This document shows positions 1 to 64,000 of a stretch of 64,000 nucleotides of DNA, piece by piece (position 1 is the first letter of the stretch; each line of letters opens with the position of its first letter). The DNA comes from Halalkaliarchaeum desulfuricum (GTDB lineage: Archaea; Halobacteriota; Halobacteria; Halobacteriales; Haloferacaceae): NCBI RefSeq assembly GCF_002952775.1, contig NZ_CP025066.1, forward strand, positions 1,984,001-2,048,000, written 5' to 3'. The position numbers were made by a program, and so were the translations under genes. A model generated the notes under the pieces. That model worked only from the letters and a program-made list of their open reading frames with translations, was not told where the DNA came from and made no database searches.

Positions 1-348
1 CTCATTCATCTCGGCGTCGCGACCGAGGAGGTGTCAGACGCGGCCCTGGAGATCACCGAGGGGGTGCTTCGGGATCTCGACGTCCACCCGGTCGTCGAAC
101 TCGCGGTACGGGAGTCCGACGAGATCATCACCCGGACGACGATCGTCGCCGGAAGCGACCTCGACGGGACGGCAGTCACGGACGGAGTCCCGGACACGGA
201 CATCTCGACGAGCGTCATCGCGATCCGGCGTCCCGAGGAGGGATGGATCGTCGGACCGGACTTGAACACGGCGTTTCGTCAGGGGGACGTCGTGATCACG
301 AAAGGGACACGGACATCCGCGACCGAATTCGCCGAACTGGCGGGGTAG
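1..348 (+). CDS. TrkA-C domain protein, 3' part only
   Basis: The reading frame is open from the first base of the window, so the gene starts upstream and only its last 115 codons are seen. The end resembles a TrkA-C (RCK-C) ligand-binding domain: a valine-rich strand pattern, then VIAIRRPEEGWIVGPD and a closing GDVVITKGT segment, as in the regulatory domains of K+ channels and cation transporters. A GTG at base 31 could be taken for a start, but the frame continues upstream of it in the same style. It converges on two MgtE-like transporter genes. In other haloarchaea (from memory) PhoU/TrkA-C proteins sit beside such pairs, which suggests a regulatory role in cation transport. Confidence 0.75.
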   Translation, partial: LIHLGVATEEVSDAALEITEGVLRDLDVHPVVELAVRESDEIITRTTIVAGSDLDGTAVTDGVPDTDISTSVIAIRRPEEGWIVGPDLNTAFRQGDVVITKGTRTSATEFAELAG

Positions 349-405
349 TCCGGACGCGGGCAGTTTTCGGGAGTGGTCCGGACGTGGCCGGTTTTCCCCT
401 TCCGG

Positions 406-1044
406 TCAGAATACCACGAGCATTGCGCCGAGTTCTTCCAGCAGTACCACGTGAAGCGGCGGGCCGCCGAGCACGGCGATGGCGACCACCGACAGGATGA
501 TCACGCCGAGGATGTCACAGACGTTCGTCACGACAGGGATCGTCGTGTCGTCGGGATCCAGTCCCTGTTTGTAGGAGACGTACGTCGCCCCGATCGACAG
601 CACGATCGCGACCACCGCGAGGAGCATCCCGCTGACGACGGAAATGACCAGCAGGTCCCACAGCGCCATCGGCTCGCCGGTGATGAGGTGACCGACCCCG
701 TAGGCGACGAACCCGAGGATCGTGAAGATCGTTCCCGCCAGCGCGAGGATCGCGAGGATGTTGGTCCACAGTACGGTGTCGCGGGGGTCGAACTCCAGGA
801 CTCCCAGATGCAGCCGGGTAGAGAGACGCGAGGAGAGGATCGCGCCGAGGTTGCCGCCCATGTCGATCATCACCGGGACGAGCACCAAAAGCGTCGGGTT
901 GCCGAGGTACGTCTCCTCGAGCGTCTCCAGCACGAATCCGGATCCCAACTCGAGGATCGACAGCACCACCAGGATCGGGAACATCGTCCCGACGATACTT
1001 TTTACGGTCCAGCTGTCCAGCGATCCGCCGGGCAACGAGACCAT
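406..1044 (-). CDS. MgtE-like divalent cation transporter half (second of a pair)
   Basis: A 212-residue integral membrane protein with about five hydrophobic spans. The segments LLVLVPVMIDMGGNLGAILSSR and YKQGLDPDDTTIPVVTNVCD (described separately along the chain) match the membrane domain of MgtE/SLC41 Mg2+ channels, where Asn-Gly-Asn and Asp-Pro-Asp stretches line the pore. The cytosolic N and CBS domains of bacterial MgtE are absent, as in archaeal half-size versions. The ATG shares one base with the stop codon of the upstream partner gene (TAATG), so the two are translationally coupled and probably form one transporter from two similar halves. Mg2+ as substrate is inferred from the family. 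Confidence 0.85.
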   Translation of the reverse strand: MVSLPGGSLDSWTVKSIVGTMFPILVVLSILELGSGFVLETLEETYLGNPTLLVLVPVMIDMGGNLGAILSSRLSTRLHLGVLEFDPRDTVLWTNILAILALAGTIFTILGFVAYGVGHLITGEPMALWDLLVISVVSGMLLAVVAIVLSIGATYVSYKQGLDPDDTTIPVVTNVCDILGVIILSVVAIAVLGGPPLHVVLLEELGAMLVVF

Positions 1045-1622
1045 TACACCATCACCCCCACGACGGTGATCGCGACGAACAGGAAGACGACCCCGAAGAT
1101 GTCACCCAGCGTGGTGACGATCGGTCCGATCAAGTTGTCCGGATCGAGACCGTGCTTGTAGCCGGCAAACACCAGCACCAGCAGCCCCCCGATGAGAACG
1201 ATCGACGTCAACACCCCGGAGATGAGCATGATTCCGACGAGTTCCACGAGCCGTGCGGGATCCCGTCCGGGTACGAGCTGTAACACCCCCCACGAGAGGA
1301 AGCCGATGAACACGGAGATCCCGATCCCGTTTATAAATGAGGCGGTCACCGCCGCCAGCAGCCGGCGGTCGCGCTGGAATCGAGGCTCTATAAGACCCTG
1401 GTGGAGCCCCGAGGAGATCCGCGCCCCCAGCGCGCCGTAGACGTTGCCGCGGGTGGCTAGAAAGGCGGGCAACAGCAGTAACAGCCCGGGATAGCGCTCG
1501 AAACCGTCGATCATCCCCTCGGTACCCAGAACCGAACCAGCGAACACACCCCCCAGAAGGCTCACGACGAGGATGGCGATGGATTCACGGTAGATCCGCC
1601 ACACCCCGTGCCGTACGTCCAT
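1044..1622 (-). CDS. MgtE-like divalent cation transporter half (first of a pair)
   Basis: A 192-residue membrane protein homologous to its downstream neighbour. It has the same LLLLPAFLATRGNVYGALGAR and YKHGLDPDNLIGPIVTTLGD signatures of the MgtE/SLC41 membrane domain, in which an Arg-Gly-Asn replaces the Gly-Gly-Asn of the partner. Like the partner it lacks CBS and N domains. It is the first gene of a two-gene unit: its TAA overlaps the next ATG by one base. The ATG start follows an A/T-rich stretch near 1640-1650 that could hold the promoter. The separate halves presumably assemble as the tandem SLC41 repeat does in eukaryotes. Confidence 0.85.
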   Translation of the reverse strand: MDVRHGVWRIYRESIAILVVSLLGGVFAGSVLGTEGMIDGFERYPGLLLLLPAFLATRGNVYGALGARISSGLHQGLIEPRFQRDRRLLAAVTASFINGIGISVFIGFLSWGVLQLVPGRDPARLVELVGIMLISGVLTSIVLIGGLLVLVFAGYKHGLDPDNLIGPIVTTLGDIFGVVFLFVAITVVGVMV

Positions 1623-1685
1623 ACAGTGATCTGAAGCGAATCGAACATAAATGTACCGAGCGAGGTCGGGCGCCCCCGTTCAGTA

Positions 1686-3323
1686 TCAGTCGTCGCTCTC
1701 CGCATCTGGTGTCAGATCTGTTACCGTCCCGACACCCTTGCTCTGTCCCTCCCGGAAGACGAACTTCTGCCCTTCCTCGACGAGGTACGGTCTGAACTTG
1801 AACCGGATCCGGGCCGTCCCGGTGTCCCCGGGGAGCAGGCGTCCGCCCTCGGGATGGAACGAGGCCGCCTCCGAGACGGTCTCGAGGTGGACCACCGGCT
1901 CGTAGCCGTCCTGAATCCGTGTGGGGTGGTTGAGCACCATTACTTCCGCCTCGAACTCCCGTACCGGCGTCGGATCGGCGTCTCGGGGGAGCAGCGCCAT
2001 CCCGCGTTCGATCTCGGGTTCGCTCACCCCTTTGAGTGCGATCCCGACGATCCGGCCGGCACTCGCCTCGTCGACCCTGTGGTAGTGCATCTCGATCGAG
2101 CGGACCTCGACTTCCCGGAACGTTCCGTCGGGCATCGGCCCCAGAAGGAGATCGTCACCAGCCTCGACCCGCCCCGAGTTGACTGTCCCGGAGGCGACTG
2201 CCCCCACGCCCGTGACGCTGTAGGTTCGGTCGATATACATCCGGAACGCGTCCCGCCGTTCCTCGTCGCGGTTCGGGAGTCGTTCGAACAGTTTGTCCAG
2301 GGTATCCAGCCCCTGTTGGGTCACGGCCGACGTCCGAAGGATCGGCACGACGCCGTCGCCGATCTCGTCGACGGCGGTGGTGACGTCGTGACGGGCCAAA
2401 AGCAGGGGTGTCCGGCCGGCGTCCCGCAACATCGATTCGACCTCGCGTTCGACCTCCAGCAGCCTGTCTTCGTCCACGAGATCGACCTTGGTGAGCGCGA
2501 CCACGGTGGGCAGGTCGGTCGCGAGAAGGATCCCCAGGTGCTCCCGGGTGGTCTTCGTCGGGCCGTCGTCGGCGGCGACGGTCAACAGCCCGTAATCGAG
2601 CTTCTGTCCGACGAGCCCGCGTATCGTCGTCCGGAGCCACGGCTCGTGACCGACGGTGTCGACGAAGGAAACGAGCCGGTCGGCCTCCTCGACCACCCGG
2701 GCGCGATCCTGCTTGCGGTGGGGGTTCTCCAGACGGACGGGGCCCTCGTCGTCGAAGCCGTACACCCCGTAGGAGAGATCCGCAGAGAGTCCCCGCTCGA
2801 CCTCGTGTGGCTGGACGTCGAGATACGACCTGGTGTCGCCGTTGCCGTCGTCCGGGCGACCCGTTACCAGCGACCCGACAAGCGTAGATTTGCCGTGATC
2901 GACGTGGCCGGCCGTTCCGATCACCACGTGGTCGTCGTCGGAGGCGAGCATCCCGCCGTCGTGGATCGTCGCCACTCCCACGAGACCCGCTTTCGAGCCG
3001 TTCCCCCGTTCGCCTGCGCTCCAGGTTTCCACGTCGGCGATGTGCGCGTCGGCCTCCTCACACAGCAGGGACAGCACGTCCATCGTCTCGGAGAACTCCT
3101 CCGGCGGGATTCCGGCGATTCCACCGTCGTCGGTGACGCCCACGACGTAGGTCGCCTCCCCGTTGCCCGACAACACGCGGTGTCGCAACTGTGCGGCGAG
3201 ACTCTGGAGTCGACCGTCGGCGAGGTGGATCTCCCGAGAGAGACGTTCCTTGAACTCGATGTGGCCACCCTCCTGTTCTCCGCGTTCGAGGGCGCGCTCG
3301 AGCACGGCCCTGTCGGCGCTCAT
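1686..3323 (-). CDS. GTPBP1-type translational GTPase
   Basis: A 545-residue GTP-binding protein of the EF1A-like superfamily. After a haloarchaeal N-terminal region of about 130 residues it has the P-loop GHVDHGKST (139-147), G3 DTVGH (222-226) and G4 TKVD (278-281), then two beta-barrel domains (about 350-545) with a C-terminal RIRFKFRPYLVEEGQKF typical of domain III. The pattern ERGLSADLSYGVYGFD in switch I matches archaeal homologues of eukaryotic GTPBP1/GTPBP2, which bind tRNA and act in translation quality control and mRNA turnover. It stands alone between the MgtE pair and an acetyltransferase gene. Its exact role in archaea is not established. Confidence 0.85.
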   Translation of the reverse strand: MSADRAVLERALERGEQEGGHIEFKERLSREIHLADGRLQSLAAQLRHRVLSGNGEATYVVGVTDDGGIAGIPPEEFSETMDVLSLLCEEADAHIADVETWSAGERGNGSKAGLVGVATIHDGGMLASDDDHVVIGTAGHVDHGKSTLVGSLVTGRPDDGNGDTRSYLDVQPHEVERGLSADLSYGVYGFDDEGPVRLENPHRKQDRARVVEEADRLVSFVDTVGHEPWLRTTIRGLVGQKLDYGLLTVAADDGPTKTTREHLGILLATDLPTVVALTKVDLVDEDRLLEVEREVESMLRDAGRTPLLLARHDVTTAVDEIGDGVVPILRTSAVTQQGLDTLDKLFERLPNRDEERRDAFRMYIDRTYSVTGVGAVASGTVNSGRVEAGDDLLLGPMPDGTFREVEVRSIEMHYHRVDEASAGRIVGIALKGVSEPEIERGMALLPRDADPTPVREFEAEVMVLNHPTRIQDGYEPVVHLETVSEAASFHPEGGRLLPGDTGTARIRFKFRPYLVEEGQKFVFREGQSKGVGTVTDLTPDAESDD

Positions 3324-3393
3324 GGGCGCGAGTACGTCCCTGTATCGTATAACGGTTGTGCGCGTTTTCGCTCTCGCGGGGCGAGCTGTCGGA

Positions 3394-3999
3394 TCAAGCC
3401 GGCGGATCGACGGTCTCCGGGGGATCGGAGCCGAGCTTCCGGTCGATGAACTCGCGTTCGGCCGGCGAGAGCTCCCGATCCAGGAACTGTTCTAGCCCGT
3501 CCCGGTACCGATCGGTGTCGCGGCTGGCTGGACGTTCGAGGACGAGCTCTGCGATCCCCGTGTGCCGGCCGGTGTACGCGAATTCGGCCCTGTAGGCCGC
3601 CTCGTACGCGAACGGGTTGTTGACGGCGATTCGACAGCGGTCGTATCCCCGAGAATCGGCTCGTTCGGCGACGAACGCGAGGAGCCTGGGGCCCAGCCCC
3701 CGACCGCGGTGAGCGGTGTGAACCGTGACGTATCGGAGCCAGAGGGTTTCAGAATCGGTCCGGTCCTCGTTGAATGCCACCGCGGCCAGCACGTCGTCTT
3801 CGAACGCCGTCGGATCGACTCCCTCGGGGAGCGCTGTGTCGTTGGGCTCCCCCACTGCCCCCTCCTCGGTTCCGGCGTCACCCCGGATCACCGCCTTTCC
3901 GGTGGTGGTCATGACGAACTTGCCGGCGTAGCTGAACTTCCGGAAGTCGAGTCTGAGGGTGGGTCCCGACGCCGGCCATCCGAGCAGTTCGAACTCCAC
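3394..3999 (-). CDS. GNAT family N-acetyltransferase
   Basis: A 201-residue acetyltransferase. The acetyl-CoA motif RGRGLG lies at residues 98-103 and is followed by the usual helix LLAFVAERA and by YDRCRIAVNNPFAYEAAYRA. The frame is open well upstream of 3999, but the GTG at 3999 is chosen because the conserved start VEFELLGWP begins there and a TATA-like CTTAAG lies about 25 nt before it, which fits a leaderless transcript. The upstream part of the open frame is antisense to the methyltransferase gene. The substrate cannot be told from the sequence. It is transcribed divergently from that methyltransferase gene. Confidence 0.8.
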   Translation of the reverse strand: MEFELLGWPASGPTLRLDFRKFSYAGKFVMTTTGKAVIRGDAGTEEGAVGEPNDTALPEGVDPTAFEDDVLAAVAFNEDRTDSETLWLRYVTVHTAHRGRGLGPRLLAFVAERADSRGYDRCRIAVNNPFAYEAAYRAEFAYTGRHTGIAELVLERPASRDTDRYRDGLEQFLDRELSPAEREFIDRKLGSDPPETVDPPA

Positions 4000-4113
4000 G
4001 CGTTCGGTATGTTCCGCTCTCTTAAGTACGGTCTGCCTCTCGGGTCCACGGGGAGTGTTGTGCTCCAACTGGACGATCCATCCTTTATCTGTGCGTGAGT
4101 CGTAGGTGGGTAC

Positions 4114-4740
4114 ATGTTTGGTCCCGGAGACGTCCGGTTTTTCGATTTCGCCTCGTACGTTTACGACGCCGTGATGCCCCCAGCGAACGTCGAGGACCTG
4201 TCGGCGGGGCTCGCGCTGGCCGATCGACCGATCGATCGGGTCCTCGACGTCGGCGGAGGGACGGGGCGGGCGATCGCGCCGATCCGAGGGCCCGAACGGG
4301 TCGTCGCCGACGCCTCCGGCGGTATGCTCCGCCGGATCACCGACCTGGACATCCAGGCGGTTCGAAGCGACGCAAGGCGGCTCCCCTTTCGGGACGCTGC
4401 CTTCGACGCGGCGGTTCTGGTCGACGCCCTGCATCACGTACCCGATCGGCCGGCAGTCCTCCGAGAGGTTCGGAGAGTACTGGCGCCGGGCGGTGCATTC
4501 GTGATCCGTGACTTCGACCCCTCTCATCCCCTGGGACGCCTGCTTGTTGCCGCCGAACACGCTGTCGGCATGCACTCCCGCTTTTATACCCCGGAGGAGA
4601 TCGCCGGCGAACTCTCGGCTGCCGGGTTCGATCCATCCGTGCTCGCGACCGGGTTCGGATACACGGTCGTCGGGGTCGTTCCGGAAGACGGTGGCGGCGA
4701 CGGACACAGCGGCAGGGGCGGCGACGGCGGCGACACGTGA
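4114..4740 (+). CDS. class I SAM-dependent methyltransferase
   Basis: A 208-residue protein of the UbiE/Methyltransf_11 type. Motif I VLDVGGGTG (about 43-51) binds S-adenosylmethionine, ADASGG holds the acidic residue of motif II, and FDAAVLVDALHHVPD is the usual motif IV region. The C-terminus is a low-complexity Gly/Asp tail (DGGGDGHSGRGGDGGDT). A CTTTAT box 28 nt before the ATG suggests a leaderless transcript. The substrate is unknown. The gene ends about 50 nt before the convergent cytochrome oxidase cluster; a link with heme or quinone modification is possible but not shown. Confidence 0.82.
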   Translation: MFGPGDVRFFDFASYVYDAVMPPANVEDLSAGLALADRPIDRVLDVGGGTGRAIAPIRGPERVVADASGGMLRRITDLDIQAVRSDARRLPFRDAAFDAAVLVDALHHVPDRPAVLREVRRVLAPGGAFVIRDFDPSHPLGRLLVAAEHAVGMHSRFYTPEEIAGELSAAGFDPSVLATGFGYTVVGVVPEDGGGDGHSGRGGDGGDT

Positions 4741-4790
4741 GAGAACGCGCAACTGGACGACCAGTGACGCGACGACGACGGTCGCAACTG

Positions 4791-5045
4791 TCAGGCGACG
4801 ACGACGGCGGTGGCGACCGTCACGAGGACCGCGAGAACGGCCCACGCCATCGGGGTGTCGTACCGGCCGTAGGGCCCGCCTTTCCTGGAGAACACATAGA
4901 CTACATAGACCAAAAGCGGGATCAGTCGGTACTGGAGCGGAATCGAGGCAGCAAGGACGTATTCGAATCCCAGTGTGAGCCCGATCGCACACCCTGCGGC
5001 TACCCCCGCGACGAGCAGGTCCTCCCGGGCCTGTTCGAGATCCAT
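4791..5045 (-). CDS. small haloarchaeal membrane protein
   Basis: An 84-residue protein with three predicted membrane helices (LLVAGVAAGCAIGLTLGFEY, PLQYRLIPLLVYVVYVF and WAVLAVLVTVATAVVV). The open frame extends further upstream, but that part overlaps coxD antisense-free intergenic sequence and lacks membrane character, so the ATG at 5045 (MDLEQAREDL) is preferred. It is the last gene on the strand after the cytochrome oxidase genes and may be co-transcribed with coxD, 83 nt away. No function is recognised. A role in oxidase assembly is only suggested by position. Confidence 0.6.
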   Translation of the reverse strand: MDLEQAREDLLVAGVAAGCAIGLTLGFEYVLAASIPLQYRLIPLLVYVVYVFSRKGGPYGRYDTPMAWAVLAVLVTVATAVVVA

Positions 5046-5128
5046 GTGGTCGCTATCGACGAGGCGGGAAAAGAAGTCGGCGGTTCGGATCCTGGGAGTT
5101 CCTCGTGGGGCGGTTCGACGCCCGCGGA

Positions 5129-5392
5129 TCACATGATCGAGAACGAGGCAGCTACACCGAGCAACGCGACGAGGCCGACGCTCAAAAGCATTAGATACGT
5201 CAACGAACGTGGTTCCTGTTTGAGATGCTGGTAGTAACCGACGATAAGACCGGTTTTGACGAACGCTGCGACCATCGTCGCACCGATCGCGGTCCAGTAG
5301 TCGAACTGTGGCAGATTGAAAAACAGCCACTTCGAGGCGGCAAGCACGAGGAGAAGCACGTAGACGAGTGTGTACTGTCGTACCGACGTCAT
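5129..5392 (-). CDS. coxD: cytochrome c oxidase subunit IV-like protein
   Basis: An 87-residue protein with three hydrophobic helices and the pattern YYQHLKQEPRSLTYLMLLS, typical of prokaryotic cytochrome c oxidase subunit IV (CoxD/CyoD type), a small accessory membrane subunit that stabilises subunit I. The ATG at 5392 (MTSVRQYTLVYVLLL) is chosen over an in-frame upstream ATG because a TATA box (CTTATATC, 5421-5428 read on the other strand) lies about 33 nt before it. The gene lies downstream of coxB and the fused coxAC on the same strand, separated by a 46-codon membrane gene. Confidence 0.75.
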   Translation of the reverse strand: MTSVRQYTLVYVLLLVLAASKWLFFNLPQFDYWTAIGATMVAAFVKTGLIVGYYQHLKQEPRSLTYLMLLSVGLVALLGVAASFSIM

Positions 5393-5479
5393 TGACGTCC
5401 GAACCGGGGGACCGCGTGAACTTATATCTTCCCCCAATGTGGAGGTATGCCCCTTATTTGCAACCGCCTGCGCCCGGGC

Positions 5480-5620
5480 TCATCCGCGATAGTAACGGTA
5501 CAGGAGATACGCGATCGCCAGGCCGATCACCCAGCTTCCGATTCCGAACACCGCGATGAGAATCCCGCGGAGTACCGGATGGAGTTCTGAAAGCACCAAA
5601 AGCAGGGAGAGGATGTCCAT
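5480..5620 (-). CDS. 46-residue membrane protein in the oxidase cluster
   Basis: A short frame running from ATG at 5620 to TGA at 5480. It encodes MDILSLLLVLSELHP followed by one strongly hydrophobic helix (GILIAVFGIGSWVIGLAIAY) and a basic tail LLYRYYRG. This layout of one membrane span and a positive-inside tail is common to tiny oxidase subunits and assembly proteins. It starts 42 nt after the coxAC stop on the same strand and is probably in the same operon. It has no recognisable family from memory. Support for it being real is its position, its clean membrane topology and haloarchaeal codon use. Confidence 0.6.
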   Translation of the reverse strand: MDILSLLLVLSELHPVLRGILIAVFGIGSWVIGLAIAYLLYRYYRG

Positions 5621-5662
5621 CTATGGGAGTGTTCGCTGCCGACCCGAAAGTAGTTCCGGCCG

Positions 5663-8152
5663 TCACATCAGGTAGAACAGCGGGAAGAGGAACACCCAGA
5701 CGATGTCGACGAAGTGCCAGTACAGGCCGAAGTACTCGATCGACCGTTCGTCCTCCAGGTAAGCGCCCCTGGCGGCTCTGACGATCAAGAACCCGGCGAT
5801 GAGGAGGCCGATGATGACGTGTACAGCGTGGAGACCGGTTGTGACGTAGTACGTCGACGCCTGGACGCTGGTGCTGAGAGTGACTCCGTCGATGTAGATC
5901 TTTTCGTACCACTCGAACACTTTGATGCCGAAGAACGTAAACCCGAGCAGCATCGTCGCTCCGAGGGCCCCGACGAGTTTGCGGCTGTCCCCGCGCTGTG
6001 CGGCGACCAGCGCCAGGATCACCGTAAACGAGGAGGTCAGCAGGACGAACGTGTTTATCAGGCCGTAGGTGGCGTCGGGGATCGGCTCCCAGAGCGTCCA
6101 TCCGGCGTTGACCCGGATGAACACGGCAGCCGAGAGGAACGCGCCGAACAACATGACGTCCGATCCGAGGAAGAACCACACGCCGAGTTTGTTCTTCTCG
6201 ATCCCTTCGAAGGGCCACCGTTCGGCAACCTCGCTGGCGGGCGCAAAGAAGTCCTCGAGGCCGAACTTGACACCCGCGAAGATGAGCCCGGCGAGGCCGA
6301 CGACGGTCGTGATCGGATAGAAGTAGCCGTCGATGCTGGTGGCACCCGCCTCGAGGGTGATCTGGTCCGGTAGCCCCGACAGTCCGAGGAAGAACACGAA
6401 CAGCCCGACGCTGATCCAGAACGGCCAGATGCTGGCGTGGGAGGCGTGGTCGCCCGGACTGGCGTCGATCGAGTCGGCTGCGCCCGCGTGACCGCCGTCC
6501 GGCACAGCGTCGGAGACGAACTCGAGTTTCCCGGAGGCGTAACTGGGCCGTCCGGACCAGTTTTCCAGCGGCGGGGGTGAGGAAATCGCCCACTCGGCAG
6601 TCCGGGTGTACTCCCAGGGATTGTCCGCCGCCACCGGCCCGGAAACGTAGCTCTTGAAGAAGTTGTAGAACATGATGAAGAACGATCCGCCGAGCACGAA
6701 CGCGCCGATCGTGCCGAACTGGTGGAACGTGATGAAGTCGACGTTGTACTCGAAGACCCGGCGGGGCGTCTCCCAGGCGAGGAACATCGAGAAGTAGACG
6801 ACGTTGAAGGAGACGAAGAAGATCACGAAGTGGAGCTTTCCGAGGAACTCGTCGTACATCTTTCCGGTCATCTTCGGGAACCAGTAGTAGAGGCCACCGA
6901 AGAGGGCGGTCGCGCCCCCGAACATCACGTAATGGAAGTGCGCAACGACCCAGTAGGTGCCCCGGAACTCGTAGTCGAGCACGATCGCGCCGAGGAACAC
7001 CCCGGTGATCCCGCCGAGGATGAACAGAAGTAGCGCGCCGAACGCGAACAGGAACGGCGTCGTGAACCGAATCCGTCCCTTTATCAGCGTGTAGATGAGC
7101 GCGAACACCAGCAGGTCGAACGGCAATGAGATTCCGATCGTCGTCGCCATCATCAGCGTCTTGATCTCGAGGTTGATCGTCGTCAGGAACATGTGGTGCA
7201 TCCACACCAGGAACGACTGGATCGCGATGAGACACATCGCGATGATCACCCACTTGCGCCCGACGAGCCGCTTGCCGGCGAACGTCTGGAACAGCTCGAG
7301 CATCACCCCCAGCGCCGGGAAGAAGACGATGTACACCTCCGGATGCCCGAAGAACCAGAACAGGTGGCCCCACAGTAACGATCCGCCTTCCGTCGCGGAG
7401 AAGTAGATGCTGCCGAAGATCCGGTCGGAAAGCAAGATCAGCGCCGCCCCGAGAAGCGTCGCGAAGGCGAACAGCATCATCCAGACGGTAAGTAGCATCG
7501 TCCAGGTGAACATCGGCATATCCCACAGCCCCATTCCCTCCGCTCGCGAGTGATGGATCGTCACGAGGAAGTTCATCGTGGAGGCGGTCGAAGCGATCAG
7601 GAACATGCCGAGCGCAAGGATCGCCCCCGTGGAACCGATACTCGGCGTGTACGCGGGCAGATTCAACGGCGCGTAAATCGTCCAGCCGGCGTCGAGCGTC
7701 CCGCCCTGGAAAAACGAGATCGCAAACAGGACTCCAGAAAGGAGGTATAGCCAGTACGACAGTGCATTGAGTCGGGGAAACGCCAGGTCGTCGGCGCCGA
7801 TCTGGAGGGGGACGAAGTAGTTCGCGAAGCCGAACGCCAGCGGCGAGAGGAACCAGAACACCATGAGTAGACCGTGGGCGGTCACTGCCTCGTTGTACGC
7901 GAGCCCAGTCAGGACCTGATCGCCGGGGACCCACATCTGCATCCGGATGAGCAGCGCGAGCACGCCGCCGAAAAGCAGAAAGAACAGCGCAGTCAGCGTA
8001 TAGAGGATCCCGACGTCCTTGTGGTTCGTCGTGACGAACCAGCGCTTCAGCGTCGACTTCGGCGGGAGATGGTGGCCGTGGTCGTCGTGTTCACCGTCCG
8101 ATTCGACGGGCGGTGGTGCCTGGTGGTCGTCTTCGGCGTGAGCACCGCTCAT
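5663..8152 (-). CDS. coxA: cytochrome c oxidase subunits I and III, fused
   Basis: An 829-residue fusion. Residues to about 560 are heme-copper oxidase subunit I: FWFFGHPEVY (about 263-272) gives the CuB histidine and the cross-linked Tyr, HH near 318 gives the other CuB ligands, and HFHYVMFGG near 402 holds the heme ligands. After a linker rich in Ala, Asp and His, the last 220 residues are subunit III (KLGVWFFLGSDVMLFGAF, GLHAVHVIIG, and YWHFVDIVWVFLF at the end). The complex reduces O2 to water and pumps protons across the cell membrane. The Glu-free helix of other types is not seen, and HPEVY marks the A-type. The ATG overlaps the coxB stop (ATGA), so they are coupled. Similar I/III fusions are known from other haloarchaea. 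Confidence 0.93.
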   Translation of the reverse strand: MSGAHAEDDHQAPPPVESDGEHDDHGHHLPPKSTLKRWFVTTNHKDVGILYTLTALFFLLFGGVLALLIRMQMWVPGDQVLTGLAYNEAVTAHGLLMVFWFLSPLAFGFANYFVPLQIGADDLAFPRLNALSYWLYLLSGVLFAISFFQGGTLDAGWTIYAPLNLPAYTPSIGSTGAILALGMFLIASTASTMNFLVTIHHSRAEGMGLWDMPMFTWTMLLTVWMMLFAFATLLGAALILLSDRIFGSIYFSATEGGSLLWGHLFWFFGHPEVYIVFFPALGVMLELFQTFAGKRLVGRKWVIIAMCLIAIQSFLVWMHHMFLTTINLEIKTLMMATTIGISLPFDLLVFALIYTLIKGRIRFTTPFLFAFGALLLFILGGITGVFLGAIVLDYEFRGTYWVVAHFHYVMFGGATALFGGLYYWFPKMTGKMYDEFLGKLHFVIFFVSFNVVYFSMFLAWETPRRVFEYNVDFITFHQFGTIGAFVLGGSFFIMFYNFFKSYVSGPVAADNPWEYTRTAEWAISSPPPLENWSGRPSYASGKLEFVSDAVPDGGHAGAADSIDASPGDHASHASIWPFWISVGLFVFFLGLSGLPDQITLEAGATSIDGYFYPITTVVGLAGLIFAGVKFGLEDFFAPASEVAERWPFEGIEKNKLGVWFFLGSDVMLFGAFLSAAVFIRVNAGWTLWEPIPDATYGLINTFVLLTSSFTVILALVAAQRGDSRKLVGALGATMLLGFTFFGIKVFEWYEKIYIDGVTLSTSVQASTYYVTTGLHAVHVIIGLLIAGFLIVRAARGAYLEDERSIEYFGLYWHFVDIVWVFLFPLFYLM

Positions 8153-8949
8153 GCGGCGACACCCCCGATTGAGCCGTCAGTCGGGTCGGCAAGGGACGCC
8201 GAGGTGTCGTCAGCGTCGTCGGTTTCCGCTTCGGTGTCGTCCTCGGCTTCCGGATCCGTTCCTTCGTACCACTCCTCGAACTCGCCCGGTTCCATGACGA
8301 TAATGTCAGCCTTCATGTACGAGTGCCCGGCCCCACACAGTTCGAAACATTCCGCCGTGTACGTTCCCGTCTCCTCTTCGAGGAACCACGTCGTGGACGT
8401 TTCGCCGGGGATGGAGTCTGTCTTGATGCGTAACTCCGGCGCGCCGAAGTTGTGCCACACGTCCCGCGAAGTCACATGGAGGTATACCACCCGATCCGCC
8501 GGAACTCGCAGTTCGTTGTCCACGGAGTGGCCGTTCGGATACTCGAACTCCCAGCCGAACTGGTAGCCTTCGACGTCGACTTCGAGTTCGGCTTCCGGAT
8601 CGACGTCCGGACCGGATTCCACGTAGATCAACAGCGTGTAGGCGTACACGACCAGGCTGATGACGATAACCGCGCTGATGCCGAACGAGATGAACAGCTT
8701 CTTTCCTTTTCCACCGTCGTCACCCGTCGGGAGTTCACCGAGGGTCGGTCGGTTTTCCCCGTCGTCTTCGGGTTGCCCGTTCTCCCGATATTTGTATGCA
8801 TTGTAAAGCGTGTACGCGACGACGACGACACCCACGAGGGTCCCGAGCGCGAGGAACACGAAGAAGATTTCCCCGAATACGTCCGCCTGAGACCGCCATT
8901 CCCCGGGTCGAACCTGCAGGAGGAGTCCCGATAAGAGTACACATGTCAT
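8149..8949 (-). CDS. coxB: cytochrome c oxidase subunit II
   Basis: A 266-residue protein with a signal-like N-terminal hydrophobic segment, two membrane helices (FFVFLALGTLVGVVVVAYTL and LFISFGISAVIVISLVVYAY) and an external cupredoxin domain. The CuA site is CFELCGAGHSYM with the Cys-x3-Cys-x3-His-x3-Met spacing, and a further His lies in DVWHNFG. It accepts electrons from a small donor, probably halocyanin, and passes them to subunit I. The ATG at 8949 (MTCVLLSGLLL) gives a leader-type N-terminus; an upstream in-frame ATG at 9003 is less likely. The C-terminus is a very acidic tail. First gene of the coxB-coxAC operon. Confidence 0.9.
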   Translation of the reverse strand: MTCVLLSGLLLQVRPGEWRSQADVFGEIFFVFLALGTLVGVVVVAYTLYNAYKYRENGQPEDDGENRPTLGELPTGDDGGKGKKLFISFGISAVIVISLVVYAYTLLIYVESGPDVDPEAELEVDVEGYQFGWEFEYPNGHSVDNELRVPADRVVYLHVTSRDVWHNFGAPELRIKTDSIPGETSTTWFLEEETGTYTAECFELCGAGHSYMKADIIVMEPGEFEEWYEGTDPEAEDDTEAETDDADDTSASLADPTDGSIGGVAA

Positions 8950-9025
8950 GGGTTTCGATTCTTGGTAATTCTGACGGTAGGACGTACTTAGCTCTTTTGG
9001 CAATTGCGGGATGTAGCCGGGAAGA

Positions 9026-9098
9026 GTTATTTTTACATATAGCTATTTTCCCAACTTGTGAAGGCTATTTTTAAATAAATAACAACAATTCGATATTA
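9026..9098. promoter_or_regulatory. A/T-rich region between coxB and a divergent membrane gene
   Basis: About 70 bases of markedly low GC in a high-GC genome, with TTATTTTTACATATAG and TATTTTTAAATAAATAAC. Several TATA-like boxes can be read on both strands. It separates coxB (leftward, start 8949) from the small membrane gene starting at 9165, whose own box TATAAG lies at 9121-9126. It probably holds the coxB promoter and upstream binding sites; the coxB leader would then be about 100 nt or more. Confidence 0.45.
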
Positions 9099-9164
9099 AC
9101 TCGATAGCGTTAGCGAAGGGTATAAGTGCAGCCGAACGGAGTTACCACAACGAGACAGCTTCGC

Positions 9165-9620
9165 ATGGTTACAGCCCAGCTACTCAGTGCGGTATTGATG
9201 GCCGGAGTGCTGATCGTCGTCTTCATGGCGGCGTCGCGTCGTGGCCAGAAGGCGGACGAGAGTTCGGAAGTGACGGGGCCGGGCGGCTGGCGCCGGCTGC
9301 AGGATCGCCTGCACGCGGCGGCCGACGATCCGGGGGTGCTTGCGCTTGGATTCCTGCTTTTGGCCGTCGGAATGGGACTGGGCGTCGTCGGGGCGGTCGG
9401 CGACGGCCTCGTCGAGGGGGTGCCGGTCGATCTGCTCGCAGTGGTGCTGGGGGCGACGCTTTCGCTCGTGCTCGTGGCGTACCTCTTTTGGGGAACGTAC
9501 GCGGCGAGTCGGCGTCGTGGGCTCGGCAACGCACAGGCCGTCGGGGTCGGGATCGGTACCCTGAGTCTGGTGTTCCTTGCCGTGATCGCTGCCCAGCTCG
9601 TGTTCGGCGTCGTCGGGTAG
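9165..9620 (+). CDS. four-helix membrane protein next to coxB
   Basis: A 151-residue protein with four predicted membrane helices: TAQLLSAVLMAGVLIVVFMA, LALGFLLLAVGMGLGVVGAV, LLAVVLGATLSLVLVAYLFW and VGIGTLSLVFLAVIAAQLVF. The loop between helices 1 and 2 is charged and cytoplasm-like (RRGQKADESSEV). The ATG at 9165 is preferred to an in-frame GTG at 9126 because TATAAG at 9121 would place transcription start after 9126. It is divergent from the oxidase operon, so a shared regulation or an assembly role is possible. I do not recognise a characterised family. Confidence 0.65.
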   Translation: MVTAQLLSAVLMAGVLIVVFMAASRRGQKADESSEVTGPGGWRRLQDRLHAAADDPGVLALGFLLLAVGMGLGVVGAVGDGLVEGVPVDLLAVVLGATLSLVLVAYLFWGTYAASRRRGLGNAQAVGVGIGTLSLVFLAVIAAQLVFGVVG

Positions 9621-9925
9621 GCAGTTAGTGATTTGATCGAGTGAGTGGTTCGCTCGGGATCGAACGATCTACACACAGACGAAAGCGGTGGGCTCGCAGT
9701 TTCGGCTTATAAAAAAGAAGCCTATCAGGGGACGGTGATCGAGATCGAACGCAGGATGCTCGAACTATGTCTCACGCTATTGCCGACACGGACCGATCGT
9801 CTGTGTCATCTGAGATCCGATCTCTCGACCGAGATAAGCCGAGGTGTGGATGTTTCGAGAACCAGTCCTCCAAGATTGTATAGAAACCACAATACTAATA
9901 CATCCCGGAATCCAAACAGTAGTCG
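9621..9925. other. 305-base intergenic region before thioredoxin
   Basis: No credible gene is seen. It contains a strong TATA-like sequence GGCTTATAAAAAAGAAGCC at about 9703-9721, in which GGCTT and AAGCC could pair, so it may act as a promoter or as the end of the upstream transcript. A second weak box, AATACTAATAC at about 9891-9901, lies near the thioredoxin start. If the strong box is the promoter, the thioredoxin mRNA has a leader of roughly 190 nt, long for this group. Confidence 0.4.
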
Positions 9926-10261
9926 ATGTCAACGCAACTCGAATCCGACGAGCCGATCATCGTCAACGGAACCGCAGAGTTCGAAGAGCTCATTTCGGGC
10001 GGAGAGACCGTCCTCGTCGACTTCCACGCCGACTGGTGTGGTCCCTGCCAGATGATGGAGCCCGTAGTAGCAGATATCGCAGCCGACACGGACGCGATCG
10101 TCGCGAAGGTCGACGTCGACGCGAACCAGCCGCTAGCACAAAACTACGGCGTCCGCGGCGTCCCGACGCTGTTGCTCTTCGACGGGGGCGAGGCGGTCGA
10201 GCGACTCGTCGGCGTCCAGTCGGCCGACCAGCTAACCACCGTCGTCGAACGGTACGCCTAA
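9926..10261 (+). CDS. trxA: thioredoxin
   Basis: A 111-residue thioredoxin-fold protein with the classical active site WCGPC at residues 37-41 and the cis-Pro loop GVPT near 79-81. It reduces disulfides in cytoplasmic proteins by cycling its two cysteines. The N-terminal 10 residues are acidic, as is usual for haloarchaeal members. There is no signal peptide. It stands alone, 76 nt upstream of an aminotransferase gene on the same strand. Haloarchaea carry several thioredoxins, so which paralogue this is cannot be told. Confidence 0.92.
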   Translation: MSTQLESDEPIIVNGTAEFEELISGGETVLVDFHADWCGPCQMMEPVVADIAADTDAIVAKVDVDANQPLAQNYGVRGVPTLLLFDGGEAVERLVGVQSADQLTTVVERYA

Positions 10262-10337
10262 ACCTTCCAACGCTACGCTAACGTTTTCACGGCGCGACGA
10301 GAGCACCCACGTGACCTGACGATCAGATATTCCAGTG

Positions 10338-11453
10338 ATGAACCCTGCAGAACTCAGAGCCGATATTCCTGCCGTACAGAACGCGACGTATATGAACACT
10401 GGCGCGAGCGGGCCGAGTCCACGACGGGTCGTCGAGGCCGCCCGGGGCTTCCTCGAACGCGCCGAGTACGAGGTTCACGCCACCGACGACATCTACGAGT
10501 ACACGTTCGGCGAGTACGACCGAATACGGGACCGCCTCGCGGAGTTCGTCGGGGCTTCGCCGTCGGAACTGGCGCTCACCGAGAGCACGACGGACGGGAT
10601 CGCCCGGTTCGCGTCAGGTATCGACTGGGAGCCGGGTGACGTCGTCGTCAGAACGGACCTCGAACATCCTGCAGGTATTCTGCCCTGGCAACGGCTCGAA
10701 CGGGAGGGCGTCGAGGTCCGTGTGGTCGAAACCGAACACGGCCGAATCGACCTGGACGACTTCGCCGAGGCGGTCGCGGACGCGAGGCTCGCCTGCTTCA
10801 GTGCGCTCACCTGGACGCACGGGACGCAGCTTCCGGTCGCAGCACTGGCCGACATTGCTCGCGACGCCGGGGCGCTCACGCTCGTCGACGCCGTCCAGGT
10901 GCCGGGACAGGCGCCGATCGACGTCGAGGAGTGGGGCGTCGACGCCGTCGCTGCCGCCGGGCACAAGTGGTTGCTCGGTCTCTGGGGCGGCGGCTTCCTC
11001 TACGTCCGGCGCGAGGTGGCCGACGAACTCGAACCGCGGTCGGTCGGCTACCGGAGCGTTCAGTCACCTGGCGCTTCGTCGTTCGAGTTCAAGGAGGGTG
11101 CCCCGCGGCTGGAGATCGGCACGACGAACCTTGCCGCCCACGTGGGACTGCTCGAAGCGATCGAAACGGTGGAATCGATCGGCCTGGAAACGATTCAGGA
11201 CAGGATTCGGAAACTCACGGATCGGTTCAAGGCCGGCGTTCCCGAAGACCGCCTGTTGAGCCCACGGGAGTACGAATCCGGGCTCGTAACCGTCGACGTG
11301 TCCGATCCCGAAAAAACAGTCGAGCGGCTCGATGACGCCGGGTTCAAGGTTCGATCGATTCCCCCGATGAACGCGATGCGCGTCTCGCTGCACGTGTTCA
11401 ACACGCCCGCGGAAGTCGACGCGCTGCTTGCCGAACTGGACGCCGTTCGATAA
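10338..11453 (+). CDS. class V aminotransferase (PLP enzyme)
   Basis: A 371-residue fold-type I PLP enzyme. The PLP-binding Lys is at about 210 in AAAGHKWLLGLWGGGF, and the Asp that pairs with the pyridine nitrogen is D184 in LVDAVQVPGQ. TESTTDGI near 82 forms the phosphate loop. Related enzymes include cysteine desulfurases and isopenicillin-N epimerase-like proteins, but the mobile loop with a catalytic Cys of true desulfurases is not evident, so desulfurase activity is doubtful. The ATG at 10338 directly follows an in-frame GTG at 10335. It converges on the ba3 oxidase operon, with only 15 nt between. Confidence 0.82.
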   Translation: MNPAELRADIPAVQNATYMNTGASGPSPRRVVEAARGFLERAEYEVHATDDIYEYTFGEYDRIRDRLAEFVGASPSELALTESTTDGIARFASGIDWEPGDVVVRTDLEHPAGILPWQRLEREGVEVRVVETEHGRIDLDDFAEAVADARLACFSALTWTHGTQLPVAALADIARDAGALTLVDAVQVPGQAPIDVEEWGVDAVAAAGHKWLLGLWGGGFLYVRREVADELEPRSVGYRSVQSPGASSFEFKEGAPRLEIGTTNLAAHVGLLEAIETVESIGLETIQDRIRKLTDRFKAGVPEDRLLSPREYESGLVTVDVSDPEKTVERLDDAGFKVRSIPPMNAMRVSLHVFNTPAEVDALLAELDAVR

Positions 11454-11468
11454 CAGTTCCGTCGCGGT

Positions 11469-11687
11469 TCAGTTCGCTGCCCCGTCCCGACCCCCGGCAC
11501 GGCCAGCGATTCGGGGATACCAGTCGAGAATCACGACCAGCAGGCCGACTGCGGCGACGGTGAACACGAGATGAGCCAGCGGGTCGATGTCGATCCCGAA
11601 CATGCCCAAGAGCGTGCGCAGTTCCAGCAGGATCACGGCGGCGACCCCGGCCGTGACCAGCAGCCCGCTACGGGAGATTCCGCTCAT
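11469..11687 (-). CDS. cbaE: ba3-type oxidase small subunit CbaE-like
   Basis: A 72-residue protein with two hydrophobic helices (GLLVTAGVAAVILLELRTLL and LVFTVAAVGLLVVILDWYP). Its ATG overlaps the cbaA stop by four bases (ATGA), so it is the last gene of the ba3 operon. Natronomonas pharaonis cytochrome ba3 has two small subunits, CbaD and CbaE; the position after cbaA fits CbaE. Sequence alone would not identify so short a protein; the call rests on operon order. Confidence 0.6.
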   Translation of the reverse strand: MSGISRSGLLVTAGVAAVILLELRTLLGMFGIDIDPLAHLVFTVAAVGLLVVILDWYPRIAGRAGGRDGAAN

Positions 11688-13447
11688 CGGATCACCTCCG
11701 CGAGGGCAACCGCCGGGTCGGCGAGGCCGGCGGGAAGCAGGCCGCTTGCCAGTTCCAGCAGCATCGGGAACGCGCGACCGCCGAGGCCGAACAGCCCGCG
11801 GTCGGTGACGATGCTCGCCAGCGGCAGCGCGTACGCGAGGACGACGAGCACGATCGCGATCCCGGTCCACAGCGCCAGGTTGTCGAGCACCTGGGGAGCG
11901 TCGTTGGGGCCCGAAAGCGCCGGCGGGAGCGTCTCCCCGACGCCGTCGACTCGTGGGTTCCCCATCGTCAACACGATGTTCCCGAGGAACAGCACGGTCG
12001 AGACGAAAAGCAGGGTGCCGCCGATGGCGATCTGGAGGTTGAGTTCGGCGACGCTGCCGAAGACGGTCTCGAAGTCGAAGCCGGCGTACTGCGGTTCGGC
12101 AGTCCGCCGGGGAATGCCGAGCAGTCCCTGGACGTGCATCGCGTTCGCCATCAGCGCCATCCCGACGAACCACAGCACGACCTGCAGGAGCGCGATCGGC
12201 CGACTGTACAGTTTCTTGCCGCTGATCTGGGGCCACAGCCAGTAAGTCCCTGCCATGAACGTCAGGGTCACAGCGGTGCCGACGGTGAGGTGGAAGTGGC
12301 CCGGCACCCACATCGTGTTGTGGACCAGGTAGTTGATGTTCATCCCGGCGTTGATCATGCCGGAGAAGCCCGCGGCCGCGAACATCAGCCCAGCCAGCGC
12401 CATCCCCGTAAACGCCGGGTCTCGCCACGGGAGCGCGCGGAGCCAGCCGAACAGGCCCGTTCCGCCGCGCTGTCGTGCGCCGTACTCCATGCTGGCGACG
12501 ACAGTAAACGCCGTGAGCAGACTCGGCAGCAGGAGGAACATCGTGTTCGTCATCGCGATGAACTTGAATCCCTCCGCGATGCCCGGATCGAGGTACTGGT
12601 GGTGGATCCCGACGGGCGTCGAGAGCAGCAAAAAGAGGACGAACACGACGCGTGCGAGCGGATCGCTGAACAGACGCCCTCCAGAGACCTTCGGGAGGAC
12701 GGTGTACCACAGGAGATATGCCGGCATCAGCCAGAAATACACGACCGGGTGGCCGAAGAACCAGAAGAGCGTCCGGGTCAAGAGCGGATTCACCGTGTCG
12801 ACGATGCCGAGCGACCACGGCAACAGGAACGCCAGCACGGCGACGGCGATGCCGGTCGTGGCGATGTACCACATCAGCATCGTCGTGAGCACCATGAACG
12901 TCTGCAGCGGGATTCGCTCGTCGGGGTTCTCCTTCCGCCAGGCGAACCACGACCGGAACCAGTCGGCCCCCGCGAGCCACGTTCCGATTATGAACACCAC
13001 GAGTCCCGCATAAAACAGCGGATGCGCCTGCATCGGTGCGTAGAATGTGAACAGGACGTCCGCGCTGATGTCGATACTGCCGACGAAGCCGAGCAGGATC
13101 GTTATGCCGGTGATCGTGATTCCCAGCGACATCAGTCCGTACCACAGCCAGGTGAATCTGATGTCCTCTACGGGTCGACCGAGGCTTCGAACGGTCGCCC
13201 AGGTAAACACTCCCACCAGGAAGAAGATGGTGAAGCTGATCACGAGGAACACGCCGTGTGCCGTCAGGATCGTGTAGTAATCGACTGAACTGAATATCCG
13301 CAGGATGTCCGTCCGGTGCAGCGCCTGAATGATCCCGAACACTGCCCCCAGCGCAAGCGCCAGGAACGACCCCAGGAACGCCGCCCTGATCACCTTCGAT
13401 TCTTCGGGATACTCGTCGACGAACGCTGCCTCGACCGACTCGCTCAT
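11684..13447 (-). CDS. cbaA: ba3-type cytochrome oxidase subunit I
   Basis: A 587-residue heme-copper oxidase subunit I of the B type. CuB and Tyr ligands are in FWFFGHPVVYFWLMP (about 227-241), a second His pair is in GIHHQYLDP (near 280), and GHFHLTVG (near 381) holds the heme ligands. HPVVY rather than HPEVY and the lack of the D-channel pattern separate it from the coxA protein in this window and match ba3 enzymes such as that of Natronomonas pharaonis, which work at low oxygen. About 13 membrane helices are visible. The start overlaps the subunit II gene by four bases. Confidence 0.92.
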   Translation of the reverse strand: MSESVEAAFVDEYPEESKVIRAAFLGSFLALALGAVFGIIQALHRTDILRIFSSVDYYTILTAHGVFLVISFTIFFLVGVFTWATVRSLGRPVEDIRFTWLWYGLMSLGITITGITILLGFVGSIDISADVLFTFYAPMQAHPLFYAGLVVFIIGTWLAGADWFRSWFAWRKENPDERIPLQTFMVLTTMLMWYIATTGIAVAVLAFLLPWSLGIVDTVNPLLTRTLFWFFGHPVVYFWLMPAYLLWYTVLPKVSGGRLFSDPLARVVFVLFLLLSTPVGIHHQYLDPGIAEGFKFIAMTNTMFLLLPSLLTAFTVVASMEYGARQRGGTGLFGWLRALPWRDPAFTGMALAGLMFAAAGFSGMINAGMNINYLVHNTMWVPGHFHLTVGTAVTLTFMAGTYWLWPQISGKKLYSRPIALLQVVLWFVGMALMANAMHVQGLLGIPRRTAEPQYAGFDFETVFGSVAELNLQIAIGGTLLFVSTVLFLGNIVLTMGNPRVDGVGETLPPALSGPNDAPQVLDNLALWTGIAIVLVVLAYALPLASIVTDRGLFGLGGRAFPMLLELASGLLPAGLADPAVALAEVIR

Positions 13448-13953
13448 TCTTGTTCACCTCCGTCCGCCTCGAACTCCTCTTCGGGGACGACGACGAGTTT
13501 GCCTTCCATCGCGTGGTGTGCCGCGCCGCAGTACTCGTTGCAGACGATCCCGAACTCGCGGGGTTCGTCCGTTTCGACAGTGATCTTTGCGACCTCGCCG
13601 GGGATCACCATCGTGTTCGCGTTGGTCCCGACGACCCCGAAGCCGTGGATCACGTCCGGGGAGGTGACGTAAAACGTCACCGTGCTGTGTTCGGGCACCA
13701 CGATCGGGTCAGGCGTGAACTCGAACTGTTCGGCGATCACGTACGCTTCGTACTCGTTTTCGCCGACCTGCTCGACGCCGGGTTCACCGAACTGCGGATG
13801 GTCACCCAATGTGTCCGGGTTCACCGGTTCCTCGTCGTCAGCGACCATCGAGACCCCCGCACCCACTGCGCCGTACGTTACCGTTGCAATGAAGGCCAGA
13901 ATGAGCACGAGGGAGAGCGCGAGCCAGAGTTTTTCGTATTTGTGAACGTGCAT
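13444..13953 (-). CDS. cbaB: ba3-type cytochrome oxidase subunit II
   Basis: A 169-residue protein with one N-terminal membrane anchor (LWLALSLVLILAFIATVTYG) and an external cupredoxin domain. The CuA site is CNEYCGAAHHAM with Cys-x3-Cys-x3-His-x3-Met spacing, and a further ligand His is in VIHGFGV. One anchor instead of two is typical of B-type oxidases. The ATG at 13953 (MHVHKYEKLW) is used; a GTG six bases upstream at 13959 would overlap the cbaD stop and is an alternative. Second gene of the cbaD-B-A-E unit. Confidence 0.88.
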   Translation of the reverse strand: MHVHKYEKLWLALSLVLILAFIATVTYGAVGAGVSMVADDEEPVNPDTLGDHPQFGEPGVEQVGENEYEAYVIAEQFEFTPDPIVVPEHSTVTFYVTSPDVIHGFGVVGTNANTMVIPGEVAKITVETDEPREFGIVCNEYCGAAHHAMEGKLVVVPEEEFEADGGEQE

Positions 13954-13955
13954 GG

Positions 13956-14141
13956 TCACCCGATCACTACCAGTTCGTTTCCGAGGAACTCCACGAAGTA
14001 CATGAAGAACCACATCACAACCAGGATTCCGAAGTACGTCAGAATCAACGCCAGGGTTCCTTTCGGATCGAACTCTTCTCCGTCCGAGTCCTCAGTGAGG
14101 GCCGACTCGGTGGATGTCTGTGACGCCGCCCCGTTTGTCAT
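13956..14141 (-). CDS. cbaD: ba3-type oxidase small subunit CbaD-like
   Basis: A 61-residue protein: an acidic, Ser/Thr-rich N-terminal half, then one membrane helix (LALILTYFGILVVMWFFMYF). It opens the operon and its stop overlaps or abuts the subunit II start. The order small protein, subunit II, subunit I, small protein equals the cbaD-B-A-E order reported for Natronomonas pharaonis. A TATA box 28 nt upstream indicates a nearly leaderless transcript that begins here, so this is the operon's first gene. Confidence 0.65.
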   Translation of the reverse strand: MTNGAASQTSTESALTEDSDGEEFDPKGTLALILTYFGILVVMWFFMYFVEFLGNELVVIG

Positions 14142-14165
14142 AGGTTTGCCTTCGATCTACGGTTG

Positions 14166-14173
14166 TATAAATA
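14166..14173 (-). promoter_or_regulatory. TATA box of the cba operon
   Basis: The sequence TATAAATA on the plus strand reads TATTTATA on the minus strand and is centred about 28 nt before the cbaD start codon, the usual distance for a leaderless archaeal transcript. Confidence 0.6.
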
Positions 14174-14358
14174 CTACGAGATGCGTCCACAAACCGACGG
14201 AGGTAACGTGGTTAGTCGCGTTCGTGTCTCGATACCAGAACCAGTTCCTGACCCCGTATACCCAGGTTTCGGGCAGATCGGATTCTGTAGATTTCGGCGA
14301 TCGAACCCGCTCTCGACGCAGGGAACAATTCTTTACCTGGTAGCCCATAAGAAAGGAC

Positions 14359-14562
14359 ATGGACCTCTCGCCACGGCAGGTCGTTCTCCTCGGACTCGCT
14401 GCGCTCGTCCCGGGGGCGATCTACACGATCGGGACGGGTGAATACATCGCGGCAATCGCACTCGTCAACATTGTTCTCATCGTCGGGTGTCTGGTACTCG
14501 CGATGTCGGACACCGAACCACCCGAATCCGGACAGTCGAACGGGAGCCCGATCGGACAGTAG
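14359..14562 (+). CDS. small membrane protein, possible ba3 oxidase subunit
   Basis: A 67-residue protein with two hydrophobic stretches (VVLLGLAALVPGAIYTIG and AAIALVNIVLIVGCLVLAM) and a hydrophilic tail. Proteins of this size and pattern are annotated as cytochrome-ba3 oxidase subunit in several haloarchaea (from memory). Its stop codon is directly followed by the ATG of the copper ATPase gene (TAGATG), so the two are co-transcribed. Divergent from cbaD, with 217 bases between them that hold both promoters. Confidence 0.6.
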   Translation: MDLSPRQVVLLGLAALVPGAIYTIGTGEYIAAIALVNIVLIVGCLVLAMSDTEPPESGQSNGSPIGQ

Positions 14563-17127
14563 ATGTCGTCGTGTACCCTCTGTGATCTTCCGACTCCGGA
14601 TCGGCCGGTGACTGACGCCGACGTCGACGGGGAGTTCTGCTGTCGGGGCTGTCTGGAAGTCGCACGGGCGCTAGGAACGGACGCGATCGAGGACGGGGAC
14701 GGACTCGATAGCGGGGCGCTCGAACGGGCAGTCGCCGACAGGGGAACCGACGGGGCCGGCGCAGGCACTGGTGGCGGCGCAGGCACTGGTGGCGGCGCAG
14801 GCACTGGTGGCGGCGCAGACCCGGCTCCTGAAAACGCCTACGAGTCGGCGTACCTGTCGGTCGACGGGATGCACTGTGCGACCTGCGAAACGTTCCTCGA
14901 GACGGTGTCGGAGAGCGAACCGGGCGTGGTCGACGCCACGGCCAGCTACGCGACGGACACGATGCGGATCCGGTACGACCCCGAGACGGTCGACGAGGAG
15001 GACCTCCCGTCGGTCGTCACCGGAACCGGGTACACCGCGTCGTTCCGTGAGGTCGATCGCGAGCCGGAGTCGGGTGACGTCGCTGTCGTCCGGTTTTTGA
15101 TCGGCGGGGGGTTCTTCGGCATGATGACGATGCTGTGGTACGTCCTGTTTTTGTACCCGACGTACTTCGGCTTCCAGCCGGTCGTGGAGTTCGGCCAGTT
15201 CGATCGACTGTACCTGTTTGGACACATCTGGGTTTTCACCTCCGTCGTGCTGTTTTACACCGGGTTTCCGATCATTCGGGGAGCGTACGTCAGCCTCCGG
15301 GCACGCCAGCCGAACATGGACCTGCTGGTGACGCTTGCGGCCTCGAGCGCCTACCTGTACAGCACGATCGCAATGTTCGTCGGTCGGACCGACCTCTACT
15401 TCGACGTCACCGTCGCCGTAATCCTGGTCGTCACCGCGGGCAACTACTACGAGAGTCACATCAAGCGACGCGCGATGGGACTGCTCTCGACGCTCGCGAG
15501 CGATCGGATCGAGACGGTGCGGAGGGAGGACGGCACCGAACTCGGAATCGATGACGTCTCGCCCGGTGACAGGCTCCTCGTGAAGCCGGGAGAACGGGTC
15601 CCGTTCGACGGGACGGTTCGGGAGGGGGCTGCAGCCGTCGACGAGGCCGTCGTCACCGGCGAGTCACTCCCCGTCACCAAACGGCCGGGAGACGAGGCTG
15701 TCGGCGGATCGGTCGTTGCCGATTCACCGCTCGTGATCGAGGTCGGCGATCCAGTCGAGAGCACCCGCGACAGGCTCGTCGAGCAGCTCTGGGAGATCCA
15801 GAGCGCCCGCTCTGGCGTCCAGCATCTCGCCGACAAGCTCGCGACGGTGTTCGTCCCGCTCGTTACCGTGCTTGCGGCCGCGATCACGGCGCTGTTCCTC
15901 CTCATGGGGGTCCCGCCCACCAGGGCGTTCCTCGTGGGGCTCACGGTGTTGATCGTCTCGTGTCCCTGCGCGCTGGGCCTGGCGACGCCGCTTGCGGTGG
16001 CAAGCGGAGTTCGCACTGCCGCCGAACGGGGGATCGTCGTCGCCACGGAGACGATATTCGAAGACGCGGCGGAGGTCGATATCGTCGCACTCGACAAGAC
16101 GGGGACGCTCACCGAGGGGCGAATGCGAGTGGTCGAGGCCGTTCCATTCGAAGCAACCGAACGGGATCTCCTGGGGACCGCCGCCGCAGTAGAGCGGTTC
16201 TCCGAACATCCGGTGGCGGACGCGATCGTCGAACGCGCCGCCGAAGGGACGTTCGCGCGCGAGACCATTGCCGATGGCGGCGTGGTCGACGGCGATCACT
16301 CCGGCGGCCTGCAGGAGGGGGACGATCCAGCGTTCGAACCCGACCACTGCACGGCCGTCTCTCTCGGCGACGAGGCCATCGACGCCGGCGACGTGACGAT
16401 TCACGCCCGCGGGGTCGAGGCGACCGTCGCCGGGGATACCCTACTCGTCGGCCATCCGTCGCTGTTCGACGAACGAGGGTGGGCGATACCCGAGGAAGTT
16501 CGGGAGAAAGCGACCGCCACCTCCGAGTCGGGCAGCGTACCGGTCGTCGTCGGGCGACGGGAATCCGCTGGGAAAAAGCGGTTCCTCGGCGTCGTCGTCG
16601 TGGGGGACGCCCCGCGAGCCGAGTGGAACGAGGTCGTCACCGAACTGGCCGCCACCGATCGGGAGATCGTCGTGCTCACGGGTGACGACTCGGCGGCGGC
16701 GTCCCACTTCGAGTCCCACCCGGACGTCTCGGCGGTCTTCGCCGGCGTTCCTCCGGAGGGGAAGACCGCGGCGATACAGCGCCTGCGGGCGTCGGGCGTC
16801 GTGGCGATGATTGGCGACGGATCGAACGACGCACCCGCGCTCGCTGCGGCCGATCTCGGGGTCGCGCTGGCGGAAGGAACCGAACTCTCGGCCGACGCCG
16901 CCGACGCGGTCATCACCGGCCGAGATCTCGCCGCGATCCCGACCCTCTTTGCGACCTCGTCTGCGACCAACCGTCGCATCCGGCAGAACCTCGGCTGGGC
17001 GTTCGTCTACAATGGGATCGCGATCCCGCTTGCGCTGACCGGACTCTTGAACCCGCTGTTTGCGGCGGCCGCGATGGCGACCAGCAGCCTGCTGGTCGTG
17101 CTCAACTCCAGTCGCCGGCTCCTCTGA
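14563..17127 (+). CDS. copper-type P1B ATPase
   Basis: An 854-residue heavy-metal ATPase. Order: an N-terminal Cys motif (CTLCDLPTP and FCCRGC, residues 4-37) as in FixI/CcoI-type ATPases, a Gly/Thr/Ala repeat linker (about 65-85), one HMA domain with CATC near 106-109, membrane helices, the metal-site SCPCALGLATPL near 465-476, the phosphorylation site DKTGTLT near 511, and GDGSNDAP near 751. CPC with the C-terminal membrane pair points to Cu+. The Cys-rich N-terminus is typical of ATPases that supply copper to oxidases. The position next to the ba3 operon supports a role in oxidase copper supply, though general export is possible. Confidence 0.88.
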   Translation: MSSCTLCDLPTPDRPVTDADVDGEFCCRGCLEVARALGTDAIEDGDGLDSGALERAVADRGTDGAGAGTGGGAGTGGGAGTGGGADPAPENAYESAYLSVDGMHCATCETFLETVSESEPGVVDATASYATDTMRIRYDPETVDEEDLPSVVTGTGYTASFREVDREPESGDVAVVRFLIGGGFFGMMTMLWYVLFLYPTYFGFQPVVEFGQFDRLYLFGHIWVFTSVVLFYTGFPIIRGAYVSLRARQPNMDLLVTLAASSAYLYSTIAMFVGRTDLYFDVTVAVILVVTAGNYYESHIKRRAMGLLSTLASDRIETVRREDGTELGIDDVSPGDRLLVKPGERVPFDGTVREGAAAVDEAVVTGESLPVTKRPGDEAVGGSVVADSPLVIEVGDPVESTRDRLVEQLWEIQSARSGVQHLADKLATVFVPLVTVLAAAITALFLLMGVPPTRAFLVGLTVLIVSCPCALGLATPLAVASGVRTAAERGIVVATETIFEDAAEVDIVALDKTGTLTEGRMRVVEAVPFEATERDLLGTAAAVERFSEHPVADAIVERAAEGTFARETIADGGVVDGDHSGGLQEGDDPAFEPDHCTAVSLGDEAIDAGDVTIHARGVEATVAGDTLLVGHPSLFDERGWAIPEEVREKATATSESGSVPVVVGRRESAGKKRFLGVVVVGDAPRAEWNEVVTELAATDREIVVLTGDDSAAASHFESHPDVSAVFAGVPPEGKTAAIQRLRASGVVAMIGDGSNDAPALAAADLGVALAEGTELSADAADAVITGRDLAAIPTLFATSSATNRRIRQNLGWAFVYNGIAIPLALTGLLNPLFAAAAMATSSLLVVLNSSRRLL
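14757..14816. repeat. 18-bp in-frame tandem repeat in the copper ATPase gene
   Basis: The unit GGCGCAGGCACTGGTGGC occurs three times in tandem with a partial unit before and after. It encodes repeats of Gly-Ala-Gly-Thr-Gly-Gly in the linker between the Cys-rich N-terminus and the HMA domain. Identical copies at the DNA level point to recent slippage. Confidence 0.85.
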
Positions 17128-17258
17128 TGGAGTGGGAAGGGGAGCGGGGGCGCTGGGGAGAAACACCGAGCGCGTTGCCGCCCGGCCTGCCGCTATCTGG
17201 CCTCGCCACCCCCGGTGTGACAACAACTGTTAATCGGCGTGAGACCTAATTGGAACCA

Positions 17259-17927
17259 ATGCTACTCCAGATGGAGCTTCTCGGTCCCGAGACGCTGCCG
17301 CTTCTGTTGATAACGGCAGGGCTTTTGATCTCGATGGCAGAGGCGCTCGCACCGGGAGCGAACTTCATCGTCGTCGGTATCGCCCTGCTCGGAGCGGGAC
17401 TGGTCGGCCTCGCGCTCGGCCCCCTCGCGAGCCCGATCGTGCTCGCGGTGCTGGTTTTGCTGTTCGGATCGGTCGCCTTCTACGGCTACCGGGAGCTGGA
17501 CATCTACGGCGGCAAAGGGCAAGCACAGACGCGGGACTCCGACTCACTGAAGGGGCAGACGGGACGGGTGACGGAGACGGTCACACCGACCGGCGGCGAG
17601 GTAAAGCTGGCTTCCGGCGGATTCAATCCGTACTACTCGGCCCGCAGCATCGACGGGGAGATCCCGGTCGACACGGAAGTGCTGGTGATCGATCCCGGTG
17701 GGGGGAACGTCATCACTGTCGAGTCGCTGGAGGTCGTCGAAGACGAGATCGATCGGGAACTCGCCCGCGGTCGCGAAGCCGCGGAGGCGGCCGACGTCGC
17801 GGCGGAGGCAGCCAAACAGGAGGCGGAGGGGGCCGAAGACGACCGCGATTCGGACCGGGAGACCGAACGCGATTCGGACCGGGAGACCGAACGCGATTCG
17901 GACCGGGAGACCGAACGCGAGCGGTGA
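17259..17927 (+). CDS. NfeD-like membrane protein
   Basis: A 222-residue protein with an N-terminal membrane region of three or so helices (LPLLLITAGLLISMAEALAP, FIVVGIALLGAGLVGLALGP, IVLAVLVLLFGSVAFYGY) and an OB-fold domain (about 95-165) with LKGQTGRVTETVTPTGGEV, characteristic of NfeD proteins. These work with SPFH (stomatin-like) proteins in membrane organisation. The last 70 residues are an alanine/glutamate-rich helix and three copies of an Asp-Ser-Asp-Arg-Glu-Thr-Glu-Arg repeat. The likely SPFH partner begins at 18721, beyond an inverted hydrolase gene. The ATG at 17259 is used; a TTG at 17250 is possible. Confidence 0.82.
   Translation: MLLQMELLGPETLPLLLITAGLLISMAEALAPGANFIVVGIALLGAGLVGLALGPLASPIVLAVLVLLFGSVAFYGYRELDIYGGKGQAQTRDSDSLKGQTGRVTETVTPTGGEVKLASGGFNPYYSARSIDGEIPVDTEVLVIDPGGGNVITVESLEVVEDEIDRELARGREAAEAADVAAEAAKQEAEGAEDDRDSDRETERDSDRETERDSDRETERER
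17844..17915. repeat. 24-bp tandem repeat in the 3' end of the NfeD gene
   Basis: Three exact tandem copies of a 24-base unit starting CGCGATTCGGACCGGGAG. Each encodes eight residues (RDSDRETE), giving a highly charged tail. Exact copy identity suggests recent expansion. Confidence 0.9.
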
Positions 17928-17948
17928 ACGTGGCCGGAGTCGCCTTCG

Positions 17949-18578
17949 TCACACGAGGAGGTTGGAGACCATCGTGGAGACGTGAGAGAGTTCGTCCTCG
18001 TTTATCCCGTGGCCCATGCCCTCGTAGATCGATTCCGTGACCTCACCGTCGAGTCGCTCGAACACCTCGCGGGTCTCGTGGACGCGCTCGACCGGAATGT
18101 GTGGATCGACGTCGCTGCAGCCGAGAAACACCGGCGTCCCGTCCAGGGACCCCTCGTAGTCTCGTGGCGTTTCTTCCGGGCCGATGAGACCCCCCGAGAG
18201 CGCCGCGAGCCCTCCGTAACGTCGCGCGTTTCGCGCGGTCCACTCCGAAGCGAGACACGCCCCCTGCGAGAACCCGATCAGTGCGACCCGATACGGGCCG
18301 ACCCCATCTGTCGCCTCCGTGACGACCTCGCCTACTCGATCCAGCGCGGCTGTAAGCCACGGCTCGTTTCGCTCGATCGGTTCCAGAAACGACTGTGGAT
18401 ACCAGGTTCGCTGCGCCGCCTGGGGTGCGAGATACGCGACGCCCTCGAGGTCGAACTCCGCTGTCATGGCGAGGATACTTCGCGCGCTTGCCCCCCGACC
18501 GTGGAGCAACACGACTGCGGCGTCGGCACCCGACAGCTCCGTCCCCTCTCGCAACAGCGGCTGATCTCCGTGGTTCAT
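17949..18578 (-). CDS. alpha/beta hydrolase (phospholipase/carboxylesterase family)
   Basis: A 209-residue serine hydrolase. The nucleophile elbow is GFSQG (near 114-118), the oxyanion segment is LLHGRGA near the N-terminus, and the Asp and His of the triad are in SDVDPHIP and MGHGINED. This matches the carboxylesterase/acyl-protein thioesterase family (COG0400). The ATG at 18578 (MNHGDQPLL) is preferred to an upstream in-frame start because a TATA-like AACGATATCAC lies about 25-30 nt before it. It is inserted in the opposite orientation between the NfeD and SPFH genes. The substrate is unknown. Confidence 0.82.
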   Translation of the reverse strand: MNHGDQPLLREGTELSGADAAVVLLHGRGASARSILAMTAEFDLEGVAYLAPQAAQRTWYPQSFLEPIERNEPWLTAALDRVGEVVTEATDGVGPYRVALIGFSQGACLASEWTARNARRYGGLAALSGGLIGPEETPRDYEGSLDGTPVFLGCSDVDPHIPVERVHETREVFERLDGEVTESIYEGMGHGINEDELSHVSTMVSNLLV

Positions 18579-18720
18579 ACCGCCCGTGAGAACTCGGGAG
18601 TGATATCGTTTGTCCCGGGATTTGCTGTTCTGGTGTGCTCTGCCGGCCCTTCCCGTTACATCGACCGGTTCAGCGGGAGTGCTGGCCAATCCTTATGTGT
18701 CGTCTGACCTTATGTGGTGT

Positions 18721-19860
18721 ATGGACCCCGTACTGCAACTCGGTCTCGAATTCGGCGCGGCGACGATCGGACTGTTGTTTCTTCTGCTCGTCATCATCGT
18801 CGTCTGGCAGTCCGTCGAGATCGTCGACGCATACGAAAAGAAGGCGCTGACCGTATTCGGGGAGTACCGGAAACTCCTCGAGCCGGGATTCAACATCATT
18901 CCGCCGTTCGTTTCGCGGACGTACCCGTTCGACATGCGGACACAGACGCTGGACGTCCCCCGTCAGGAGGCGATCACGCGTGACAACTCGCCGGTGACGG
19001 CGGACGCGGTCGTCTACATCAAGGTGATGGACGCCAAGAAGGCGTTCCTGGAGGTCGACAACTACAAGAAGGCCGTCTCGAATCTCGCACAGACGACGCT
19101 GCGTGCGGTGCTTGGCGACATGGAGCTGGACGACACGCTCAACAAGCGCCAGGAGATCAACGCGAAGATCCGGACGGAGCTGGACGAGCCGACCGACGAG
19201 TGGGGGATCCGCGTGGAATCCGTCGAGGTCCGCGAGGTCAACCCGAGCAAGGACGTCCAGCAGGCGATGGAGCAGCAGACCTCCGCCGAGCGCCGTCGCC
19301 GGGCGATGATCCTCGAGGCACAGGGTGAACGCCGCTCCGCCGTCGAGAAGGCCGAGGGTGACAAACAGTCCAACATCATCCGGGCGCAGGGTGAAAAGCA
19401 GAGCCAGATCCTGGAAGCCCAGGGTGACGCGATCTCGACGGTGCTTCGAGCCCGGTCCGCGGAGGCGATGGGCGAACGCGCCATCATCGAACGCGGTATG
19501 GAAACCCTCGAAGCGATCGGTCAAGGCGAGTCCACCACGTTCGTGTTGCCCCAGGAGCTGACCAGCCTCGTCGGCCGGTACGGCAAGCAGCTGTCGGGCG
19601 CCGACGTCCAGGAGATGGAAGCGCTGGACGCCCTCGAGTTCGACGCCGAGACCCGGGAGATGCTCGGGCTCGACGACATCGAGGAGATCCTCGGTCAGAT
19701 CGACGAGGCCGCGGAGATGGACGTCAAACAGCTCGAAGAGGAGGCGGAAGCGATCAAGGCCGGCGACGCGGGGGCGGGCATCAGGTCTGCGAACGAGGTC
19801 ATCGAGGAGATGGACGAAGAGATCGACGAGGAAGCCGAAGTCGAGACCGACACGGAATAG
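18721..19860 (+). CDS. SPFH/band 7 (stomatin-like) membrane protein
   Basis: A 379-residue protein: one N-terminal membrane helix (ATIGLLFLLLVIIVVWQSVE), a band 7 domain (about 35-190, with LLEPGFNIIPPF and VTADAVVYIKV), then a long Ala/Glu coiled-coil helix (about 185-265) with repeated AQGE motifs, and a very acidic C-terminal tail. Members form oligomeric scaffolds on the membrane and often pair with NfeD. A box CCTTATGT 27 nt before the ATG at 18721 supports a leaderless start there rather than an upstream in-frame ATG. The NfeD gene lies 0.8 kb upstream on the same strand. Confidence 0.88.
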   Translation: MDPVLQLGLEFGAATIGLLFLLLVIIVVWQSVEIVDAYEKKALTVFGEYRKLLEPGFNIIPPFVSRTYPFDMRTQTLDVPRQEAITRDNSPVTADAVVYIKVMDAKKAFLEVDNYKKAVSNLAQTTLRAVLGDMELDDTLNKRQEINAKIRTELDEPTDEWGIRVESVEVREVNPSKDVQQAMEQQTSAERRRRAMILEAQGERRSAVEKAEGDKQSNIIRAQGEKQSQILEAQGDAISTVLRARSAEAMGERAIIERGMETLEAIGQGESTTFVLPQELTSLVGRYGKQLSGADVQEMEALDALEFDAETREMLGLDDIEEILGQIDEAAEMDVKQLEEEAEAIKAGDAGAGIRSANEVIEEMDEEIDEEAEVETDTE

Positions 19861-19885
19861 CCGTCGATCCTGCAGGGACGTCCAT

Positions 19886-19946
19886 CGGCCGGGGATAACT
19901 CTCGGCCGGGGATAACTCTCGGCCGGGGATAACCCTCGGCCAGGGA
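19886..19946. repeat. 17-bp tandem repeat after the SPFH gene
   Basis: The unit CGGCCGGGGATAACTCT occurs twice exactly, once with a single change (ending ACCCT), and once in part (CGGCCAGGGA). It lies 25 bases after the SPFH stop codon and 80 bases before the next gene. Confidence 0.85.
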
Positions 19947-20028
19947 CATCCCAGAGTGTCTGCGCGCTGCCGGCGCACCGGCAAACGGAGGCGAAGTGTT
20001 TTTAGCGACAACCGACTACGAACCGGTA

Positions 20029-20670
20029 GTGACTGACGGCGTCGACGAACGGAAGCGGGACACGCTGCGGCGCTTTGCCGCGCTGGGAGCGGCCGCACCG
20101 TTCGTCGGTTCCGCCGGCGCGGATTCGGGTGATGGGACCGACGAGGAGTCGTCGGCTCAAGATGACAACGAGACCCGGGAGGCGATCCGGGGGTATCTCG
20201 CGACGACTCCCGGGGCGCACTTCTCGAAACTCCGTGACGATCTCCGACTCGGGACGGGGGAAACCCAGTATCACCTGCGCCGCCTCGAGGACGGCGGTGC
20301 TGTCGAATCCGAAAAGGACGGCGACTATCGGCGTTACTACCCTGCCGACCGGTTCGACCGGTGGGAGAAACGCGCGCTGGGATATCTCCGTCGGGAGACG
20401 CCGAGGCGGATGATCCTCGAACTCCTCGCGGAACCTGACCTCACCGGGGCGGCGCTCGCCGACCGGATCGGCGTCTCGCGGCCGACGATAAGCGCCGCCG
20501 CAGGAGAGCTGTCCGACGCCGGGATCCTCGACAGGGAGGACGGCTATCGACTGGAGGATCCGGAACGGCTCATCGCGCTCGTCGTCCGGTACGCCGACTC
20601 GTTCGGACCCGGGGCGGTCGCCTTCGCCGACGATCTCGCCGCCTACGTCCGGCACGATCCGCGACGGTGA
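20029..20670 (+). CDS. winged-helix transcription regulator with odd N-terminus
   Basis: A 213-residue protein with two winged-helix units: about 55-110 (FSKLRDDLRLGTGETQYHLRRLEDGGAV, read in part) and about 125-190 (GAALADRIGVSRPTISAAAGELSDAGIL, read in part). The pattern is like MarR/ArsR-type haloarchaeal regulators. The N-terminus KRDTLRRFAALGAAAPFVG looks like a twin-arginine signal or a membrane anchor, unusual for a DNA-binding protein. The GTG at 20029 is chosen because a TATA-like TTTTTAG lies 28 nt before it. It is followed convergently by a small winged-helix gene. Targets are unknown. Confidence 0.7.
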   Translation: MTDGVDERKRDTLRRFAALGAAAPFVGSAGADSGDGTDEESSAQDDNETREAIRGYLATTPGAHFSKLRDDLRLGTGETQYHLRRLEDGGAVESEKDGDYRRYYPADRFDRWEKRALGYLRRETPRRMILELLAEPDLTGAALADRIGVSRPTISAAAGELSDAGILDREDGYRLEDPERLIALVVRYADSFGPGAVAFADDLAAYVRHDPRR

Positions 20671-20688
20671 CCGTCCACGTCGATTTCT

Positions 20689-20991
20689 TCACTCGACCAT
20701 CCAGGTCGTTCCCGACGAGTAGCCCCACTTCTCGATCGTGAGGTCCGTCTCGGCCTCCCGAACGCCCCGGATGTTCGCGCCGACTTCCTTCGCGGAGAGA
20801 CCGAGCTCCTCCGCGATGAGCCGCGACTTGAAGTACGTCCGGTCGTCGACGTTCGACCGGAGATGCTCGTAAATCCGCAGCTGTTTCTCCGAAAGCGAGC
20901 CGGCGACTGTCTCCGGCACCGATTCGGACTCACGAGAGGATTCGGCTTCGACGGGCGACTCCGTGCCGGCCGAAGCGGCTGTGCTGCTCAT
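20689..20991 (-). CDS. small winged-helix protein (DUF7123-like)
   Basis: A 100-residue protein: a Ser/Glu-rich disordered N-terminus (1-33) and then a winged-helix-like domain, with SEKQLRIYEHLRSNV and FKSRLIAEELGLSAKEVGAN as the helix-turn-helix. The ending WGYSSGTTWMVE is characteristic of a conserved haloarchaeal family which I recall as DUF7123. It is probably a DNA-binding protein. The ATG at 20991 is taken; further upstream the frame is rich in Arg/His and unlikely. It converges on the preceding regulator, 18 nt apart. Confidence 0.7.
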   Translation of the reverse strand: MSSTAASAGTESPVEAESSRESESVPETVAGSLSEKQLRIYEHLRSNVDDRTYFKSRLIAEELGLSAKEVGANIRGVREAETDLTIEKWGYSSGTTWMVE

Positions 20992-21215
20992 ACAGCTACC
21001 AGGCGACCATCGACTAAAACCGATTTGGTACGCCGGCCTAACCCGGTGCAGTCTATCGGTTTTTTCCAGAAAACGGCACCCCATGCGCCACGGGGATCCC
21101 CCAGGAGGTACGACTGTCTACGGACTCACAAACGGTTCACGAAGGCCTCCCGGCGGGCCGAACAGTTCGCTGGGCTTCAGAAGGTACTTATCCGCGCCCC
21201 GGCGATGGTCATCCA

Positions 21216-23039
21216 ATGAGCGACGGTCCACGTCCGGACCCGACGGCCGTCGAAGTCAGCGTCGTCCTCCCGGCGTACAACGAGGAGGACACCATCGAGT
21301 CGACGGTCCGGTTGACGCTCTCGACGCTCTCGGAGTTTCTTCCGTCGGGGAGCTTCGAGGTAATCGTCGCGGAGGACGGATGCGACGACCGCACTCCCGA
21401 GATCGCTACGCGGCTCGCCGAGTCGGATCCGCGCGTCCGTCACTTCCACAGCGACGAACGGTTGGGCCGCGGCGGGGCGTTGACCCGGGCATTCGACGCC
21501 GCAGACGGCGAGACGCTGGTGTACTTCGACACCGATCTCGCGACCGACATGGCTCACCTTGAGGAGCTCGTCGAGTCGGTTCGGTCCGAGGAGTACGACG
21601 TGGCGACCGGCTCCCGGTGGATGCCCGGGCACGAGGCCGACCGGCCGACAAAACGGAGCGTTCCCTCGAAAGGGTTCAACCTCCTGGTCAGGACGTTCCT
21701 GCGTTCGGACGTCCTCGATCACCAGTGTGGTTTCAAGGCGATGTCCCGCGGGGCGTTCGACCAACTGAAAGGCGATATCGGAGACGATCACTGGTTCTGG
21801 GACACCGAGCTTCTTGTCCGTGCCCAGCGTCGGGGATTGTCGGTAACGGAGTTCCCCGTCGAGTGGGAGCCGAAAGGCGACACGAAGGTCGATCTGGTTC
21901 GGGACGTCTTCGGGATGGGTTCACAGATCGTTCGACTGTGGTGGCAACTCTCGGTTCGCCCGCGGATCACCACCCGCGTGACGCTGGTCGCCGGGACGCT
22001 GCTCGTCGCGCTCGCCGTCCTGTTGATGACGCGGTATCTGGATCCCCGGGAGGTGATCGCGGAGATGCGGCGGGCGGATCCGACCCTGATCGCGCTCGCC
22101 GTCGGGGTGTACGTGCTGTCCTGGCCCGTTCGCGGCTACCGATACCGTGACATCCTCGCCGAGCTCGGGTTCCGCGAGGATCTCGGCTTCCTGACCGGGG
22201 CGATATTCGTCAGCCAGACCGGGAACCTGGTGTTTCCGGCACGTGCGGGAGACGCCATCCGGGCGTACATCGTGAAGGTCAGACGCGACATTCCGTACCC
22301 GTCCGGGTTTGCGTCGCTCGCAGCCGAACGGGTGTTCGATCTGTTGACCATCACGGGGCTGGCCGGCATCGTGCTCGTCGGCTACGCGGTGTCTGGACAG
22401 TTCGGCGAGGTCGCCGCGACCGTCTCCGGCGGGGACGACCCCGGACAGATCGCCGTCGCGGGCGCCGTCGGTGTCGGGGGCGCGGCGCTTTTGGTCGTCG
22501 CTGCGATCGTTACGAGCGCCAGGTCCGGGGGGAACCGAATCCGGCAGTTCGTCGGCTGGGTCACCGACGACTCCTACGGCGAGTACATCGCCGGGGTGCT
22601 GGAGCGGTTCGTCGGCGACATCCAGCGGGTGGGAGCCGATTCGACGGCGTTCGCGCGAGTCGGCGCCGCGAGCGTGCTGATCTGGACGATCGACGTGCTC
22701 ACTGCCGCGCTCGTGCTCGCGGCGTTCGGTGTCGGACTGTCGACGGCATCGCTGCTTGCGGTCTGTTTCTTCGCGGTGAGCGTCGGAAACCTCGCGAAAG
22801 TGTTGCCGCTGTCGCCCGGCGGCGTGGGCCTGTACGAGGCGGCGTTTACGCTGCTCGTCGTGGGCCTCACGCCGATCGGCCCTGCCGTCGCCGTGGGCGC
22901 GGCGATTCTGGATCATGCACTGAAAAACGTCGTCACCCTCGTCGGCGGCGGAATCTCGATGTTCGCGCTGAACGTCTCGCTGTCGACGGCCGCCGAAGAG
23001 ACCCGGGAACTGAACGAGCCGGAGCCGGTCAACGAGTGA
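21216..23039 (+). CDS. AglD-like glycosyltransferase fused to a flippase-like membrane domain
   Basis: A 607-residue fusion. Residues 1-235 are a GT2-family glycosyltransferase (VSVVLPAYNEEDTIES, VIVAEDGCDD, the DxD motif in YFDTDLATDM, and CGFKAMSRGAF), as in dolichyl-phosphate hexose synthases. From about 250 to 590 is a multi-helix domain of the lysylphosphatidylglycerol synthase/UPF0104 type (PARAGDAIRAY, SLAAERVFDLLTI, LPLSPGGVGLYEA). Haloferax volcanii AglD has the same architecture and acts late in N-glycosylation by charging dolichol phosphate with a hexose. A box TACTTATCC 28 nt before the ATG suggests a leaderless transcript. The sugar used is unknown. Confidence 0.85.
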   Translation: MSDGPRPDPTAVEVSVVLPAYNEEDTIESTVRLTLSTLSEFLPSGSFEVIVAEDGCDDRTPEIATRLAESDPRVRHFHSDERLGRGGALTRAFDAADGETLVYFDTDLATDMAHLEELVESVRSEEYDVATGSRWMPGHEADRPTKRSVPSKGFNLLVRTFLRSDVLDHQCGFKAMSRGAFDQLKGDIGDDHWFWDTELLVRAQRRGLSVTEFPVEWEPKGDTKVDLVRDVFGMGSQIVRLWWQLSVRPRITTRVTLVAGTLLVALAVLLMTRYLDPREVIAEMRRADPTLIALAVGVYVLSWPVRGYRYRDILAELGFREDLGFLTGAIFVSQTGNLVFPARAGDAIRAYIVKVRRDIPYPSGFASLAAERVFDLLTITGLAGIVLVGYAVSGQFGEVAATVSGGDDPGQIAVAGAVGVGGAALLVVAAIVTSARSGGNRIRQFVGWVTDDSYGEYIAGVLERFVGDIQRVGADSTAFARVGAASVLIWTIDVLTAALVLAAFGVGLSTASLLAVCFFAVSVGNLAKVLPLSPGGVGLYEAAFTLLVVGLTPIGPAVAVGAAILDHALKNVVTLVGGGISMFALNVSLSTAAEETRELNEPEPVNE

Positions 23040-23101
23040 TCGTCCAGACGAGGGCGCTTTGTTCGACGACGAGGGCGCTTTGCCCGACCTGAAACCGAAG
23101 A

Positions 23102-23190
23102 ACTATTTAAGCACGGATCACTGTCCCTTGTAAACCCGCCGAAACGTCTCTGCTCGGCGGTTTCCTCGCCCGACACCAAACCTTTTAAGT
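23102..23190 (+). promoter_or_regulatory. double promoter and hairpin upstream of TFB
   Basis: Two TATA-like boxes lie upstream of the TFB gene: ACTATTTAAG at 23102-23111 and CCTTTTAAG near 23180-23188. Between them is a perfect 7-bp hairpin, CCGCCGA (23136-23142) with TCGGCGG (23154-23160), followed by TTTCC. The first box could drive a short RNA ending at the hairpin; the second would drive TFB with a leader of about 50 nt. Confidence 0.45.
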
Positions 23191-23258
23191 AGAACACTTC
23201 CGTCCACCGTGTACAGACTACCACCCAGCACGTCAGGTTGTGGGTGATGTGACACACA

Positions 23259-24221
23259 ATGAGTGACAAAGTAACGACACGATCGAGATCGGTAGAGAAC
23301 GAACGCACGAGTGGAGCCTCCGAGTCTCTCTCCTGTCCGGAGTGTGACGGCAACGTCGTCACGGACGAGGAGCACGGCGAAACCGTCTGCAGCGACTGTG
23401 GGCTGGTTGTAAGCGAGGGCTCCGTCGACAGGGGACCGGAATGGCGCGCCTTCGACGCTCGGGAGAAAGATCAAAAGAGCCGCGTGGGTGCCCCGACCAC
23501 GAACACGATGCACGACAAGGGGCTCTCGACGAACATCGACTGGCGAGACAAGGACGCCTACGGCCGGTCGCTCGGCGCCCGCCAGCGTCAGAAGATGCAG
23601 CGGCTCCGCAAGTGGAACGAACGGTTCCGCACCCGCGATTCGAAGGAGCGCAACCTCAAGCAGGCGCTCGGCGAGATCGACCGCATGGCGTCTGCACTCG
23701 GCCTCCCGGACAACGTCCGCGAGACCGCCTCGGTCATCTACCGCCGGGCGCTCGATGAAGACCTCCTGCCCGGCCGCTCGATCGAGGGCGTCTCGACGTC
23801 GTGCGTCTACGCCGCCGCTCGGATGGCCGGCGTCCCCCGGAGTCTCGACGAGATCGCCGACGTCTCGCGGGTCGAGAAAAGCGAGATCGCCCGGACGTAC
23901 CGCTACGTCGTCCGCGAGCTATCCCTCGAGGTGAAACCCGCAGATCCCGAACAGTACGTCCCCCGGTTCGCCTCCTCGCTCGAGTTGAGCGACGAGGCCG
24001 AGCTCAGGGCGAAACAACTGCTGAAGAACGCGAAGAGCAAGGGCGTCCACTCCGGGAAGTCGCCGGTGGGGCTGGCCGCCGCCGCGGTGTACGCCTCTGC
24101 GCTGCTCACAAACGAAAAGACCACACAGGCCGCCGTAAGCGAGGTCGCGGACATCTCGGAAGTGACGATCCGGAACCGGTATCACGAACTGCTGGAAGCC
24201 GAGGAAGGGCTCGTCGCCTGA
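23259..24221 (+). CDS. tfb: transcription initiation factor IIB
   Basis: A 320-residue TFB. The zinc ribbon uses C26, C29, C44 and C47 (CPEC and CSDC), the B-finger region follows (EWRAFDAREKDQKSRVGAP), and two cyclin-like repeats occupy about 115-205 and 215-310. It binds the TATA-TBP complex and recruits RNA polymerase. Haloarchaea have several TFBs with partly different promoter preferences; which one this is cannot be judged here. The gene converges on nop10, 30 nt away. Confidence 0.95.
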   Translation: MSDKVTTRSRSVENERTSGASESLSCPECDGNVVTDEEHGETVCSDCGLVVSEGSVDRGPEWRAFDAREKDQKSRVGAPTTNTMHDKGLSTNIDWRDKDAYGRSLGARQRQKMQRLRKWNERFRTRDSKERNLKQALGEIDRMASALGLPDNVRETASVIYRRALDEDLLPGRSIEGVSTSCVYAAARMAGVPRSLDEIADVSRVEKSEIARTYRYVVRELSLEVKPADPEQYVPRFASSLELSDEAELRAKQLLKNAKSKGVHSGKSPVGLAAAAVYASALLTNEKTTQAAVSEVADISEVTIRNRYHELLEAEEGLVA

Positions 24222-24251
24222 GGCGGCGTTCCGATCGGAATTCCGGTTCTG

Positions 24252-24449
24252 TTACTCTTCGAAGTCGACGACGCCAGCGGCGCGTTTTCGTCGCCTGCGA
24301 TACTCCCCGTACCTGTCGTTCGGATCGAACCCGGCGGGGGCGGTGTTTTCTGTCGGCGCGCCACAGCGGGGACACTCCTCGCCGAGCGTGTACACCGGTC
24401 GGTCGTGTCGGTCGCGCCACGCGGAACACCGCCGGATGTCTGATTTCAT
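24252..24449 (-). CDS. nop10: H/ACA RNP component Nop10
   Basis: A 65-residue protein with the start MKSDIRRCSAWRDRHDRPVY, the zinc pair CPRC and the tail FDPNDRYGEYRRRRK, all characteristic of archaeal Nop10. The first zinc pair is reduced to a single Cys (C8), as in other archaeal members. It is a core subunit, with Cbf5, Gar1 and L7Ae, of the particles that pseudouridylate rRNA. The ATG at 24449 lies 25 nt after the aIF2-alpha stop, at the end of a translation operon. Confidence 0.9.
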   Translation of the reverse strand: MKSDIRRCSAWRDRHDRPVYTLGEECPRCGAPTENTAPAGFDPNDRYGEYRRRRKRAAGVVDFEE

Positions 24450-24474
24450 CTGTTCGGAGAAGCGGCGACGTCGG

Positions 24475-25275
24475 TCACTCGTCGTCTTCCTGCCGCTCGC
24501 GATGGAACCCGCCGGTACCGCCCGCAGCCTCGATCGACTCGCGTGCGCGGGCTGCGCTTTCCTCGAGTTCGTCCTCTGCGGTCTTGTAGTCGGGTGCACG
24601 GACCCGAATCCGATACTCCGGGGAGCCGACGTACGTCACCTCGAGGTCGATCTCGTCTGGCACCTCGCCGTTCCCCTCTGCCGCCGCAAGCGCCGCCTTG
24701 ATCGCGTCGACGCCGTCGCCGGCCGGACACTCCAGGTCGACGTAGCCGGTGACGTCGACGTACGGGACCGAGACGTTCTCGCGGGCGGTCTCGACGACTG
24801 CGTCGATCTCGTCGTCGTCCAGATCCACGTCCGAAAGCGCCTCCGTACCGCGGATCGCCGCCGACTCGAAGGCGTCGTACAGCGTCTCGAACTCCGCAAG
24901 CAGCGCGTTTGCGACCGCACCGTACGTCTCGTCGTCGACGTCCTCCCCCAGCGCGAGCAACAGCCAGTTGTCGGCCTTCTGCTCGTTTTTCCACTCCTGG
25001 ATCTTGTCCTTGCGCTGGTGTTCGTTGACGTCCTTCAGGGAGAGATCGATCTGCTGAGAGGACTGATCGACGTCGAGCACCTTCGCGACGACCGTCTGGC
25101 CTTCGCGGACGTGGTCCCGGACGTTCTTGATCCAGCCGGACGCGACCTCGGAGATGTGAACGAGGCCGCGTTTGTCCTCGTACTCCTCGAGGTCGATGAA
25201 GACCCCGAAGTCTGCGATTTCGTCGACCTTGCCGACGACGAGTTCGCCCTGGTCGGGATAGCCGCTGTACTTCAT
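24475..25275 (-). CDS. translation initiation factor aIF2 alpha subunit
   Basis: A 266-residue protein. An S1 RNA-binding domain occupies about residues 8-85 ([32 protein letters not shown]), followed by a helical domain and a C-terminal alpha-beta domain (about 175-255, [20 protein letters not shown]). It is the alpha subunit of the heterotrimer that brings initiator Met-tRNA to the ribosome. It lies between rps27e and nop10 in the usual archaeal order. The last residues are acidic, as expected for halophiles. Confidence 0.93.
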
Positions 25276-25290
25276 TCCCGGAACACCCCG

Positions 25291-25464
25291 TTATCGGGCC
25301 TCGACGGTCTCGAGGACCTCGTGTTCGATGCGACCTTTGCCGCTTGTGGGGGCGACGAGGGTCGTCCCGCAGACCGCGCAGTTCACTTTCGAGGATGGTT
25401 TCTCGAAGACGATCTGTTCGTTCTCGCAGTCGGCACACCGGACACGAAGGAAGTTTCCTGCCAT
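25291..25464 (-). CDS. rps27e: ribosomal protein S27e
   Basis: A 57-residue zinc-ribbon protein running from ATG at 25464 to TAA at 25291: [20 protein letters not shown], a second knuckle NCAVCGTTL, and [16 protein letters not shown] at the end. The two CxxC knuckles and the length match archaeal S27e of the small ribosomal subunit. It starts 15 nt after the rpl44e stop and ends 15 nt before aIF2-alpha, in one operon. Confidence 0.93.
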
Positions 25465-25479
25465 CTGAATCCCTCCGTG

Positions 25480-25764
25480 TTACTCCTGGAACTCCAGCCG
25501 GCCGGCGCGCCAGCCTTCCCGGTTGTGTGCTTTGCCACAGTCCGAACAGCGGTAGGTGAGGTCGACCTTCTTCGTCGGTTTGTCGCCGCCTGGCACCTTC
25601 GAGAACTTCCCCGTGTTGCCGATGGTGGCCGTCTGGCGCTTCCGCTGTCGGTCCTGGACCTTCTTCATCCCCGTCGAGCGTCCGGTGCGGACCTTCTCGA
25701 CTTCGTGCTCCCGATGTCCGTTACAGAACGGACAGTACGTGTTGAACCGTCGTGGCATCTGCAT
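25480..25764 (-). CDS. rpl44e: ribosomal protein L44e
   Basis: A 94-residue protein beginning [20 protein letters not shown], with a second zinc pair CSDC and the ending [11 protein letters not shown], nearly identical to Haloarcula marismortui L44e, which begins with the same [11 protein letters not shown]. The first ATG is therefore used. Zinc-binding protein of the large subunit E site. First gene of the rpl44e-rps27e-aif2a-nop10 operon; a TATA-like GTTAAAAC lies about 40 nt upstream. Confidence 0.95.
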
Positions 25765-25919
25765 GGGTGATTACCTTACAGGCTTCTACTGGATGGTCCG
25801 TTAAAACCCGTTTGGTCTCGGACGGCGTCGAGGGAACGGTTTCGCCGCCCAGCGCGGATCGAACACTCGACGGAAACCAGCGGGCTTTAGGCGCTCATCG
25901 CCGAGAGGTACGATAGAGC

Positions 25920-28070
25920 ATGAGCCACGAGAGTTTTCCGACCGACCGACCCGCGGTCGTCACCTGCGGACTGCCGTACGCCAACGGCGATCTCCACGTC
26001 GGTCACCTCAGGACGTACGTCGGCGGCGACGTCTTCTCCCGCGCACTACAGCGTCTCGGACAGGAAACTGCGTTCGTGAGCGGCTCGGACATGCACGGGA
26101 CGCCGGTGGCTGTCAACGCCGAACAGGCGGGCGTCTCCCCGAAAGAGTTCGCCCTCGAGTGGCACGAAACCTACGAGGAGACGTTCCCCCGGTTCGATGT
26201 CGACTTCGACAACTACGGTCACACCCACGACGAGACGAACACCGAGACCACGAAGGAGTTCGTGCGTACACTCGACGAGGAGGGACACGTCTACGAGAAA
26301 GAGATCATGGTCGCGTACGACCCGGCGGAGGATCAGTACCTCCCGGACCGCTACGTCGAGGGCACCTGCCCGTACTGCGGTGCCCACGCCCGCGGCGACG
26401 AGTGCGACGAGGGCTGTCAGCGTCACCTCGAACCGGGCGAGATCGAAGACCCCGTGTCGACGATCACCGGCAACTCCGCGGAGTATCGCGAGCGGACCCA
26501 CAAGTTCTTCCGCGTCTCGGAGTTTGCAGAGTACCTCAGTGGGTTCCTGGACCGGCTGGAGGGAACGAGCAACGCCCGCAATCAGCCCCGAGAGTGGATC
26601 GAGTCGGGCCTCCAGGACTGGTGTATCACCCGCGACATGGACTGGGGGATAGACTACCCCGGGGACGAACGCGAGGCGGGTGACGACGACACCGACGAAG
26701 CGGTCGGCGCCGACACAGGCGAAGAGGATGACGACGATCTCGTGCTCTACGTCTGGGTCGATGCCCCGATCGAGTACGTCTCCTCGACCAAACAGTACAC
26801 CGAACGCGTCGGCGAGGACGTCTACGACTGGTCGGAAGTGTGGCGAGAGGACGGCGAGATCGTCCACGTGATCGGCCGGGACATCATCCAGCATCACACC
26901 ATCTTCTGGCCGGCGATGCTGCGCGGCGTCGGCTACGAGGAACCCCGTGCGGTGATGGCGTCGGGCTTTGTCACGCTCGGCGGGAAAGGGTTCTCGACGA
27001 GCCGCAACCGGGCGGTCTGGGCCGACGAATACCTCGATGAGGGGTTCGAACCCGACCTGCTGCGGTTCTACCTCGCGACCAACGGCGGGTTCCAGCAGGA
27101 CGTCGACTTCTCCTGGGAGCGGTTCCGCGAACGGGTAAACAACGAGATCGTCGGCACCGTCGGAAACTTCTGGTACCGGGCACTGCTGTTCGCCTACCGG
27201 GAGTACGGCGGCACTCCGGAGGCGGAGCTCTCGCCGGAGGTCGAAACACGCATCGAGGAGGCGATCGACGCGTTCCGCGAGGGCGTCAACGACTACTCGA
27301 TCAAGAAGGTCGGCGAGGCCGCCGTCGACCTCGCCCGGTTCGGCAACGAGTACATCCAGCGCAACGAACCCTGGAAGCTGACAGACGACGACCCGGAGGC
27401 AGCAGCACAGGTAATCCGCGACTGCGTTCAGCTGTCGAAGGCGGTCGCGGTGCTGTTCGAGCCGATCACCCCCCGGACTGCCGAACGGTTGTGGGCCCAG
27501 ATCGGCGAGGGGAGCGACGTCCACGACGTGACTGCCGAAGCGGCCCTCGAGGAGCCGCAGACGACGTTCGAGGAGCCGACAGAGCTGTTCGAGAAGATCC
27601 CCGAAGAGCGGGTCGAACAGCTCAACCGGAAGCTCGAAGCGCGCGTCGAGGCGGCGACTGCCGCCGCCGAAGGAGACGAAGCGGAAACCGAAAGCGACGA
27701 GACGGCCGACGACGAGGAGGGAGACATGACAGAACTCGAGCCCGTCTCGGACGAGCGGATCAGCTTCGAGGAGTTCCAGGAACTCGACGTGCGGGTCGGC
27801 GAAGTCATCTCCGCGGAGGGGATCGAGGGCGCGGACAAACTCGCACGCCTGGAGGTCGACATCGGCGTCGAGACCCGGCAGGTCGTTGCGGGCATCAAGC
27901 AACTCCACGACCTCGAGTCGCTAACCGGAACGAAAGTAATCCTGCTTGCGAACCTCGAGAAGACCGAGCTGTTCGGCGTCGAGTCGAACGGGATGGTGCT
28001 CGCGGCGGGAGAGCAGGCGGATCTGCTCACGACTCACGGCGACGCCGAGCCGGGCCAGCGGATCCGGTGA
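25920..28070 (+). CDS. metG: methionyl-tRNA synthetase
   Basis: A 716-residue class I synthetase. The HIGH-like motif is in DLHVGHLRTYVGGDV, the zinc knuckle CPYCGAHARGDECDEGC lies near 152-168, and the KMSKS-like motif appears as KGFSTSRN near 358. A strongly acidic insertion (about 255-275) precedes the catalytic segment LYVWVDAPIEYVS. After an Ala/Glu-rich linker (about 578-600) comes a C-terminal Trbp111-type tRNA-binding domain (FEELD-like start near 615, FGVESNGMVLAAG). It charges tRNA-Met. A TATA-like GGGCTTTAGG lies about 33 nt before the ATG. Confidence 0.95.
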   Translation: MSHESFPTDRPAVVTCGLPYANGDLHVGHLRTYVGGDVFSRALQRLGQETAFVSGSDMHGTPVAVNAEQAGVSPKEFALEWHETYEETFPRFDVDFDNYGHTHDETNTETTKEFVRTLDEEGHVYEKEIMVAYDPAEDQYLPDRYVEGTCPYCGAHARGDECDEGCQRHLEPGEIEDPVSTITGNSAEYRERTHKFFRVSEFAEYLSGFLDRLEGTSNARNQPREWIESGLQDWCITRDMDWGIDYPGDEREAGDDDTDEAVGADTGEEDDDDLVLYVWVDAPIEYVSSTKQYTERVGEDVYDWSEVWREDGEIVHVIGRDIIQHHTIFWPAMLRGVGYEEPRAVMASGFVTLGGKGFSTSRNRAVWADEYLDEGFEPDLLRFYLATNGGFQQDVDFSWERFRERVNNEIVGTVGNFWYRALLFAYREYGGTPEAELSPEVETRIEEAIDAFREGVNDYSIKKVGEAAVDLARFGNEYIQRNEPWKLTDDDPEAAAQVIRDCVQLSKAVAVLFEPITPRTAERLWAQIGEGSDVHDVTAEAALEEPQTTFEEPTELFEKIPEERVEQLNRKLEARVEAATAAAEGDEAETESDETADDEEGDMTELEPVSDERISFEEFQELDVRVGEVISAEGIEGADKLARLEVDIGVETRQVVAGIKQLHDLESLTGTKVILLANLEKTELFGVESNGMVLAAGEQADLLTTHGDAEPGQRIR

Positions 28071-28154
28071 CAGGACGAAAATCGTCGTCGGGAACCGCGA
28101 CCCGTCGGATCGCGAAGGACAGCTTTTTCGCCGGGGGAACCCGACGATCCGGTG

Positions 28155-29264
28155 ATGGGACTGGAGGAGGAGATCGAGGAACTCCGGGAGGAGATCGCCG
28201 AGACCCCTTATAACAAGGCCACAGAGGCGCACATCGGCCGCCTGAAGGCCAAACTCGCGGAGAAAAAAGAGAAGCTCGAAACCCAGTCCTCACCGGGCGG
28301 CGGCCAGGGGTACGCCGTCGAGAAGCACGGCGACGCCACCGTCGCGCTGGTGGGCTTTCCAAGCGTCGGCAAGTCGACACTAATCAACGCAATGACGAAC
28401 GCCGACAGCGAGACGGGGGCCTACGACTTCACGACGCTCGATGTCAATCCGGGGATGCTCCAATACCAGGGGGCGAACATCCAGCTGCTCGACGTCCCGG
28501 GGTTGATCGAAGGGGCCGCCGGCGGCCGCGGCGACGGCAAGGAGGTGCTGTCGGTCGTCCGGACGGCGGACCTGGTCGTCTTCTTGCTTTCCGTGTTCGA
28601 GATCGACCAGTACGACCGGCTCGCGCGGGAACTGTACAAAAACAAGATCCGCATCGACACGGAGCCGCCGAACATCTCGGTCCGGAAGACGCACAAGGAC
28701 GGCATCCGGGTGACGATGGGGGACAGCGTCTCGCTGGACGAGGAGACCGTAAAGAGCGTGCTCCGGGAGCACGGCTTCGTCAACGCCGCGGTGACGATCC
28801 CTCACGACCTCACGATCGACGAGCTTGTCGACGGTGTGATGGACAACCGGGTGTATCTACCGTCGATCGTTACGGTAAACAAGGCGGACCTGATCGACCG
28901 CGACTACCTGCCGACGGTGGAGGCCGAACTGGAGGAACGGGGGCTCGATCCCGACGAGGTAACGTTCATTTCGGCCGAAGAGGAGCGCGGACTCGATGCA
29001 CTCCGGGAGCGGATCTGGGAGGAGCTCGGATTGATCCGTATTTACATGGACAAACCCGGCCGGGGCGTCGACTACGAGGAGCCGCTGATCCTCCGAGAGG
29101 GCCAGACGGTGGGGGACGCCTGTCGGAAGATCGGCGGGGATTTCGAGGAGCGGTTCAAGTTTGCCCGCGTCACGGGTCCCAGCGCCAAGCACGACGAACA
29201 GCAGGTCGGGACGGGCCACGAACTCGCAGACGAGGACGTGCTCCGGATCGTTGCCCGGAAGTGA
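28155..29264 (+). CDS. DRG-type GTPase (Obg superfamily, TGS domain)
   Basis: A 369-residue GTPase. An N-terminal helical hairpin (1-45) is followed by the P-loop GFPSVGKST (67-75), G3 DVPGLIEGAAGGRGDGKE, an S5D2L-like insertion (about 155-225), G4 NKAD near 240 and a C-terminal TGS domain (IYMDKPGRGVDYEEPLIL and on). Eukaryotic and archaeal DRG proteins bind ribosomes and aid translation elongation. The ATG at 28155 is used; a GTG lies directly before it at 28152. It follows metG by 84 nt. Confidence 0.92.
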   Translation: MGLEEEIEELREEIAETPYNKATEAHIGRLKAKLAEKKEKLETQSSPGGGQGYAVEKHGDATVALVGFPSVGKSTLINAMTNADSETGAYDFTTLDVNPGMLQYQGANIQLLDVPGLIEGAAGGRGDGKEVLSVVRTADLVVFLLSVFEIDQYDRLARELYKNKIRIDTEPPNISVRKTHKDGIRVTMGDSVSLDEETVKSVLREHGFVNAAVTIPHDLTIDELVDGVMDNRVYLPSIVTVNKADLIDRDYLPTVEAELEERGLDPDEVTFISAEEERGLDALRERIWEELGLIRIYMDKPGRGVDYEEPLILREGQTVGDACRKIGGDFEERFKFARVTGPSAKHDEQQVGTGHELADEDVLRIVARK

Positions 29265-29297
29265 GAACGCGGACGGATCCCTGCCGAAGTGGGCGAA

Positions 29298-29633
29298 TCA
29301 TTCCGGTGAAACGACGGTCTGGTTCTCGTCCGGGTCCTGGAGGAGGACGTCGTGACGGGTGTGACGCGCGTGTGCAGTTGCCCAGCGGCGGGCCGGACGT
29401 TCCGAGAGGAACTGCTCGCCGTCCGGACAGCGCTTGCAGGCGACGAGCCAGGGCGTGACGTCGTCGGGATAGTGCCCAGTATGGCGTTCGTGATCGAGGG
29501 CGAACTGCTCGACGGCGCGGTTCCCGGCCCGGAGTTCTTCCAGTTCGTACGCGAGATCCCACTCCCGGCCACAGCGCGAACAAGTGACTGTCGGCACGTC
29601 GTCGATGCCGTTGGTGGGTTCGTCGTCGGACAC
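29298..29633 (-). CDS. small zinc-ribbon protein, haloarchaeal
   Basis: A 111-residue protein with two CxxC knuckles (CSRCGREW near 19 and CKRCPDGEQ near 70) and several His residues between (DHERHTGHYPDD, HARHTRHDVLL), suggesting one or two zinc sites. The GTG at 29633 is preferred to the ATG further upstream: a TTTACAAT box lies about 25 nt before it. No known function. It converges on the DRG gene and is divergent from the alcohol dehydrogenase gene. Confidence 0.65.
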   Translation of the reverse strand: MSDDEPTNGIDDVPTVTCSRCGREWDLAYELEELRAGNRAVEQFALDHERHTGHYPDDVTPWLVACKRCPDGEQFLSERPARRWATAHARHTRHDVLLQDPDENQTVVSPE

Positions 29634-29722
29634 AGTGGAGGTAGGGCATCGAGTATTGTAAACCCACACAGTCGGCGGTCGCCCCCGACGTTTTTGACAC
29701 CGCTGGTCGTCCCTTTAGGGGT

Positions 29723-30781
29723 ATGCGCGCAGCGATCCTTCGCGAGTACGGCGAACCCCTCGAGATAGATACGGTACCCGACCCCGACCCCGATCCCGAC
29801 GGCGCGGTCGTCGCTGTCGAGGCCTGCGGGCTGTGCCGGAGCGACTGGCACGCCTGGAAAGGGCACGGCGAGTGGGCCGACGACAACGTCCCCCTCGGAC
29901 AGGTGCTGGGGCACGAACCGGCCGGAGAGGTACTCGCGGTCGGCGAGGAGGTGGATCGAATCGCCGTGGGCGATCGCGTGGTCGTCCCCTTCTCGCTGGG
30001 TGATGGCACCTGCCACAACTGCCGGTCCGGGCACAGTAACGTTTGCAGAGATGGCCTCGCACTGGGGTTCCAACCGGAGGCGCCCGGCGCGTTTGCCGAA
30101 CAGGTGGCGGTCCCGGCAGCAGATTACAATCTGGTTCGGCTCCCGGACACACTGGAGCCGCGGGACGCCGCAGTGCTCGGCTGCCGGTACATGACCGCCT
30201 ACCACGCGCTCGCCTCGCGGGCCGATCTCGCGGGCGGCGACTGGCTCGCGGTCCACGGCTGTGGCGGGGTCGGCTTGTCGGCAGTTCAGCTCGCGGACGT
30301 GCTCGGCGCCCGGATCGTCGCCGTCGATCCCGACGACCGGGCCAGAGACCGGGCGGAGACGCTCGGTGCGAACGCGACGATCGATCCGGGGACGACCGAT
30401 CCGGTCGGGGAGATCCACGCCATCACGGACGGCGGCGCCGACGTCTCCCTCGACGCATTGGGCATCGCCGAGACCTGTCGCAACTCCGTGCGGTGTCTCC
30501 GCGAGCGGGGCACACACGCCCAGGTCGGGTTGACGACCGACGAGGAACGCGGCGAGGTCTCGTTGCCCACCGACTGGATGACGCGGTGGGAGATCACGTT
30601 CGTCGGCTCCCGGGGGATGCCCCCGACGTCGTACGCCCGACTGTTCGATCTCGTTGCCGCAAACGACGTCGATCTCGCCGGCCTCGTCGCCCGCGAGATC
30701 TCTCTCGAGGACGTCTCGGCGCGGCTTTCGGCGATGACGGACCACGAGACCGTCGGCGTGGAAGTGATCACCGAATTTTGA
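29723..30781 (+). CDS. zinc-dependent alcohol dehydrogenase (MDR family)
   Basis: A 352-residue medium-chain dehydrogenase. The catalytic zinc Cys is in CGLCRSDWHAW (C38), with the usual GHEPAGEV near 67. The structural zinc lobe reads DGTCHNCRSGHSNVC, where Asp replaces the first of the four cysteines. The NAD(P)-binding motif is VHGCGGVGLSAVQLA, with IVAVDPDDRA following: the Asp there suggests NAD+ rather than NADP+. It oxidises an alcohol to an aldehyde or ketone; the substrate is unknown. Single gene. Confidence 0.85.
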   Translation: MRAAILREYGEPLEIDTVPDPDPDPDGAVVAVEACGLCRSDWHAWKGHGEWADDNVPLGQVLGHEPAGEVLAVGEEVDRIAVGDRVVVPFSLGDGTCHNCRSGHSNVCRDGLALGFQPEAPGAFAEQVAVPAADYNLVRLPDTLEPRDAAVLGCRYMTAYHALASRADLAGGDWLAVHGCGGVGLSAVQLADVLGARIVAVDPDDRARDRAETLGANATIDPGTTDPVGEIHAITDGGADVSLDALGIAETCRNSVRCLRERGTHAQVGLTTDEERGEVSLPTDWMTRWEITFVGSRGMPPTSYARLFDLVAANDVDLAGLVAREISLEDVSARLSAMTDHETVGVEVITEF

Positions 30782-30851
30782 TCACTGTGTGTTGATCGCC
30801 GGAGTGTGATCGTGTCGTGAGGTTCAAGCGAATCGAACTCCTCGAACTCCC

Positions 30852-31322
30852 ATGGACGACCCCGCCTCTCCTCGGTCGGCCTCCCCGGTTCGGGCGGCGG
30901 TCGCCGTCGTTCTGCTCGGATTTCTCCCCTGGAGCGTGCTCTGGCAGGGAAACGAGATCGCATTCGTGATGGCCTGGGGGCTGTTCAATCCGGGTGATCT
31001 TCACGTCCACTCGCTTTACCTGCTGCTCACGGAGTCGTGGCCGTCCTACTGGCTGCTCCCGCATTCGCTCCGCGTGTGGCCGGTCGGGACGGTCCTGTAC
31101 GGGCTGGCGCTTGCGAGCGCTGTGACGGGCGTCCTCTTCCGGCGGGAGGATCTGCGGGTTACCGGCGGGTTGCTCGTTCTCGCCGGGGTCGCGGCACTTT
31201 GGGTCTCACTCGGACTCGCGACCAGGACCGTCGGCGACGTGATCGCGATCCCTGTGGGGGCCGTCGGCCTCTGGCTGGTCGCGTGGTGGTGGTACGGTCC
31301 GGCGCTGCGGAACCTGGTGTAG
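30852..31322 (+). CDS. conserved haloarchaeal membrane protein (TIGR04206-like)
   Basis: A 156-residue protein with five predicted helices (AAVAVVLLGFLPWSVLWQG, GTVLYGLALASAVTGVLF, VTGGLLVLAGVAALWVSLGL and others). The order and the PWSVLWQGNEIAFV and LTESWPSYWLLPHSLRVWP segments match a family that I recall as TIGR04206, restricted to haloarchaea and of unknown function. It lies 70 nt after the alcohol dehydrogenase gene on the same strand. An IS4-type insertion sequence begins 60 bases after its stop codon. Confidence 0.65.
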   Translation: MDDPASPRSASPVRAAVAVVLLGFLPWSVLWQGNEIAFVMAWGLFNPGDLHVHSLYLLLTESWPSYWLLPHSLRVWPVGTVLYGLALASAVTGVLFRREDLRVTGGLLVLAGVAALWVSLGLATRTVGDVIAIPVGAVGLWLVAWWWYGPALRNLV

Positions 31323-31372
31323 GAGCGTTCGCTGGTCGCGACCGATTACGGAGATTCAAGGAGAAAGCCTCG

Positions 31373-31382
31373 CGCTTCAGCG
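31373..31382. repeat. target-site duplication, left copy
   Basis: CGCTTCAGCG directly precedes the left inverted repeat and recurs directly after the right one at 33045-33054. Ten bases is within the 8-12 bp range of IS4-family elements. Confidence 0.9.
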
Positions 31383-33044
31383 CTGTCTCTTACCCATAAC
31401 TCAAACTCACCGAGAAAAATTAACCAAATTGAGACTGAGATAATCAAATCAATCAGGAAAATAGTACTTCTGAGGCACACTCACAGAATTCGAGGTGTAG
31501 GCAGGTTGGAAGGTTTGAGGAAGGTCTAAATCCACGATGAGTTTCGCTGAATGAGCGACCCGGCGCTCATTCAGCACCGAGTTCGTAGCCTTCTGCCCAC
31601 ATGCGGAGCTTCTGAAGCCCTTTCCACATCGTCTGCCAACCGGGAGGAGGATCCGAACCGCGATCTAGATACCCGCCTAACTTCGCTACATGTACCGCGT
31701 AGGCTTTCCCGCTTTGGCCGCGCAGTTCTGGAAATTTCGTTTCCAGAACGGCGCGCTCAGCCTCGCTTAACAAGACCTCTGGAGCAACCGAATCTTCTCC
31801 GCGAGCTAGCTCTCGTAACTCCAAAACCTTCCACGCAATCACTGAGTACACACTCAACAAGACCTCCATCCGCTCCCACGTCTGGAGTTGCCGATCTTCG
31901 ATCTCACAGCCACTCTTCAGTACTTTGTGCCACTCTTCGATCCGCCAGCGAAGGCCGTAATACTCGATAACGGTTAGGATATCGTCGAACGTGTCGACCG
32001 ATTCAGTGGTGAGTAACACCCACTGAATCGGCTCGTCAGCCTCGCTCACTTCATCCACCCTCACCACATTCACTTCGATGGATCCTTGTTGATCCGGATT
32101 ATTTCGCGGTGCGCACAACTTACAGGTTCCTGCGGTGATTGAGACTTCGGCTGTTCTGGCTTCTCGTCCACCTCCCTGTTGAATCTCAATGGAGTGGCGA
32201 CCTCGCTCGACGAGGTCGCTACTCCAATCGAAGAGTTTCCCAGCCTCGCCGCTCTCTGTCAAGATGCGTCGATTCTGATTGGCTCGAACGACGAAACCAG
32301 CGGTGGCGCTCTCTTTGCTTAGCTCCTCGTACAACGAGAATGCATCCCCGCCTCGGTCATGGACAAAGATCGGATGCACGTCTTCGGGAAGCCACTCGGC
32401 GGCCTCCTTATCACCACGCAACCACTTTTCATGCTCATTCTCAAGGAGAATTGGGTCGTCTCTGCCGTTTGTGCTGTAGGTGGCACTTGCCTGTTGGTCC
32501 TCGACCAGCACCTGCTGGTCGATGACCCCCGTCATCTGCTGAGTGTCTGGACGGATACCAACTGACGTGTGTAATTTGACGCCTTCTACGTCGATATCTG
32601 CGGAACTAATATCGCCAAGACCGTCCTTGGCTGGGTGGCGAGGAAAGGTGAGATATGTCGTGTCGGAGACGACCAACAGCTCGTCTCCGCCACTCACCCG
32701 TGATCGCTGTGCCTGCTTGTGAGCAGAGAGAATCTCGCTCGGTTCCACACTCTCATTATCGCAAAATCGGTATGTAGCCTTTGTGGACGCCCAGTCCTCA
32801 CAGGCTGCGGGGATGGACTCGGCAGGTGAACTGCCGAGTTCATCCCCAAGTTGAACCAGTCGATCAGTCAGACGCTTATCTCCAAACTCCGCTGAACGGA
32901 ACTCTGCACGAATCCATCCCGAGACATCCATGTCACACAGCTGTCCATCCTCATTGAGATCTGGTCTCCAACTCCGTGAACAACGCCCCATCTTCCAGTC
33001 TCAGTTCGTTAACTCCGCCGTTAGAACTTGTGGGTAAGAGACAG
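31383..33044. mobile_element. IS4-family (Tn5/IS50-like) insertion sequence, complete
   Basis: A 1662-bp element bounded by inverted repeats CTGTCTCTTACCCATAACT (left) and CTGTCTCTTACCCACAAGT (right end, read inward), matching at 17 of 19 positions. The first nine bases equal those of the Tn5 mosaic end. It is flanked by a perfect 10-bp direct repeat and carries one intact transposase gene on the minus strand, so it looks recently inserted and possibly active. Base composition is lower in GC than the neighbours. Confidence 0.93.
31567..32931 (-). CDS. IS4-family transposase (Tn5-like)
   Basis: A 454-residue DDE transposase. The N-terminal Tn5-type DNA-binding domain reads FGDKRLTDRLVQLGDELGS and SIPAACEDWASTKATYRFCD (residues about 13-55). 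Catalytic Asp residues are in VVSDTTYLTF (near 97) and FVHDRGGDAFSLY (near 190), and the Glu is in YYGLRWRIEEWHKVLKSG, the Y-(2)-R-(3)-E-(6)-K signature of IS4 elements. The ATG at 32931 starts MDVSGWIRAEF; an in-frame ATG 60 bases upstream is possible. It is complete, with no frameshift. The gene stands inside the element, 184 bases from the left end. Confidence 0.93.
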   Translation of the reverse strand: MDVSGWIRAEFRSAEFGDKRLTDRLVQLGDELGSSPAESIPAACEDWASTKATYRFCDNESVEPSEILSAHKQAQRSRVSGGDELLVVSDTTYLTFPRHPAKDGLGDISSADIDVEGVKLHTSVGIRPDTQQMTGVIDQQVLVEDQQASATYSTNGRDDPILLENEHEKWLRGDKEAAEWLPEDVHPIFVHDRGGDAFSLYEELSKESATAGFVVRANQNRRILTESGEAGKLFDWSSDLVERGRHSIEIQQGGGREARTAEVSITAGTCKLCAPRNNPDQQGSIEVNVVRVDEVSEADEPIQWVLLTTESVDTFDDILTVIEYYGLRWRIEEWHKVLKSGCEIEDRQLQTWERMEVLLSVYSVIAWKVLELRELARGEDSVAPEVLLSEAERAVLETKFPELRGQSGKAYAVHVAKLGGYLDRGSDPPPGWQTMWKGLQKLRMWAEGYELGAE

Positions 33045-33054
33045 CGCTTCAGCG
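33045..33054. repeat. target-site duplication, right copy
   Basis: CGCTTCAGCG, identical to the bases at 31373-31382, immediately outside the right inverted repeat of the IS4-type element. Confidence 0.9.
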
Positions 33055-33065
33055 CGGGGAGGATG

Positions 33066-33419
33066 TCAATCCTTCCAGTCGGGATCCGTCCGCGGCGGGG
33101 CAAAGACGTCGATTCCTACTGCAGTCTCGTCGCCGTCGTTGGACACCGCGTGGGGTTCCCCGCCCGGGAGCACGTAGCTGTCGCCTTCCTGGAGGACGAT
33201 CTCTTCTCTCTCGCCGTTTTTCTCGCCGACTACGAACGTGAGTTCCCCTCGAACGAGATATCCCGCCTGCTCGTGGGGGTGACTGTGTGTCGGGACGTCC
33301 TTGCCCGGTTCGATCCGGAACTCCTGGAGGCTCATTCGTTCACCCGCCGCCAGCGCCGAGAGGTGAACGCCCTCGACGGCCTCCGTCGAGTCGAGTTCTT
33401 CGGCAGTGATCCGTTCCAT
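33066..33419 (-). CDS. cupin-domain protein
   Basis: A 117-residue single-domain cupin. Metal ligands of motif 1 are visible in PTHSHPHEQAGYLVRGE (two His, a further His and a Glu-like position) and the motif 2 His is in LPGGEPHAV. Such small cupins bind Fe, Mn or Zn and may be dioxygenases, isomerases or sensors; the reaction is not predictable. A box TATTTAAG (read from 33443-33450) lies about 27 nt before the ATG, giving a leaderless transcript. The last codons are normal even though an IS-like hairpin abuts the stop codon. Confidence 0.82.
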   Translation of the reverse strand: MERITAEELDSTEAVEGVHLSALAAGERMSLQEFRIEPGKDVPTHSHPHEQAGYLVRGELTFVVGEKNGEREEIVLQEGDSYVLPGGEPHAVSNDGDETAVGIDVFAPPRTDPDWKD

Positions 33420-33559
33420 ATCGCCTCTGCGGGCGTGCGTGACTTAAATACCTCCAAATGCGGAGGTCACACTCACTGGCTATTCAATTTTGACCACTCG
33501 CGTCGCCTTTAAGAAGCGCTCGGACGTGTACCTGTGTACTGCTATCGTACAACAGAACA

Positions 33560-34717
33560 ATGATCGAGTTTTCAAACCGAGTAAACGCAGTCGAACCGGC
33601 CGCACCGTTCGTCATCACCAACCTCGTCTCCGAACTCCAGGAGGAGGGGGAGGATATCATCGACCTCAGCGTCGGACAGCCAGACTTCGAGACACCCGAG
33701 GAGATCCTGGAGGCGACTCACGAGGCGCTCGACGCTGGACACACGACGTACACGCCCTCGGACGGGATCCCGAAGCTCCGTCGCGCTGCAGCGGAGTATC
33801 TCAACGAGCGCCACGGGCTAGATTACGCCCCGGAGAACATCATCGCCACCCCCGGGGGGAAGCAGGCGCTGTTCGAGACGGTCATGGCGATCGTCGACCC
33901 CGGCGACGAGGTGATCGTTTTCGATCCGGTCTGGTCCTCCTACGAGCCGATGGTGAAACTCGCCGGCGGTGAGGCGGTCCACGTGGATCTCGCGCCGTAC
34001 GACTTCAAACTCGAACCGGCGATCGACGACCTCGCGGCGGCGATCACCGACGACACCGCCCTGATCATGCTCAACTCCCCGGTCAACCCCAGCGGGATGG
34101 TGTTCTCCCACGCTGCGTTCGAGGGGGTACGGGACCTCGCGGTCGATCACGACCTTCCGGTCATCTCCGACGAAATTTACAAGGAGCTGATCTTCGAGAA
34201 GGACCAGCCGAGCCTGGCTGCCCTCGACGGGATGTTCGACCGGACGATCACTATCAACGGCGTCTCGAAGACCTACTCGATGACGGGCTACCGCCTGGGA
34301 TTCATGGCAGCGCCGACGGACCACACGACTCAGGCAGGAAAGGTCCACAGCCACTCGGTGTCGTGTGCCTCCAACTTCGTCCAGCACGCCGCCGCCGAGG
34401 CGCTCGGAAACGCCGACACCGACGCGATCGCGGGCGAAATGAAAGAGACGTTCAGGCGGCGCAGCGAGACGCTGGTCGACCTGTTCGCCGAGCGCGGCGT
34501 CGACATCCCCGAACCCGAAAGCGCCTTCTACGCGATGATTCCGATCGAGTCCGACGACGATATGCAGTGGTGCAAGGACGCCGTCCGCGAGGCCGGCGTC
34601 GGTCTGGTTCCCGGACAGGCGTTCGGGACGCCCGGTTACGTGCGCGCCTCGGTGGTCGACACAGAGGATCAGATCCGCGAAGCCGTCGATCGGCTGGACG
34701 CGGAGGGATTCATATGA
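33560..34717 (+). CDS. class I/II aminotransferase (aspartate aminotransferase-like)
   Basis: A 385-residue fold-type I PLP enzyme. Substrate and PLP residues are visible in LSVGQPDFETP, YTPSDGIPKLR, NSPVNPSGMVF and the lysine segment NGVSKTYSMTGYRLGF, and the C-terminal Arg is in GYVRASVV. This matches subfamily I-gamma aspartate or broad-range aminotransferases. The gene overlaps the following D-2-hydroxyacid dehydrogenase by four bases (ATGA), so the two are coupled. This suggests that the 2-oxo acid formed by one is reduced by the other, but substrates are unknown. Confidence 0.87.
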   Translation: MIEFSNRVNAVEPAAPFVITNLVSELQEEGEDIIDLSVGQPDFETPEEILEATHEALDAGHTTYTPSDGIPKLRRAAAEYLNERHGLDYAPENIIATPGGKQALFETVMAIVDPGDEVIVFDPVWSSYEPMVKLAGGEAVHVDLAPYDFKLEPAIDDLAAAITDDTALIMLNSPVNPSGMVFSHAAFEGVRDLAVDHDLPVISDEIYKELIFEKDQPSLAALDGMFDRTITINGVSKTYSMTGYRLGFMAAPTDHTTQAGKVHSHSVSCASNFVQHAAAEALGNADTDAIAGEMKETFRRRSETLVDLFAERGVDIPEPESAFYAMIPIESDDDMQWCKDAVREAGVGLVPGQAFGTPGYVRASVVDTEDQIREAVDRLDAEGFI

Positions 34718-35718
34718 GCGAACAGCCCACAGTCTACGTCACCCGCCAAATCCCCGACGCCGGGCTGGAACTGCTCGAGGAGTCATGTGAACTCCACGTC
34801 TGGGACGGCAAGCTCCCGCCGTCGAAGGACCACATCATCGAGCGACTGGCCGAACTCGAGGCCGACGGACTGCTGTGTCTGCTTTCGGATGACATCGACG
34901 GGGAGGTGATGGACGCCTCGCCGAACCTGGACGTCGTGAGCACCTTCTCCGTGGGATACGACCACGTCAATATCGACGACGCAGAAGAACGCGGCATCGC
35001 TGTGGGCCACACGCCGGGAGTGCTCTCGGAGACGACCGCCGATTTCGCGTGGGCGCTTTTGATGACGACCGCGCGACGGACCGTCGAGGGGCAGGAGTAC
35101 GTCCTCGACGGCGAGTGGGAGACGTGGGGGCCGAAGCTCCTGACCGGCCCGGACGTCCACGGCGCCACGCTCGGCGTAATCGGGCTCGGAAACATCGGCG
35201 CGGCGGTCGCGCGTCGTGCGGGCGGCTTCGGGATGGAGGTGCTGTACGCCGACGTCGGGCCGAACGAGGAGGCGGAAGCCGAACTGGCGGCCGCCGGCGT
35301 CGACGTTACCTACGTGGATCAGAACGAACTCCTCGACCACAGCGACTTCGTTACCCTTCACGTTCCGCTATTCGAGTCCACCCACCATCTCATCAGCGAG
35401 GCGGAACTGCGCCGAATGAAGGAGGGAGCGATCCTTATTAACACGAGCCGCGGTCCGATCGTCGACACCGACGCGCTTGACACGGCGCTTTCGGAGGGCT
35501 GGATCGAGCGTGCGGGACTGGACGTGACCGATCCCGAGCCGCTGCCTGCCGACCACGAGATAACCCGCCACGTACCCGAGCGGCTGGTCGTCACACCCCA
35601 CATCGCGAGCGCGAGCATCGGCACGAGAAACAAAATGGCGACGATGGCCGCCGAGAACCTTCTTGCAGGTGTCGCGGGGGAGGACCTTCCGAACTCGGCG
35701 CTCGACGATCGTTCATGA
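34714..35718 (+). CDS. D-2-hydroxyacid dehydrogenase (glyoxylate/hydroxypyruvate reductase type)
   Basis: A 334-residue NAD(P)-dependent enzyme. The Rossmann motif is GVIGLGNIGAAVARRA (about 152-167), the catalytic Arg is in NTSRGPIVD, the Glu in DPEPLPADHEI, and the His in TPHIASAS near 290. The sequence resembles archaeal glyoxylate reductases and hydroxypyruvate reductases more than phosphoglycerate dehydrogenase, since no ACT domain follows. The ATG overlaps the stop of the aminotransferase gene. The open frame continues upstream in a different reading of that gene and is ignored. Confidence 0.87.
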   Translation: MSEQPTVYVTRQIPDAGLELLEESCELHVWDGKLPPSKDHIIERLAELEADGLLCLLSDDIDGEVMDASPNLDVVSTFSVGYDHVNIDDAEERGIAVGHTPGVLSETTADFAWALLMTTARRTVEGQEYVLDGEWETWGPKLLTGPDVHGATLGVIGLGNIGAAVARRAGGFGMEVLYADVGPNEEAEAELAAAGVDVTYVDQNELLDHSDFVTLHVPLFESTHHLISEAELRRMKEGAILINTSRGPIVDTDALDTALSEGWIERAGLDVTDPEPLPADHEITRHVPERLVVTPHIASASIGTRNKMATMAAENLLAGVAGEDLPNSALDDRS

Positions 35719-35754
35719 GGCGTCATTTTTAATAGACACTCGTTGGACGATCGT

Positions 35755-36174
35755 TCAATAGGTTCGGATATGGGTAACGGCGTCTTCGTATTCACTTCCG
35801 TCCAGGTCCGTCAAGAGGTTCGAATCGGCGGTGTACGCTGTCGCATCTCGTTCGACCGCGAGCGAGATGTACGCAGCGTCATAGGCGGTGATACCGGCGG
35901 TAGTCGTGATCTGTGCGATTGGACCGACCGACCGGAACGGAACTAATTCGATCCCGTATTTCCCGAGCGATTCCGCGGCTTCGACGAGTCGCTCGCCGCC
36001 GTAGTGGCCACTGTAGTGCAGCGCATTTATGGCTTCGAACGGCATGAGGGCCGGTGCGTATAGGTCGTGTTTCCCGTTGAGAAAGTCGTCACGAAGTGCA
36101 CGTGCCTGTTCGTGATGCTGTTCGGGAATATACCACTTCACGACGGTGCTCGTGTCGACCACGATGTCCGCCAT
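35755..36174 (-). CDS. vapC: PIN-domain ribonuclease toxin (VapC-like)
   Basis: A 139-residue PIN domain. The acidic residues that bind the catalytic Mg2+ are at D7 (VVDTSTVVKW), E47 (PFEAINAL), D99 (AYDAAYISLA) and D117 (YTADSNLL). VapC toxins cut tRNA or rRNA when not held by the antitoxin. The ATG shares one base with the upstream antitoxin's stop region (36174), so the two are coupled. It converges on the D-2-hydroxyacid dehydrogenase gene. Confidence 0.88.
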   Translation of the reverse strand: MADIVVDTSTVVKWYIPEQHHEQARALRDDFLNGKHDLYAPALMPFEAINALHYSGHYGGERLVEAAESLGKYGIELVPFRSVGPIAQITTTAGITAYDAAYISLAVERDATAYTADSNLLTDLDGSEYEDAVTHIRTY

Positions 36175-36431
36175 CAGGATCGCTCCTCGCCGTATCGAGT
36201 ATCGCGGAACTCACGGATTCTTTCGGCCGTGTTCGTCGCCGCCACTTCGTCGGGATCGATAGCACTGCTCAATCGCTCGCTGGTCGCAACTGCGTGGGCA
36301 ATATTCCGCGATTCCAGTTCGTATAGCTCCTCTTTGATGTGGTCACGGAGCACTGCACTCCAGTTCACTTCGTCGTGCTCTTCCATCCGTTCTTTCACTT
36401 CGTCGGGGACACGGAAACTCACGGTTCCCAT
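36174..36431 (-). CDS. vapB: ribbon-helix-helix antitoxin (VapB-like)
   Basis: An 85-residue protein. The N-terminal ribbon-helix-helix (TVSFRVPDEVKERMEEHDEV and NWSAVLRDHIKEEL) forms the DNA-binding dimer. The C-terminal part (about 50-85) is charged and would wrap the PIN toxin. It is the first gene of the pair and is directly preceded by 17-bp tandem repeats that overlap its promoter, as expected for autoregulation by the antitoxin or the complex. Confidence 0.85.
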   Translation of the reverse strand: MGTVSFRVPDEVKERMEEHDEVNWSAVLRDHIKEELYELESRNIAHAVATSERLSSAIDPDEVAATNTAERIREFRDTRYGEERS

Positions 36432-36441
36432 AGTGTATTAC

Positions 36442-36485
36442 AAGTACTACTGTTATATAAGTACTACTGTTATATAAGTACTACT
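36442..36485. promoter_or_regulatory. 17-bp tandem repeats with embedded TATA boxes (VapBC operator)
   Basis: AAGTACTACTGTTATAT occurs twice exactly in tandem and then in part (AAGTACTACT). Each unit carries the palindrome AGTACT, and the joints give TTATATAA, a TATA box on both strands. It lies 11 bases before the vapB ATG and upstream of the divergent zinc-ribbon gene, so occupancy by VapB could control both directions. Confidence 0.65.
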
Positions 36486-36531
36486 AGAGGTGAGCCGAAC
36501 GATGAAATACCCGACCGCACAACCCGGTAGC

Positions 36532-37068
36532 ATGTACGCGGTCGTCGGCTGCAACGAGTGTGGCAACCTCTGGCTGCTCGCGGATCCCGACTCCCAGGAG
36601 TCGGCCACCTGTTCGCGGTGTGGCAAGCGCCACCGGGTGGCGAAGCTCAAGCGCTTTTATACCGACGAGGATCGCGAGGCCGCACGACAGGCCCGGGCGG
36701 CGCTTTTGGCGAACAAGCGGGACGAAAGCGAGTCGTTCGCCGAGGTGGCCCACGTCGCAGATCTCGAACGGCAACTCGAGGATGCAGGTGTCGACGACCG
36801 GGAGTACCTCGCGGAGGCTGGGCTGGATCCAGACGAAATCCAATCCGCCGGCGAGAACGCGAGGGTGGGTGCGGGGCAGTCCTCCACCCGATCACGCGAA
36901 GAGATCGTTCGGGACGGCGTCGAGAGGGTCGAGAAACCCACCGAATCCGAGGTCGTCGCGTACGCATCCGAACGCGGGGTTCCCGAAGACGCCGCCCGAA
37001 CCCTGCTCGAACGGCTCGTTCGGCGCGGGGAGGCGTCCGAATCCGGTGGTCGATACCGCCTCTTATAA
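36532..37068 (+). CDS. zinc-ribbon protein (DUF5817-like)
   Basis: A 178-residue protein. The N-terminal zinc ribbon reads MYAVVGCNECGNLWLLADPD with the second pair CSRC (near 28-31), followed by a helix AARQARAALLANKRD and a C-terminal winged-helix-like part (about 125-178, ESEVVAYASERGVPEDAART). The N-terminus matches a haloarchaeal family that I recall as DUF5817. The ATG at 36532 fits family starts; one at 36502 would fit a leaderless transcript from the TATA box at about 36473 and cannot be excluded. Function unknown; a nucleic-acid role is likely. Confidence 0.68.
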   Translation: MYAVVGCNECGNLWLLADPDSQESATCSRCGKRHRVAKLKRFYTDEDREAARQARAALLANKRDESESFAEVAHVADLERQLEDAGVDDREYLAEAGLDPDEIQSAGENARVGAGQSSTRSREEIVRDGVERVEKPTESEVVAYASERGVPEDAARTLLERLVRRGEASESGGRYRLL

Positions 37069-37122
37069 GTCGAGTCGAAAGCAGCCGACAGCCTCATTTC
37101 CGTCCCGCCACAACCGCCGACC

Positions 37123-37680
37123 ATGCGCGTCAGGGACTGGCAGGACATTCTCGAGGACGTTGCCTCCGAGAACGCGGATCCCGACGGCTGGCGAGCCGTC
37201 GCGGGACAACGGCGGGCGGGCGTCGGCGAAGACTTCTATCTCGGCCATCCCGCGATCGGCGTTCACCAGCTGAAAACCTACGCCAAGAACCCCCGTGACC
37301 TCCGCGGAGTGGGTGCCCGGGTTGCACGCAGGATCGACGACGAACTGGATCCGCTGTTGCCCGGTCACGGCGAGGAGGAGGGCGGCCGGTTTGCGGTCCG
37401 ACGGCCGCCGAAAGATGAGGACGAGGCCGAACGGATGGCCAGACGGCTCGAAGAGACCGTCAAGGTGCACGCCGAGGCGCCCACGACGCCCGAGGACTTC
37501 TTCGAGGACGTCATGGATGCCGTCGACTCCCCCGCCTTTGGACCGATGGAGTACGAGTTCGCCGATCGGCCGGACCGACTCGACGAGCTGTCGGAGACGT
37601 TCGAGGAGGCCGAGCGACTGTTGAACAGCGAACTCGAGGACCTGATCGAGGAAGACGAGGTCGGACGCGGCTTCCAGTGA
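37123..37680 (+). CDS. conserved haloarchaeal protein of unknown function
   Basis: A 185-residue acidic, soluble protein without a recognised domain. N-terminal part MRVRDWQDILEDVASENADP is helical, the middle has GVGEDFYLGHPAIGVHQLKT and GVGARVARRIDDELDPLLPG, and the C-terminal 60 residues are strongly Glu-rich helices. No cysteine or membrane segment. It follows the zinc-ribbon gene by 54 nt on the same strand and converges on kae1-bud32. It is well behaved in codon use and therefore most likely real. Confidence 0.62.
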   Translation: MRVRDWQDILEDVASENADPDGWRAVAGQRRAGVGEDFYLGHPAIGVHQLKTYAKNPRDLRGVGARVARRIDDELDPLLPGHGEEEGGRFAVRRPPKDEDEAERMARRLEETVKVHAEAPTTPEDFFEDVMDAVDSPAFGPMEYEFADRPDRLDELSETFEEAERLLNSELEDLIEEDEVGRGFQ

Positions 37681-37720
37681 GCGTCACCGCTCCCCTCCGC
37701 TCCGGGTCGAAAGCGACGAG

Positions 37721-39370
37721 CTACGGGCCGTCGTTCACCTGGTACCGTCCCCGCCCTTCCACGGTCCGGAGCCGGTCGATCACCCGCCGTTCGCCGACCT
37801 CCAGGTACCCCTCCTCGAACGCGTCCAGAAGCGTCTGGGCGTCGGAGGTGGTGCCGGCGACACTGCCCTCGAACACGTGGAGGTCCATCGCGTAGTCCTC
37901 GACGTGGTCCGTGTAGTAGCCGAGGCCGAAGTCGATGAGGTAGGTTCGCTCGTCGTCGACGCGGACGTTCCGCGGTGTCGGATCGCCGTGGACGAAACCG
38001 GCGCCGTGAATCCGGGCGAGATGCTCTCCCACCCGCCGACACTGCTCGGGCTCGATCCGTTCGGCCAGGTCCACGTCGCCGACGTACTGGAGCGTGAGCG
38101 TCGCCTCCGGGACGTCGACGTCGTACACCAGCGGCGTGGGGACGCCGACCCGACGCGCGTCGCTCGTGAGCCGAGCTTCCCCGCGGGTCCGGGTCGTCCG
38201 GAGCGTCCGATCGAGTTCCGGGTGACGGTAGGACTTTCCGATCCGGCGTTTCACGGCGCGATCTCCCTCGATTTCGACGATCGCCTCCGCGCCACGGAGC
38301 CGCATTTCGGGATCGACGACTCCGACGCTCTCTTCGCGGCTTCGCCACGTCACCGGCACCTGGTCGGGCCGGAAGTTCGGATCGACCGACGACTCGGCGA
38401 TCGCGACCGTGTCGCCGGCGCGGTACATCTTCGCACCGAGCACCGCGATCATCCCGGCGTTGTCCCGCAGGAACCGGGGTTCGGGGACGTGAAACTTCGC
38501 CCCCCGGGCATCACACATCTCTGCGAGCATCTCGCGGAGCCTGGCGTTCTGCCCGACGCCGCCGCCCAACACGAGCTCGTCGCTGCCGGTCAGCGACAGC
38601 GCACGCTCGGAGACTTCCGTCAGCATGGCGAAGACGTGCTCCTGGAGGGAGTAACAGACGTCCTCTACGGGAGTTCCGTCGTCGTATTCGGCCTTCGCGG
38701 CCGACATGATCCCGGAAAACGAGAAGTCCATCCCCTTGACGACGTACGGGAGATCGACGTAGGAGCCGTCACCCGCGGCCTCCTCCACTTTCGGACCGCC
38801 GGGGTGGGACCACCCCACGTGCCGGGTGAACTTGTCGATCGCGTTGCCGACGCCGGTGTCCATCGTTTCCCCGAGCACCCGATACCGACCGTCGCGGTAG
38901 CCCAGCAGATGGGCGTTGGCTCCCGAGGCGTTCAGACACACCGGCGAGTCGAACCCGGACCGGTGACGACCGATCTCGAGATGGGCGACCATATGGTTGA
39001 CGCCCACGAGCGGGACGTCCCACCGTCCCGCGAGCGTCCGGGCTGCGGTGCCGACGGCGCGGAGACACGGCCCCAGCCCCGGCCCGCGGGAGAACGCGAC
39101 CGCGTCGACTGGCGGTGCGGAACCTCCATCGGTTCCGTCGTCGTTCTCGTCGTCGACGTCGGCACTCCATCCCCGTTCTGCCAGCCGATCGAGCACGCGT
39201 TCGACGACCGACGGGATCGCGTCGGCGACGTGTTCTGCCGCCTCGCGGGGGTGAATGCCGCCGCTGTCGGGAACGTAGGCGTCCGACTCCTGCAAAACGG
39301 CGTCAGTCTCGGTGTCGTACACCGCCGCACTCGCACACCAGGCGGTGCCCTCGAGACCGAGAACGAGCAT
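37721..39370 (-). CDS. bifunctional Kae1-Bud32 (tRNA t6A synthesis, KEOPS)
   Basis: A 549-residue fusion. Residues 1-330 are Kae1/TsaD: metal-binding His pair H126 and H130 (NHMVAHLEIG), nucleotide-binding GVGQNARLRE and a final NAGMIAVLG. An acidic insertion of about 20 residues lies at 68-88. Residues 345-549 are the Bud32 (p53RK-like) kinase/ATPase with GAEAIVEIE, HGDPTPRNVRV (catalytic loop) and IDFGLGYYTDHVEDYAMDLH (Mg loop). The complex adds threonylcarbamoyl to A37 of ANN-reading tRNAs. The ATG lies 9 bases after the S24e stop, so both are in one operon. Confidence 0.95.
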   Translation of the reverse strand: MLVLGLEGTAWCASAAVYDTETDAVLQESDAYVPDSGGIHPREAAEHVADAIPSVVERVLDRLAERGWSADVDDENDDGTDGGSAPPVDAVAFSRGPGLGPCLRAVGTAARTLAGRWDVPLVGVNHMVAHLEIGRHRSGFDSPVCLNASGANAHLLGYRDGRYRVLGETMDTGVGNAIDKFTRHVGWSHPGGPKVEEAAGDGSYVDLPYVVKGMDFSFSGIMSAAKAEYDDGTPVEDVCYSLQEHVFAMLTEVSERALSLTGSDELVLGGGVGQNARLREMLAEMCDARGAKFHVPEPRFLRDNAGMIAVLGAKMYRAGDTVAIAESSVDPNFRPDQVPVTWRSREESVGVVDPEMRLRGAEAIVEIEGDRAVKRRIGKSYRHPELDRTLRTTRTRGEARLTSDARRVGVPTPLVYDVDVPEATLTLQYVGDVDLAERIEPEQCRRVGEHLARIHGAGFVHGDPTPRNVRVDDERTYLIDFGLGYYTDHVEDYAMDLHVFEGSVAGTTSDAQTLLDAFEEGYLEVGERRVIDRLRTVEGRGRYQVNDGP

Positions 39371-39379
39371 CCGGCGGCG

Positions 39380-39688
39380 TTACGCCTCTTCGGCAGTCTG
39401 CTCGCCGTCCTCGCCGATCTTGTTCCGGTCGAGCATGTACTCCTGTTCGACGTCCTTCGCGATCTCGGGCGAGTCGTACACCTTCGCGTAGCCGATCGTC
39501 TTGCGCATGCCGAACTTGGTGTCGAGTTCGTGGACGATCACTTCCGCGGAGTCTTTGTCGAGTTTCGCCGCAAGCGAGTCGCGCACGGACAGTCGCGAGG
39601 GCGTGGCGTCGTCGTGGGAGATCTCGAAGCGGACGTCGGTCCGATGCAACATTGGGTTCTCCTCCTCGGAGATGACGTCGATTTCCAT
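39380..39688 (-). CDS. rps24e: ribosomal protein S24e
   Basis: A 102-residue protein with the S24e core: EENPMLHRTDVRFEISHD, LAAKLDKDSAEVIVHELDT and GYAKVYDSPE. A component of the small ribosomal subunit in archaea and eukaryotes. The acidic tail EDGEQTAEEA is halophile-like. It is directly upstream of kae1-bud32. In many haloarchaea (from memory) the rps27ae gene lies between these two; it is absent here. Confidence 0.93.
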   Translation of the reverse strand: MEIDVISEEENPMLHRTDVRFEISHDDATPSRLSVRDSLAAKLDKDSAEVIVHELDTKFGMRKTIGYAKVYDSPEIAKDVEQEYMLDRNKIGEDGEQTAEEA

Positions 39689-39777
39689 GGTTAGTTGTCT
39701 CTATTTCTCCCCGAAAGCAGTAAAAGGATTTCGAAGGGCGTCCCGTGCTCTCGCGACCGACGCGGACCGAGTTCGGC

Positions 39778-40800
39778 TCAGTCGTCGCCGACGCCGTATC
39801 CCCCTTCGTCCTCCTCGACGTCGACGGGTCCCTCGAACACGCGATAGAGGTACAGGAAGTAGCCCACGACGAGCAGGAGAACGGGGAGCCCGAGCACCGT
39901 AAGCAGATTCAGCGGGATCGGAGAGACGACGGCCTCCCGGACCGTGAGCTCCGCGGCCGGGTAGATCGTCGGATACAGCAGGGCCGCGACGAGTCCGACG
40001 AGCGACACCGACAGCCCGGCGGTCGCGGCGAGCCATTCCCGGTACGCCCGCCGGCTCGCCAGTGCGACCGTCGCGATCCCGAACCCGACCGTCGCGACGA
40101 CGGGGACGAGCACTCCCGGGGTGAAAACGAGCGCCCGGAGGCCCCTGACGTCCAGCGCGAGCAGGACGCCCAGCACGAGGACGACGGCTCCCAGATAGAT
40201 CGTGCCGGCGAGACGACCGTAGTCGGCTATCCGGTCCCGCAGGTCGCCGCGGGTTTTCATCCCCAGATACGCCGTCCCGGACGTCGCAGAGAGCGCCACG
40301 AGGAGGACGCCCGTTGCCAGTGCCGGAACGCTCGCCGTTCCGGACGCGAACACCCAACTCCCCACGAGAGTCCCGATCAGGAACGGGGAGATTACGCTTC
40401 CGGCGACGAACGCCCGGTCACAGGTACGCACCCACGCCTCGTCGTCCCGCTCCTCGCGGAGTTTGACCGAAACGCCACGGAACAGCAACGCGAGGACGAT
40501 CGCGATCGCGAGCAGGTAGTGTTCGCTCAAGAGTCGGGCGTACACCGGCGGGAACGCTCCCAGGAGGATCGTTCCGAAGCCGACCAGCCACACCTCGTTG
40601 GCCTTCCAGACCGGTCCGAACGCCGCGAGGAGCGTCTCCCGTTCGTGTTCGTCGCGAGCCAGCGGATAGACGATGCCGATTCCGAAATCGAAGCCGTCGA
40701 GGAACACGTACATCGCGAGCGTGAACACGACGACGCCGAACCAGAACTCCGGCAGCCAGGCGACGAGGTAGGCGTCACCGACGAACAAGGGGATCGACAT
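39778..40800 (-). CDS. cydB: cytochrome bd ubiquinol oxidase subunit II
   Basis: A 340-residue membrane protein with about nine helices. FWFGVVVFTLAMYVFLDGFD and GFDFGIGIVYPL near the N-terminus and VWKANEVWLVGFGTILLGAFP are the hallmark CydB segments; GTAYLGMKT follows in the middle. CydB carries no heme but is needed for assembly with CydA. The ATG at 40800 overlaps the cydA stop (TGATG); an in-frame GTG at 40803 is less likely. Second gene of the cydAB operon. Confidence 0.92.
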   Translation of the reverse strand: MSIPLFVGDAYLVAWLPEFWFGVVVFTLAMYVFLDGFDFGIGIVYPLARDEHERETLLAAFGPVWKANEVWLVGFGTILLGAFPPVYARLLSEHYLLAIAIVLALLFRGVSVKLREERDDEAWVRTCDRAFVAGSVISPFLIGTLVGSWVFASGTASVPALATGVLLVALSATSGTAYLGMKTRGDLRDRIADYGRLAGTIYLGAVVLVLGVLLALDVRGLRALVFTPGVLVPVVATVGFGIATVALASRRAYREWLAATAGLSVSLVGLVAALLYPTIYPAAELTVREAVVSPIPLNLLTVLGLPVLLLVVGYFLYLYRVFEGPVDVEEDEGGYGVGDD

Positions 40801-42308
40801 CACGGATCACCTCCCTCGGGTGTAGGGGATCCCGGACTGGGTCCCGCCGGTTCCGGCGGCTGGGGTTCCTCGGCCTCCGAGAGGCGTCGCGACTCTGCCG
40901 CGACCATCCGTCGGAACGCATAAAGGGCAATCAGGAACAGTCCACCGAAGACGGCGACGAACGCCGCGACCGACAGCATCGCCTCCCAGCCGGTCAACAC
41001 CGGCGAGACGCTCTCCCCGACGAGCAACTCGTCTTGGACCATCCACGGCTGCCGACCGACCTCGGTCGTGTACCACCCGGCGATCATCGCGAGGAACCCG
41101 AGCGGCGTCGACAGCATCAACGCTTTCAGGAGTCGATCGCTCTCGGAGAGCCGGCCCTGATACCGACGATACGCCCCCCACAGACCGAGGAAGACGAACC
41201 ACACCCCGAGCCCGACCATGGCCCGGAACGACCAGAACACGATCGCAACGGGCGGGGTGTGTTCGAATTCGTTGAGCCCGATCACCTCCGCACCGGGATC
41301 ACCCTCCAGCATGTACGAGACCAACATCGGCACGCTCAACGTATAGAGGTTCTCTGCCCGCGGATCGGTGAACCCCTCCAGCGTCTTCGGGAACGCGATC
41401 ACGTGGAGCGCCACGCCCTCGTCGGTCTCGTAGTGTGCCTCCATGGCCGCGAACTTCGCCGGCTGGGTGTCCTCGACGTGCTTGGCGTAGGCGTCACCCT
41501 GCAGCGCCTGCACCGGTGCCGAAATCACGAGCAACACCAGCGCGATCGTCACCGCCGTCCGCCAGGCATCGTTGCCGTCGTGTTTCCACAGGAGGTACGC
41601 CCCGACGCCGGCCACGAGCAGTGCGACGGCGATCACCGCCGACAGCTGCATGTGGACGTACATCCACGCCAACCGTGGTGTGACGATCGCGGCGATCGGA
41701 TCCGTCATCGTCGCGACGTCGCCTGCCAGATCGAATCCCTGTGGGGTCTGCATCCACGCGTTGACGACGATGATCCAGAACGCCGACAGCCACGCGCCGA
41801 TAGCGACCAGCACCGACGAGGCGAGATACATCCGGTCGCTCACGCGTTCGCGGCCGAACAGCAGCACCCCGAGGAAGACGGCCTCGAGGAAGAACGCCAT
41901 CTTCGCCTCGAACGCCAGCGGTCCCCCGATCAACTCGCCGGCGAATTCGGCGAAGATGGGAAAGTTCGTCCCGAACTGGAAGCTCATCGGGATCCCGGTT
42001 GCCGTCCCCATCACGAACCCGAGCGCGAACACCTTCACCCAGAAGTCGCGCAACTGGGCGTACCGCTCGCTTCCCGTCTTCACGTCCCTGTAGGTGAAGT
42101 AGACGATGAGGGGGGCGAGTCCGACCGAAAGCGACGCGAAGACGATGTGAATCGTGATCGTCCAGGCGAACTGGATCCGGCTCAAAAGCTCCGGGCCACC
42201 GCTCAGGACGGTCGGGGCGGCGATCGCTGTAAGGTCGGCTACGAGCGACGTGATCACGCCGCCGATCATCGACGATGCGACTGTGATGAATACTGGATCT
42301 GGATACAT
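40800..42308 (-). CDS. cydA: cytochrome bd ubiquinol oxidase subunit I
   Basis: A 502-residue membrane protein. The heme b595 His is in ITIHIVFASLSVG near the N-terminus, the heme b558 His in YVHMQLSAVIAVA near 200, and the conserved EVGRQPWMVQDELL near 420 follows the quinol-binding Q-loop region. It oxidises quinol and reduces O2 to water without pumping protons, with high oxygen affinity, and is cyanide tolerant. The C-terminal tail is Pro- and Glu-rich. Upstream lies a 23-bp tandem repeat that may bind a regulator. First gene of the cydAB operon. Confidence 0.93.
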   Translation of the reverse strand: MYPDPVFITVASSMIGGVITSLVADLTAIAAPTVLSGGPELLSRIQFAWTITIHIVFASLSVGLAPLIVYFTYRDVKTGSERYAQLRDFWVKVFALGFVMGTATGIPMSFQFGTNFPIFAEFAGELIGGPLAFEAKMAFFLEAVFLGVLLFGRERVSDRMYLASSVLVAIGAWLSAFWIIVVNAWMQTPQGFDLAGDVATMTDPIAAIVTPRLAWMYVHMQLSAVIAVALLVAGVGAYLLWKHDGNDAWRTAVTIALVLLVISAPVQALQGDAYAKHVEDTQPAKFAAMEAHYETDEGVALHVIAFPKTLEGFTDPRAENLYTLSVPMLVSYMLEGDPGAEVIGLNEFEHTPPVAIVFWSFRAMVGLGVWFVFLGLWGAYRRYQGRLSESDRLLKALMLSTPLGFLAMIAGWYTTEVGRQPWMVQDELLVGESVSPVLTGWEAMLSVAAFVAVFGGLFLIALYAFRRMVAAESRRLSEAEEPQPPEPAGPSPGSPTPEGGDP

Positions 42309-42340
42309 TGGGTGATTTCGATGTGACCAGTATCAGTTGA

Positions 42341-42397
42341 TCCGAACTATCAGGCCAGTACGGTCCGAACTATCAGGCCAGTACGATCCGAACTGTC
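42341..42397. repeat. 23-bp tandem repeat upstream of cydAB
   Basis: Two tandem copies of a unit beginning TCCGAACTATCAGGCCAGTA (42341-42363 and 42364-42386) and a partial third (TCCGAACTGTC). A related piece CAGTATCAG lies at 42329-42337, closer to the gene. The block starts 32 bases before the cydA ATG, so it covers the expected promoter region. Confidence 0.7.
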
Positions 42398-42610
42398 CGA
42401 GCGGTCGGGGTTGGGGTGTGCGGGCGCCGCAACGTTCTCACTTGAGCTTCGCCACGTTTCACGTTAGATATTGTGGTTGGAACGCCGAAAGAGGTGTGTC
42501 GAAATATCGGTGCGTTTTATACGGACAGGCACCGAACCGATGTCGTTTCGCCCACAGTTCCCGCAACGACGGTTCGTCCGCGAGTGTCGTCGATTACGAC
42601 AGTTATAGAA

Positions 42611-42622
42611 ATCTATATATAG
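42611..42622 (+). promoter_or_regulatory. TATA box of the thermosome gene
   Basis: ATCTATATATAG is centred about 33 nt before the ATG at 42649 and is preceded by a purine/GAAA-rich BRE-like stretch. Between the cyd repeats and this box (42398-42610) no gene is seen; TTTTATACGG near 42514 could be a second box. Confidence 0.6.
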
Positions 42623-42648
42623 AACTGCAAACCATCTCTCCGGTGATT

Positions 42649-44229
42649 ATGGGAGCACGCATGCAGCAACCCCTGTTCATTCTCTCCGAGGACAGTCAAC
42701 GAACGACCGGCGACGCCGCACAGGAGTCGAACATCCGGGCGGGGAAAGCCGTCGCCAACGCGGTACGCACCACGCTCGGTCCGCGCGGGATGGACAAGAT
42801 GCTCATCGACTCCTCGGGGTCTGTCGTCGTCACGAACGACGGCGCGACCATCCTCGCGGAGATGGACATCGAGCATCCAGCCGCGCAGATGATCGTCGAG
42901 GTGGCCGAGACCCAGGAGGAGGCCGTCGGTGACGGAACCACGACCGCCGCCGTGTTGACCGGCGAACTGCTCTCCCGAGCCGAGGATTTGCTCGAGGACG
43001 ACCTCCACCCCACCGTCATCGTCGAGGGGTACTACGAGGCTGCGCGCCTGGCCGAGGAGGCGATCGACGCGGCAGTGATCGACGGAACCGACGGCGGCGA
43101 ACTCGACGACGACCTGCTCGTTTCGGTCGCCGAGTCGTCGATGACGGGCAAGGGGACCGGCGACGTCACCGCCGACCGGCTGGCAGAGCTGGTCGTTCGC
43201 GCCGTTCGGCAGGTGGAATCCGCCGACGGCATCGACCGGGATGACGTCCACGTCCACACCCGGACCGGCTCGAGTTCCTCCGCGTCGGATCTCGTCGAAG
43301 GAGTGCTCGTCGACGAGGAACCCGTCGACGACAACATGTCCCGAACGGTCGAAGACGCGACCGTCGCGGTCCTCGATTCGAAACTCGAGGTGCGCGAAAG
43401 CGATATCGACGCGGAGTACACGATCTCGGACGTCGACCAGCTCAACGCCGCGATCGAGGCCGAGGACCGCGAGCTCCGCGGCTACGCCGAGGCGCTCTCG
43501 GAGGCCGGAGTCGACGTGCTCTTCTGTACGAAGAAGATCGACGACCGCGTCGCGGGCTACCTCGCCGACGGGGGAATCCTCGCGTTCGAGAACGTCAAGT
43601 CGAAGGACGCCCGCTCGATCGCACGTGCGACCGGGGCGAAACGGCTCGGCACGCTGTCTGACATCGAGGAGAGTGACCTCGGCAGCGCCGAGAACGTTCA
43701 CGTCGAGCGATACGACGAGGACGACCTCGTCTTCGTCGAGGGTGGGGCTGCGTCGGCGGCGGTGACGCTGTTCCTCCGAGGTGGCACCGAACACGTGATC
43801 GACGAACTCGAGCGGGCGATCACCGACGCCGTCGACGTAACCGTCGCCGCGGTCGACAGCGGCGGTGTGGTCCCCGGCGCCGGCGCGACCGAGATCGCGA
43901 TCAGCGACCACGTCCGTTCATCGGCCGCGAGCGTCGAGGGGCGCAAACAGCTCGCGATCGAGGCATTTGCCGAGGCTGTCGACGCACTCCCGCGGACGCT
44001 CGCGGAGAACACGGGTCTCGACCCGATCGACGCGCTGGTGGATCTCCGTGCCCGCCACGAGTCGGCTGGCTGTGCGGGGCTCATCTCGACCGGTCGCGCC
44101 GGCGAAGTCGGCGATCCGATCGAGGCCGGCGTGCTCGATCCCGCAGCGGTAAAGCGGGAGGCCGTCCAGTCGGCCACCGAGGCCGCCACGATGATCCTCC
44201 GGATCGACGACGTCATCGCGGCCGAGTAG
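42649..44229 (+). CDS. thermosome (group II chaperonin) subunit
   Basis: A 526-residue chaperonin. ATP-binding and catalytic segments are visible: [44 protein letters not shown], and the C-terminal [17 protein letters not shown]. The substrate-binding apical domain lies at about 195-355 with the usual protrusion. The C-terminus ends at AE without the Gly-Gly-Met tail of some members. The ATG at 42649 ([12 protein letters not shown]) follows a TATA box by 33 nt. The frame is open further upstream, but that part spans the cyd repeats and is unlikely to be coding. It is divergent from cydAB. One of the two to three thermosome paralogues of haloarchaea. Confidence 0.92.
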
Positions 44230-44283
44230 CCGGGAAATCGAACCGAACCGCCGAAGAAAGATCCGCCGTCCAGTTTTTGCTTT

Positions 44284-45546
44284 TCAGGCCAGGTCGTGGA
44301 TCCGCTCGACGACGGCGTCGGCGAACTCGCTTGTCGCGAGCTTCTCGCCGCCCTCGATCTGGCGATGGAGGTCGTAGGTCACCTGTCCGGAGGCGATCGT
44401 CTCCTCGACGGCGTCCCGGACGAGGTCGGCGGCGTCGGTCCAGCCGAGATACTCGAGCATGATTCGTCCCGAGAGGATCATCGCCGTCGGGTTGACCTTG
44501 TCCTCGCCGGCGTACTTGGGTGCGGAACCGTGGACCGGTTCCGCGAGACACCGCCCGTGGCCGAAGTTCGCGCCCGGGGCGATGCCGAGCCCGCCGATCT
44601 GGGCGCCTGCGGCGTCCGAGAGGTAGTCGCCGTTGAGGTTCATCGTCGCGATCACGTCGTAGTCACCGGTGCGGGTGAGCAACTGCTGGAGCATGTTGTC
44701 CGCGATGCGATCCTTTACGACCAGTGTTCCCTCGGGACGCTCGCCGTCGAACTCCTCCCAGAGTTCGTCCTCGGTGATGACGTCTTCGCCGTACTCTTCT
44801 TCGGCAACCTCGTAGCCCCAGTCGCGGAACGCTCCCTCGGTGAACTTCATGATGTTGCCCTTGTGCACGAGGGTGACCGACTCGCGGTCGTTTTCGATCG
44901 CGTAATCGATCGCCTCTCGAACGAGTCGTTTGGAGCCGAACTCCGAGATCGGTTTCACGCCGATCCCGACGGGGCCGTCGTGGATGACGTCCTCGACGTC
45001 CATGTCGTCTTCGAGGAACTCTCGCACTTTCTCGACCTCGTCGGTTCCGGCTTCCCACTCGATGCCGGCGTACACGTCCTCGGTGTTCTCCCGGAACGTC
45101 ACCATGTCCATCTCCTCGGGATCGACGACCGGCGACGGGACACCCTCCAGGTGGTAGGTCGGCCGAACGTTCGCGAACATGTCAAGCGTCTGCCGAAGCG
45201 CGACGTTGAGCGACCGGAAGCCTGCGCCGACAGGGGTGGTGAGCGGCCCCTTGATGGCGACGCGGTGGTCGCGGATCGCTTTCACGGTGTCTTCGGGCAG
45301 GTTCTCGTCGTAACGCTCGCGGGCGGAACCGCCTGCGTACACGCGCATCCAGGCGATCGACCGGCCGGTGGCCTCGGCGGCCGCGTCGAGTACCTGCTGG
45401 GCTGCCGGCCCGACGTCTGTGCCGATCCCGTCGCCGTGGATGATCGGAACGATCGGGTTCTCGGGGACGTGTAGCTCGCCGGTTTCTTCGTCGACAAGCT
45501 CGATTCGCTCCCCGTCTGCGGGGACTTCGATTTGGTCGTAGCTCAT
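44284..45546 (-). CDS. icd: isocitrate dehydrogenase (NADP+)
   Basis: A 420-residue enzyme of the isocitrate/isopropylmalate dehydrogenase family. IVPIIHGDGIGTDVGPAAQQ opens the fold, substrate contacts are in SLNVALRQTLDMFANVRP and FRENTEDVYAGIEW, Lys and Asp of the active site are in LVHKGNIMKFTEGAFRDW and ATMNLNGDYLSDAAGAQIGG. The Ser in NVALRQ-type loops matches bacterial-like Icd. It converts isocitrate to 2-oxoglutarate in the TCA cycle. The ATG at 45546 has a TATA-like CTTTAGG about 29 nt upstream. Confidence 0.93.
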   Translation of the reverse strand: MSYDQIEVPADGERIELVDEETGELHVPENPIVPIIHGDGIGTDVGPAAQQVLDAAAEATGRSIAWMRVYAGGSARERYDENLPEDTVKAIRDHRVAIKGPLTTPVGAGFRSLNVALRQTLDMFANVRPTYHLEGVPSPVVDPEEMDMVTFRENTEDVYAGIEWEAGTDEVEKVREFLEDDMDVEDVIHDGPVGIGVKPISEFGSKRLVREAIDYAIENDRESVTLVHKGNIMKFTEGAFRDWGYEVAEEEYGEDVITEDELWEEFDGERPEGTLVVKDRIADNMLQQLLTRTGDYDVIATMNLNGDYLSDAAGAQIGGLGIAPGANFGHGRCLAEPVHGSAPKYAGEDKVNPTAMILSGRIMLEYLGWTDAADLVRDAVEETIASGQVTYDLHRQIEGGEKLATSEFADAVVERIHDLA

Positions 45547-45752
45547 GAACGTCCGAAGCTTCCGAGGGGGGCCTAAAGTTACTGCCGTTTTCATCGAATG
45601 ATGACAACACTTCTCGCGTTATCGCTTGACACCCACGAGGACGAGAATCTGCGTGAGAACGCAGGCGACACTGCGGACGCAGACTGGTGCCCTTCCGTGA
45701 CCGGTTCACCGGTTCCCGGGTTCTTAAGACGACGCCCGAATTTGTCCCGGGC

Positions 45753-46664
45753 ATGCGAGTGATCGTCCACGGCGGCGCCGGGAGCACGCCGGAGGAACCC
45801 GACGAACGACAGGCGGTACTCGACGAGGCGGCGGCGGTGGGTGCGGCCTCGCCGGAACCGATCGACGCCGTCGAGGCGGCCGTTCGAGTGCTCGAATCCG
45901 ACGAGCGGTTCAACGCCGGCGTCGGCGGTGCCGTGCAGGCCGACGGGATCGTCAGGACGGACGCGGGGGTCATGCGGTCGGACCGCGAAGTGGGCGCGGC
46001 GTGTTCGATGCCGGGGGTCGAACACGCGGTCTCGGTCGCACGGATCGTCCTCGAGGCGACCCCCCACGTGCTCGTTTCGGGCGTTCACGCCGTCGATCTC
46101 GCGGCGGACTTCGGCGTCGGAACCGAGGCGGAGTTACTGACCGCCGACAAACGGGAGTCGTACCAGTCAGAAGATCCCCCCGCCGGCTCGCCCCGCGACC
46201 AGATCGCCTGGCTCGCGTCGCGGTTCGGAGCCGGCGACGATCAGGCAGGCGAACACGGAGAAGGCGGTTCCGGGCCGACACACGCGCCGGATCACGACAC
46301 GGTCGGCGCCGTCGCGTCCGACGGGGAGACGTTCGCCGCCGCCACCTCTACCGGCGGGCGATCGTACGCGCTCGCGGGTCGGGTCGGCGACGTGCCGCAG
46401 GTCGGATCCGGGTTTTACTGTACGCCCGCCGGCGGGGCGTCAGCGACCGGGGCGGGGGAGGACATCGCCCGCGTCACACTCTCACGGCGGGCGACTGACT
46501 TCCTCGAGGAGGGCCTCGGCGCCCAGGAGGCGGCCGACCGGGCGATCGAGGAGTTCGAGGAACTCACGGGATCGGGTGCCGGGGTGATCGTCCTCGACGG
46601 CTCGGAGGCCGGCAGCGCATTCAACACCGGCGGGATGCAGACCAGCGTCGCCGTCGATCGGTGA
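45753..46664 (+). CDS. isoaspartyl peptidase/L-asparaginase (type 2, Ntn hydrolase)
   Basis: A 303-residue protein with VIVHGGAGS at the start and the autocleavage site at HD|T183 in HDTVGAVA, where Thr183 becomes the N-terminal nucleophile after processing. GGRSYALAGRVGDVPQVGSG follows, as in plant-type asparaginases. It hydrolyses asparagine or isoaspartyl dipeptides. A low-complexity Gly/Asp/His stretch (about 160-180) before the cleavage site is variable in the family. The ATG has a TTCTTAAG box 27 nt upstream (leaderless). It is followed by methionine aminopeptidase. Confidence 0.88.
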   Translation: MRVIVHGGAGSTPEEPDERQAVLDEAAAVGAASPEPIDAVEAAVRVLESDERFNAGVGGAVQADGIVRTDAGVMRSDREVGAACSMPGVEHAVSVARIVLEATPHVLVSGVHAVDLAADFGVGTEAELLTADKRESYQSEDPPAGSPRDQIAWLASRFGAGDDQAGEHGEGGSGPTHAPDHDTVGAVASDGETFAAATSTGGRSYALAGRVGDVPQVGSGFYCTPAGGASATGAGEDIARVTLSRRATDFLEEGLGAQEAADRAIEEFEELTGSGAGVIVLDGSEAGSAFNTGGMQTSVAVDR

Positions 46665-46710
46665 CTCGGCAGTCGCGAGTACCAACGATCGGTGACTCGG
46701 CAGTCGCGAG
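46655..46710. repeat. 25-bp direct repeat spanning the asparaginase stop codon
   Basis: CGATCGGTGACTCGGCAGTC and five more bases occur at 46655-46679 and again at 46686-46710, with a 6-base spacer. The first copy holds the TGA stop of the asparaginase gene; the second lies in the spacer before map. Confidence 0.9.
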
Positions 46711-46773
46711 CGCCGTCGGGCGGTCCAATCGGTTCCCGCAACCTCTTTGGCAGCCTCGCCTCAATCCCTCGGT

Positions 46774-47679
46774 ATGAGTTACGGAGACCTCGACGAGCAC
46801 GCCGTCGACTGCTACAGGGAAGCGGGGGAGATCCTGGTCGAGACGATGAACGAGGCCCGCGAGATGATCGAGCCGGGCGTGACCCACCTCGAGGTCGCCG
46901 AATACGCCGAGGACCGGATCCGGGAGGCGGATGCCGGCATCGCGTTCCCGGTGAACATAAGCGTCGACGAGGAGGCGTCTCACGCGACGCCAGGACGCGA
47001 CGACGACACCACCTTCGGCGAAGAGATGGTCTGTCTCGACATCGGCGTCCACGTCGACGGCTACATCGCCGACGCCGCGGTGACGGTCGACTACACCGGC
47101 AACGACGAACTCGTCGAGGCGTCCGAGTCCGCACTGGAGGCCGCAGTCGACGAGGCCGGTCCCGGTGTCCCGGTCGGCGAGGTCGGCAGGGCGATCGAGG
47201 AGGTCATTCGCGGGTACGGCTTCACGCCCGTGCTCAACCTGTCGGGGCACGGCGTCCAGCAGTACGACGCCCACACCGGCCCGAACGTCCCCAACCGCGG
47301 CGTCGATCGGTCGGTCGAACTCGAACCCGGGCAGGCGATCGCCATCGAACCGTTCGCCACTGACGGACGGGGCAAAGTCGGGGAAGGCGCCACCGAGGAA
47401 ATTTTCGAACTGGAGCGGGATCGCAGCGTCCGCGACCGACGCGCCCGCGATGTCCTCGAACAGGTTCGAGAACTCGACGGGCTCCCGTTTGCGGCCCGCT
47501 GGCTCGAGGGAAGCGGCGTCGACATGGCGCTCCGGCGGCTCAAACAGCGGGACGTCGTGAAGGGGTATCCCGTCCTCAAAGAGGACGGCGACTGTCTGGT
47601 CAGCCAGGCGGAACACACCTTGCTGGTCACCGAGGACGGCTGTGAAGTGACGACTGAGGGGATCCACTCGTTCGACTGA
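46774..47679 (+). CDS. map: methionine aminopeptidase (type II)
   Basis: A 301-residue metallopeptidase. Metal ligands are in VCLDIGVHVDGYIADAA (two Asp), NLSGHGVQQYDAHTGPNVPN (His), AIAIEPFATDG (Glu) and a C-terminal Glu in LVSQAEHTLL. The 60-residue insertion between the last His and Glu places it in type II, as in all archaea. It removes the initiator methionine from new proteins. The ATG at 46774 (MSYGDLDEHAV) is taken; the frame upstream lacks family similarity. Confidence 0.93.
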   Translation: MSYGDLDEHAVDCYREAGEILVETMNEAREMIEPGVTHLEVAEYAEDRIREADAGIAFPVNISVDEEASHATPGRDDDTTFGEEMVCLDIGVHVDGYIADAAVTVDYTGNDELVEASESALEAAVDEAGPGVPVGEVGRAIEEVIRGYGFTPVLNLSGHGVQQYDAHTGPNVPNRGVDRSVELEPGQAIAIEPFATDGRGKVGEGATEEIFELERDRSVRDRRARDVLEQVRELDGLPFAARWLEGSGVDMALRRLKQRDVVKGYPVLKEDGDCLVSQAEHTLLVTEDGCEVTTEGIHSFD

Positions 47680-47825
47680 CGATCGGATAGATCGCGTCCG
47701 ATCAGTTTCCCGTTTTCGTCCCGAAACTGCAGCCAATAAAACGTGATGGACCCTCGTTGGTGATCAAAAGTGATAACTCGAGCCTTGCTTTTAAGTCAAT
47801 GGTGTCGGCTATTTAATACGATACC

Positions 47826-49247
47826 ATGGGGTGTATGGGTGCGTCCAGGGGACAGTCCGCCGTCGTCGGGTACGTCATGGTGATCGGCCTGTCGCTTGCG
47901 GTCGTCGGCGTGGTCGTCGCGGTGGGGGCGGTGGCGATCGCCGACGTCGAGGAGTCCGCCCAGGCAAACCAGGCGGAGTCGGCGATGACGCAGTTCGACT
48001 CCACGGCTGCGGAGGTGGCGCTGGGGGAGTCGCCGAGACAGTCGATTCGGCTGGGTCAACACGGCGGTAGCGGTAGCGTCGAGGTCGACGAGAGTGCCGG
48101 GGAGATTACTGTCACGTGGATCGACGAGGACGACAATGAAACCAAGATTGCCGAAGACCAGTTCGGGAAAGTCGTCTACGAGTCAGGTGACCGGACAGTC
48201 GCCTACCAGGGTGGCGGCGTCTTCCGCGCCGAGAACGGCTGGAGCAAGATGGTGTCCCCGCCCGAATACCACTACCGCGACCGGACGCTGACGTTCCCGA
48301 TCGTGAAAGTCGAGGGCGACACGTCGGGGGCGTCACCCGGTGATCAGTTTACGATCAGCGAGTCCGAATTCGATCGTCACTTCCCGAACGAAACGCATAG
48401 CAATCCCCTCGAGGGTGGACACGTTCACGTTGAGGTGACCAGTGACTACCATCACGGCTGGAAGCAGTTCTTCGAGACCAGAACTGAGGGAAGCGTGACT
48501 CACGACCCGGCCAACCGGACTGTGTGGGTGAACCTGACGGTGCCGTTCGAGGAGCAGTTCGCAAACGGTGTTGCGACGACCTCCAACGATCCCGACGCAG
48601 TTTACACAGACGGGAATGCGTCGGGCGGCTTCGAGGATTCGGTGACCCAGGTTGATCGTCCGTCGGCCAGTCCGAATGTAGAGGAACGAATCTCCCACTG
48701 TGAAAGTGAGGATTGTGACGACCTGAATAGCACGCCGTTGGACAACGGCACGTATTACGCGGACAATGACACCTCTCTCTCAGGGGCCACCTACGACACC
48801 TCGGATGGGGACATCCAAGTCGTCGTCGACGGAGATCTGGAACTTGCCGAGGATCAACACAATGTGACCGGTGATGGGAAGGTTACGTTCTACGTCAACG
48901 GAAGTGTATCCGTAAGCGGGAGTACCGAGGTAAACCCCGATGGAAGCCCCGGAGACGTGGTATTGATGATGCACACTGACGCCGGAAATATAACTGTAAA
49001 TGGACAGGCACAGTTTACAGGATACATTTACGCTCCTGGTTCGGAACTGGAGATCCTCGGAGGTGGAAACCGTGACAACATCGTCGGTGCGGCCGTAGTC
49101 GAACGAGCTTACTCGAATGGAAACGGGAAATTGGTGCACGAACCTGACGAAGACTTCGAATTCGAATTAGACCGCGAGACGATTTCATACGTTACCTACC
49201 TCCACGTCACCGAAAACCGAATCGAGGTTTCGACCGCCGACAACTAG
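47826..49247 (+). CDS. exported pilin-like protein (DUF7289-like)
   Basis: A 473-residue secreted or cell-surface protein. The N-terminus SRGQSAVVGYVMVIGLSLAV is a type IV pilin-like signal: a charged Arg-Gly-Gln followed by a hydrophobic helix. The remaining part is acidic, rich in Asn-x-Ser/Thr sites (for example NETHSN, NRTVWVNLT, NASGG, NDTSLSG), which suggests N-glycosylation, and has long beta-type repeats towards the end (VVVDGDLELAEDQHNVTGDG). I recall this family as DUF7289. A TATTTAAT box lies directly before the ATG at 47826; the ATG at 47835 may be the true start. Confidence 0.65.
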   Translation: MGCMGASRGQSAVVGYVMVIGLSLAVVGVVVAVGAVAIADVEESAQANQAESAMTQFDSTAAEVALGESPRQSIRLGQHGGSGSVEVDESAGEITVTWIDEDDNETKIAEDQFGKVVYESGDRTVAYQGGGVFRAENGWSKMVSPPEYHYRDRTLTFPIVKVEGDTSGASPGDQFTISESEFDRHFPNETHSNPLEGGHVHVEVTSDYHHGWKQFFETRTEGSVTHDPANRTVWVNLTVPFEEQFANGVATTSNDPDAVYTDGNASGGFEDSVTQVDRPSASPNVEERISHCESEDCDDLNSTPLDNGTYYADNDTSLSGATYDTSDGDIQVVVDGDLELAEDQHNVTGDGKVTFYVNGSVSVSGSTEVNPDGSPGDVVLMMHTDAGNITVNGQAQFTGYIYAPGSELEILGGGNRDNIVGAAVVERAYSNGNGKLVHEPDEDFEFELDRETISYVTYLHVTENRIEVSTADN

Positions 49248-49319
49248 CTGAGGGCTATCACGTCCGATAATTCGATCCGGAGCTTTTTGTATGAAACCAG
49301 TGAATCGCCGGGCGAACAG

Positions 49320-49460
49320 ATGGCAACAGATTCAGCCGCTCTCGACGGCGCCGACGAACCGACAGTCGAGAGCTATCTCACGCCGGCGGCCGACTTCCTG
49401 TTGATCGTGACGATCACGATTCTCGTGTCGGTCGCCGCCGTTGCACTGATGATTCCCTAG
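49320..49460 (+). CDS. 46-residue membrane protein
   Basis: A short frame from ATG at 49320 to TAG at 49460: an acidic N-terminal part ending ESYLTPAADF and one hydrophobic helix LLIVTITILVSVAAVALMIP at the C-terminus. Such tail-anchored small proteins are common beside pilin-like genes in haloarchaea. It lies 72 nt after the pilin-like gene. Evidence is limited to topology and position. Confidence 0.45.
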   Translation: MATDSAALDGADEPTVESYLTPAADFLLIVTITILVSVAAVALMIP

Positions 49461-49464
49461 CCCA

Positions 49465-49623
49465 TGGACCGATCGAATCGAACTTCTCGTCCGTCACGAG
49501 CGCGAACTCTGGCTCCTCGCAGTTCTCCTGTACGGCGTCGGGGACACCGTCTCGACGCTGGGTGGCCTCTCCGTTGGCACGGTCGCCGAGGCCGGCCCCC
49601 TCGCTGCGCCGGCGCTGGAATCG
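49465..49623 (+). pseudogene. 5' fragment of a haloarchaeal membrane protein gene
   Basis: In the frame beginning at 49465 the translation reads RIELLVRHERELWLLAVLLY followed by GVGDTVSTLGGLSVGTVAEAGPL, which resembles the N-terminal part of a haloarchaeal multi-helix membrane family (ERELWLLAVLLYGVGD, from memory). No start codon precedes it in frame: the nearest ATG at 49464 is in another frame, and a TGA lies at 49450. The rest of the protein is missing. Downstream the frame stays open into the next gene, which begins with its own ATG. Confidence 0.45.
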
Positions 49624-49692
49624 TTTGGTCACGCCGGTTTCGATCTCTCACATGAGTTCGGTTTATCAATAACTGTCAGGAGACTCACTACT

Positions 49693-50139
49693 ATGGAATC
49701 GGCACTCGACCGGCACGTCACGCTGCGGCAGGTTCTGGCCCTGTTGCTGGTTGTTGCGATCGTCAGCCTGGTGTTCGGGATCGTTCTGGGCGGGCTGGTG
49801 GTCACTCCAGATCCGACAGAACCCGACGATCCACCGTCGCCGGCGGTGTTCTCGGCTCAATCACACGCCGACGAGGACCGGATCGTCTATACGTTCACAC
49901 CGGACTCGGAGATGCTTTTCCCGTATCGGGTGTCCTACGTCGTCTCCGAGAACGGAGCCGAGATCCAGCGGATCGACGAGAGAACGGAGAACCTCTCTGC
50001 CAGCGAGCCGCTGCGCGTCGAGATCGACGATCGGGTGCCGGATGCGGAGTACACGATCGAGATCTCGATCCGGGACGAACACGACCGCACCGTCTACGAC
50101 GCCCGGATCGTCGTCGGCCCGCTGTCGGATCAGGGCTGA
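49693..50139 (+). CDS. membrane-anchored exported protein
   Basis: A 148-residue protein with one N-terminal membrane anchor (LRQVLALLLVVAIVSLVFGIVLGG, positive residues before it) and an external beta-rich domain (VFSAQSHADEDRIVYTFTPD to IVVGPLSDQG). Pattern and length fit haloarchaeal pilin-like or Ig-like surface proteins. The ATG at 49693 is used although the frame is open further upstream through a gene fragment. The 3' end including the stop codon is duplicated. Confidence 0.6.
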   Translation: MESALDRHVTLRQVLALLLVVAIVSLVFGIVLGGLVVTPDPTEPDDPPSPAVFSAQSHADEDRIVYTFTPDSEMLFPYRVSYVVSENGAEIQRIDERTENLSASEPLRVEIDDRVPDAEYTIEISIRDEHDRTVYDARIVVGPLSDQG

Positions 50140-50175
50140 GTGGTGGGCCCGCTGTCGAATCAGGGCTGAGTGGTG
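50116..50175. repeat. 30-bp tandem duplication spanning a stop codon
   Basis: Two tandem 30-base copies (50116-50145 and 50146-50175), differing at one base (GTCGGATC against GTCGAATC). The first contains the TGA stop of the preceding gene; the second is in the spacer. The following 200 bases to the Tes gene hold no gene but a low-GC stretch with a TATA-like GCATATATC near 50279. Confidence 0.9.
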
Positions 50176-50389
50176 GTGGGTCCGTCTTTTTCGATATCAC
50201 TACCACAACAATTGAGAGATAGTTATTTAGCTGAGAGACGGAGGTTCCGGACAAGGCAGCATACTCCCCTAGCAAAACGCATATATCTTGATTGAACGAA
50301 AAACTAATTGTGAGTTTCGAATAGCTCCTCGAGAGCCCAGCTGCTCCCGACCGCACCGGAGATGAGGAAACCCAAACGCAGCACCCAAG

Positions 50390-52216
50390 ATGACCTCGAT
50401 TCGACATCGATCGACCGATCTCGAGGGGAAACGGAGTTCAACCACCGGTATCGAAGACCCGCTGGCGTTGGCGTCGGATCTCGCGCCGGACGCGGATCGG
50501 CACCTGAAAGTGACCGACAGCATGTGTCCGGAGTGCGTCGCAGAAGGGCAGTACGGGGAGATGACCGTCCCCATGGTAGTCTACGAGGAGGACGGCGAAA
50601 TCCGGCTGGCGAAAGAGTGTGAAGACCACGGAACCGTCCGGGACGTTTACTGGAGCGACGCCCACATGTATTATCGGGCCCGGGAGTGGGCCGAGTTCGA
50701 CGACCACCTCGACTCCCAGCACGTCACTCCGGATGACGGTGTCTCGTGCCCGACGGACTGTGGACTGTGTCCGCTGCACAAGTCACACACAGGGCTCGGA
50801 AACATCACGGTATCCAATCGCTGTGATCTCAGTTGCTGGTACTGTTTCTTTTACGCCCGGGAGGACGACCCGATCTACGAGCCGACGATCGACCAGATTC
50901 GAGAAATGGTGCGGTCGATGACATCCGAGGAGCCGATCGGCACCAACGCGATCCAGATCACCGGTGGCGAGCCCACGTTGCGTGACGACATCGTCGAGGT
51001 CGTCGAGGCGGTCGCCGAGGAGGTCGATCACATCCAGTTGAACACCCACAGTGGCCGTCTCGCCGGAAACGTGGACCTGGCGCGGGACCTGCGAGACGCG
51101 GGCGTAAACACGATCTATACCAGCTTCGACGGGGTCAGTCCGGAGACGAACGTCAAGAACTACTGGGAGATGCCCGAGGCGATCCGGACCTACCGGGAGG
51201 CGGACCTGCCGGTCGTTCTCGTGCCGACGCTCATCGGCGGGTACAACATCGCGGAGGTGGGCGAGATACTCAGGTTCGCGGCCGCAAATTCGGAGACGAT
51301 CCGGGGCGTGAACTTTCAGCCGGTGTCACTCGTCGGCCGGATGCCCGACCACGAACGACACGAACAACGGATGACGATCCCCGATGCGATCCACGCCATC
51401 GAGGAGGGAACTGACGGTCAAATTCCTGCAGACGCCTGGTATCCGATCCCGAGCGTCCTTCCAGTCTCGGAGTTCGCCAAAACCTGGAACGACGCCCCGC
51501 TGTATGAGCTCTCGAATCACTTCGCCTGTGGCATGGCGACCTACGTCTATGAGGACGGTGATTCCCTCGTCCCTATCACGGACTTCTTCGAGGTCGGCCC
51601 GTTCCTCCAGGCGCTCCGGGAGATCGCGGATGCATACGAGGAACCGTTGTCGAGATTCGAGCGGAGCCGGGTCGGTGCGCGGTTGGCCTGGGAACTCTAC
51701 CAGGCGGTCGACAGGGGTGCCCAACCCGAGAACGTCCAGATCGGGAAGTGGTTGCTCGAAGCGCTTACTGCAGGCACGTACGAGGGATTGGTGGAGTTCC
51801 ACGAGAACTCGCTGTTTCTCGGCATGATGCACTTCATGGACCCGTACAACTACGACGTCGATCGGGTGCAACGATGTGACGTTCACTACGGAATGCCCGA
51901 CGGTCGGGTAGTTCCGTTCTGTGCGTATAACGTCATCCCGGACCTGTATCGGGACACAACCCAAGAGGAGTACGCAGTGACGGCCGAGGAGTGGGCTGAC
52001 CGCGAGTATGCGACTCTCACCGACTCCGACGCGCCGGACCGAACACGACTCCGCTCGGAGATGGTCACGGGCCGCGAGGAGGACGAGGAGTTCCTCCGGG
52101 AAGGGCCGGGTATCTACGGGTACGACGTGAAACGACGCCGCAGGATCGACGAGGACGATCAGTCACGAATTCGTGAGACGTATCGTCGAGCTATCGAGGA
52201 TCTCGAACCGGTGTAG
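50390..52216 (+). CDS. radical SAM protein, tetraether lipid synthase (Tes)-like
   Basis: A 608-residue radical SAM enzyme. The [4Fe-4S]-SAM motif is CDLSCWYC (C145, C149, C152). Extra cysteines lie in CPEC (46, 49), C77 and CPTDCGLCPLH (C120, C124, C127), with ITGGEPTLRDD in the core. The CGLCPLHKSHT segment and extra clusters match the MJ0619/Tes family, which couples two archaeol chains into GDGT tetraethers or macrocyclic archaeol. Most haloarchaea make only diethers, so the actual product here is uncertain. The C-terminal 150 residues have CDVHYGMPDGRVVPFCAYN with further Cys. No partner genes are seen beside it. Confidence 0.75.
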   Translation: MTSIRHRSTDLEGKRSSTTGIEDPLALASDLAPDADRHLKVTDSMCPECVAEGQYGEMTVPMVVYEEDGEIRLAKECEDHGTVRDVYWSDAHMYYRAREWAEFDDHLDSQHVTPDDGVSCPTDCGLCPLHKSHTGLGNITVSNRCDLSCWYCFFYAREDDPIYEPTIDQIREMVRSMTSEEPIGTNAIQITGGEPTLRDDIVEVVEAVAEEVDHIQLNTHSGRLAGNVDLARDLRDAGVNTIYTSFDGVSPETNVKNYWEMPEAIRTYREADLPVVLVPTLIGGYNIAEVGEILRFAAANSETIRGVNFQPVSLVGRMPDHERHEQRMTIPDAIHAIEEGTDGQIPADAWYPIPSVLPVSEFAKTWNDAPLYELSNHFACGMATYVYEDGDSLVPITDFFEVGPFLQALREIADAYEEPLSRFERSRVGARLAWELYQAVDRGAQPENVQIGKWLLEALTAGTYEGLVEFHENSLFLGMMHFMDPYNYDVDRVQRCDVHYGMPDGRVVPFCAYNVIPDLYRDTTQEEYAVTAEEWADREYATLTDSDAPDRTRLRSEMVTGREEDEEFLREGPGIYGYDVKRRRRIDEDDQSRIRETYRRAIEDLEPV

Positions 52217-52295
52217 CAACTGACGAAGTGTGGACCTGCAGATCCTCAGGTGACGACCCAGAAGGGGAATTGCGGGGAGAAACGAGTCTGCGAGC

Positions 52296-54665
52296 CTACG
52301 AATCACCGGGACTGATTCGTGACAGACGGAGCGCGTTCCCGGTGACGGCAACCGTCATGCCGGCGTCGCCGATCAACACCGCCGCCCACACGGGTACCAG
52401 GCCGAACGGGACGCCAGCGGCCAGCGCCGCCTTCGCTGCGAGGCTCGACCAGATATTCTGTCTGATGACGCCGTTCGAGCTGTGAGACAGTTTATATAGG
52501 TATGGCAACCGCGAGAGGTCATCGCCCATGAGCGCGATGTCGGCTGTCTCGATTGCAGTATCGGTGCCGGCTGCACCCATCGCGATCCCCACGTCCGCTG
52601 TCGCCAGCGACGGGGCGTCGTTGACCCCATCGCCAACCATTGCGACGCGATCCCCCGCCTGCCTGAGCTCCTCGATCGCCGCGACCTTCCCCTCCGGGAG
52701 GAGCCCCGCTCGATACTCGTCAACGCCGACTTCGGAGGCGATCGCCCCCGCAGTCCGCTCGTTGTCGCCGGTGAGCATGACGATCCGACTGACTCCGAGC
52801 GCCCGGAGCCGGTCGACGGTGGCCTTCGCCTCCGGCCGGAGATCGTCGGCGACGGCGATCACACCCTCCAGCCCCGCTTCGGTGCCGACCAGAACCACCG
52901 TCTTGCCCTCCGACTGGAGCCGGGGAATCGTCTCCTCGAGCAGATCGAGACAGTCGTTTCGCTCGCAGATGCTCCGGCTCTTGGCGGTGACGACCCCACC
53001 GTCGGTGGCGGCGTGGACGTGGGTCAGGTCGAACCCGAGCTCCTCGAAGAGTCCGGGCTTGCCGGCGTAATGTCTCCGTTCGCCGACGGTCGCTTCGACT
53101 CCTTTGCCGGTGAGGCTCTCGAAGTCGCCGACTGGTGGTCGATCGATCCCACGGTCGGCGGCGTGCTCGACGATCGCCTCCCCGATCGGATGCTCCGACC
53201 GGGATTCGATCCCCCGGGCACACCGGAGGACGTCCGACTCGCTGTGGCCGTTCAGGGGGACGACGTCGGTGACGACCAGTTCCCCTTTCGTGAGGGTGCC
53301 GGTCTTGTCGAGGGCGATGGCGTCGATCTCACCCATCGTCTCGAGGTGATTGCCTCCCTTGATGAGGACGCCGTTCTTGGCGGCGCTGGTGATCCCGGAG
53401 ACGACCGAGACGGGCGTTGAGATGACGAACGCACACGGACATGCGAGCACCAGAAGCGTCAGTCCGTAGAGGAACCAGATCTCCCAGGCGCCCGGGAACG
53501 TGTAGCTGTAGCCGGCGAGAAGTTCGACAGTCAGCCCGTCGGCGATCAAAAGCGGCGGGACGATCGCCGTGAAGATCGCCAGCGCGACCACAATCGGGGT
53601 GTAATATCCCGCGAACCGGTCGACGAACTGCTCGCGCTCGGTCCTGTTCGCCCGGGCGGCCTCCACCAGCTGGATGATCCGCGAGAGGGTGTTCTCGGCG
53701 GCTTCGGCGGTGACTTCGACCTCCAGGTAGCCCGACTCGTTGATCGTGCCCGCGAACACCTCGTCGCCGGGCATCTTGTCTACCGGCACCGACTCGCCGG
53801 TGATCGGCGCCTGGTTGACGGCGCTTTCTCCGGCCTGGACGGTCCCGTCCATCGGGATCTTCTCGCCGGGGCGAACGATCGCGACGTCGCCGACGCGGAC
53901 GTCCTCGACGGGGATCGTGAGCTCTTCGCCGTCCCGCCTGACCGTCGCCTCGTCCGGCGAGAGGTTCAAAAGCTCCCGCAGCGAGTTTCGAGCCCTGTCG
54001 ATGGAGTACTGTTCGAGCAGTTCCGCCACGCTGAACAGGAACGAAAGCAGCGCCGCCTCCAGGTACAGCCCGGCTCCGAAGCCGAAACTGGCGAGCAGCG
54101 CGCCGATGATCGCGATCGAGATCAGCAGGTCGATGTCGAGACTCCGGTTTCGGGCCGAATAGTATCCGTTTTTGAGGATGGTCTCCCCGGCGGCCGCCGT
54201 CACCGCGAGGAACAGCAGATCCGCAACCAGGAGGTCCCGTCCCAGCACGGCGAGGATCTCGGCGTTCGCCCCCGACATCGGGAACTCGACGAGCAGCCCG
54301 ACGAGCGCGAAGATTCCGCTGACCCACGTTTTGATCGCGCGCTCGCTCCACCAGACGCTGTCGGGGTCGGTGATTACGCGGTTCGTTCCGTCCCCGTCCC
54401 GGTGGTCGCCGTCTCCGACGCCCGGGATCGGAACCGACGAGTCGACGATGTTGTAGCCCGCACCTCTCACGGCGTCGGCGATCTCCGATGGCGACCATTC
54501 GTCGGGGTCGTACCGGACGATTACCTTCCCAGCAGTCGGGCGGGTTTCGTAGGCGACGCCACCGAGTCGGTCGAGGGCGTTGGAAACCTTGCCGGCACAC
54601 GATGGACAGTCCATCTCCGGGACCTCGAGTTCGAGGCGTTCGGTCCCGTCGTCTACGGTAGTCAT
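52296..54665 (-). CDS. Zn2+/Cd2+-type P1B ATPase
   Basis: A 789-residue heavy-metal ATPase. HMA domain with MDCPSC (C20, C23) at the N-terminus, metal-site ACPCAFVIS near 407, DKTGTLT near 451, GDGVNDAPSL near 675 and the terminal DAGMTVAVTGNALRL near 764. The Asp in the last helix (as in Escherichia coli ZntA) indicates Zn2+, Cd2+ or Pb2+ export rather than Cu+. It is thus functionally distinct from the copper-type ATPase at 14.6 kb. It is convergent with the Tes-like gene. Regulator not seen nearby. Confidence 0.9.
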   Translation of the reverse strand: MTTVDDGTERLELEVPEMDCPSCAGKVSNALDRLGGVAYETRPTAGKVIVRYDPDEWSPSEIADAVRGAGYNIVDSSVPIPGVGDGDHRDGDGTNRVITDPDSVWWSERAIKTWVSGIFALVGLLVEFPMSGANAEILAVLGRDLLVADLLFLAVTAAAGETILKNGYYSARNRSLDIDLLISIAIIGALLASFGFGAGLYLEAALLSFLFSVAELLEQYSIDRARNSLRELLNLSPDEATVRRDGEELTIPVEDVRVGDVAIVRPGEKIPMDGTVQAGESAVNQAPITGESVPVDKMPGDEVFAGTINESGYLEVEVTAEAAENTLSRIIQLVEAARANRTEREQFVDRFAGYYTPIVVALAIFTAIVPPLLIADGLTVELLAGYSYTFPGAWEIWFLYGLTLLVLACPCAFVISTPVSVVSGITSAAKNGVLIKGGNHLETMGEIDAIALDKTGTLTKGELVVTDVVPLNGHSESDVLRCARGIESRSEHPIGEAIVEHAADRGIDRPPVGDFESLTGKGVEATVGERRHYAGKPGLFEELGFDLTHVHAATDGGVVTAKSRSICERNDCLDLLEETIPRLQSEGKTVVLVGTEAGLEGVIAVADDLRPEAKATVDRLRALGVSRIVMLTGDNERTAGAIASEVGVDEYRAGLLPEGKVAAIEELRQAGDRVAMVGDGVNDAPSLATADVGIAMGAAGTDTAIETADIALMGDDLSRLPYLYKLSHSSNGVIRQNIWSSLAAKAALAAGVPFGLVPVWAAVLIGDAGMTVAVTGNALRLSRISPGDS

Positions 54666-54782
54666 CTATCGACGCTTGGGGACGGGGTCTTATTAATCGA
54701 GCTATTATCGCTTAAGTACTCATTGTTAAATCCCGGTTGTCCGCAGGCGATTGAGCGAAGCGAACGATCGCGGTTCAGGTTG

Positions 54783-54801
54783 ATGTACGCCCGGAACACT
54801 A
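54783..54801. repeat. 19-bp exact direct repeat (copy 1; copy 2 at 57232-57250)
   Basis: ATGTACGCCCGGAACACTA occurs here and at 57232-57250 in the same orientation. The first copy is 36 bases before the left end structure of the IS605-type element. A shared remnant of a mobile element is the simplest reading. Confidence 0.8.
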
Positions 54802-54836
54802 CCTGGCGAGTTTCTACAGAGAAAGCAGGCAGAGTG

Positions 54837-54911
54837 CCTCGGGGTCGTCCGAAAATCAGAGATTTTCGGGATCACGAGAATCTCCGATTCTCGAACGACT
54901 TGACCCCGAGG
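54837..54911 (+). other. three-stem structure at the left end of the IS605-type element
   Basis: Outer stem CCTCGGGGTC (54837-54846) with GACCCCGAGG (54902-54911); hairpin 1 CCGAAAATC with GATTTTCGG (54849-54869, loop AGA); hairpin 2 CGAGAATC with GATTCTCG (54875-54893, loop TCC). Junction bases GT, GATCA and AACGACTT. All stems pair without mismatch. It is followed by GGGTGAATGCCGTAAGC and the end of tnpA. Confidence 0.7.
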
Positions 54912-54930
54912 GTGAATGCCGTAAGCTCTA

Positions 54931-55235
54931 TTAGACGTGTTCAGTACGTTCGATATACTGTTCAATCGTCTGGCTAGATACCTCACCAGCCGTTCCAATG
55001 TAGTACGACTCTTCCCAGAATCCACCACCCCAGAAGTAGTTTTCCAAAAGAGATTCGTGTTGCTGCCACATCTCTCTGGCTGTACTGCTCTTGATTTTCC
55101 GTGCAATCTCGCTCGGGGAATTCTTCGGATGTGCTGAAACAAACAGATGTACGTGGTCGGGCGAGATATGCAACGATAATATCTCGTAGTTGTACTCGTC
55201 ACACACCTCTCTGAACGATGTATCTAACGACTGTT
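54931..55235 (-). pseudogene. tnpA: IS200-type transposase TnpA, 5' truncated
   Basis: About 95 C-terminal residues remain, from FREVCDEYNYEILSLHISPD to YIERTEHV. The HUH motif is HVHLF and the catalytic tyrosine is in EESYYIGTAG, so both active-site parts persist. The N-terminal third (the usual YNLNYHIVW-type strand) is gone: just upstream the sequence joins tnpB on the other strand. The reading frame runs on to an ATG at 55296, but those residues are antisense to tnpB. Without the missing beta strand the protein is unlikely to fold. Confidence 0.82.
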
Positions 55236-56140
55236 CTATCGGCACTGCTGAGGCACTTGTTCGAGATGGACGCGAAGAATTGCACGTCACCGTCACGAAT
55301 GAAACTGCTGAAGTTGGGACACAAACAGCGGCAGAAACGGTTGTTGGCGTCGATATTAATGAAGACTGTGTTGCGCTGGCGGCACTGACTGAACACGGAA
55401 TCGAAGACTCAATTGTTCTCGACTACCCGGAAATCAAGGAACAACGCCACCGCTACTTCACGATGCGGAAGCGGATGCAGGAAGCCGGACAGACTGCGTT
55501 CAACGGCGTGTTCCGCGACAAGGAGCAACGGTTCGTTCACGACCAGCTACACACGGTTTCACGGCGTGTAGTCGAGTGGATTCAGCGGTTCGACAGTCCC
55601 GTGATTGTCTTTGAAGACCTCAAAGACATGAGAGACGACATTGAGTACGGGACTCGAATGAACCGCCGTCTTCACTCACTTCCGTTCGCCAAACTTCGGG
55701 ATTTCATCACGTACAAGGCCGCATGGAAGTGTATCCCGTCAGATGACGTTAACCCTGAGTACACCAGCCAACGGTGTCCGGTCTGTGGACACACAGAGCG
55801 AGCGAACCGCCACAAGAAGCGGTTCAAATGCTGTGAGTGCAAACATCAAGACCACGCTGACCGTGGTGCTGGTATCAGTGTCGCGCAGAAGTGGCTGAGA
55901 AAGCAAGCGGACAGAAATGTGCCTGCTCTCAACACACTCCCGCAGGTGCGGAAATGGGAGTTGCGACGGCAGGCATCGGGGCCTGTGGACGGCCCGACCG
56001 TGACCCACCACACCGTTGAAGGCCATCAGACCGAGGGTGTGTCGGGTGTGTCCGACCAATCCACGGGAAGAAGCTCCGGGGTCGTACGGAAGACACAGTC
56101 TTCCGTGATGACGAGAGACGAAGTCTCTCGAACCACTTGA
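55236..56140 (+). pseudogene. tnpB: TnpB nuclease, 5' truncated
   Basis: About 300 C-terminal residues remain. The RuvC-like catalytic residues are present: Asp in VVGVDINEDC, Glu in VIVFEDLKDMRD and Asp in DHADRGAGIS, together with the zinc finger CPVC...CCEC. The N-terminal 150 or so residues (WED/REC part) are lacking, and the frame begins in the sequence joined to tnpA. TnpB is an RNA-guided nuclease whose guide RNA arises from the 3' end of its own gene, which here forms the three-stem structure ending at 56149. The stop TGA is part of that structure. Confidence 0.82.
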
Positions 56141-56149
56141 CCCCGGAGC
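56073..56149 (+). other. three-stem structure at the right end (tnpB 3' end)
   Basis: Outer stem GCTCCGGGGTC (56073-56083) with GACCCCGGAGC (56139-56149); hairpin 1 ACGGAAGAC with GTCTTCCGT (56086-56106, loop ACA); hairpin 2 CGAGAGAC with GTCTCTCG (56112-56130, loop GAA). Junctions GT, GATGA and AACCACTT. It has the same stem lengths and junctions as the copy at 54837-54911 and overlaps the tnpB stop codon, where TnpB guide-RNA scaffolds normally lie. Confidence 0.72.
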
Positions 56150-56220
56150 AGCTCACTAGTAGTCTTGGTAATCCGTTCCGAAGACGGCCCTACCGCTGAT
56201 CCCCCAATAGTATGTACCGA

Positions 56221-56469
56221 TCAGAGAATCTCGTCGATCCAGTCACACCACGACTGAAAATCGTTTGCACCACACTGAGTAGCGATGCTGCGTAATGTGT
56301 CACCACTGATTTCTTTTCCCATTGGAATCGTCACGTTCCGAACTTCTCCGGTTTCTGGATGTATGTATCGAAGTTTCAGATGACTACCAGCTCGGTCTAC
56401 AGGCTGGTACCCCATCTCTGTGAGAGCGTTCACGAGTTCACGGGATGAATACGGGGGAGCCACAGTCAC
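56221..56469 (-). CDS. hicA: HicA-like mRNA interferase toxin
   Basis: An 82-residue protein of the HicA/YcfA dsRBD-like fold. The catalytic His is in DRAGSHLKLRYIHPETG, and VTIPMGKEISGDTLRSIATQ is the usual second half. HicA toxins cleave mRNA. The start overlaps the upstream hicB by four bases (ATGA), so the order is antitoxin then toxin. The long C-terminal end (ANDFQSWCDWIDEIL) is unusual for short HicA but not rare in haloarchaea. Confidence 0.82.
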   Translation of the reverse strand: MTVAPPYSSRELVNALTEMGYQPVDRAGSHLKLRYIHPETGEVRNVTIPMGKEISGDTLRSIATQCGANDFQSWCDWIDEIL

Positions 56470-56741
56470 TCAGAGAACCAGGGGGCATCAGGTTCGCGTT
56501 GCTCGTCCGGAACTGTATCTGGGTCGAGTCCCAGGTCGCGCAGATCGGCGTCGGTTACTGGCTCACCGATTTCTCCGTTGTGCAACGCGACTGCTTCATC
56601 CAAATTCACCAGAGCTTCAGAACGAGTTTCGCCCTGACTGGCCACACCAGTCTCTTCGTCGATGGCTGACCACTCTCCGCCTTCCTCTTGGACGAGACGG
56701 ATTTCACGTCGTGGTGTCTCCGGAGCGTCAGCTTTAGCCAT
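56466..56741 (-). CDS. hicB: HicB-like antitoxin
   Basis: A 91-residue protein with the partial RNase H-like HicB fold: REIRLVQEEGGEWSAIDEET and GVASQGETRSEALVNLDEAVAL, then an acidic tail ending DEQREPDAPWFSE. It has no separate DNA-binding domain. It would bind and block HicA. The ATG at 56741 (MAKADAPETP) is used; an in-frame ATG further upstream reads through non-family sequence. Together with hicA it lies right beside the IS605-type remnant. Confidence 0.78.
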   Translation of the reverse strand: MAKADAPETPRREIRLVQEEGGEWSAIDEETGVASQGETRSEALVNLDEAVALHNGEIGEPVTDADLRDLGLDPDTVPDEQREPDAPWFSE

Positions 56742-57554
56742 ACGGCTATGTAGGTCCAATAGCGACAAAACGCTTCGGGAACGTGTTGTCACAGACAAGC
56801 GGGGATACTCAACTCGACGTCTGATTGATTATTTTCCTATCTTTGTGAGTTGACTCCACGAACCACAAACAGGTGGGGGCCCCCGACATTTACTGAAATT
56901 CTGCTGATTTGGTCATCTCTCAGCGTCAATCCTGCTGTGAGATGCGCACCTCTCCTTAGGATTCTAAAAGATACAGCGAGAGTTCCACGGGTCACCTGAC
57001 CCGTGGGTGAATCGCGTACGCTCCTCGCTGTAATCCACAGTTTTTGTTGTTTCAGTCCGTTAATTCAGGTAGGAACTCACCGTTAACAACCTCTCAAAAC
57101 CCACGCACTGAAACATGGTAAGACGTGGTGAGACGGGTGGTGTCGAGCCCGAGTAAAGGGGCTGACCTTCACGGACACAGCGGGAACGCCGGTCGTGGCC
57201 ACATGGCGAACGAAGCGCTAAGTGAGCCATAATGTACGCCCGGAACACTAACGTCCGGTCTCATCTCCGGCGGCGTGCCGCGTCGACCGGGAAACCCTCG
57301 TGCCGGGCGGTCCGCTGTGTGCCGCGGACGCGCTGTCGCGTGCCCGGGTTCGTCGCACTGTCATCGCACCCGTCCGGGTGAACTCGGGCGAGGACTTGAG
57401 GCACGCACTTATCGGTTGGTCTCCCGGCGCTTTACCTGTTTTGTCTGTCGGGCTCACGGAGAACCCCCGCGTACGTCCGATCGCGGAGGGCGTTCGAACG
57501 GCGATTTCGACGCGAACCCGAACCGACTTATGTCCCTGTAGCCCAGGTTAACCA
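56742..57554. other. 813-base stretch without a credible gene
   Basis: Short frames on both strands here lack family similarity and have Arg/Ser/Thr-rich antisense composition. Contents that can be pointed out: a GGGGGCCCCC palindrome near 56875, a nested hairpin at 56973-57031, a 19-bp repeat shared with 54783-54801, and a TATA box (GACTTATGT, 57525-57533) for asd. Part of it probably comes from decayed IS200/IS605 elements. No tRNA or known ncRNA is recognised. Confidence 0.5.
56973..57031 (+). other. nested hairpin resembling the IS605 left end
   Basis: Outer stem ACAGCGAG (56973-56980) with CTCGCTGT (57024-57031), inner hairpin CCACGGGTCA (56985-56994) with TGACCCGTGG (56997-57006). The bases after the inner hairpin, GGGTGAATCGCGTACGC, resemble GGGTGAATGCCGTAAGC after the structure at 54837-54911. 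It is likely a solo end of another element of the same family, lacking the two inner hairpins. Confidence 0.5.
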
Positions 57555-58595
57555 ATGACTGTACATGTAGGCATTCTCGGCGCCACCGGCGCCGTTGGCC
57601 AGCGATTCATCCAGCTACTCGACGAGCACCCGACGTTCGAACTCGCCGCAGTGACCGCCAGCGAAGCAAGCGCGGGCAAACGGTACGCGGAGGCTGCGAA
57701 GTGGCGCGTCGACACCCCGATCCCGGAGGAGATCGCAGACATGGAGGTCGTCGAGACGACCCCCGAGGCCGTTCCCGACGACGTCGACCTGCTGTTCTCT
57801 TCGCTCCCGTCGGGCGTCGCAAGCGACGTCGAGCCGGCGTTCCTCGAGGACGGCTACGTCGTCTCCTCGAACTCCTCGAACGACCGCATGGCGCCGGACG
57901 TGCCGCTCACGATCCCCGAGATCAATCCCGATCACCTCGGACTGATCGAAGTCCAGCGCGAGGAACGGGGCTGGGACGGTGCGCTAGTAAAAAACCCGAA
58001 CTGTTCGACGATCACGATGGTCCCGACGCTTTCGGCCCTCGACGAGTTCGGGCTCGAACGGGTTCGCGTCTCGACGTTGCAGGCGGTCTCGGGGGCGGGC
58101 TACTCCGGGGTCACCTCGATGGAGATCATCGACAACGCCCTCCCGCACATCGGCGGCGAGGAGGAGAAGATGGAAACGGAGTCCCGGAAACTCCTGGGCT
58201 CGTTCGACGGCGCCGAACTCGACCTTCACGACGCGGACGTCTCCGCCTCCTGCAACCGGATCCCGACGATCGACGGCCACCTCGAGAACGTCTTCGCCGC
58301 GCTCGCCGAGGAGCCGGACGCCGAAGAGGTCCGGGAGGCGATGCGCTCGCTGCCGGGGATCGACCTCCCCAGCGCCCCCGACCAGTTGATCCACGTCTTC
58401 GGCGAGGAGCAGCCCGACCGGCCGCAGCCGCGGCTCGACCGGACGACCGAAAACGGCATGGCGGTCGTCGCCGGCGGCGTCGAGACCACCGTCGACGGGG
58501 TGAAGTACAACTGTCTGGCCCACAACACGATCCGCGGCGCGGCGGGCGCGTCGATCCTCAACGGCGAGTTGCTGGTCGAGGAAGGTTGGATCTGA
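57555..58595 (+). CDS. asd: aspartate-semialdehyde dehydrogenase
   Basis: A 346-residue enzyme of the archaeal/fungal Asd type. NADP-binding GATGAVGQRFIQLL at the start, catalytic Cys near 150 in NPNCSTITMV, and the Arg/His region in SCNRIPTIDGHLENVF. It reduces aspartyl phosphate to the semialdehyde on the route to lysine, threonine and methionine. A TATA box 26 nt before the ATG fits a leaderless transcript. Single gene with 117 nt to larB. Confidence 0.93.
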   Translation: MTVHVGILGATGAVGQRFIQLLDEHPTFELAAVTASEASAGKRYAEAAKWRVDTPIPEEIADMEVVETTPEAVPDDVDLLFSSLPSGVASDVEPAFLEDGYVVSSNSSNDRMAPDVPLTIPEINPDHLGLIEVQREERGWDGALVKNPNCSTITMVPTLSALDEFGLERVRVSTLQAVSGAGYSGVTSMEIIDNALPHIGGEEEKMETESRKLLGSFDGAELDLHDADVSASCNRIPTIDGHLENVFAALAEEPDAEEVREAMRSLPGIDLPSAPDQLIHVFGEEQPDRPQPRLDRTTENGMAVVAGGVETTVDGVKYNCLAHNTIRGAAGASILNGELLVEEGWI

Positions 58596-58711
58596 GCAGT
58601 CTCCGAGACGCCAATCTCGATCGCAACCGGACAGGTATCCGACGCACGGTACACGCGGGCTGTCCGTCTGGTGGCGGTTAGCTTTTCACAGTCGACGCCC
58701 GGAGAGGCTGC

Positions 58712-59449
58712 ATGGACCTACAGGACGTTCTCGAAGACGTCGCCGCAGGCGAGACAACAGTCGAGGAAGCGCGGCGGGCCATCGACGGCTACACGCGCGT
58801 GGACGACTTCGCCCGCCTCGACACCGGCAGGGCAGATCGCGCCGGGATCCCGGAGGTCGTCCTCGGGGACGGAAAATCGATCGAACATCTCCGCTCGATT
58901 GCACTCTCGTTTCTCGAGGAACGAGGACACGTCGTTCTGACCAGGGTCGACGAAGCCGCAGTCGACACCCTCGACGGGGTCGCTCACGACATCGACTGGT
59001 ATCCGGAATCGCGGATCCTCGTGCTCCAGACAGCCGCGTACGAACCCCCCGAGCCGGACGGCACGGTTGCGGTAGTCTCCGGCGGGACCGCGGACGTTCC
59101 GGTGGCCGAGGAGGCTGCCGTGACCGCACGCGAAATGGGCTGTACCGTCGAAACGTTCTACGACGTCGGCGTGGCCGGCATCCACAGGATCCTCTCGGAG
59201 GCTGATGCCCTGGCACGTACCGACGCCGTCGTCGTCGCCGCCGGACGGGAGGGGGCATTGCCGACGGTCGTCGCCGGGCTCGTCGACGTTCCGGTGATCG
59301 GTCTGCCGGTGTCGATCGGCTACGGTCACGGCGGCGGGGGCGAGGCCGCCCTGGCGGGAATGCTGCAGTCCTGTACCGTGCTCTCGACGGTGAACATCGA
59401 CGCGGGGTTCGTCGCCGGCGCGCAGGCGGCACAGATCGCCAGAACCTGA
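58712..59449 (+). CDS. larB: nickel-pincer cofactor carboxylase/hydrolase LarB
   Basis: A 245-residue protein related to PurE in its C-terminal half. The start DLQDVLEDVAAGETTVEEAR is typical of LarB, and VAVVSGGTADVPVAEEAAVT, GREGALPTVVAGLVDVPVIG and the glycine run YGHGGGGEAAL mark the AIR-carboxylase-like domain. LarB carboxylates nicotinic acid adenine dinucleotide and hydrolyses it, the first step to the nickel-pincer cofactor of lactate racemase LarA. It converges on larE; larC and larA are not in the window. Confidence 0.9.
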   Translation: MDLQDVLEDVAAGETTVEEARRAIDGYTRVDDFARLDTGRADRAGIPEVVLGDGKSIEHLRSIALSFLEERGHVVLTRVDEAAVDTLDGVAHDIDWYPESRILVLQTAAYEPPEPDGTVAVVSGGTADVPVAEEAAVTAREMGCTVETFYDVGVAGIHRILSEADALARTDAVVVAAGREGALPTVVAGLVDVPVIGLPVSIGYGHGGGGEAALAGMLQSCTVLSTVNIDAGFVAGAQAAQIART

Positions 59450-59480
59450 TCTCCCCCCGAACCTCGCCCCGCGAAGCCGG

Positions 59481-60299
59481 TCAGTTCTCGCCCTCCGGAC
59501 TCACGCTCCCGGTTCGATACCCTTCGAGGTCCAGCGTGACGGTGTCGAATCCGGCTTCTTGGATGTGCTCTCTTGCGGCCCGTGCGAACGCCGGATCGAA
59601 CGCCGCCTCGAGTTCGTCCGCGCCGATTTCGATCCTGGCCATCCCGTCGTGGTCCCGGACGCGGAACTGAGAGAACCCCCAGTCCCGAAGGAACTGTTCG
59701 GCCCACTCGATCCGGGAGAGCCGCGCTTCGGTCACCTGCTGTCCGGTCGGGATGCGAGAGGAGAGGCAGGCCATCGACGGTTTGTCCGCCACAGACAGGT
59801 CGTACGACGAGGCGATGGCGCGAACCTGCGCTTTGGTGACGCCGTGAGCCAAAAGCGGCGAGTACGCCTCCTGTTCGTCGACCGCCTGCAGGCCCGGGCG
59901 ATGTCCCCCGTCGATGTCGCTTGCGTTGGTGCCGTCACAGACAGTGTCGATACCCAGCTTTGCTGCGGCGTCGTACAGCTCCCCCAGTCGCATCGTCCGG
60001 CAGTAGTAACACCGCTCGTCGTCGTTTTCGACGAACCGGTCGTCGTCCAGTTCGCTAAACGAGACGGTTTCGTGGCGGATTCCGATCTCTTTTGCGACGC
60101 GTGTCGCAGATTCGAGCTCCGCCTGCGGGAGCGTTTCGCTTCTGGCAGTCACGGCGACGGCGTCGTCGCCGAGGGCGTCGTGTGCGAGCGCGGCGACGAC
60201 CGAGGAATCCACGCCGCCGCTGAACGCGACGACGACGCCACCGTCCCTGGAGCCGAGGTCTGCCGTTATCTCGTTGATGGTGCCGGCGATGTCAGACAT
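59481..60299 (-). CDS. larE: sulfur transferase LarE (nickel-pincer cofactor)
   Basis: A 272-residue PP-loop ATPase. The ATP-binding motif is FSGGVDSS near 25, and CYYCR near 88 is conserved. The key Cys of PSMACLSSRIP is at about 177, near the Cys176 of Lactobacillus plantarum LarE, whose sulfur is sacrificed to the cofactor. Its presence suggests the sacrificial mechanism rather than the Fe-S cluster variant with three Cys. The ATG at 60299 starts MSDIAGTINEI; the frame upstream is non-homologous. It converges on larB. Confidence 0.9.
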   Translation of the reverse strand: MSDIAGTINEITADLGSRDGGVVVAFSGGVDSSVVAALAHDALGDDAVAVTARSETLPQAELESATRVAKEIGIRHETVSFSELDDDRFVENDDERCYYCRTMRLGELYDAAAKLGIDTVCDGTNASDIDGGHRPGLQAVDEQEAYSPLLAHGVTKAQVRAIASSYDLSVADKPSMACLSSRIPTGQQVTEARLSRIEWAEQFLRDWGFSQFRVRDHDGMARIEIGADELEAAFDPAFARAAREHIQEAGFDTVTLDLEGYRTGSVSPEGEN

Positions 60300-60390
60300 C
60301 ACTCGTGGGTACCATGGGAGAGACCACCCTAACAGTTTCCCTCCGGGACTGCGCAGTCGATGTCGGCTTCGGTACCTCCCGTCGACGACC

Positions 60391-60984
60391 TCAGGCGCCT
60401 TCCTGTAACCGTTCGAATCGTTCCTCGAAGTTCGCCAGACACGACCCACAGCAGAAGTGATACAGGGTGTCGTCGATCCGGGCTGACTCTCCCTCGCTGG
60501 TGACGGTGTTGCCACATTCGACACACTCGATTGCCAACTCGGCGTCGCCCAGCGTGGGCGACCACGAGGAGCCGGCGAGGAGTTCCACCTCGAGCCCCCT
60601 GATCAGCTCCTCGTCCCCGCCGAGCAGTTCCGAAACCAGGGGTCTGACGTCCCCGTCCGAGACGATGGCGACGAACACCAGGTCTCCGGCCGCGGTCAGG
60701 AACGCGTGTTCGACCCGATCGTGGGATGAAACCTCCTCTACCGCCGGCTCCGCGGCCGGGTCCAGGGTCACGGTGATCAGCAGTCGTGCCCCTTCCGTGA
60801 GCATCGACCGGTCGAGTGTGACCGTGAACGACTCGAGGACGCCGAGTTCCTGGAGCCGCTCGACGCGGTCGGAGACTGCCGGTGCCGAGAGGCCGACACG
60901 GTCGGCGATGTCGCTGTACGGCCGTCGAGCGTCCGAAAGCAGTAGCCTGAGGATTTCCCGATCGGTCTCGTCGAGTGTGCGCAT
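60391..60984 (-). CDS. Lrp/AsnC-type regulator with C-terminal TRASH metal domain
   Basis: A 197-residue protein. N-terminal AsnC-type helix-turn-helix (ETDREILRLLLSDARRPYSD, VGLSAPAVSDRVERL), an Lrp ligand-type domain (about 60-145), and a C-terminal TRASH domain with CVECG and CCGSC (near 163-190), a metal sensor. Halobacterium salinarum VNG1179C has this architecture and controls copper efflux, so copper sensing is the likely role. It is divergent from a CopZ-like chaperone gene, 126 nt apart. The ATG at 60984 is used. Copper ATPase control is inferred only. Confidence 0.82.
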   Translation of the reverse strand: MRTLDETDREILRLLLSDARRPYSDIADRVGLSAPAVSDRVERLQELGVLESFTVTLDRSMLTEGARLLITVTLDPAAEPAVEEVSSHDRVEHAFLTAAGDLVFVAIVSDGDVRPLVSELLGGDEELIRGLEVELLAGSSWSPTLGDAELAIECVECGNTVTSEGESARIDDTLYHFCCGSCLANFEERFERLQEGA

Positions 60985-61110
60985 ATGTTCCCGTATGTTT
61001 CTATCCTCAAGTGTGTTTGCCGTTTGCTTACGGTTCGAAAGTCCGCAGCCGAAATCGAAACTGGATACGAAAGGAAAACCCACATAGATCGCGACAGTGT
61101 ACTCTATGGT

Positions 61111-61308
61111 ATGTCTACGACACTCACCGTGTCCGGAATGGCGTGTGATGGCTGTGAAGACGCGATCGTCGAAGCGCTCGAGGGCGTTTCGGGGGTCGAA
61201 ACCGCGAGCGCCGACCACGAGGCCGGCACCGCGACTGCGGAGGGCGACGCGGATCGGAACGCACTCGTCGCTGCAGTCGAGGAGGCCGGCTACGAGGTCG
61301 AAGCCTGA
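61111..61308 (+). CDS. copZ: copper chaperone (HMA domain, CopZ-like)
   Basis: A 65-residue single HMA domain, with the metal-binding GMACDGC (C12 and C15) and the usual beta-alpha-beta pattern ending EEAGYEVEA. It carries Cu+ in the cytoplasm, probably to a P1B ATPase such as the one at 14.6 kb. The Asp between the cysteines (CDGC) is common in archaeal members. Divergent from the Lrp/TRASH regulator, which probably controls it. Confidence 0.88.
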   Translation: MSTTLTVSGMACDGCEDAIVEALEGVSGVETASADHEAGTATAEGDADRNALVAAVEEAGYEVEA

Positions 61309-61440
61309 CTGACGGCGCCGAGGCCTGCTTGCCATCGCCGACGTAGCGAACCGACGTTTTTCCGGGACGAATAAACTCGACACCAGTTGTTCGTTCGTGA
61401 GATAGAAACGTTCAACCGGCACCGCTTCGACGCCTCGGAC

Positions 61441-63426
61441 ATGAAGCTCGATGACGTCGAACACATCACGGTGCTCGGTGCTGGAAACATGGGACACGGC
61501 ATCGCGGAGGTCGCGGCGCTTGCCGGCTACGACGTCCGGATGCGGGACATCAAAGAGGAGTTCGTCCAGGACGGCTACGAGCAGATCGAGTGGAGCCTCG
61601 GCAAACTCGCCGAGAAGGACCGCATCTCCCAGGAGGAGGCCGACGAGGCGCTCGAACGCGTAACTCCCCTCGTGGATCTCGAGTCGGCCGTCGAAGACGC
61701 CGATGTCGTCATCGAGGCAGTCCCCGAAAAGATGGAGATCAAGCGGGACGTCTACGAGGAACTCGAGGAATACGCGCCCGAACACACAGTCTTCACCTCG
61801 AACACGTCCAGTCTATCGATTACGGACCTCTCCGAGGTGACGGAACGTCCCGAACGCTTCTGTGGGATGCACTTTTTCAACCCCCCGGTTCGGATGGACC
61901 TCGTCGAGGTCATCTCCGGGGGCCACACCGACGACGAGACTCTGGACCTGATCGAAGAGCTGGCGGAATCGATGGACAAAACGCCGGTACGGGTCCGCAA
62001 GGACAGCCCCGGGTTCATCGTCAACCGCGTGCTGGTGCCGCTGATGAACGAGGCTGCCTGGATCGTCGAAATGGGCGATGCGACGGTGGCCGAAGTCGAC
62101 TCGACCACCAAGTTCGATATCGGCCTCCCGATGGGCGCCTTCGAACTCGCAGATCAGGTCGGGATCGACGTGGGCTATCACGTGCTCGAGTACATGCACG
62201 ACCAGCTCGGGGACGCCTACGAACCGTGTCCCGTCCTCGTCGAGAAAGTCGAGGCCGAAGAGCTCGGCAAGAAGACCGGAAAAGGCTTCTACGACTACGA
62301 GGACGGGGGTGCAGACGTCCCGACCGGAGAGGGTGACGACGACGTCCGGCTGCGACTGCTCGCAGTGATGGCAAACGAGGTCGCCGGACTGGTCGAAAAC
62401 GACGTGGCGGATCCGGCGGCGATCGATCGGGCGGTGAAACTGGGCGCGGGGTTCCCGGACGGGCCGGCAAAGATGGCCGACGACGCCGGGATAGAGACGC
62501 TCGTGGAGACGCTCGAGGAGCTGTACGATCGCAGCGGTGCCGCCCGATACGAGCCCGAAGACTGTCTCGTCGATCTGGCTGAATCCGGCGGAACGTTCCA
62601 CGGCGAGGACGGGGACGTCTCCGAGGACGAGGGCGACGCGTTCGACTTCGAGACGCTGTCCGTCGAAATCAGCGACCGGGTCGGCCACGTCCAGCTCTCG
62701 CGGCCCCACCGGATGAACACGATCAGCAGCGAACTGCTCGAGGAGCTTTCGACGGCGATCGACGAACTCGAGACACACGAGGGGGTACGGGCGATCCTGC
62801 TGACCGGCGAGGGCGACCGCGCGTTCTCGGCGGGCGCAGACGTCCAGAGCATGGCTGCTGGCGGCGCGGACCCGCTTGCAGGCGTGGAACTCTCCCGGAA
62901 GGGCCAGCAAACGTTCGGCAAACTCGAGGAGTGTGACATGCCGGTTCTGGCGGGGATCGACGGCTACTGTCTCGGCGGCGGGATGGAGCTGGCGACGTGT
63001 GCGGACCTCCGGATCGCGACGGAGCGATCCGAACTCGGCCAGCCGGAGCACAACCTCGGGTTGCTCCCCGGCTGGGGCGGGACACAGCGGCTCCGGCACA
63101 TTGTCGGTGAAGGCCGGGCCAAGGAGATCATCTTCACCGCCGAGCGCTACGACGCGGAGACGATGGAAGAGTACGGCTTCCTCAACGAGGTCGTCGACAA
63201 CGAGGAGTTCGAGGATCGGGCGTTCGAACTCGCATCCGATCTGGCGAGCGGGCCGCCGATCGCCCAGCGGTACACGAAGCGCGCGATGCTGTATGGCCGC
63301 GAGGACACCGACGCGGGACTCGAAATCGAGGCTCAGGCGTTCGGTCACCTCATGGCGACTGACGACCTGATGGAGGGAATCACCGCCTTCATGGGCGACT
63401 CCGAGCCGGAATTCGAAGGCAAGTGA
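61441..63426 (+). CDS. 3-hydroxyacyl-CoA dehydrogenase/enoyl-CoA hydratase fusion
   Basis: A 661-residue bifunctional protein. Residues 1-about 290 are the dehydrogenase: NAD-binding VLGAGNMGHGIAEVAALAGY, TSNTSSLSI, catalytic His/Glu in GMHFFNPPVRMDLVEVISG, then the C-terminal domains to about 385. After an acidic linker (about 390-410), residues 415-661 are an enoyl-CoA hydratase/isomerase (crotonase) with FSAGADVQSM and DGYCLGGGMELA and EHNLGLLPGWGGTQRL. It catalyses two beta-oxidation steps; the order (dehydrogenase first) is the one usual in haloarchaea. The ATG at 61441 starts MKLDDVEHITV. Confidence 0.92.
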   Translation: MKLDDVEHITVLGAGNMGHGIAEVAALAGYDVRMRDIKEEFVQDGYEQIEWSLGKLAEKDRISQEEADEALERVTPLVDLESAVEDADVVIEAVPEKMEIKRDVYEELEEYAPEHTVFTSNTSSLSITDLSEVTERPERFCGMHFFNPPVRMDLVEVISGGHTDDETLDLIEELAESMDKTPVRVRKDSPGFIVNRVLVPLMNEAAWIVEMGDATVAEVDSTTKFDIGLPMGAFELADQVGIDVGYHVLEYMHDQLGDAYEPCPVLVEKVEAEELGKKTGKGFYDYEDGGADVPTGEGDDDVRLRLLAVMANEVAGLVENDVADPAAIDRAVKLGAGFPDGPAKMADDAGIETLVETLEELYDRSGAARYEPEDCLVDLAESGGTFHGEDGDVSEDEGDAFDFETLSVEISDRVGHVQLSRPHRMNTISSELLEELSTAIDELETHEGVRAILLTGEGDRAFSAGADVQSMAAGGADPLAGVELSRKGQQTFGKLEECDMPVLAGIDGYCLGGGMELATCADLRIATERSELGQPEHNLGLLPGWGGTQRLRHIVGEGRAKEIIFTAERYDAETMEEYGFLNEVVDNEEFEDRAFELASDLASGPPIAQRYTKRAMLYGREDTDAGLEIEAQAFGHLMATDDLMEGITAFMGDSEPEFEGK

Positions 63427-63518
63427 ACCGCGGCCGTTCTTCCCGTCCTGACGTGTCCGTGGCGTGGTACCACCCGCCGAACGAAATCATTTAATCCCGT
63501 CCCGAAGAACTCACGCGT

Positions 63519-63632
63519 ATGCTCCCGGTTTTACTCCAGTCGGAACCGCTACCGGTCGCCGAAATGGGTGCGACGGTACTTCTGGCGTCGTTGCTGGTCA
63601 CCGTGATCTGGCTCGTCTACCTGTATCGTTGA
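63519..63632 (+). CDS. 37-residue membrane protein
   Basis: A short frame from ATG at 63519 to TGA at 63632, with MLPVLLQSEPLPVAEMG, a membrane helix (ATVLLASLLVTVIWLVYLY) and a terminal Arg. A CATTTAATCC box (63489-63496) lies about 27 nt before the ATG, the normal leaderless distance, which supports expression. Such tiny haloarchaeal membrane proteins are common and uncharacterised. It lies 92 nt after the fatty-acid gene. Confidence 0.5.
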   Translation: MLPVLLQSEPLPVAEMGATVLLASLLVTVIWLVYLYR

Positions 63633-63668
63633 GTTCGCCGTCGGCCACGACTTCAGTCTCGCTGTCGA

Positions 63669-64000
63669 CTACGCTGTTTCGGATACTTCCGGCCCCTCGA
63701 CGACGTCGATTCGCTCACGCAGCCACGATGCCGCGTCCTCGAGGGTTTCGGGATCGCGGGCGGTCACTTTCACTCTGACGTTCTCGCCGGGGTACGAACC
63801 GACCGAAACCCCGAACGTCTCCTGGAGCGTCACCATGAGGTCGATCAGTTCGCTCTCCGGCTGCGGCGTGGTGAGAAACGTCGTGTAGGTCCGATCGCCG
63901 CTGAACTCGTCGGCGACGAGCTGGAACATGGCTTTCATTTCGGCGGGGACCCCCGGCAGGACGTAGACTGTTTCGACGACTGCCCCCGGGGCAACCCCCT
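63669..64000 (-). CDS. molybdopterin-binding protein (CinA/MoaB-like), 3' part only
   Basis: The frame runs off the window at 64000. The visible residues start GVAPGAVVETVYVLPGVPAE and continue MKAMFQLVADEFSGD, then a short C-terminal domain SELIDLMVTLQETFGVSVGS to VEGPEVSETA. The VYVLPGVPAEMKAMF segment is the signature of the MoCF-biosynthesis domain of CinA-like (competence/damage-inducible protein A) proteins in archaea. The catalytic N-terminal part is not in the window. Function is likely nucleotide/cofactor metabolism. Confidence 0.75.
   Translation of the reverse strand, partial: GVAPGAVVETVYVLPGVPAEMKAMFQLVADEFSGDRTYTTFLTTPQPESELIDLMVTLQETFGVSVGSYPGENVRVKVTARDPETLEDAASWLRERIDVVEGPEVSETA

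Follow-up and report, generated by a model that had tools for sequence, protein, structure and literature searches.

Locus and gene content

The window analysed here is a 64,000-nucleotide stretch of the Halalkaliarchaeum desulfuricum genome, and at positions 50390-52216 on the plus strand it contains an open-reading frame of 608 aa with an ATG start, which HMM, phmmer, residue mapping and structural modelling mark as tes, the gene for a tetraether lipid synthase (Tes), of the type that we designate class A haloarchaeal Tes. To its left lies a 148 aa gene that has no family match (49693-50139, plus strand), to its right a heavy-metal P-type ATPase gene of the CopA/ZntA type by Pfam (52296-54665, minus strand), and in alignment both are syntenic in a congener (genome G318), which has ~86% DNA identity around the tes site. 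The intervening segment (50124-52295) is absent from this congener: window positions 50123 and 52296 correspond to positions 9539 and 9494 of its locus L152, which places the flanks 45 bp apart as against 2.17 kb here. Within the genus tes is a single-gene cassette, and the empty site, resting as it does on two genomes, fits either gain in H. desulfuricum or loss in the congener. It is also a lone gene in function, as lipid genes are absent beside it (no ferredoxin, no geranylgeranyl reductase), and in two other haloarchaea (G052 and G224, see below) the class A genes are flanked differently, by a thioredoxin gene and a NurA-domain gene. One gene away from tes, a further segment absent from the congener (54729-57237) carries a TnpB-like open-reading frame (55190-56140) and similarity to IS200/IS605 TnpA. 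On the other side, the gene at 47826-49247 encodes a DUF7289/DUF7305 protein that weakly matches an ice-binding-like adhesive domain, and its 3' part does not align to the congener, the break falling between 48580 and 49158.

The GC content of tes is 61.3% against 65-67% in the adjacent genes, with a GC3 of 78% against 80-88%. The encoded protein is acidic and lysine-poor as is typical of haloarchaeal proteins (19.2% D+E, 9.0% K+R, 1.3% K), and between class A genes third-position differences are 1.9-2.6 times as frequent as second-position differences. Such a composition, together with constrained codons, makes tes unlike a fresh or decaying import, and the codon pattern indicates selective constraint on class A in three haloarchaeal lineages. 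Assembly contamination is unlikely since the gene lies inside a single 3.31 Mb contig with flanks syntenic with the congener. Plasmid-borne copies were likewise sought, and a search of 72,556 plasmids gave no class A-type match, only distant ones of 24-31% identity.

Family assignment and predicted fold

The product scores 685.7 bits against the NCBIfam equivalog model for Tes (NF045702, curated cut-off 450 bits), aligning to profile positions 2-485 of 486, and phmmer aligns residues 29-536 with MJ0619 (7TOL) at E = 1.9e-111. Pfam matches comprise the radical SAM core and an N-terminal ribbon, PF23545, whose name derives from the former methylase annotation of MJ0619. An AlphaFold2 model built on an alignment of 40 sequences reached a pLDDT of 85 and a pTM of 0.88, with long low-confidence stretches limited to residues 1-16 and 543-582. 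Foldseek returned 7tom and 7tol as the best matches to this model (TM 0.91-0.92 of target, E 2.1e-53 for 7tom), with MoaA as a runner-up far behind (E 5e-10), and the predicted structure has the Tes fold. By HMM, structure and residue tests, the open-reading frame encodes a full-length Tes, which bears out the initial annotation in its assignment to the Tes/MJ0619 family; the same full-length match, fold and residues rule out a chance motif.

Another radical SAM enzyme that resembles Tes, either TrsS-like or a pterin methylase as in the old annotation of MJ0619, would be very improbable. TrsS (NF045646) is the next distinct curated family and PF23545 still carries the methylase name, but the TrsS score of 282.6 bits falls far short of the family's cut-off of 490 and the best-matching stretch spans only part of the protein, whereas the Tes match and fold are full-length. 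For MJ0619 itself, Lloyd et al. 2022 (PMC9433317) state that the methylase activity was not reproducible and that the pocket is unsuited to a pterin, and we rejected both identities on these grounds. Grouping with another radical SAM clade had been named earlier as the outcome that would speak against Tes; in the phylogeny (below) the protein groups inside Tes.

Metal sites and catalytic residues

We compared the protein with MJ0619 at the metal ligands and catalytic residues described in PMC9433317, and all 21 of the 21 positions checked by alignment are identical. A rubredoxin-like iron site is formed by C46, C49, C77 and H80 (residues 46-80; 50525-50629, plus strand), equivalent to C9, C12, C33 and H36 of MJ0619. 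The extra cysteine cluster pointed out in the initial annotation, CPTDCGLCPLH (residues 120-130; 50747-50779, plus strand), proved to be the motif of the N-terminal auxiliary [4Fe-4S] cluster, with C120, C124, C127 and H130 aligning to C73, C77, C80 and H83, and is separate from the radical SAM CX3CX2C motif, CDLSCWYC, that Pfam and the alignment place at residues 145-152 (C145, C149, C152; 50822-50845, plus strand). The SAM-loop residues Q310, S313 and R317 correspond to Gln268, Ser271 and Arg275. In the region of the C-terminal auxiliary cluster (residues 380-511; 51527-51922, plus strand) the alignment recovers C380, C496 and C511, together with M480, the equivalent of the labile Met439, and Y500, that of the strictly conserved Tyr459; the three cysteines of this cluster and the histidine of the N-terminal one are assigned from alignment position and conservation, Met439 alone being numbered in the sections of PMC9433317 at hand.

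Similarly, 108 non-haloarchaeal Tes share 109 near-invariant columns (conservation of 95% or more), and the H. desulfuricum protein keeps 100 of these and deviates at nine, whilst the other two class A proteins keep 105 and 104 (92-96% across the class). Both the model and the alignment reveal a linker specific to haloarchaeal Tes at about residues 543-582 (52016-52135, plus strand), of low model confidence, and after it a well predicted C-terminal helix (588-603) whose position agrees, by eye, with the C-terminal tails of Thermoplasmata Tes.

Three classes of haloarchaeal homologues

Only four of 391 Halobacteria genomes passed the Tes cut-off, with weaker matches in 16 more, and extending the census through the remainder of four families brought the total to an estimated ~500 haloarchaeal genomes. 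Judged by their residues, the haloarchaeal homologues split into an intact class A, a class B that has lost ligands and a TrsS-like class C, a division that is new. Class A comprises the gene studied here and those of G052 and G224, three of ~500 genomes, all intact, with all ligands kept and 66-69% mutual identity, the two other genes being 67-69% identical to that of H. desulfuricum. Class B, at 41-47% identity to the H. desulfuricum protein (BLAST), is of Halorientalis type and also occurs in uncultured Halobacteriales; its carriers are G304, G763, QS_8_65_32, Halorientalis marina, G727, G728 and G809 (loci L004, L069, L087, L139, L140, L143 and L185). These proteins retain the radical SAM motif, the ribbon and Tyr459, and keep 73-76% of the near-invariant columns, yet they carry serine in place of C338 and of C470 in the C-terminal cluster and arginine or lysine in place of Met439, and Cys77 and His83 of the N-terminal cluster are gone; the N-terminal columns depend on the alignment, whilst the loss of the C-terminal cluster is clear. 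Class C has 28-31% identity to the H. desulfuricum protein, keeps ~50% of the near-invariant columns, lacks the N-terminal cluster ligands, has valine at Tyr459 and threonine at Met439, and scores best to TrsS (339-358 bits, below 490).

Class B does look retuned, unlike class A, and may represent a previously undescribed radical SAM enzyme: with the C-terminal cluster absent, the C-S bound intermediate proposed for Tes could not form. Tes homologues were reported in 20 Halobacteria genomes, including Halobellus clavatus and Halorientalis regularis, with unclear function (Zeng 2022, PMC8941075), and from our classification the species named there would carry class B or C, in one case argued from the genus. 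The same paper cites both species as having no GDGT, and class B in Halorientalis is a likely reason for the missing lipids. Two class B proteins barely exceed the Tes cut-off of 450 (452.5 and 454.7 bits) and so pass the HMM without the ligands; predictions of GDGT for them from the HMM are therefore probably wrong.

Phylogeny and origin

In a 79-row IQ-TREE phylogeny, classes A and B group in a single clade (support 100/100), with class A at 99/93, nested in Tes beside Thermoplasmatota, Aenigmatarchaeota and Hydrothermarchaeota (99/99) and away from Methanosarcina, MJ0619 and Archaeoglobi; the branch to this clade is long (0.70 changes per column) and the program flagged compositional bias in the haloarchaeal rows. 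The resemblance between the haloarchaeal C-terminal helix and the tails of Thermoplasmata-type Tes is in keeping with this place. Constraining classes A and B to group with Archaeoglobi and relatives was rejected (AU p 3.5e-5), which argues against vertical inheritance within the phylum and, with the tree position, indicates that the gene is foreign to haloarchaea. Most likely, then, tes reached haloarchaea from an external source rather than being inherited from the methanogen side of the phylum.

A constraint linking classes A and B to the long-branch Tes of G417 (L024) was not rejected (AU p 0.21). G417 is a small non-methanogen genome (1.2 Mb) of the same phylum in which mcrA was not found, and its acidic Tes lies on a long branch near those of haloarchaea and Thermoplasmata; identifying G417 could settle whether haloarchaeal Tes predates the class. 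Within class A, the H. desulfuricum gene groups with that of G224 (99/91). Transfer among haloarchaeal families was considered from the gene tree versus taxonomy and dropped, as an alternative that keeps the two genes from one family (f4) together stands (AU p 0.08).

Genome setting

Further gene content suggests that the host is capable of anaerobic growth. A [NiFe] hydrogenase operon (L187 7587-12623, near 611600-616600 of contig C1) encodes a small subunit with a Tat signal, cytochrome b, a maturation protease and HypC, from which we infer that the host probably uses H2. The host also encodes a sulfur/DMSO-reductase-like molybdopterin oxidoreductase that bears a Tat signal and whose best model is the thiosulfate reductase PhsA, below cut-off. 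With hydrogenase and molybdopterin reductase together the host may live without oxygen, a requirement for an enzyme that carries three [4Fe-4S] clusters.

Radical SAM matches number 19 in this genome, one of them an anaerobic sulfatase maturase. The B12-binding radical SAM family TIGR04190 (Ta0216), found in eight of 391 haloarchaea, is present twice, at C1:609764-611287 and 1928721-1930259 (L176 and L183), and the hydrogenase operon directly adjoins one such gene. Two copies occur only in H. desulfuricum and in G052 (C1:810669-814199; L175 and L182), both class A carriers, so a shared origin or function with class A tes is possible. We dropped this suggestive link because G224 has Tes without TIGR04190 and the congener G318 has one TIGR04190 copy without Tes.

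Proposed function

We think it likely that tes is a laterally acquired, functional tetraether synthase that works in its host. By the mechanism described for MJ0619 in PMC9433317, a 5'-deoxyadenosyl radical would abstract hydrogen from one saturated phytanyl tail at its terminal carbon, the C-terminal [4Fe-4S] cluster would then hold that tail through a C-S bond, and the radical of a second tail would attack it to form an sp3-sp3 C-C bond. Coupling within one archaeol would yield macrocyclic archaeol, coupling between two GTGT/GDGT, and C45/C50 products would be possible if the host has C25 (extended) archaeol. By analogy with characterised enzymes, the best reading is that a working Tes here would yield macrocyclic archaeol, GDGT/GTGT or both. 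Production may be confined to oxygen-free conditions, and activity would probably be limited to anoxic growth, given the oxygen sensitivity of the clusters and a host that encodes a [NiFe] hydrogenase and a molybdoenzyme. The missing adjacent lipid genes are no obstacle, since Methanococcus maripaludis expressing Tes by itself formed GDGT, GTGT and macrocyclic archaeol (PMC8941075), although the Tes homologue MA_1114 gave only traces of macrocyclic archaeol on expression (PMC8941075), so that homology need not imply high activity. Speaking against a working synthase are also the nine near-invariant columns at which the protein deviates and the lack of GDGT in the Halobacteria strains recorded by Bale 2019 or in the citations of Zeng 2022, none of which is known as a class A carrier. 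We rate the chances of finding the products under accessible conditions as about even.

The same chemistry might instead serve another partner, the enzyme being retuned for C20-C25 extended archaeol, cardiolipin-type tails or menaquinone/polyprenol tails and making a novel cross-linked lipid. Haloarchaeal lipids are unusual and include C25 chains and cardiolipins (PMC6423904), the branch to classes A and B is long, and MJ0619 binds head groups nonspecifically (PMC9433317), so that other lipids could enter; we nevertheless regard this as unlikely, as class A keeps the catalytic residues and a share of the Tes-invariant columns far above that of class B. It is distinctly unlikely, in our judgement, that the gene is silent or dispensable, a lateral acquisition that is unexpressed or productless in a mostly aerobic haloarchaeon. 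Its rare and patchy distribution, its absence from the congener, the nearby IS200/IS605-type element likewise missing there and its lower GC content would all fit such a gene, as would the fact that GDGTs have so far gone undetected in the class: Bale 2019 (PMC6423904) examined nine Halobacteria strains and found GDGT in none. Against it, three intact and diverged copies with haloarchaeal composition and constrained codons point to long residence under selection.

Returning to a working tetraether synthase, a wider proposal is that a few haloarchaea produce macrocyclic or membrane-spanning lipids, without precedent in the class, by means of a Tes gained from a Thermoplasmata-like source, whilst the Halorientalis-type sister, having lost two auxiliary clusters, would be a different radical enzyme; we would put this proposal as a whole at evens. 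If it is true, and C25 archaeol serves as substrate, extended tetraethers are possible.

Comparison with known systems

This kind of enzyme is already known, and what is new is an intact Tes in a class thought to be without such lipids, alongside a degenerate sister class. The protein shares with MJ0619/GDGT-MAS of Methanocaldococcus jannaschii (7TOL, 7TOM) its fold over ~510 aligned columns at 38% identity, all four metal sites, the Gln268/Ser271/Arg275 SAM loop, Met439 and Tyr459, but at 608 aa against ~500 aa it is longer, with an extended N-terminus and the additional linker, it is acidic, and it lies distant from MJ0619 in the Tes tree. It belongs to the same family as the Tes of Methanosarcina acetivorans and Sulfolobus acidocaldarius (PMC8941075), and a Methanosarcina-like copy (L135) has identical cluster ligands; unlike these it is a lone accessory gene, and it does not share vertical descent with the methanogen copies. 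TrsS (NF045646) and class C have in common with it the radical SAM core and the rubredoxin-like ribbon, whereas class C differs in lacking the N-terminal cluster ligands, Tyr at Tyr459 and Met at Met439, all present here.

The closest comparison is with the homologues of Zeng 2022, which come from the same organism class. The Halorientalis type, class B, is sister to class A, yet of the two only class A keeps the equivalents of C338, Met439, C470, Cys77 and His83. This split offers a reason why homologues reported in 2022 came without matching lipids, warns against naming GDGT producers by HMM match alone, and provides a natural series for the role of each auxiliary cluster. Three near-complete haloarchaeal genomes with an intact Tes represent a sharp test of the view that the class is without such lipids.
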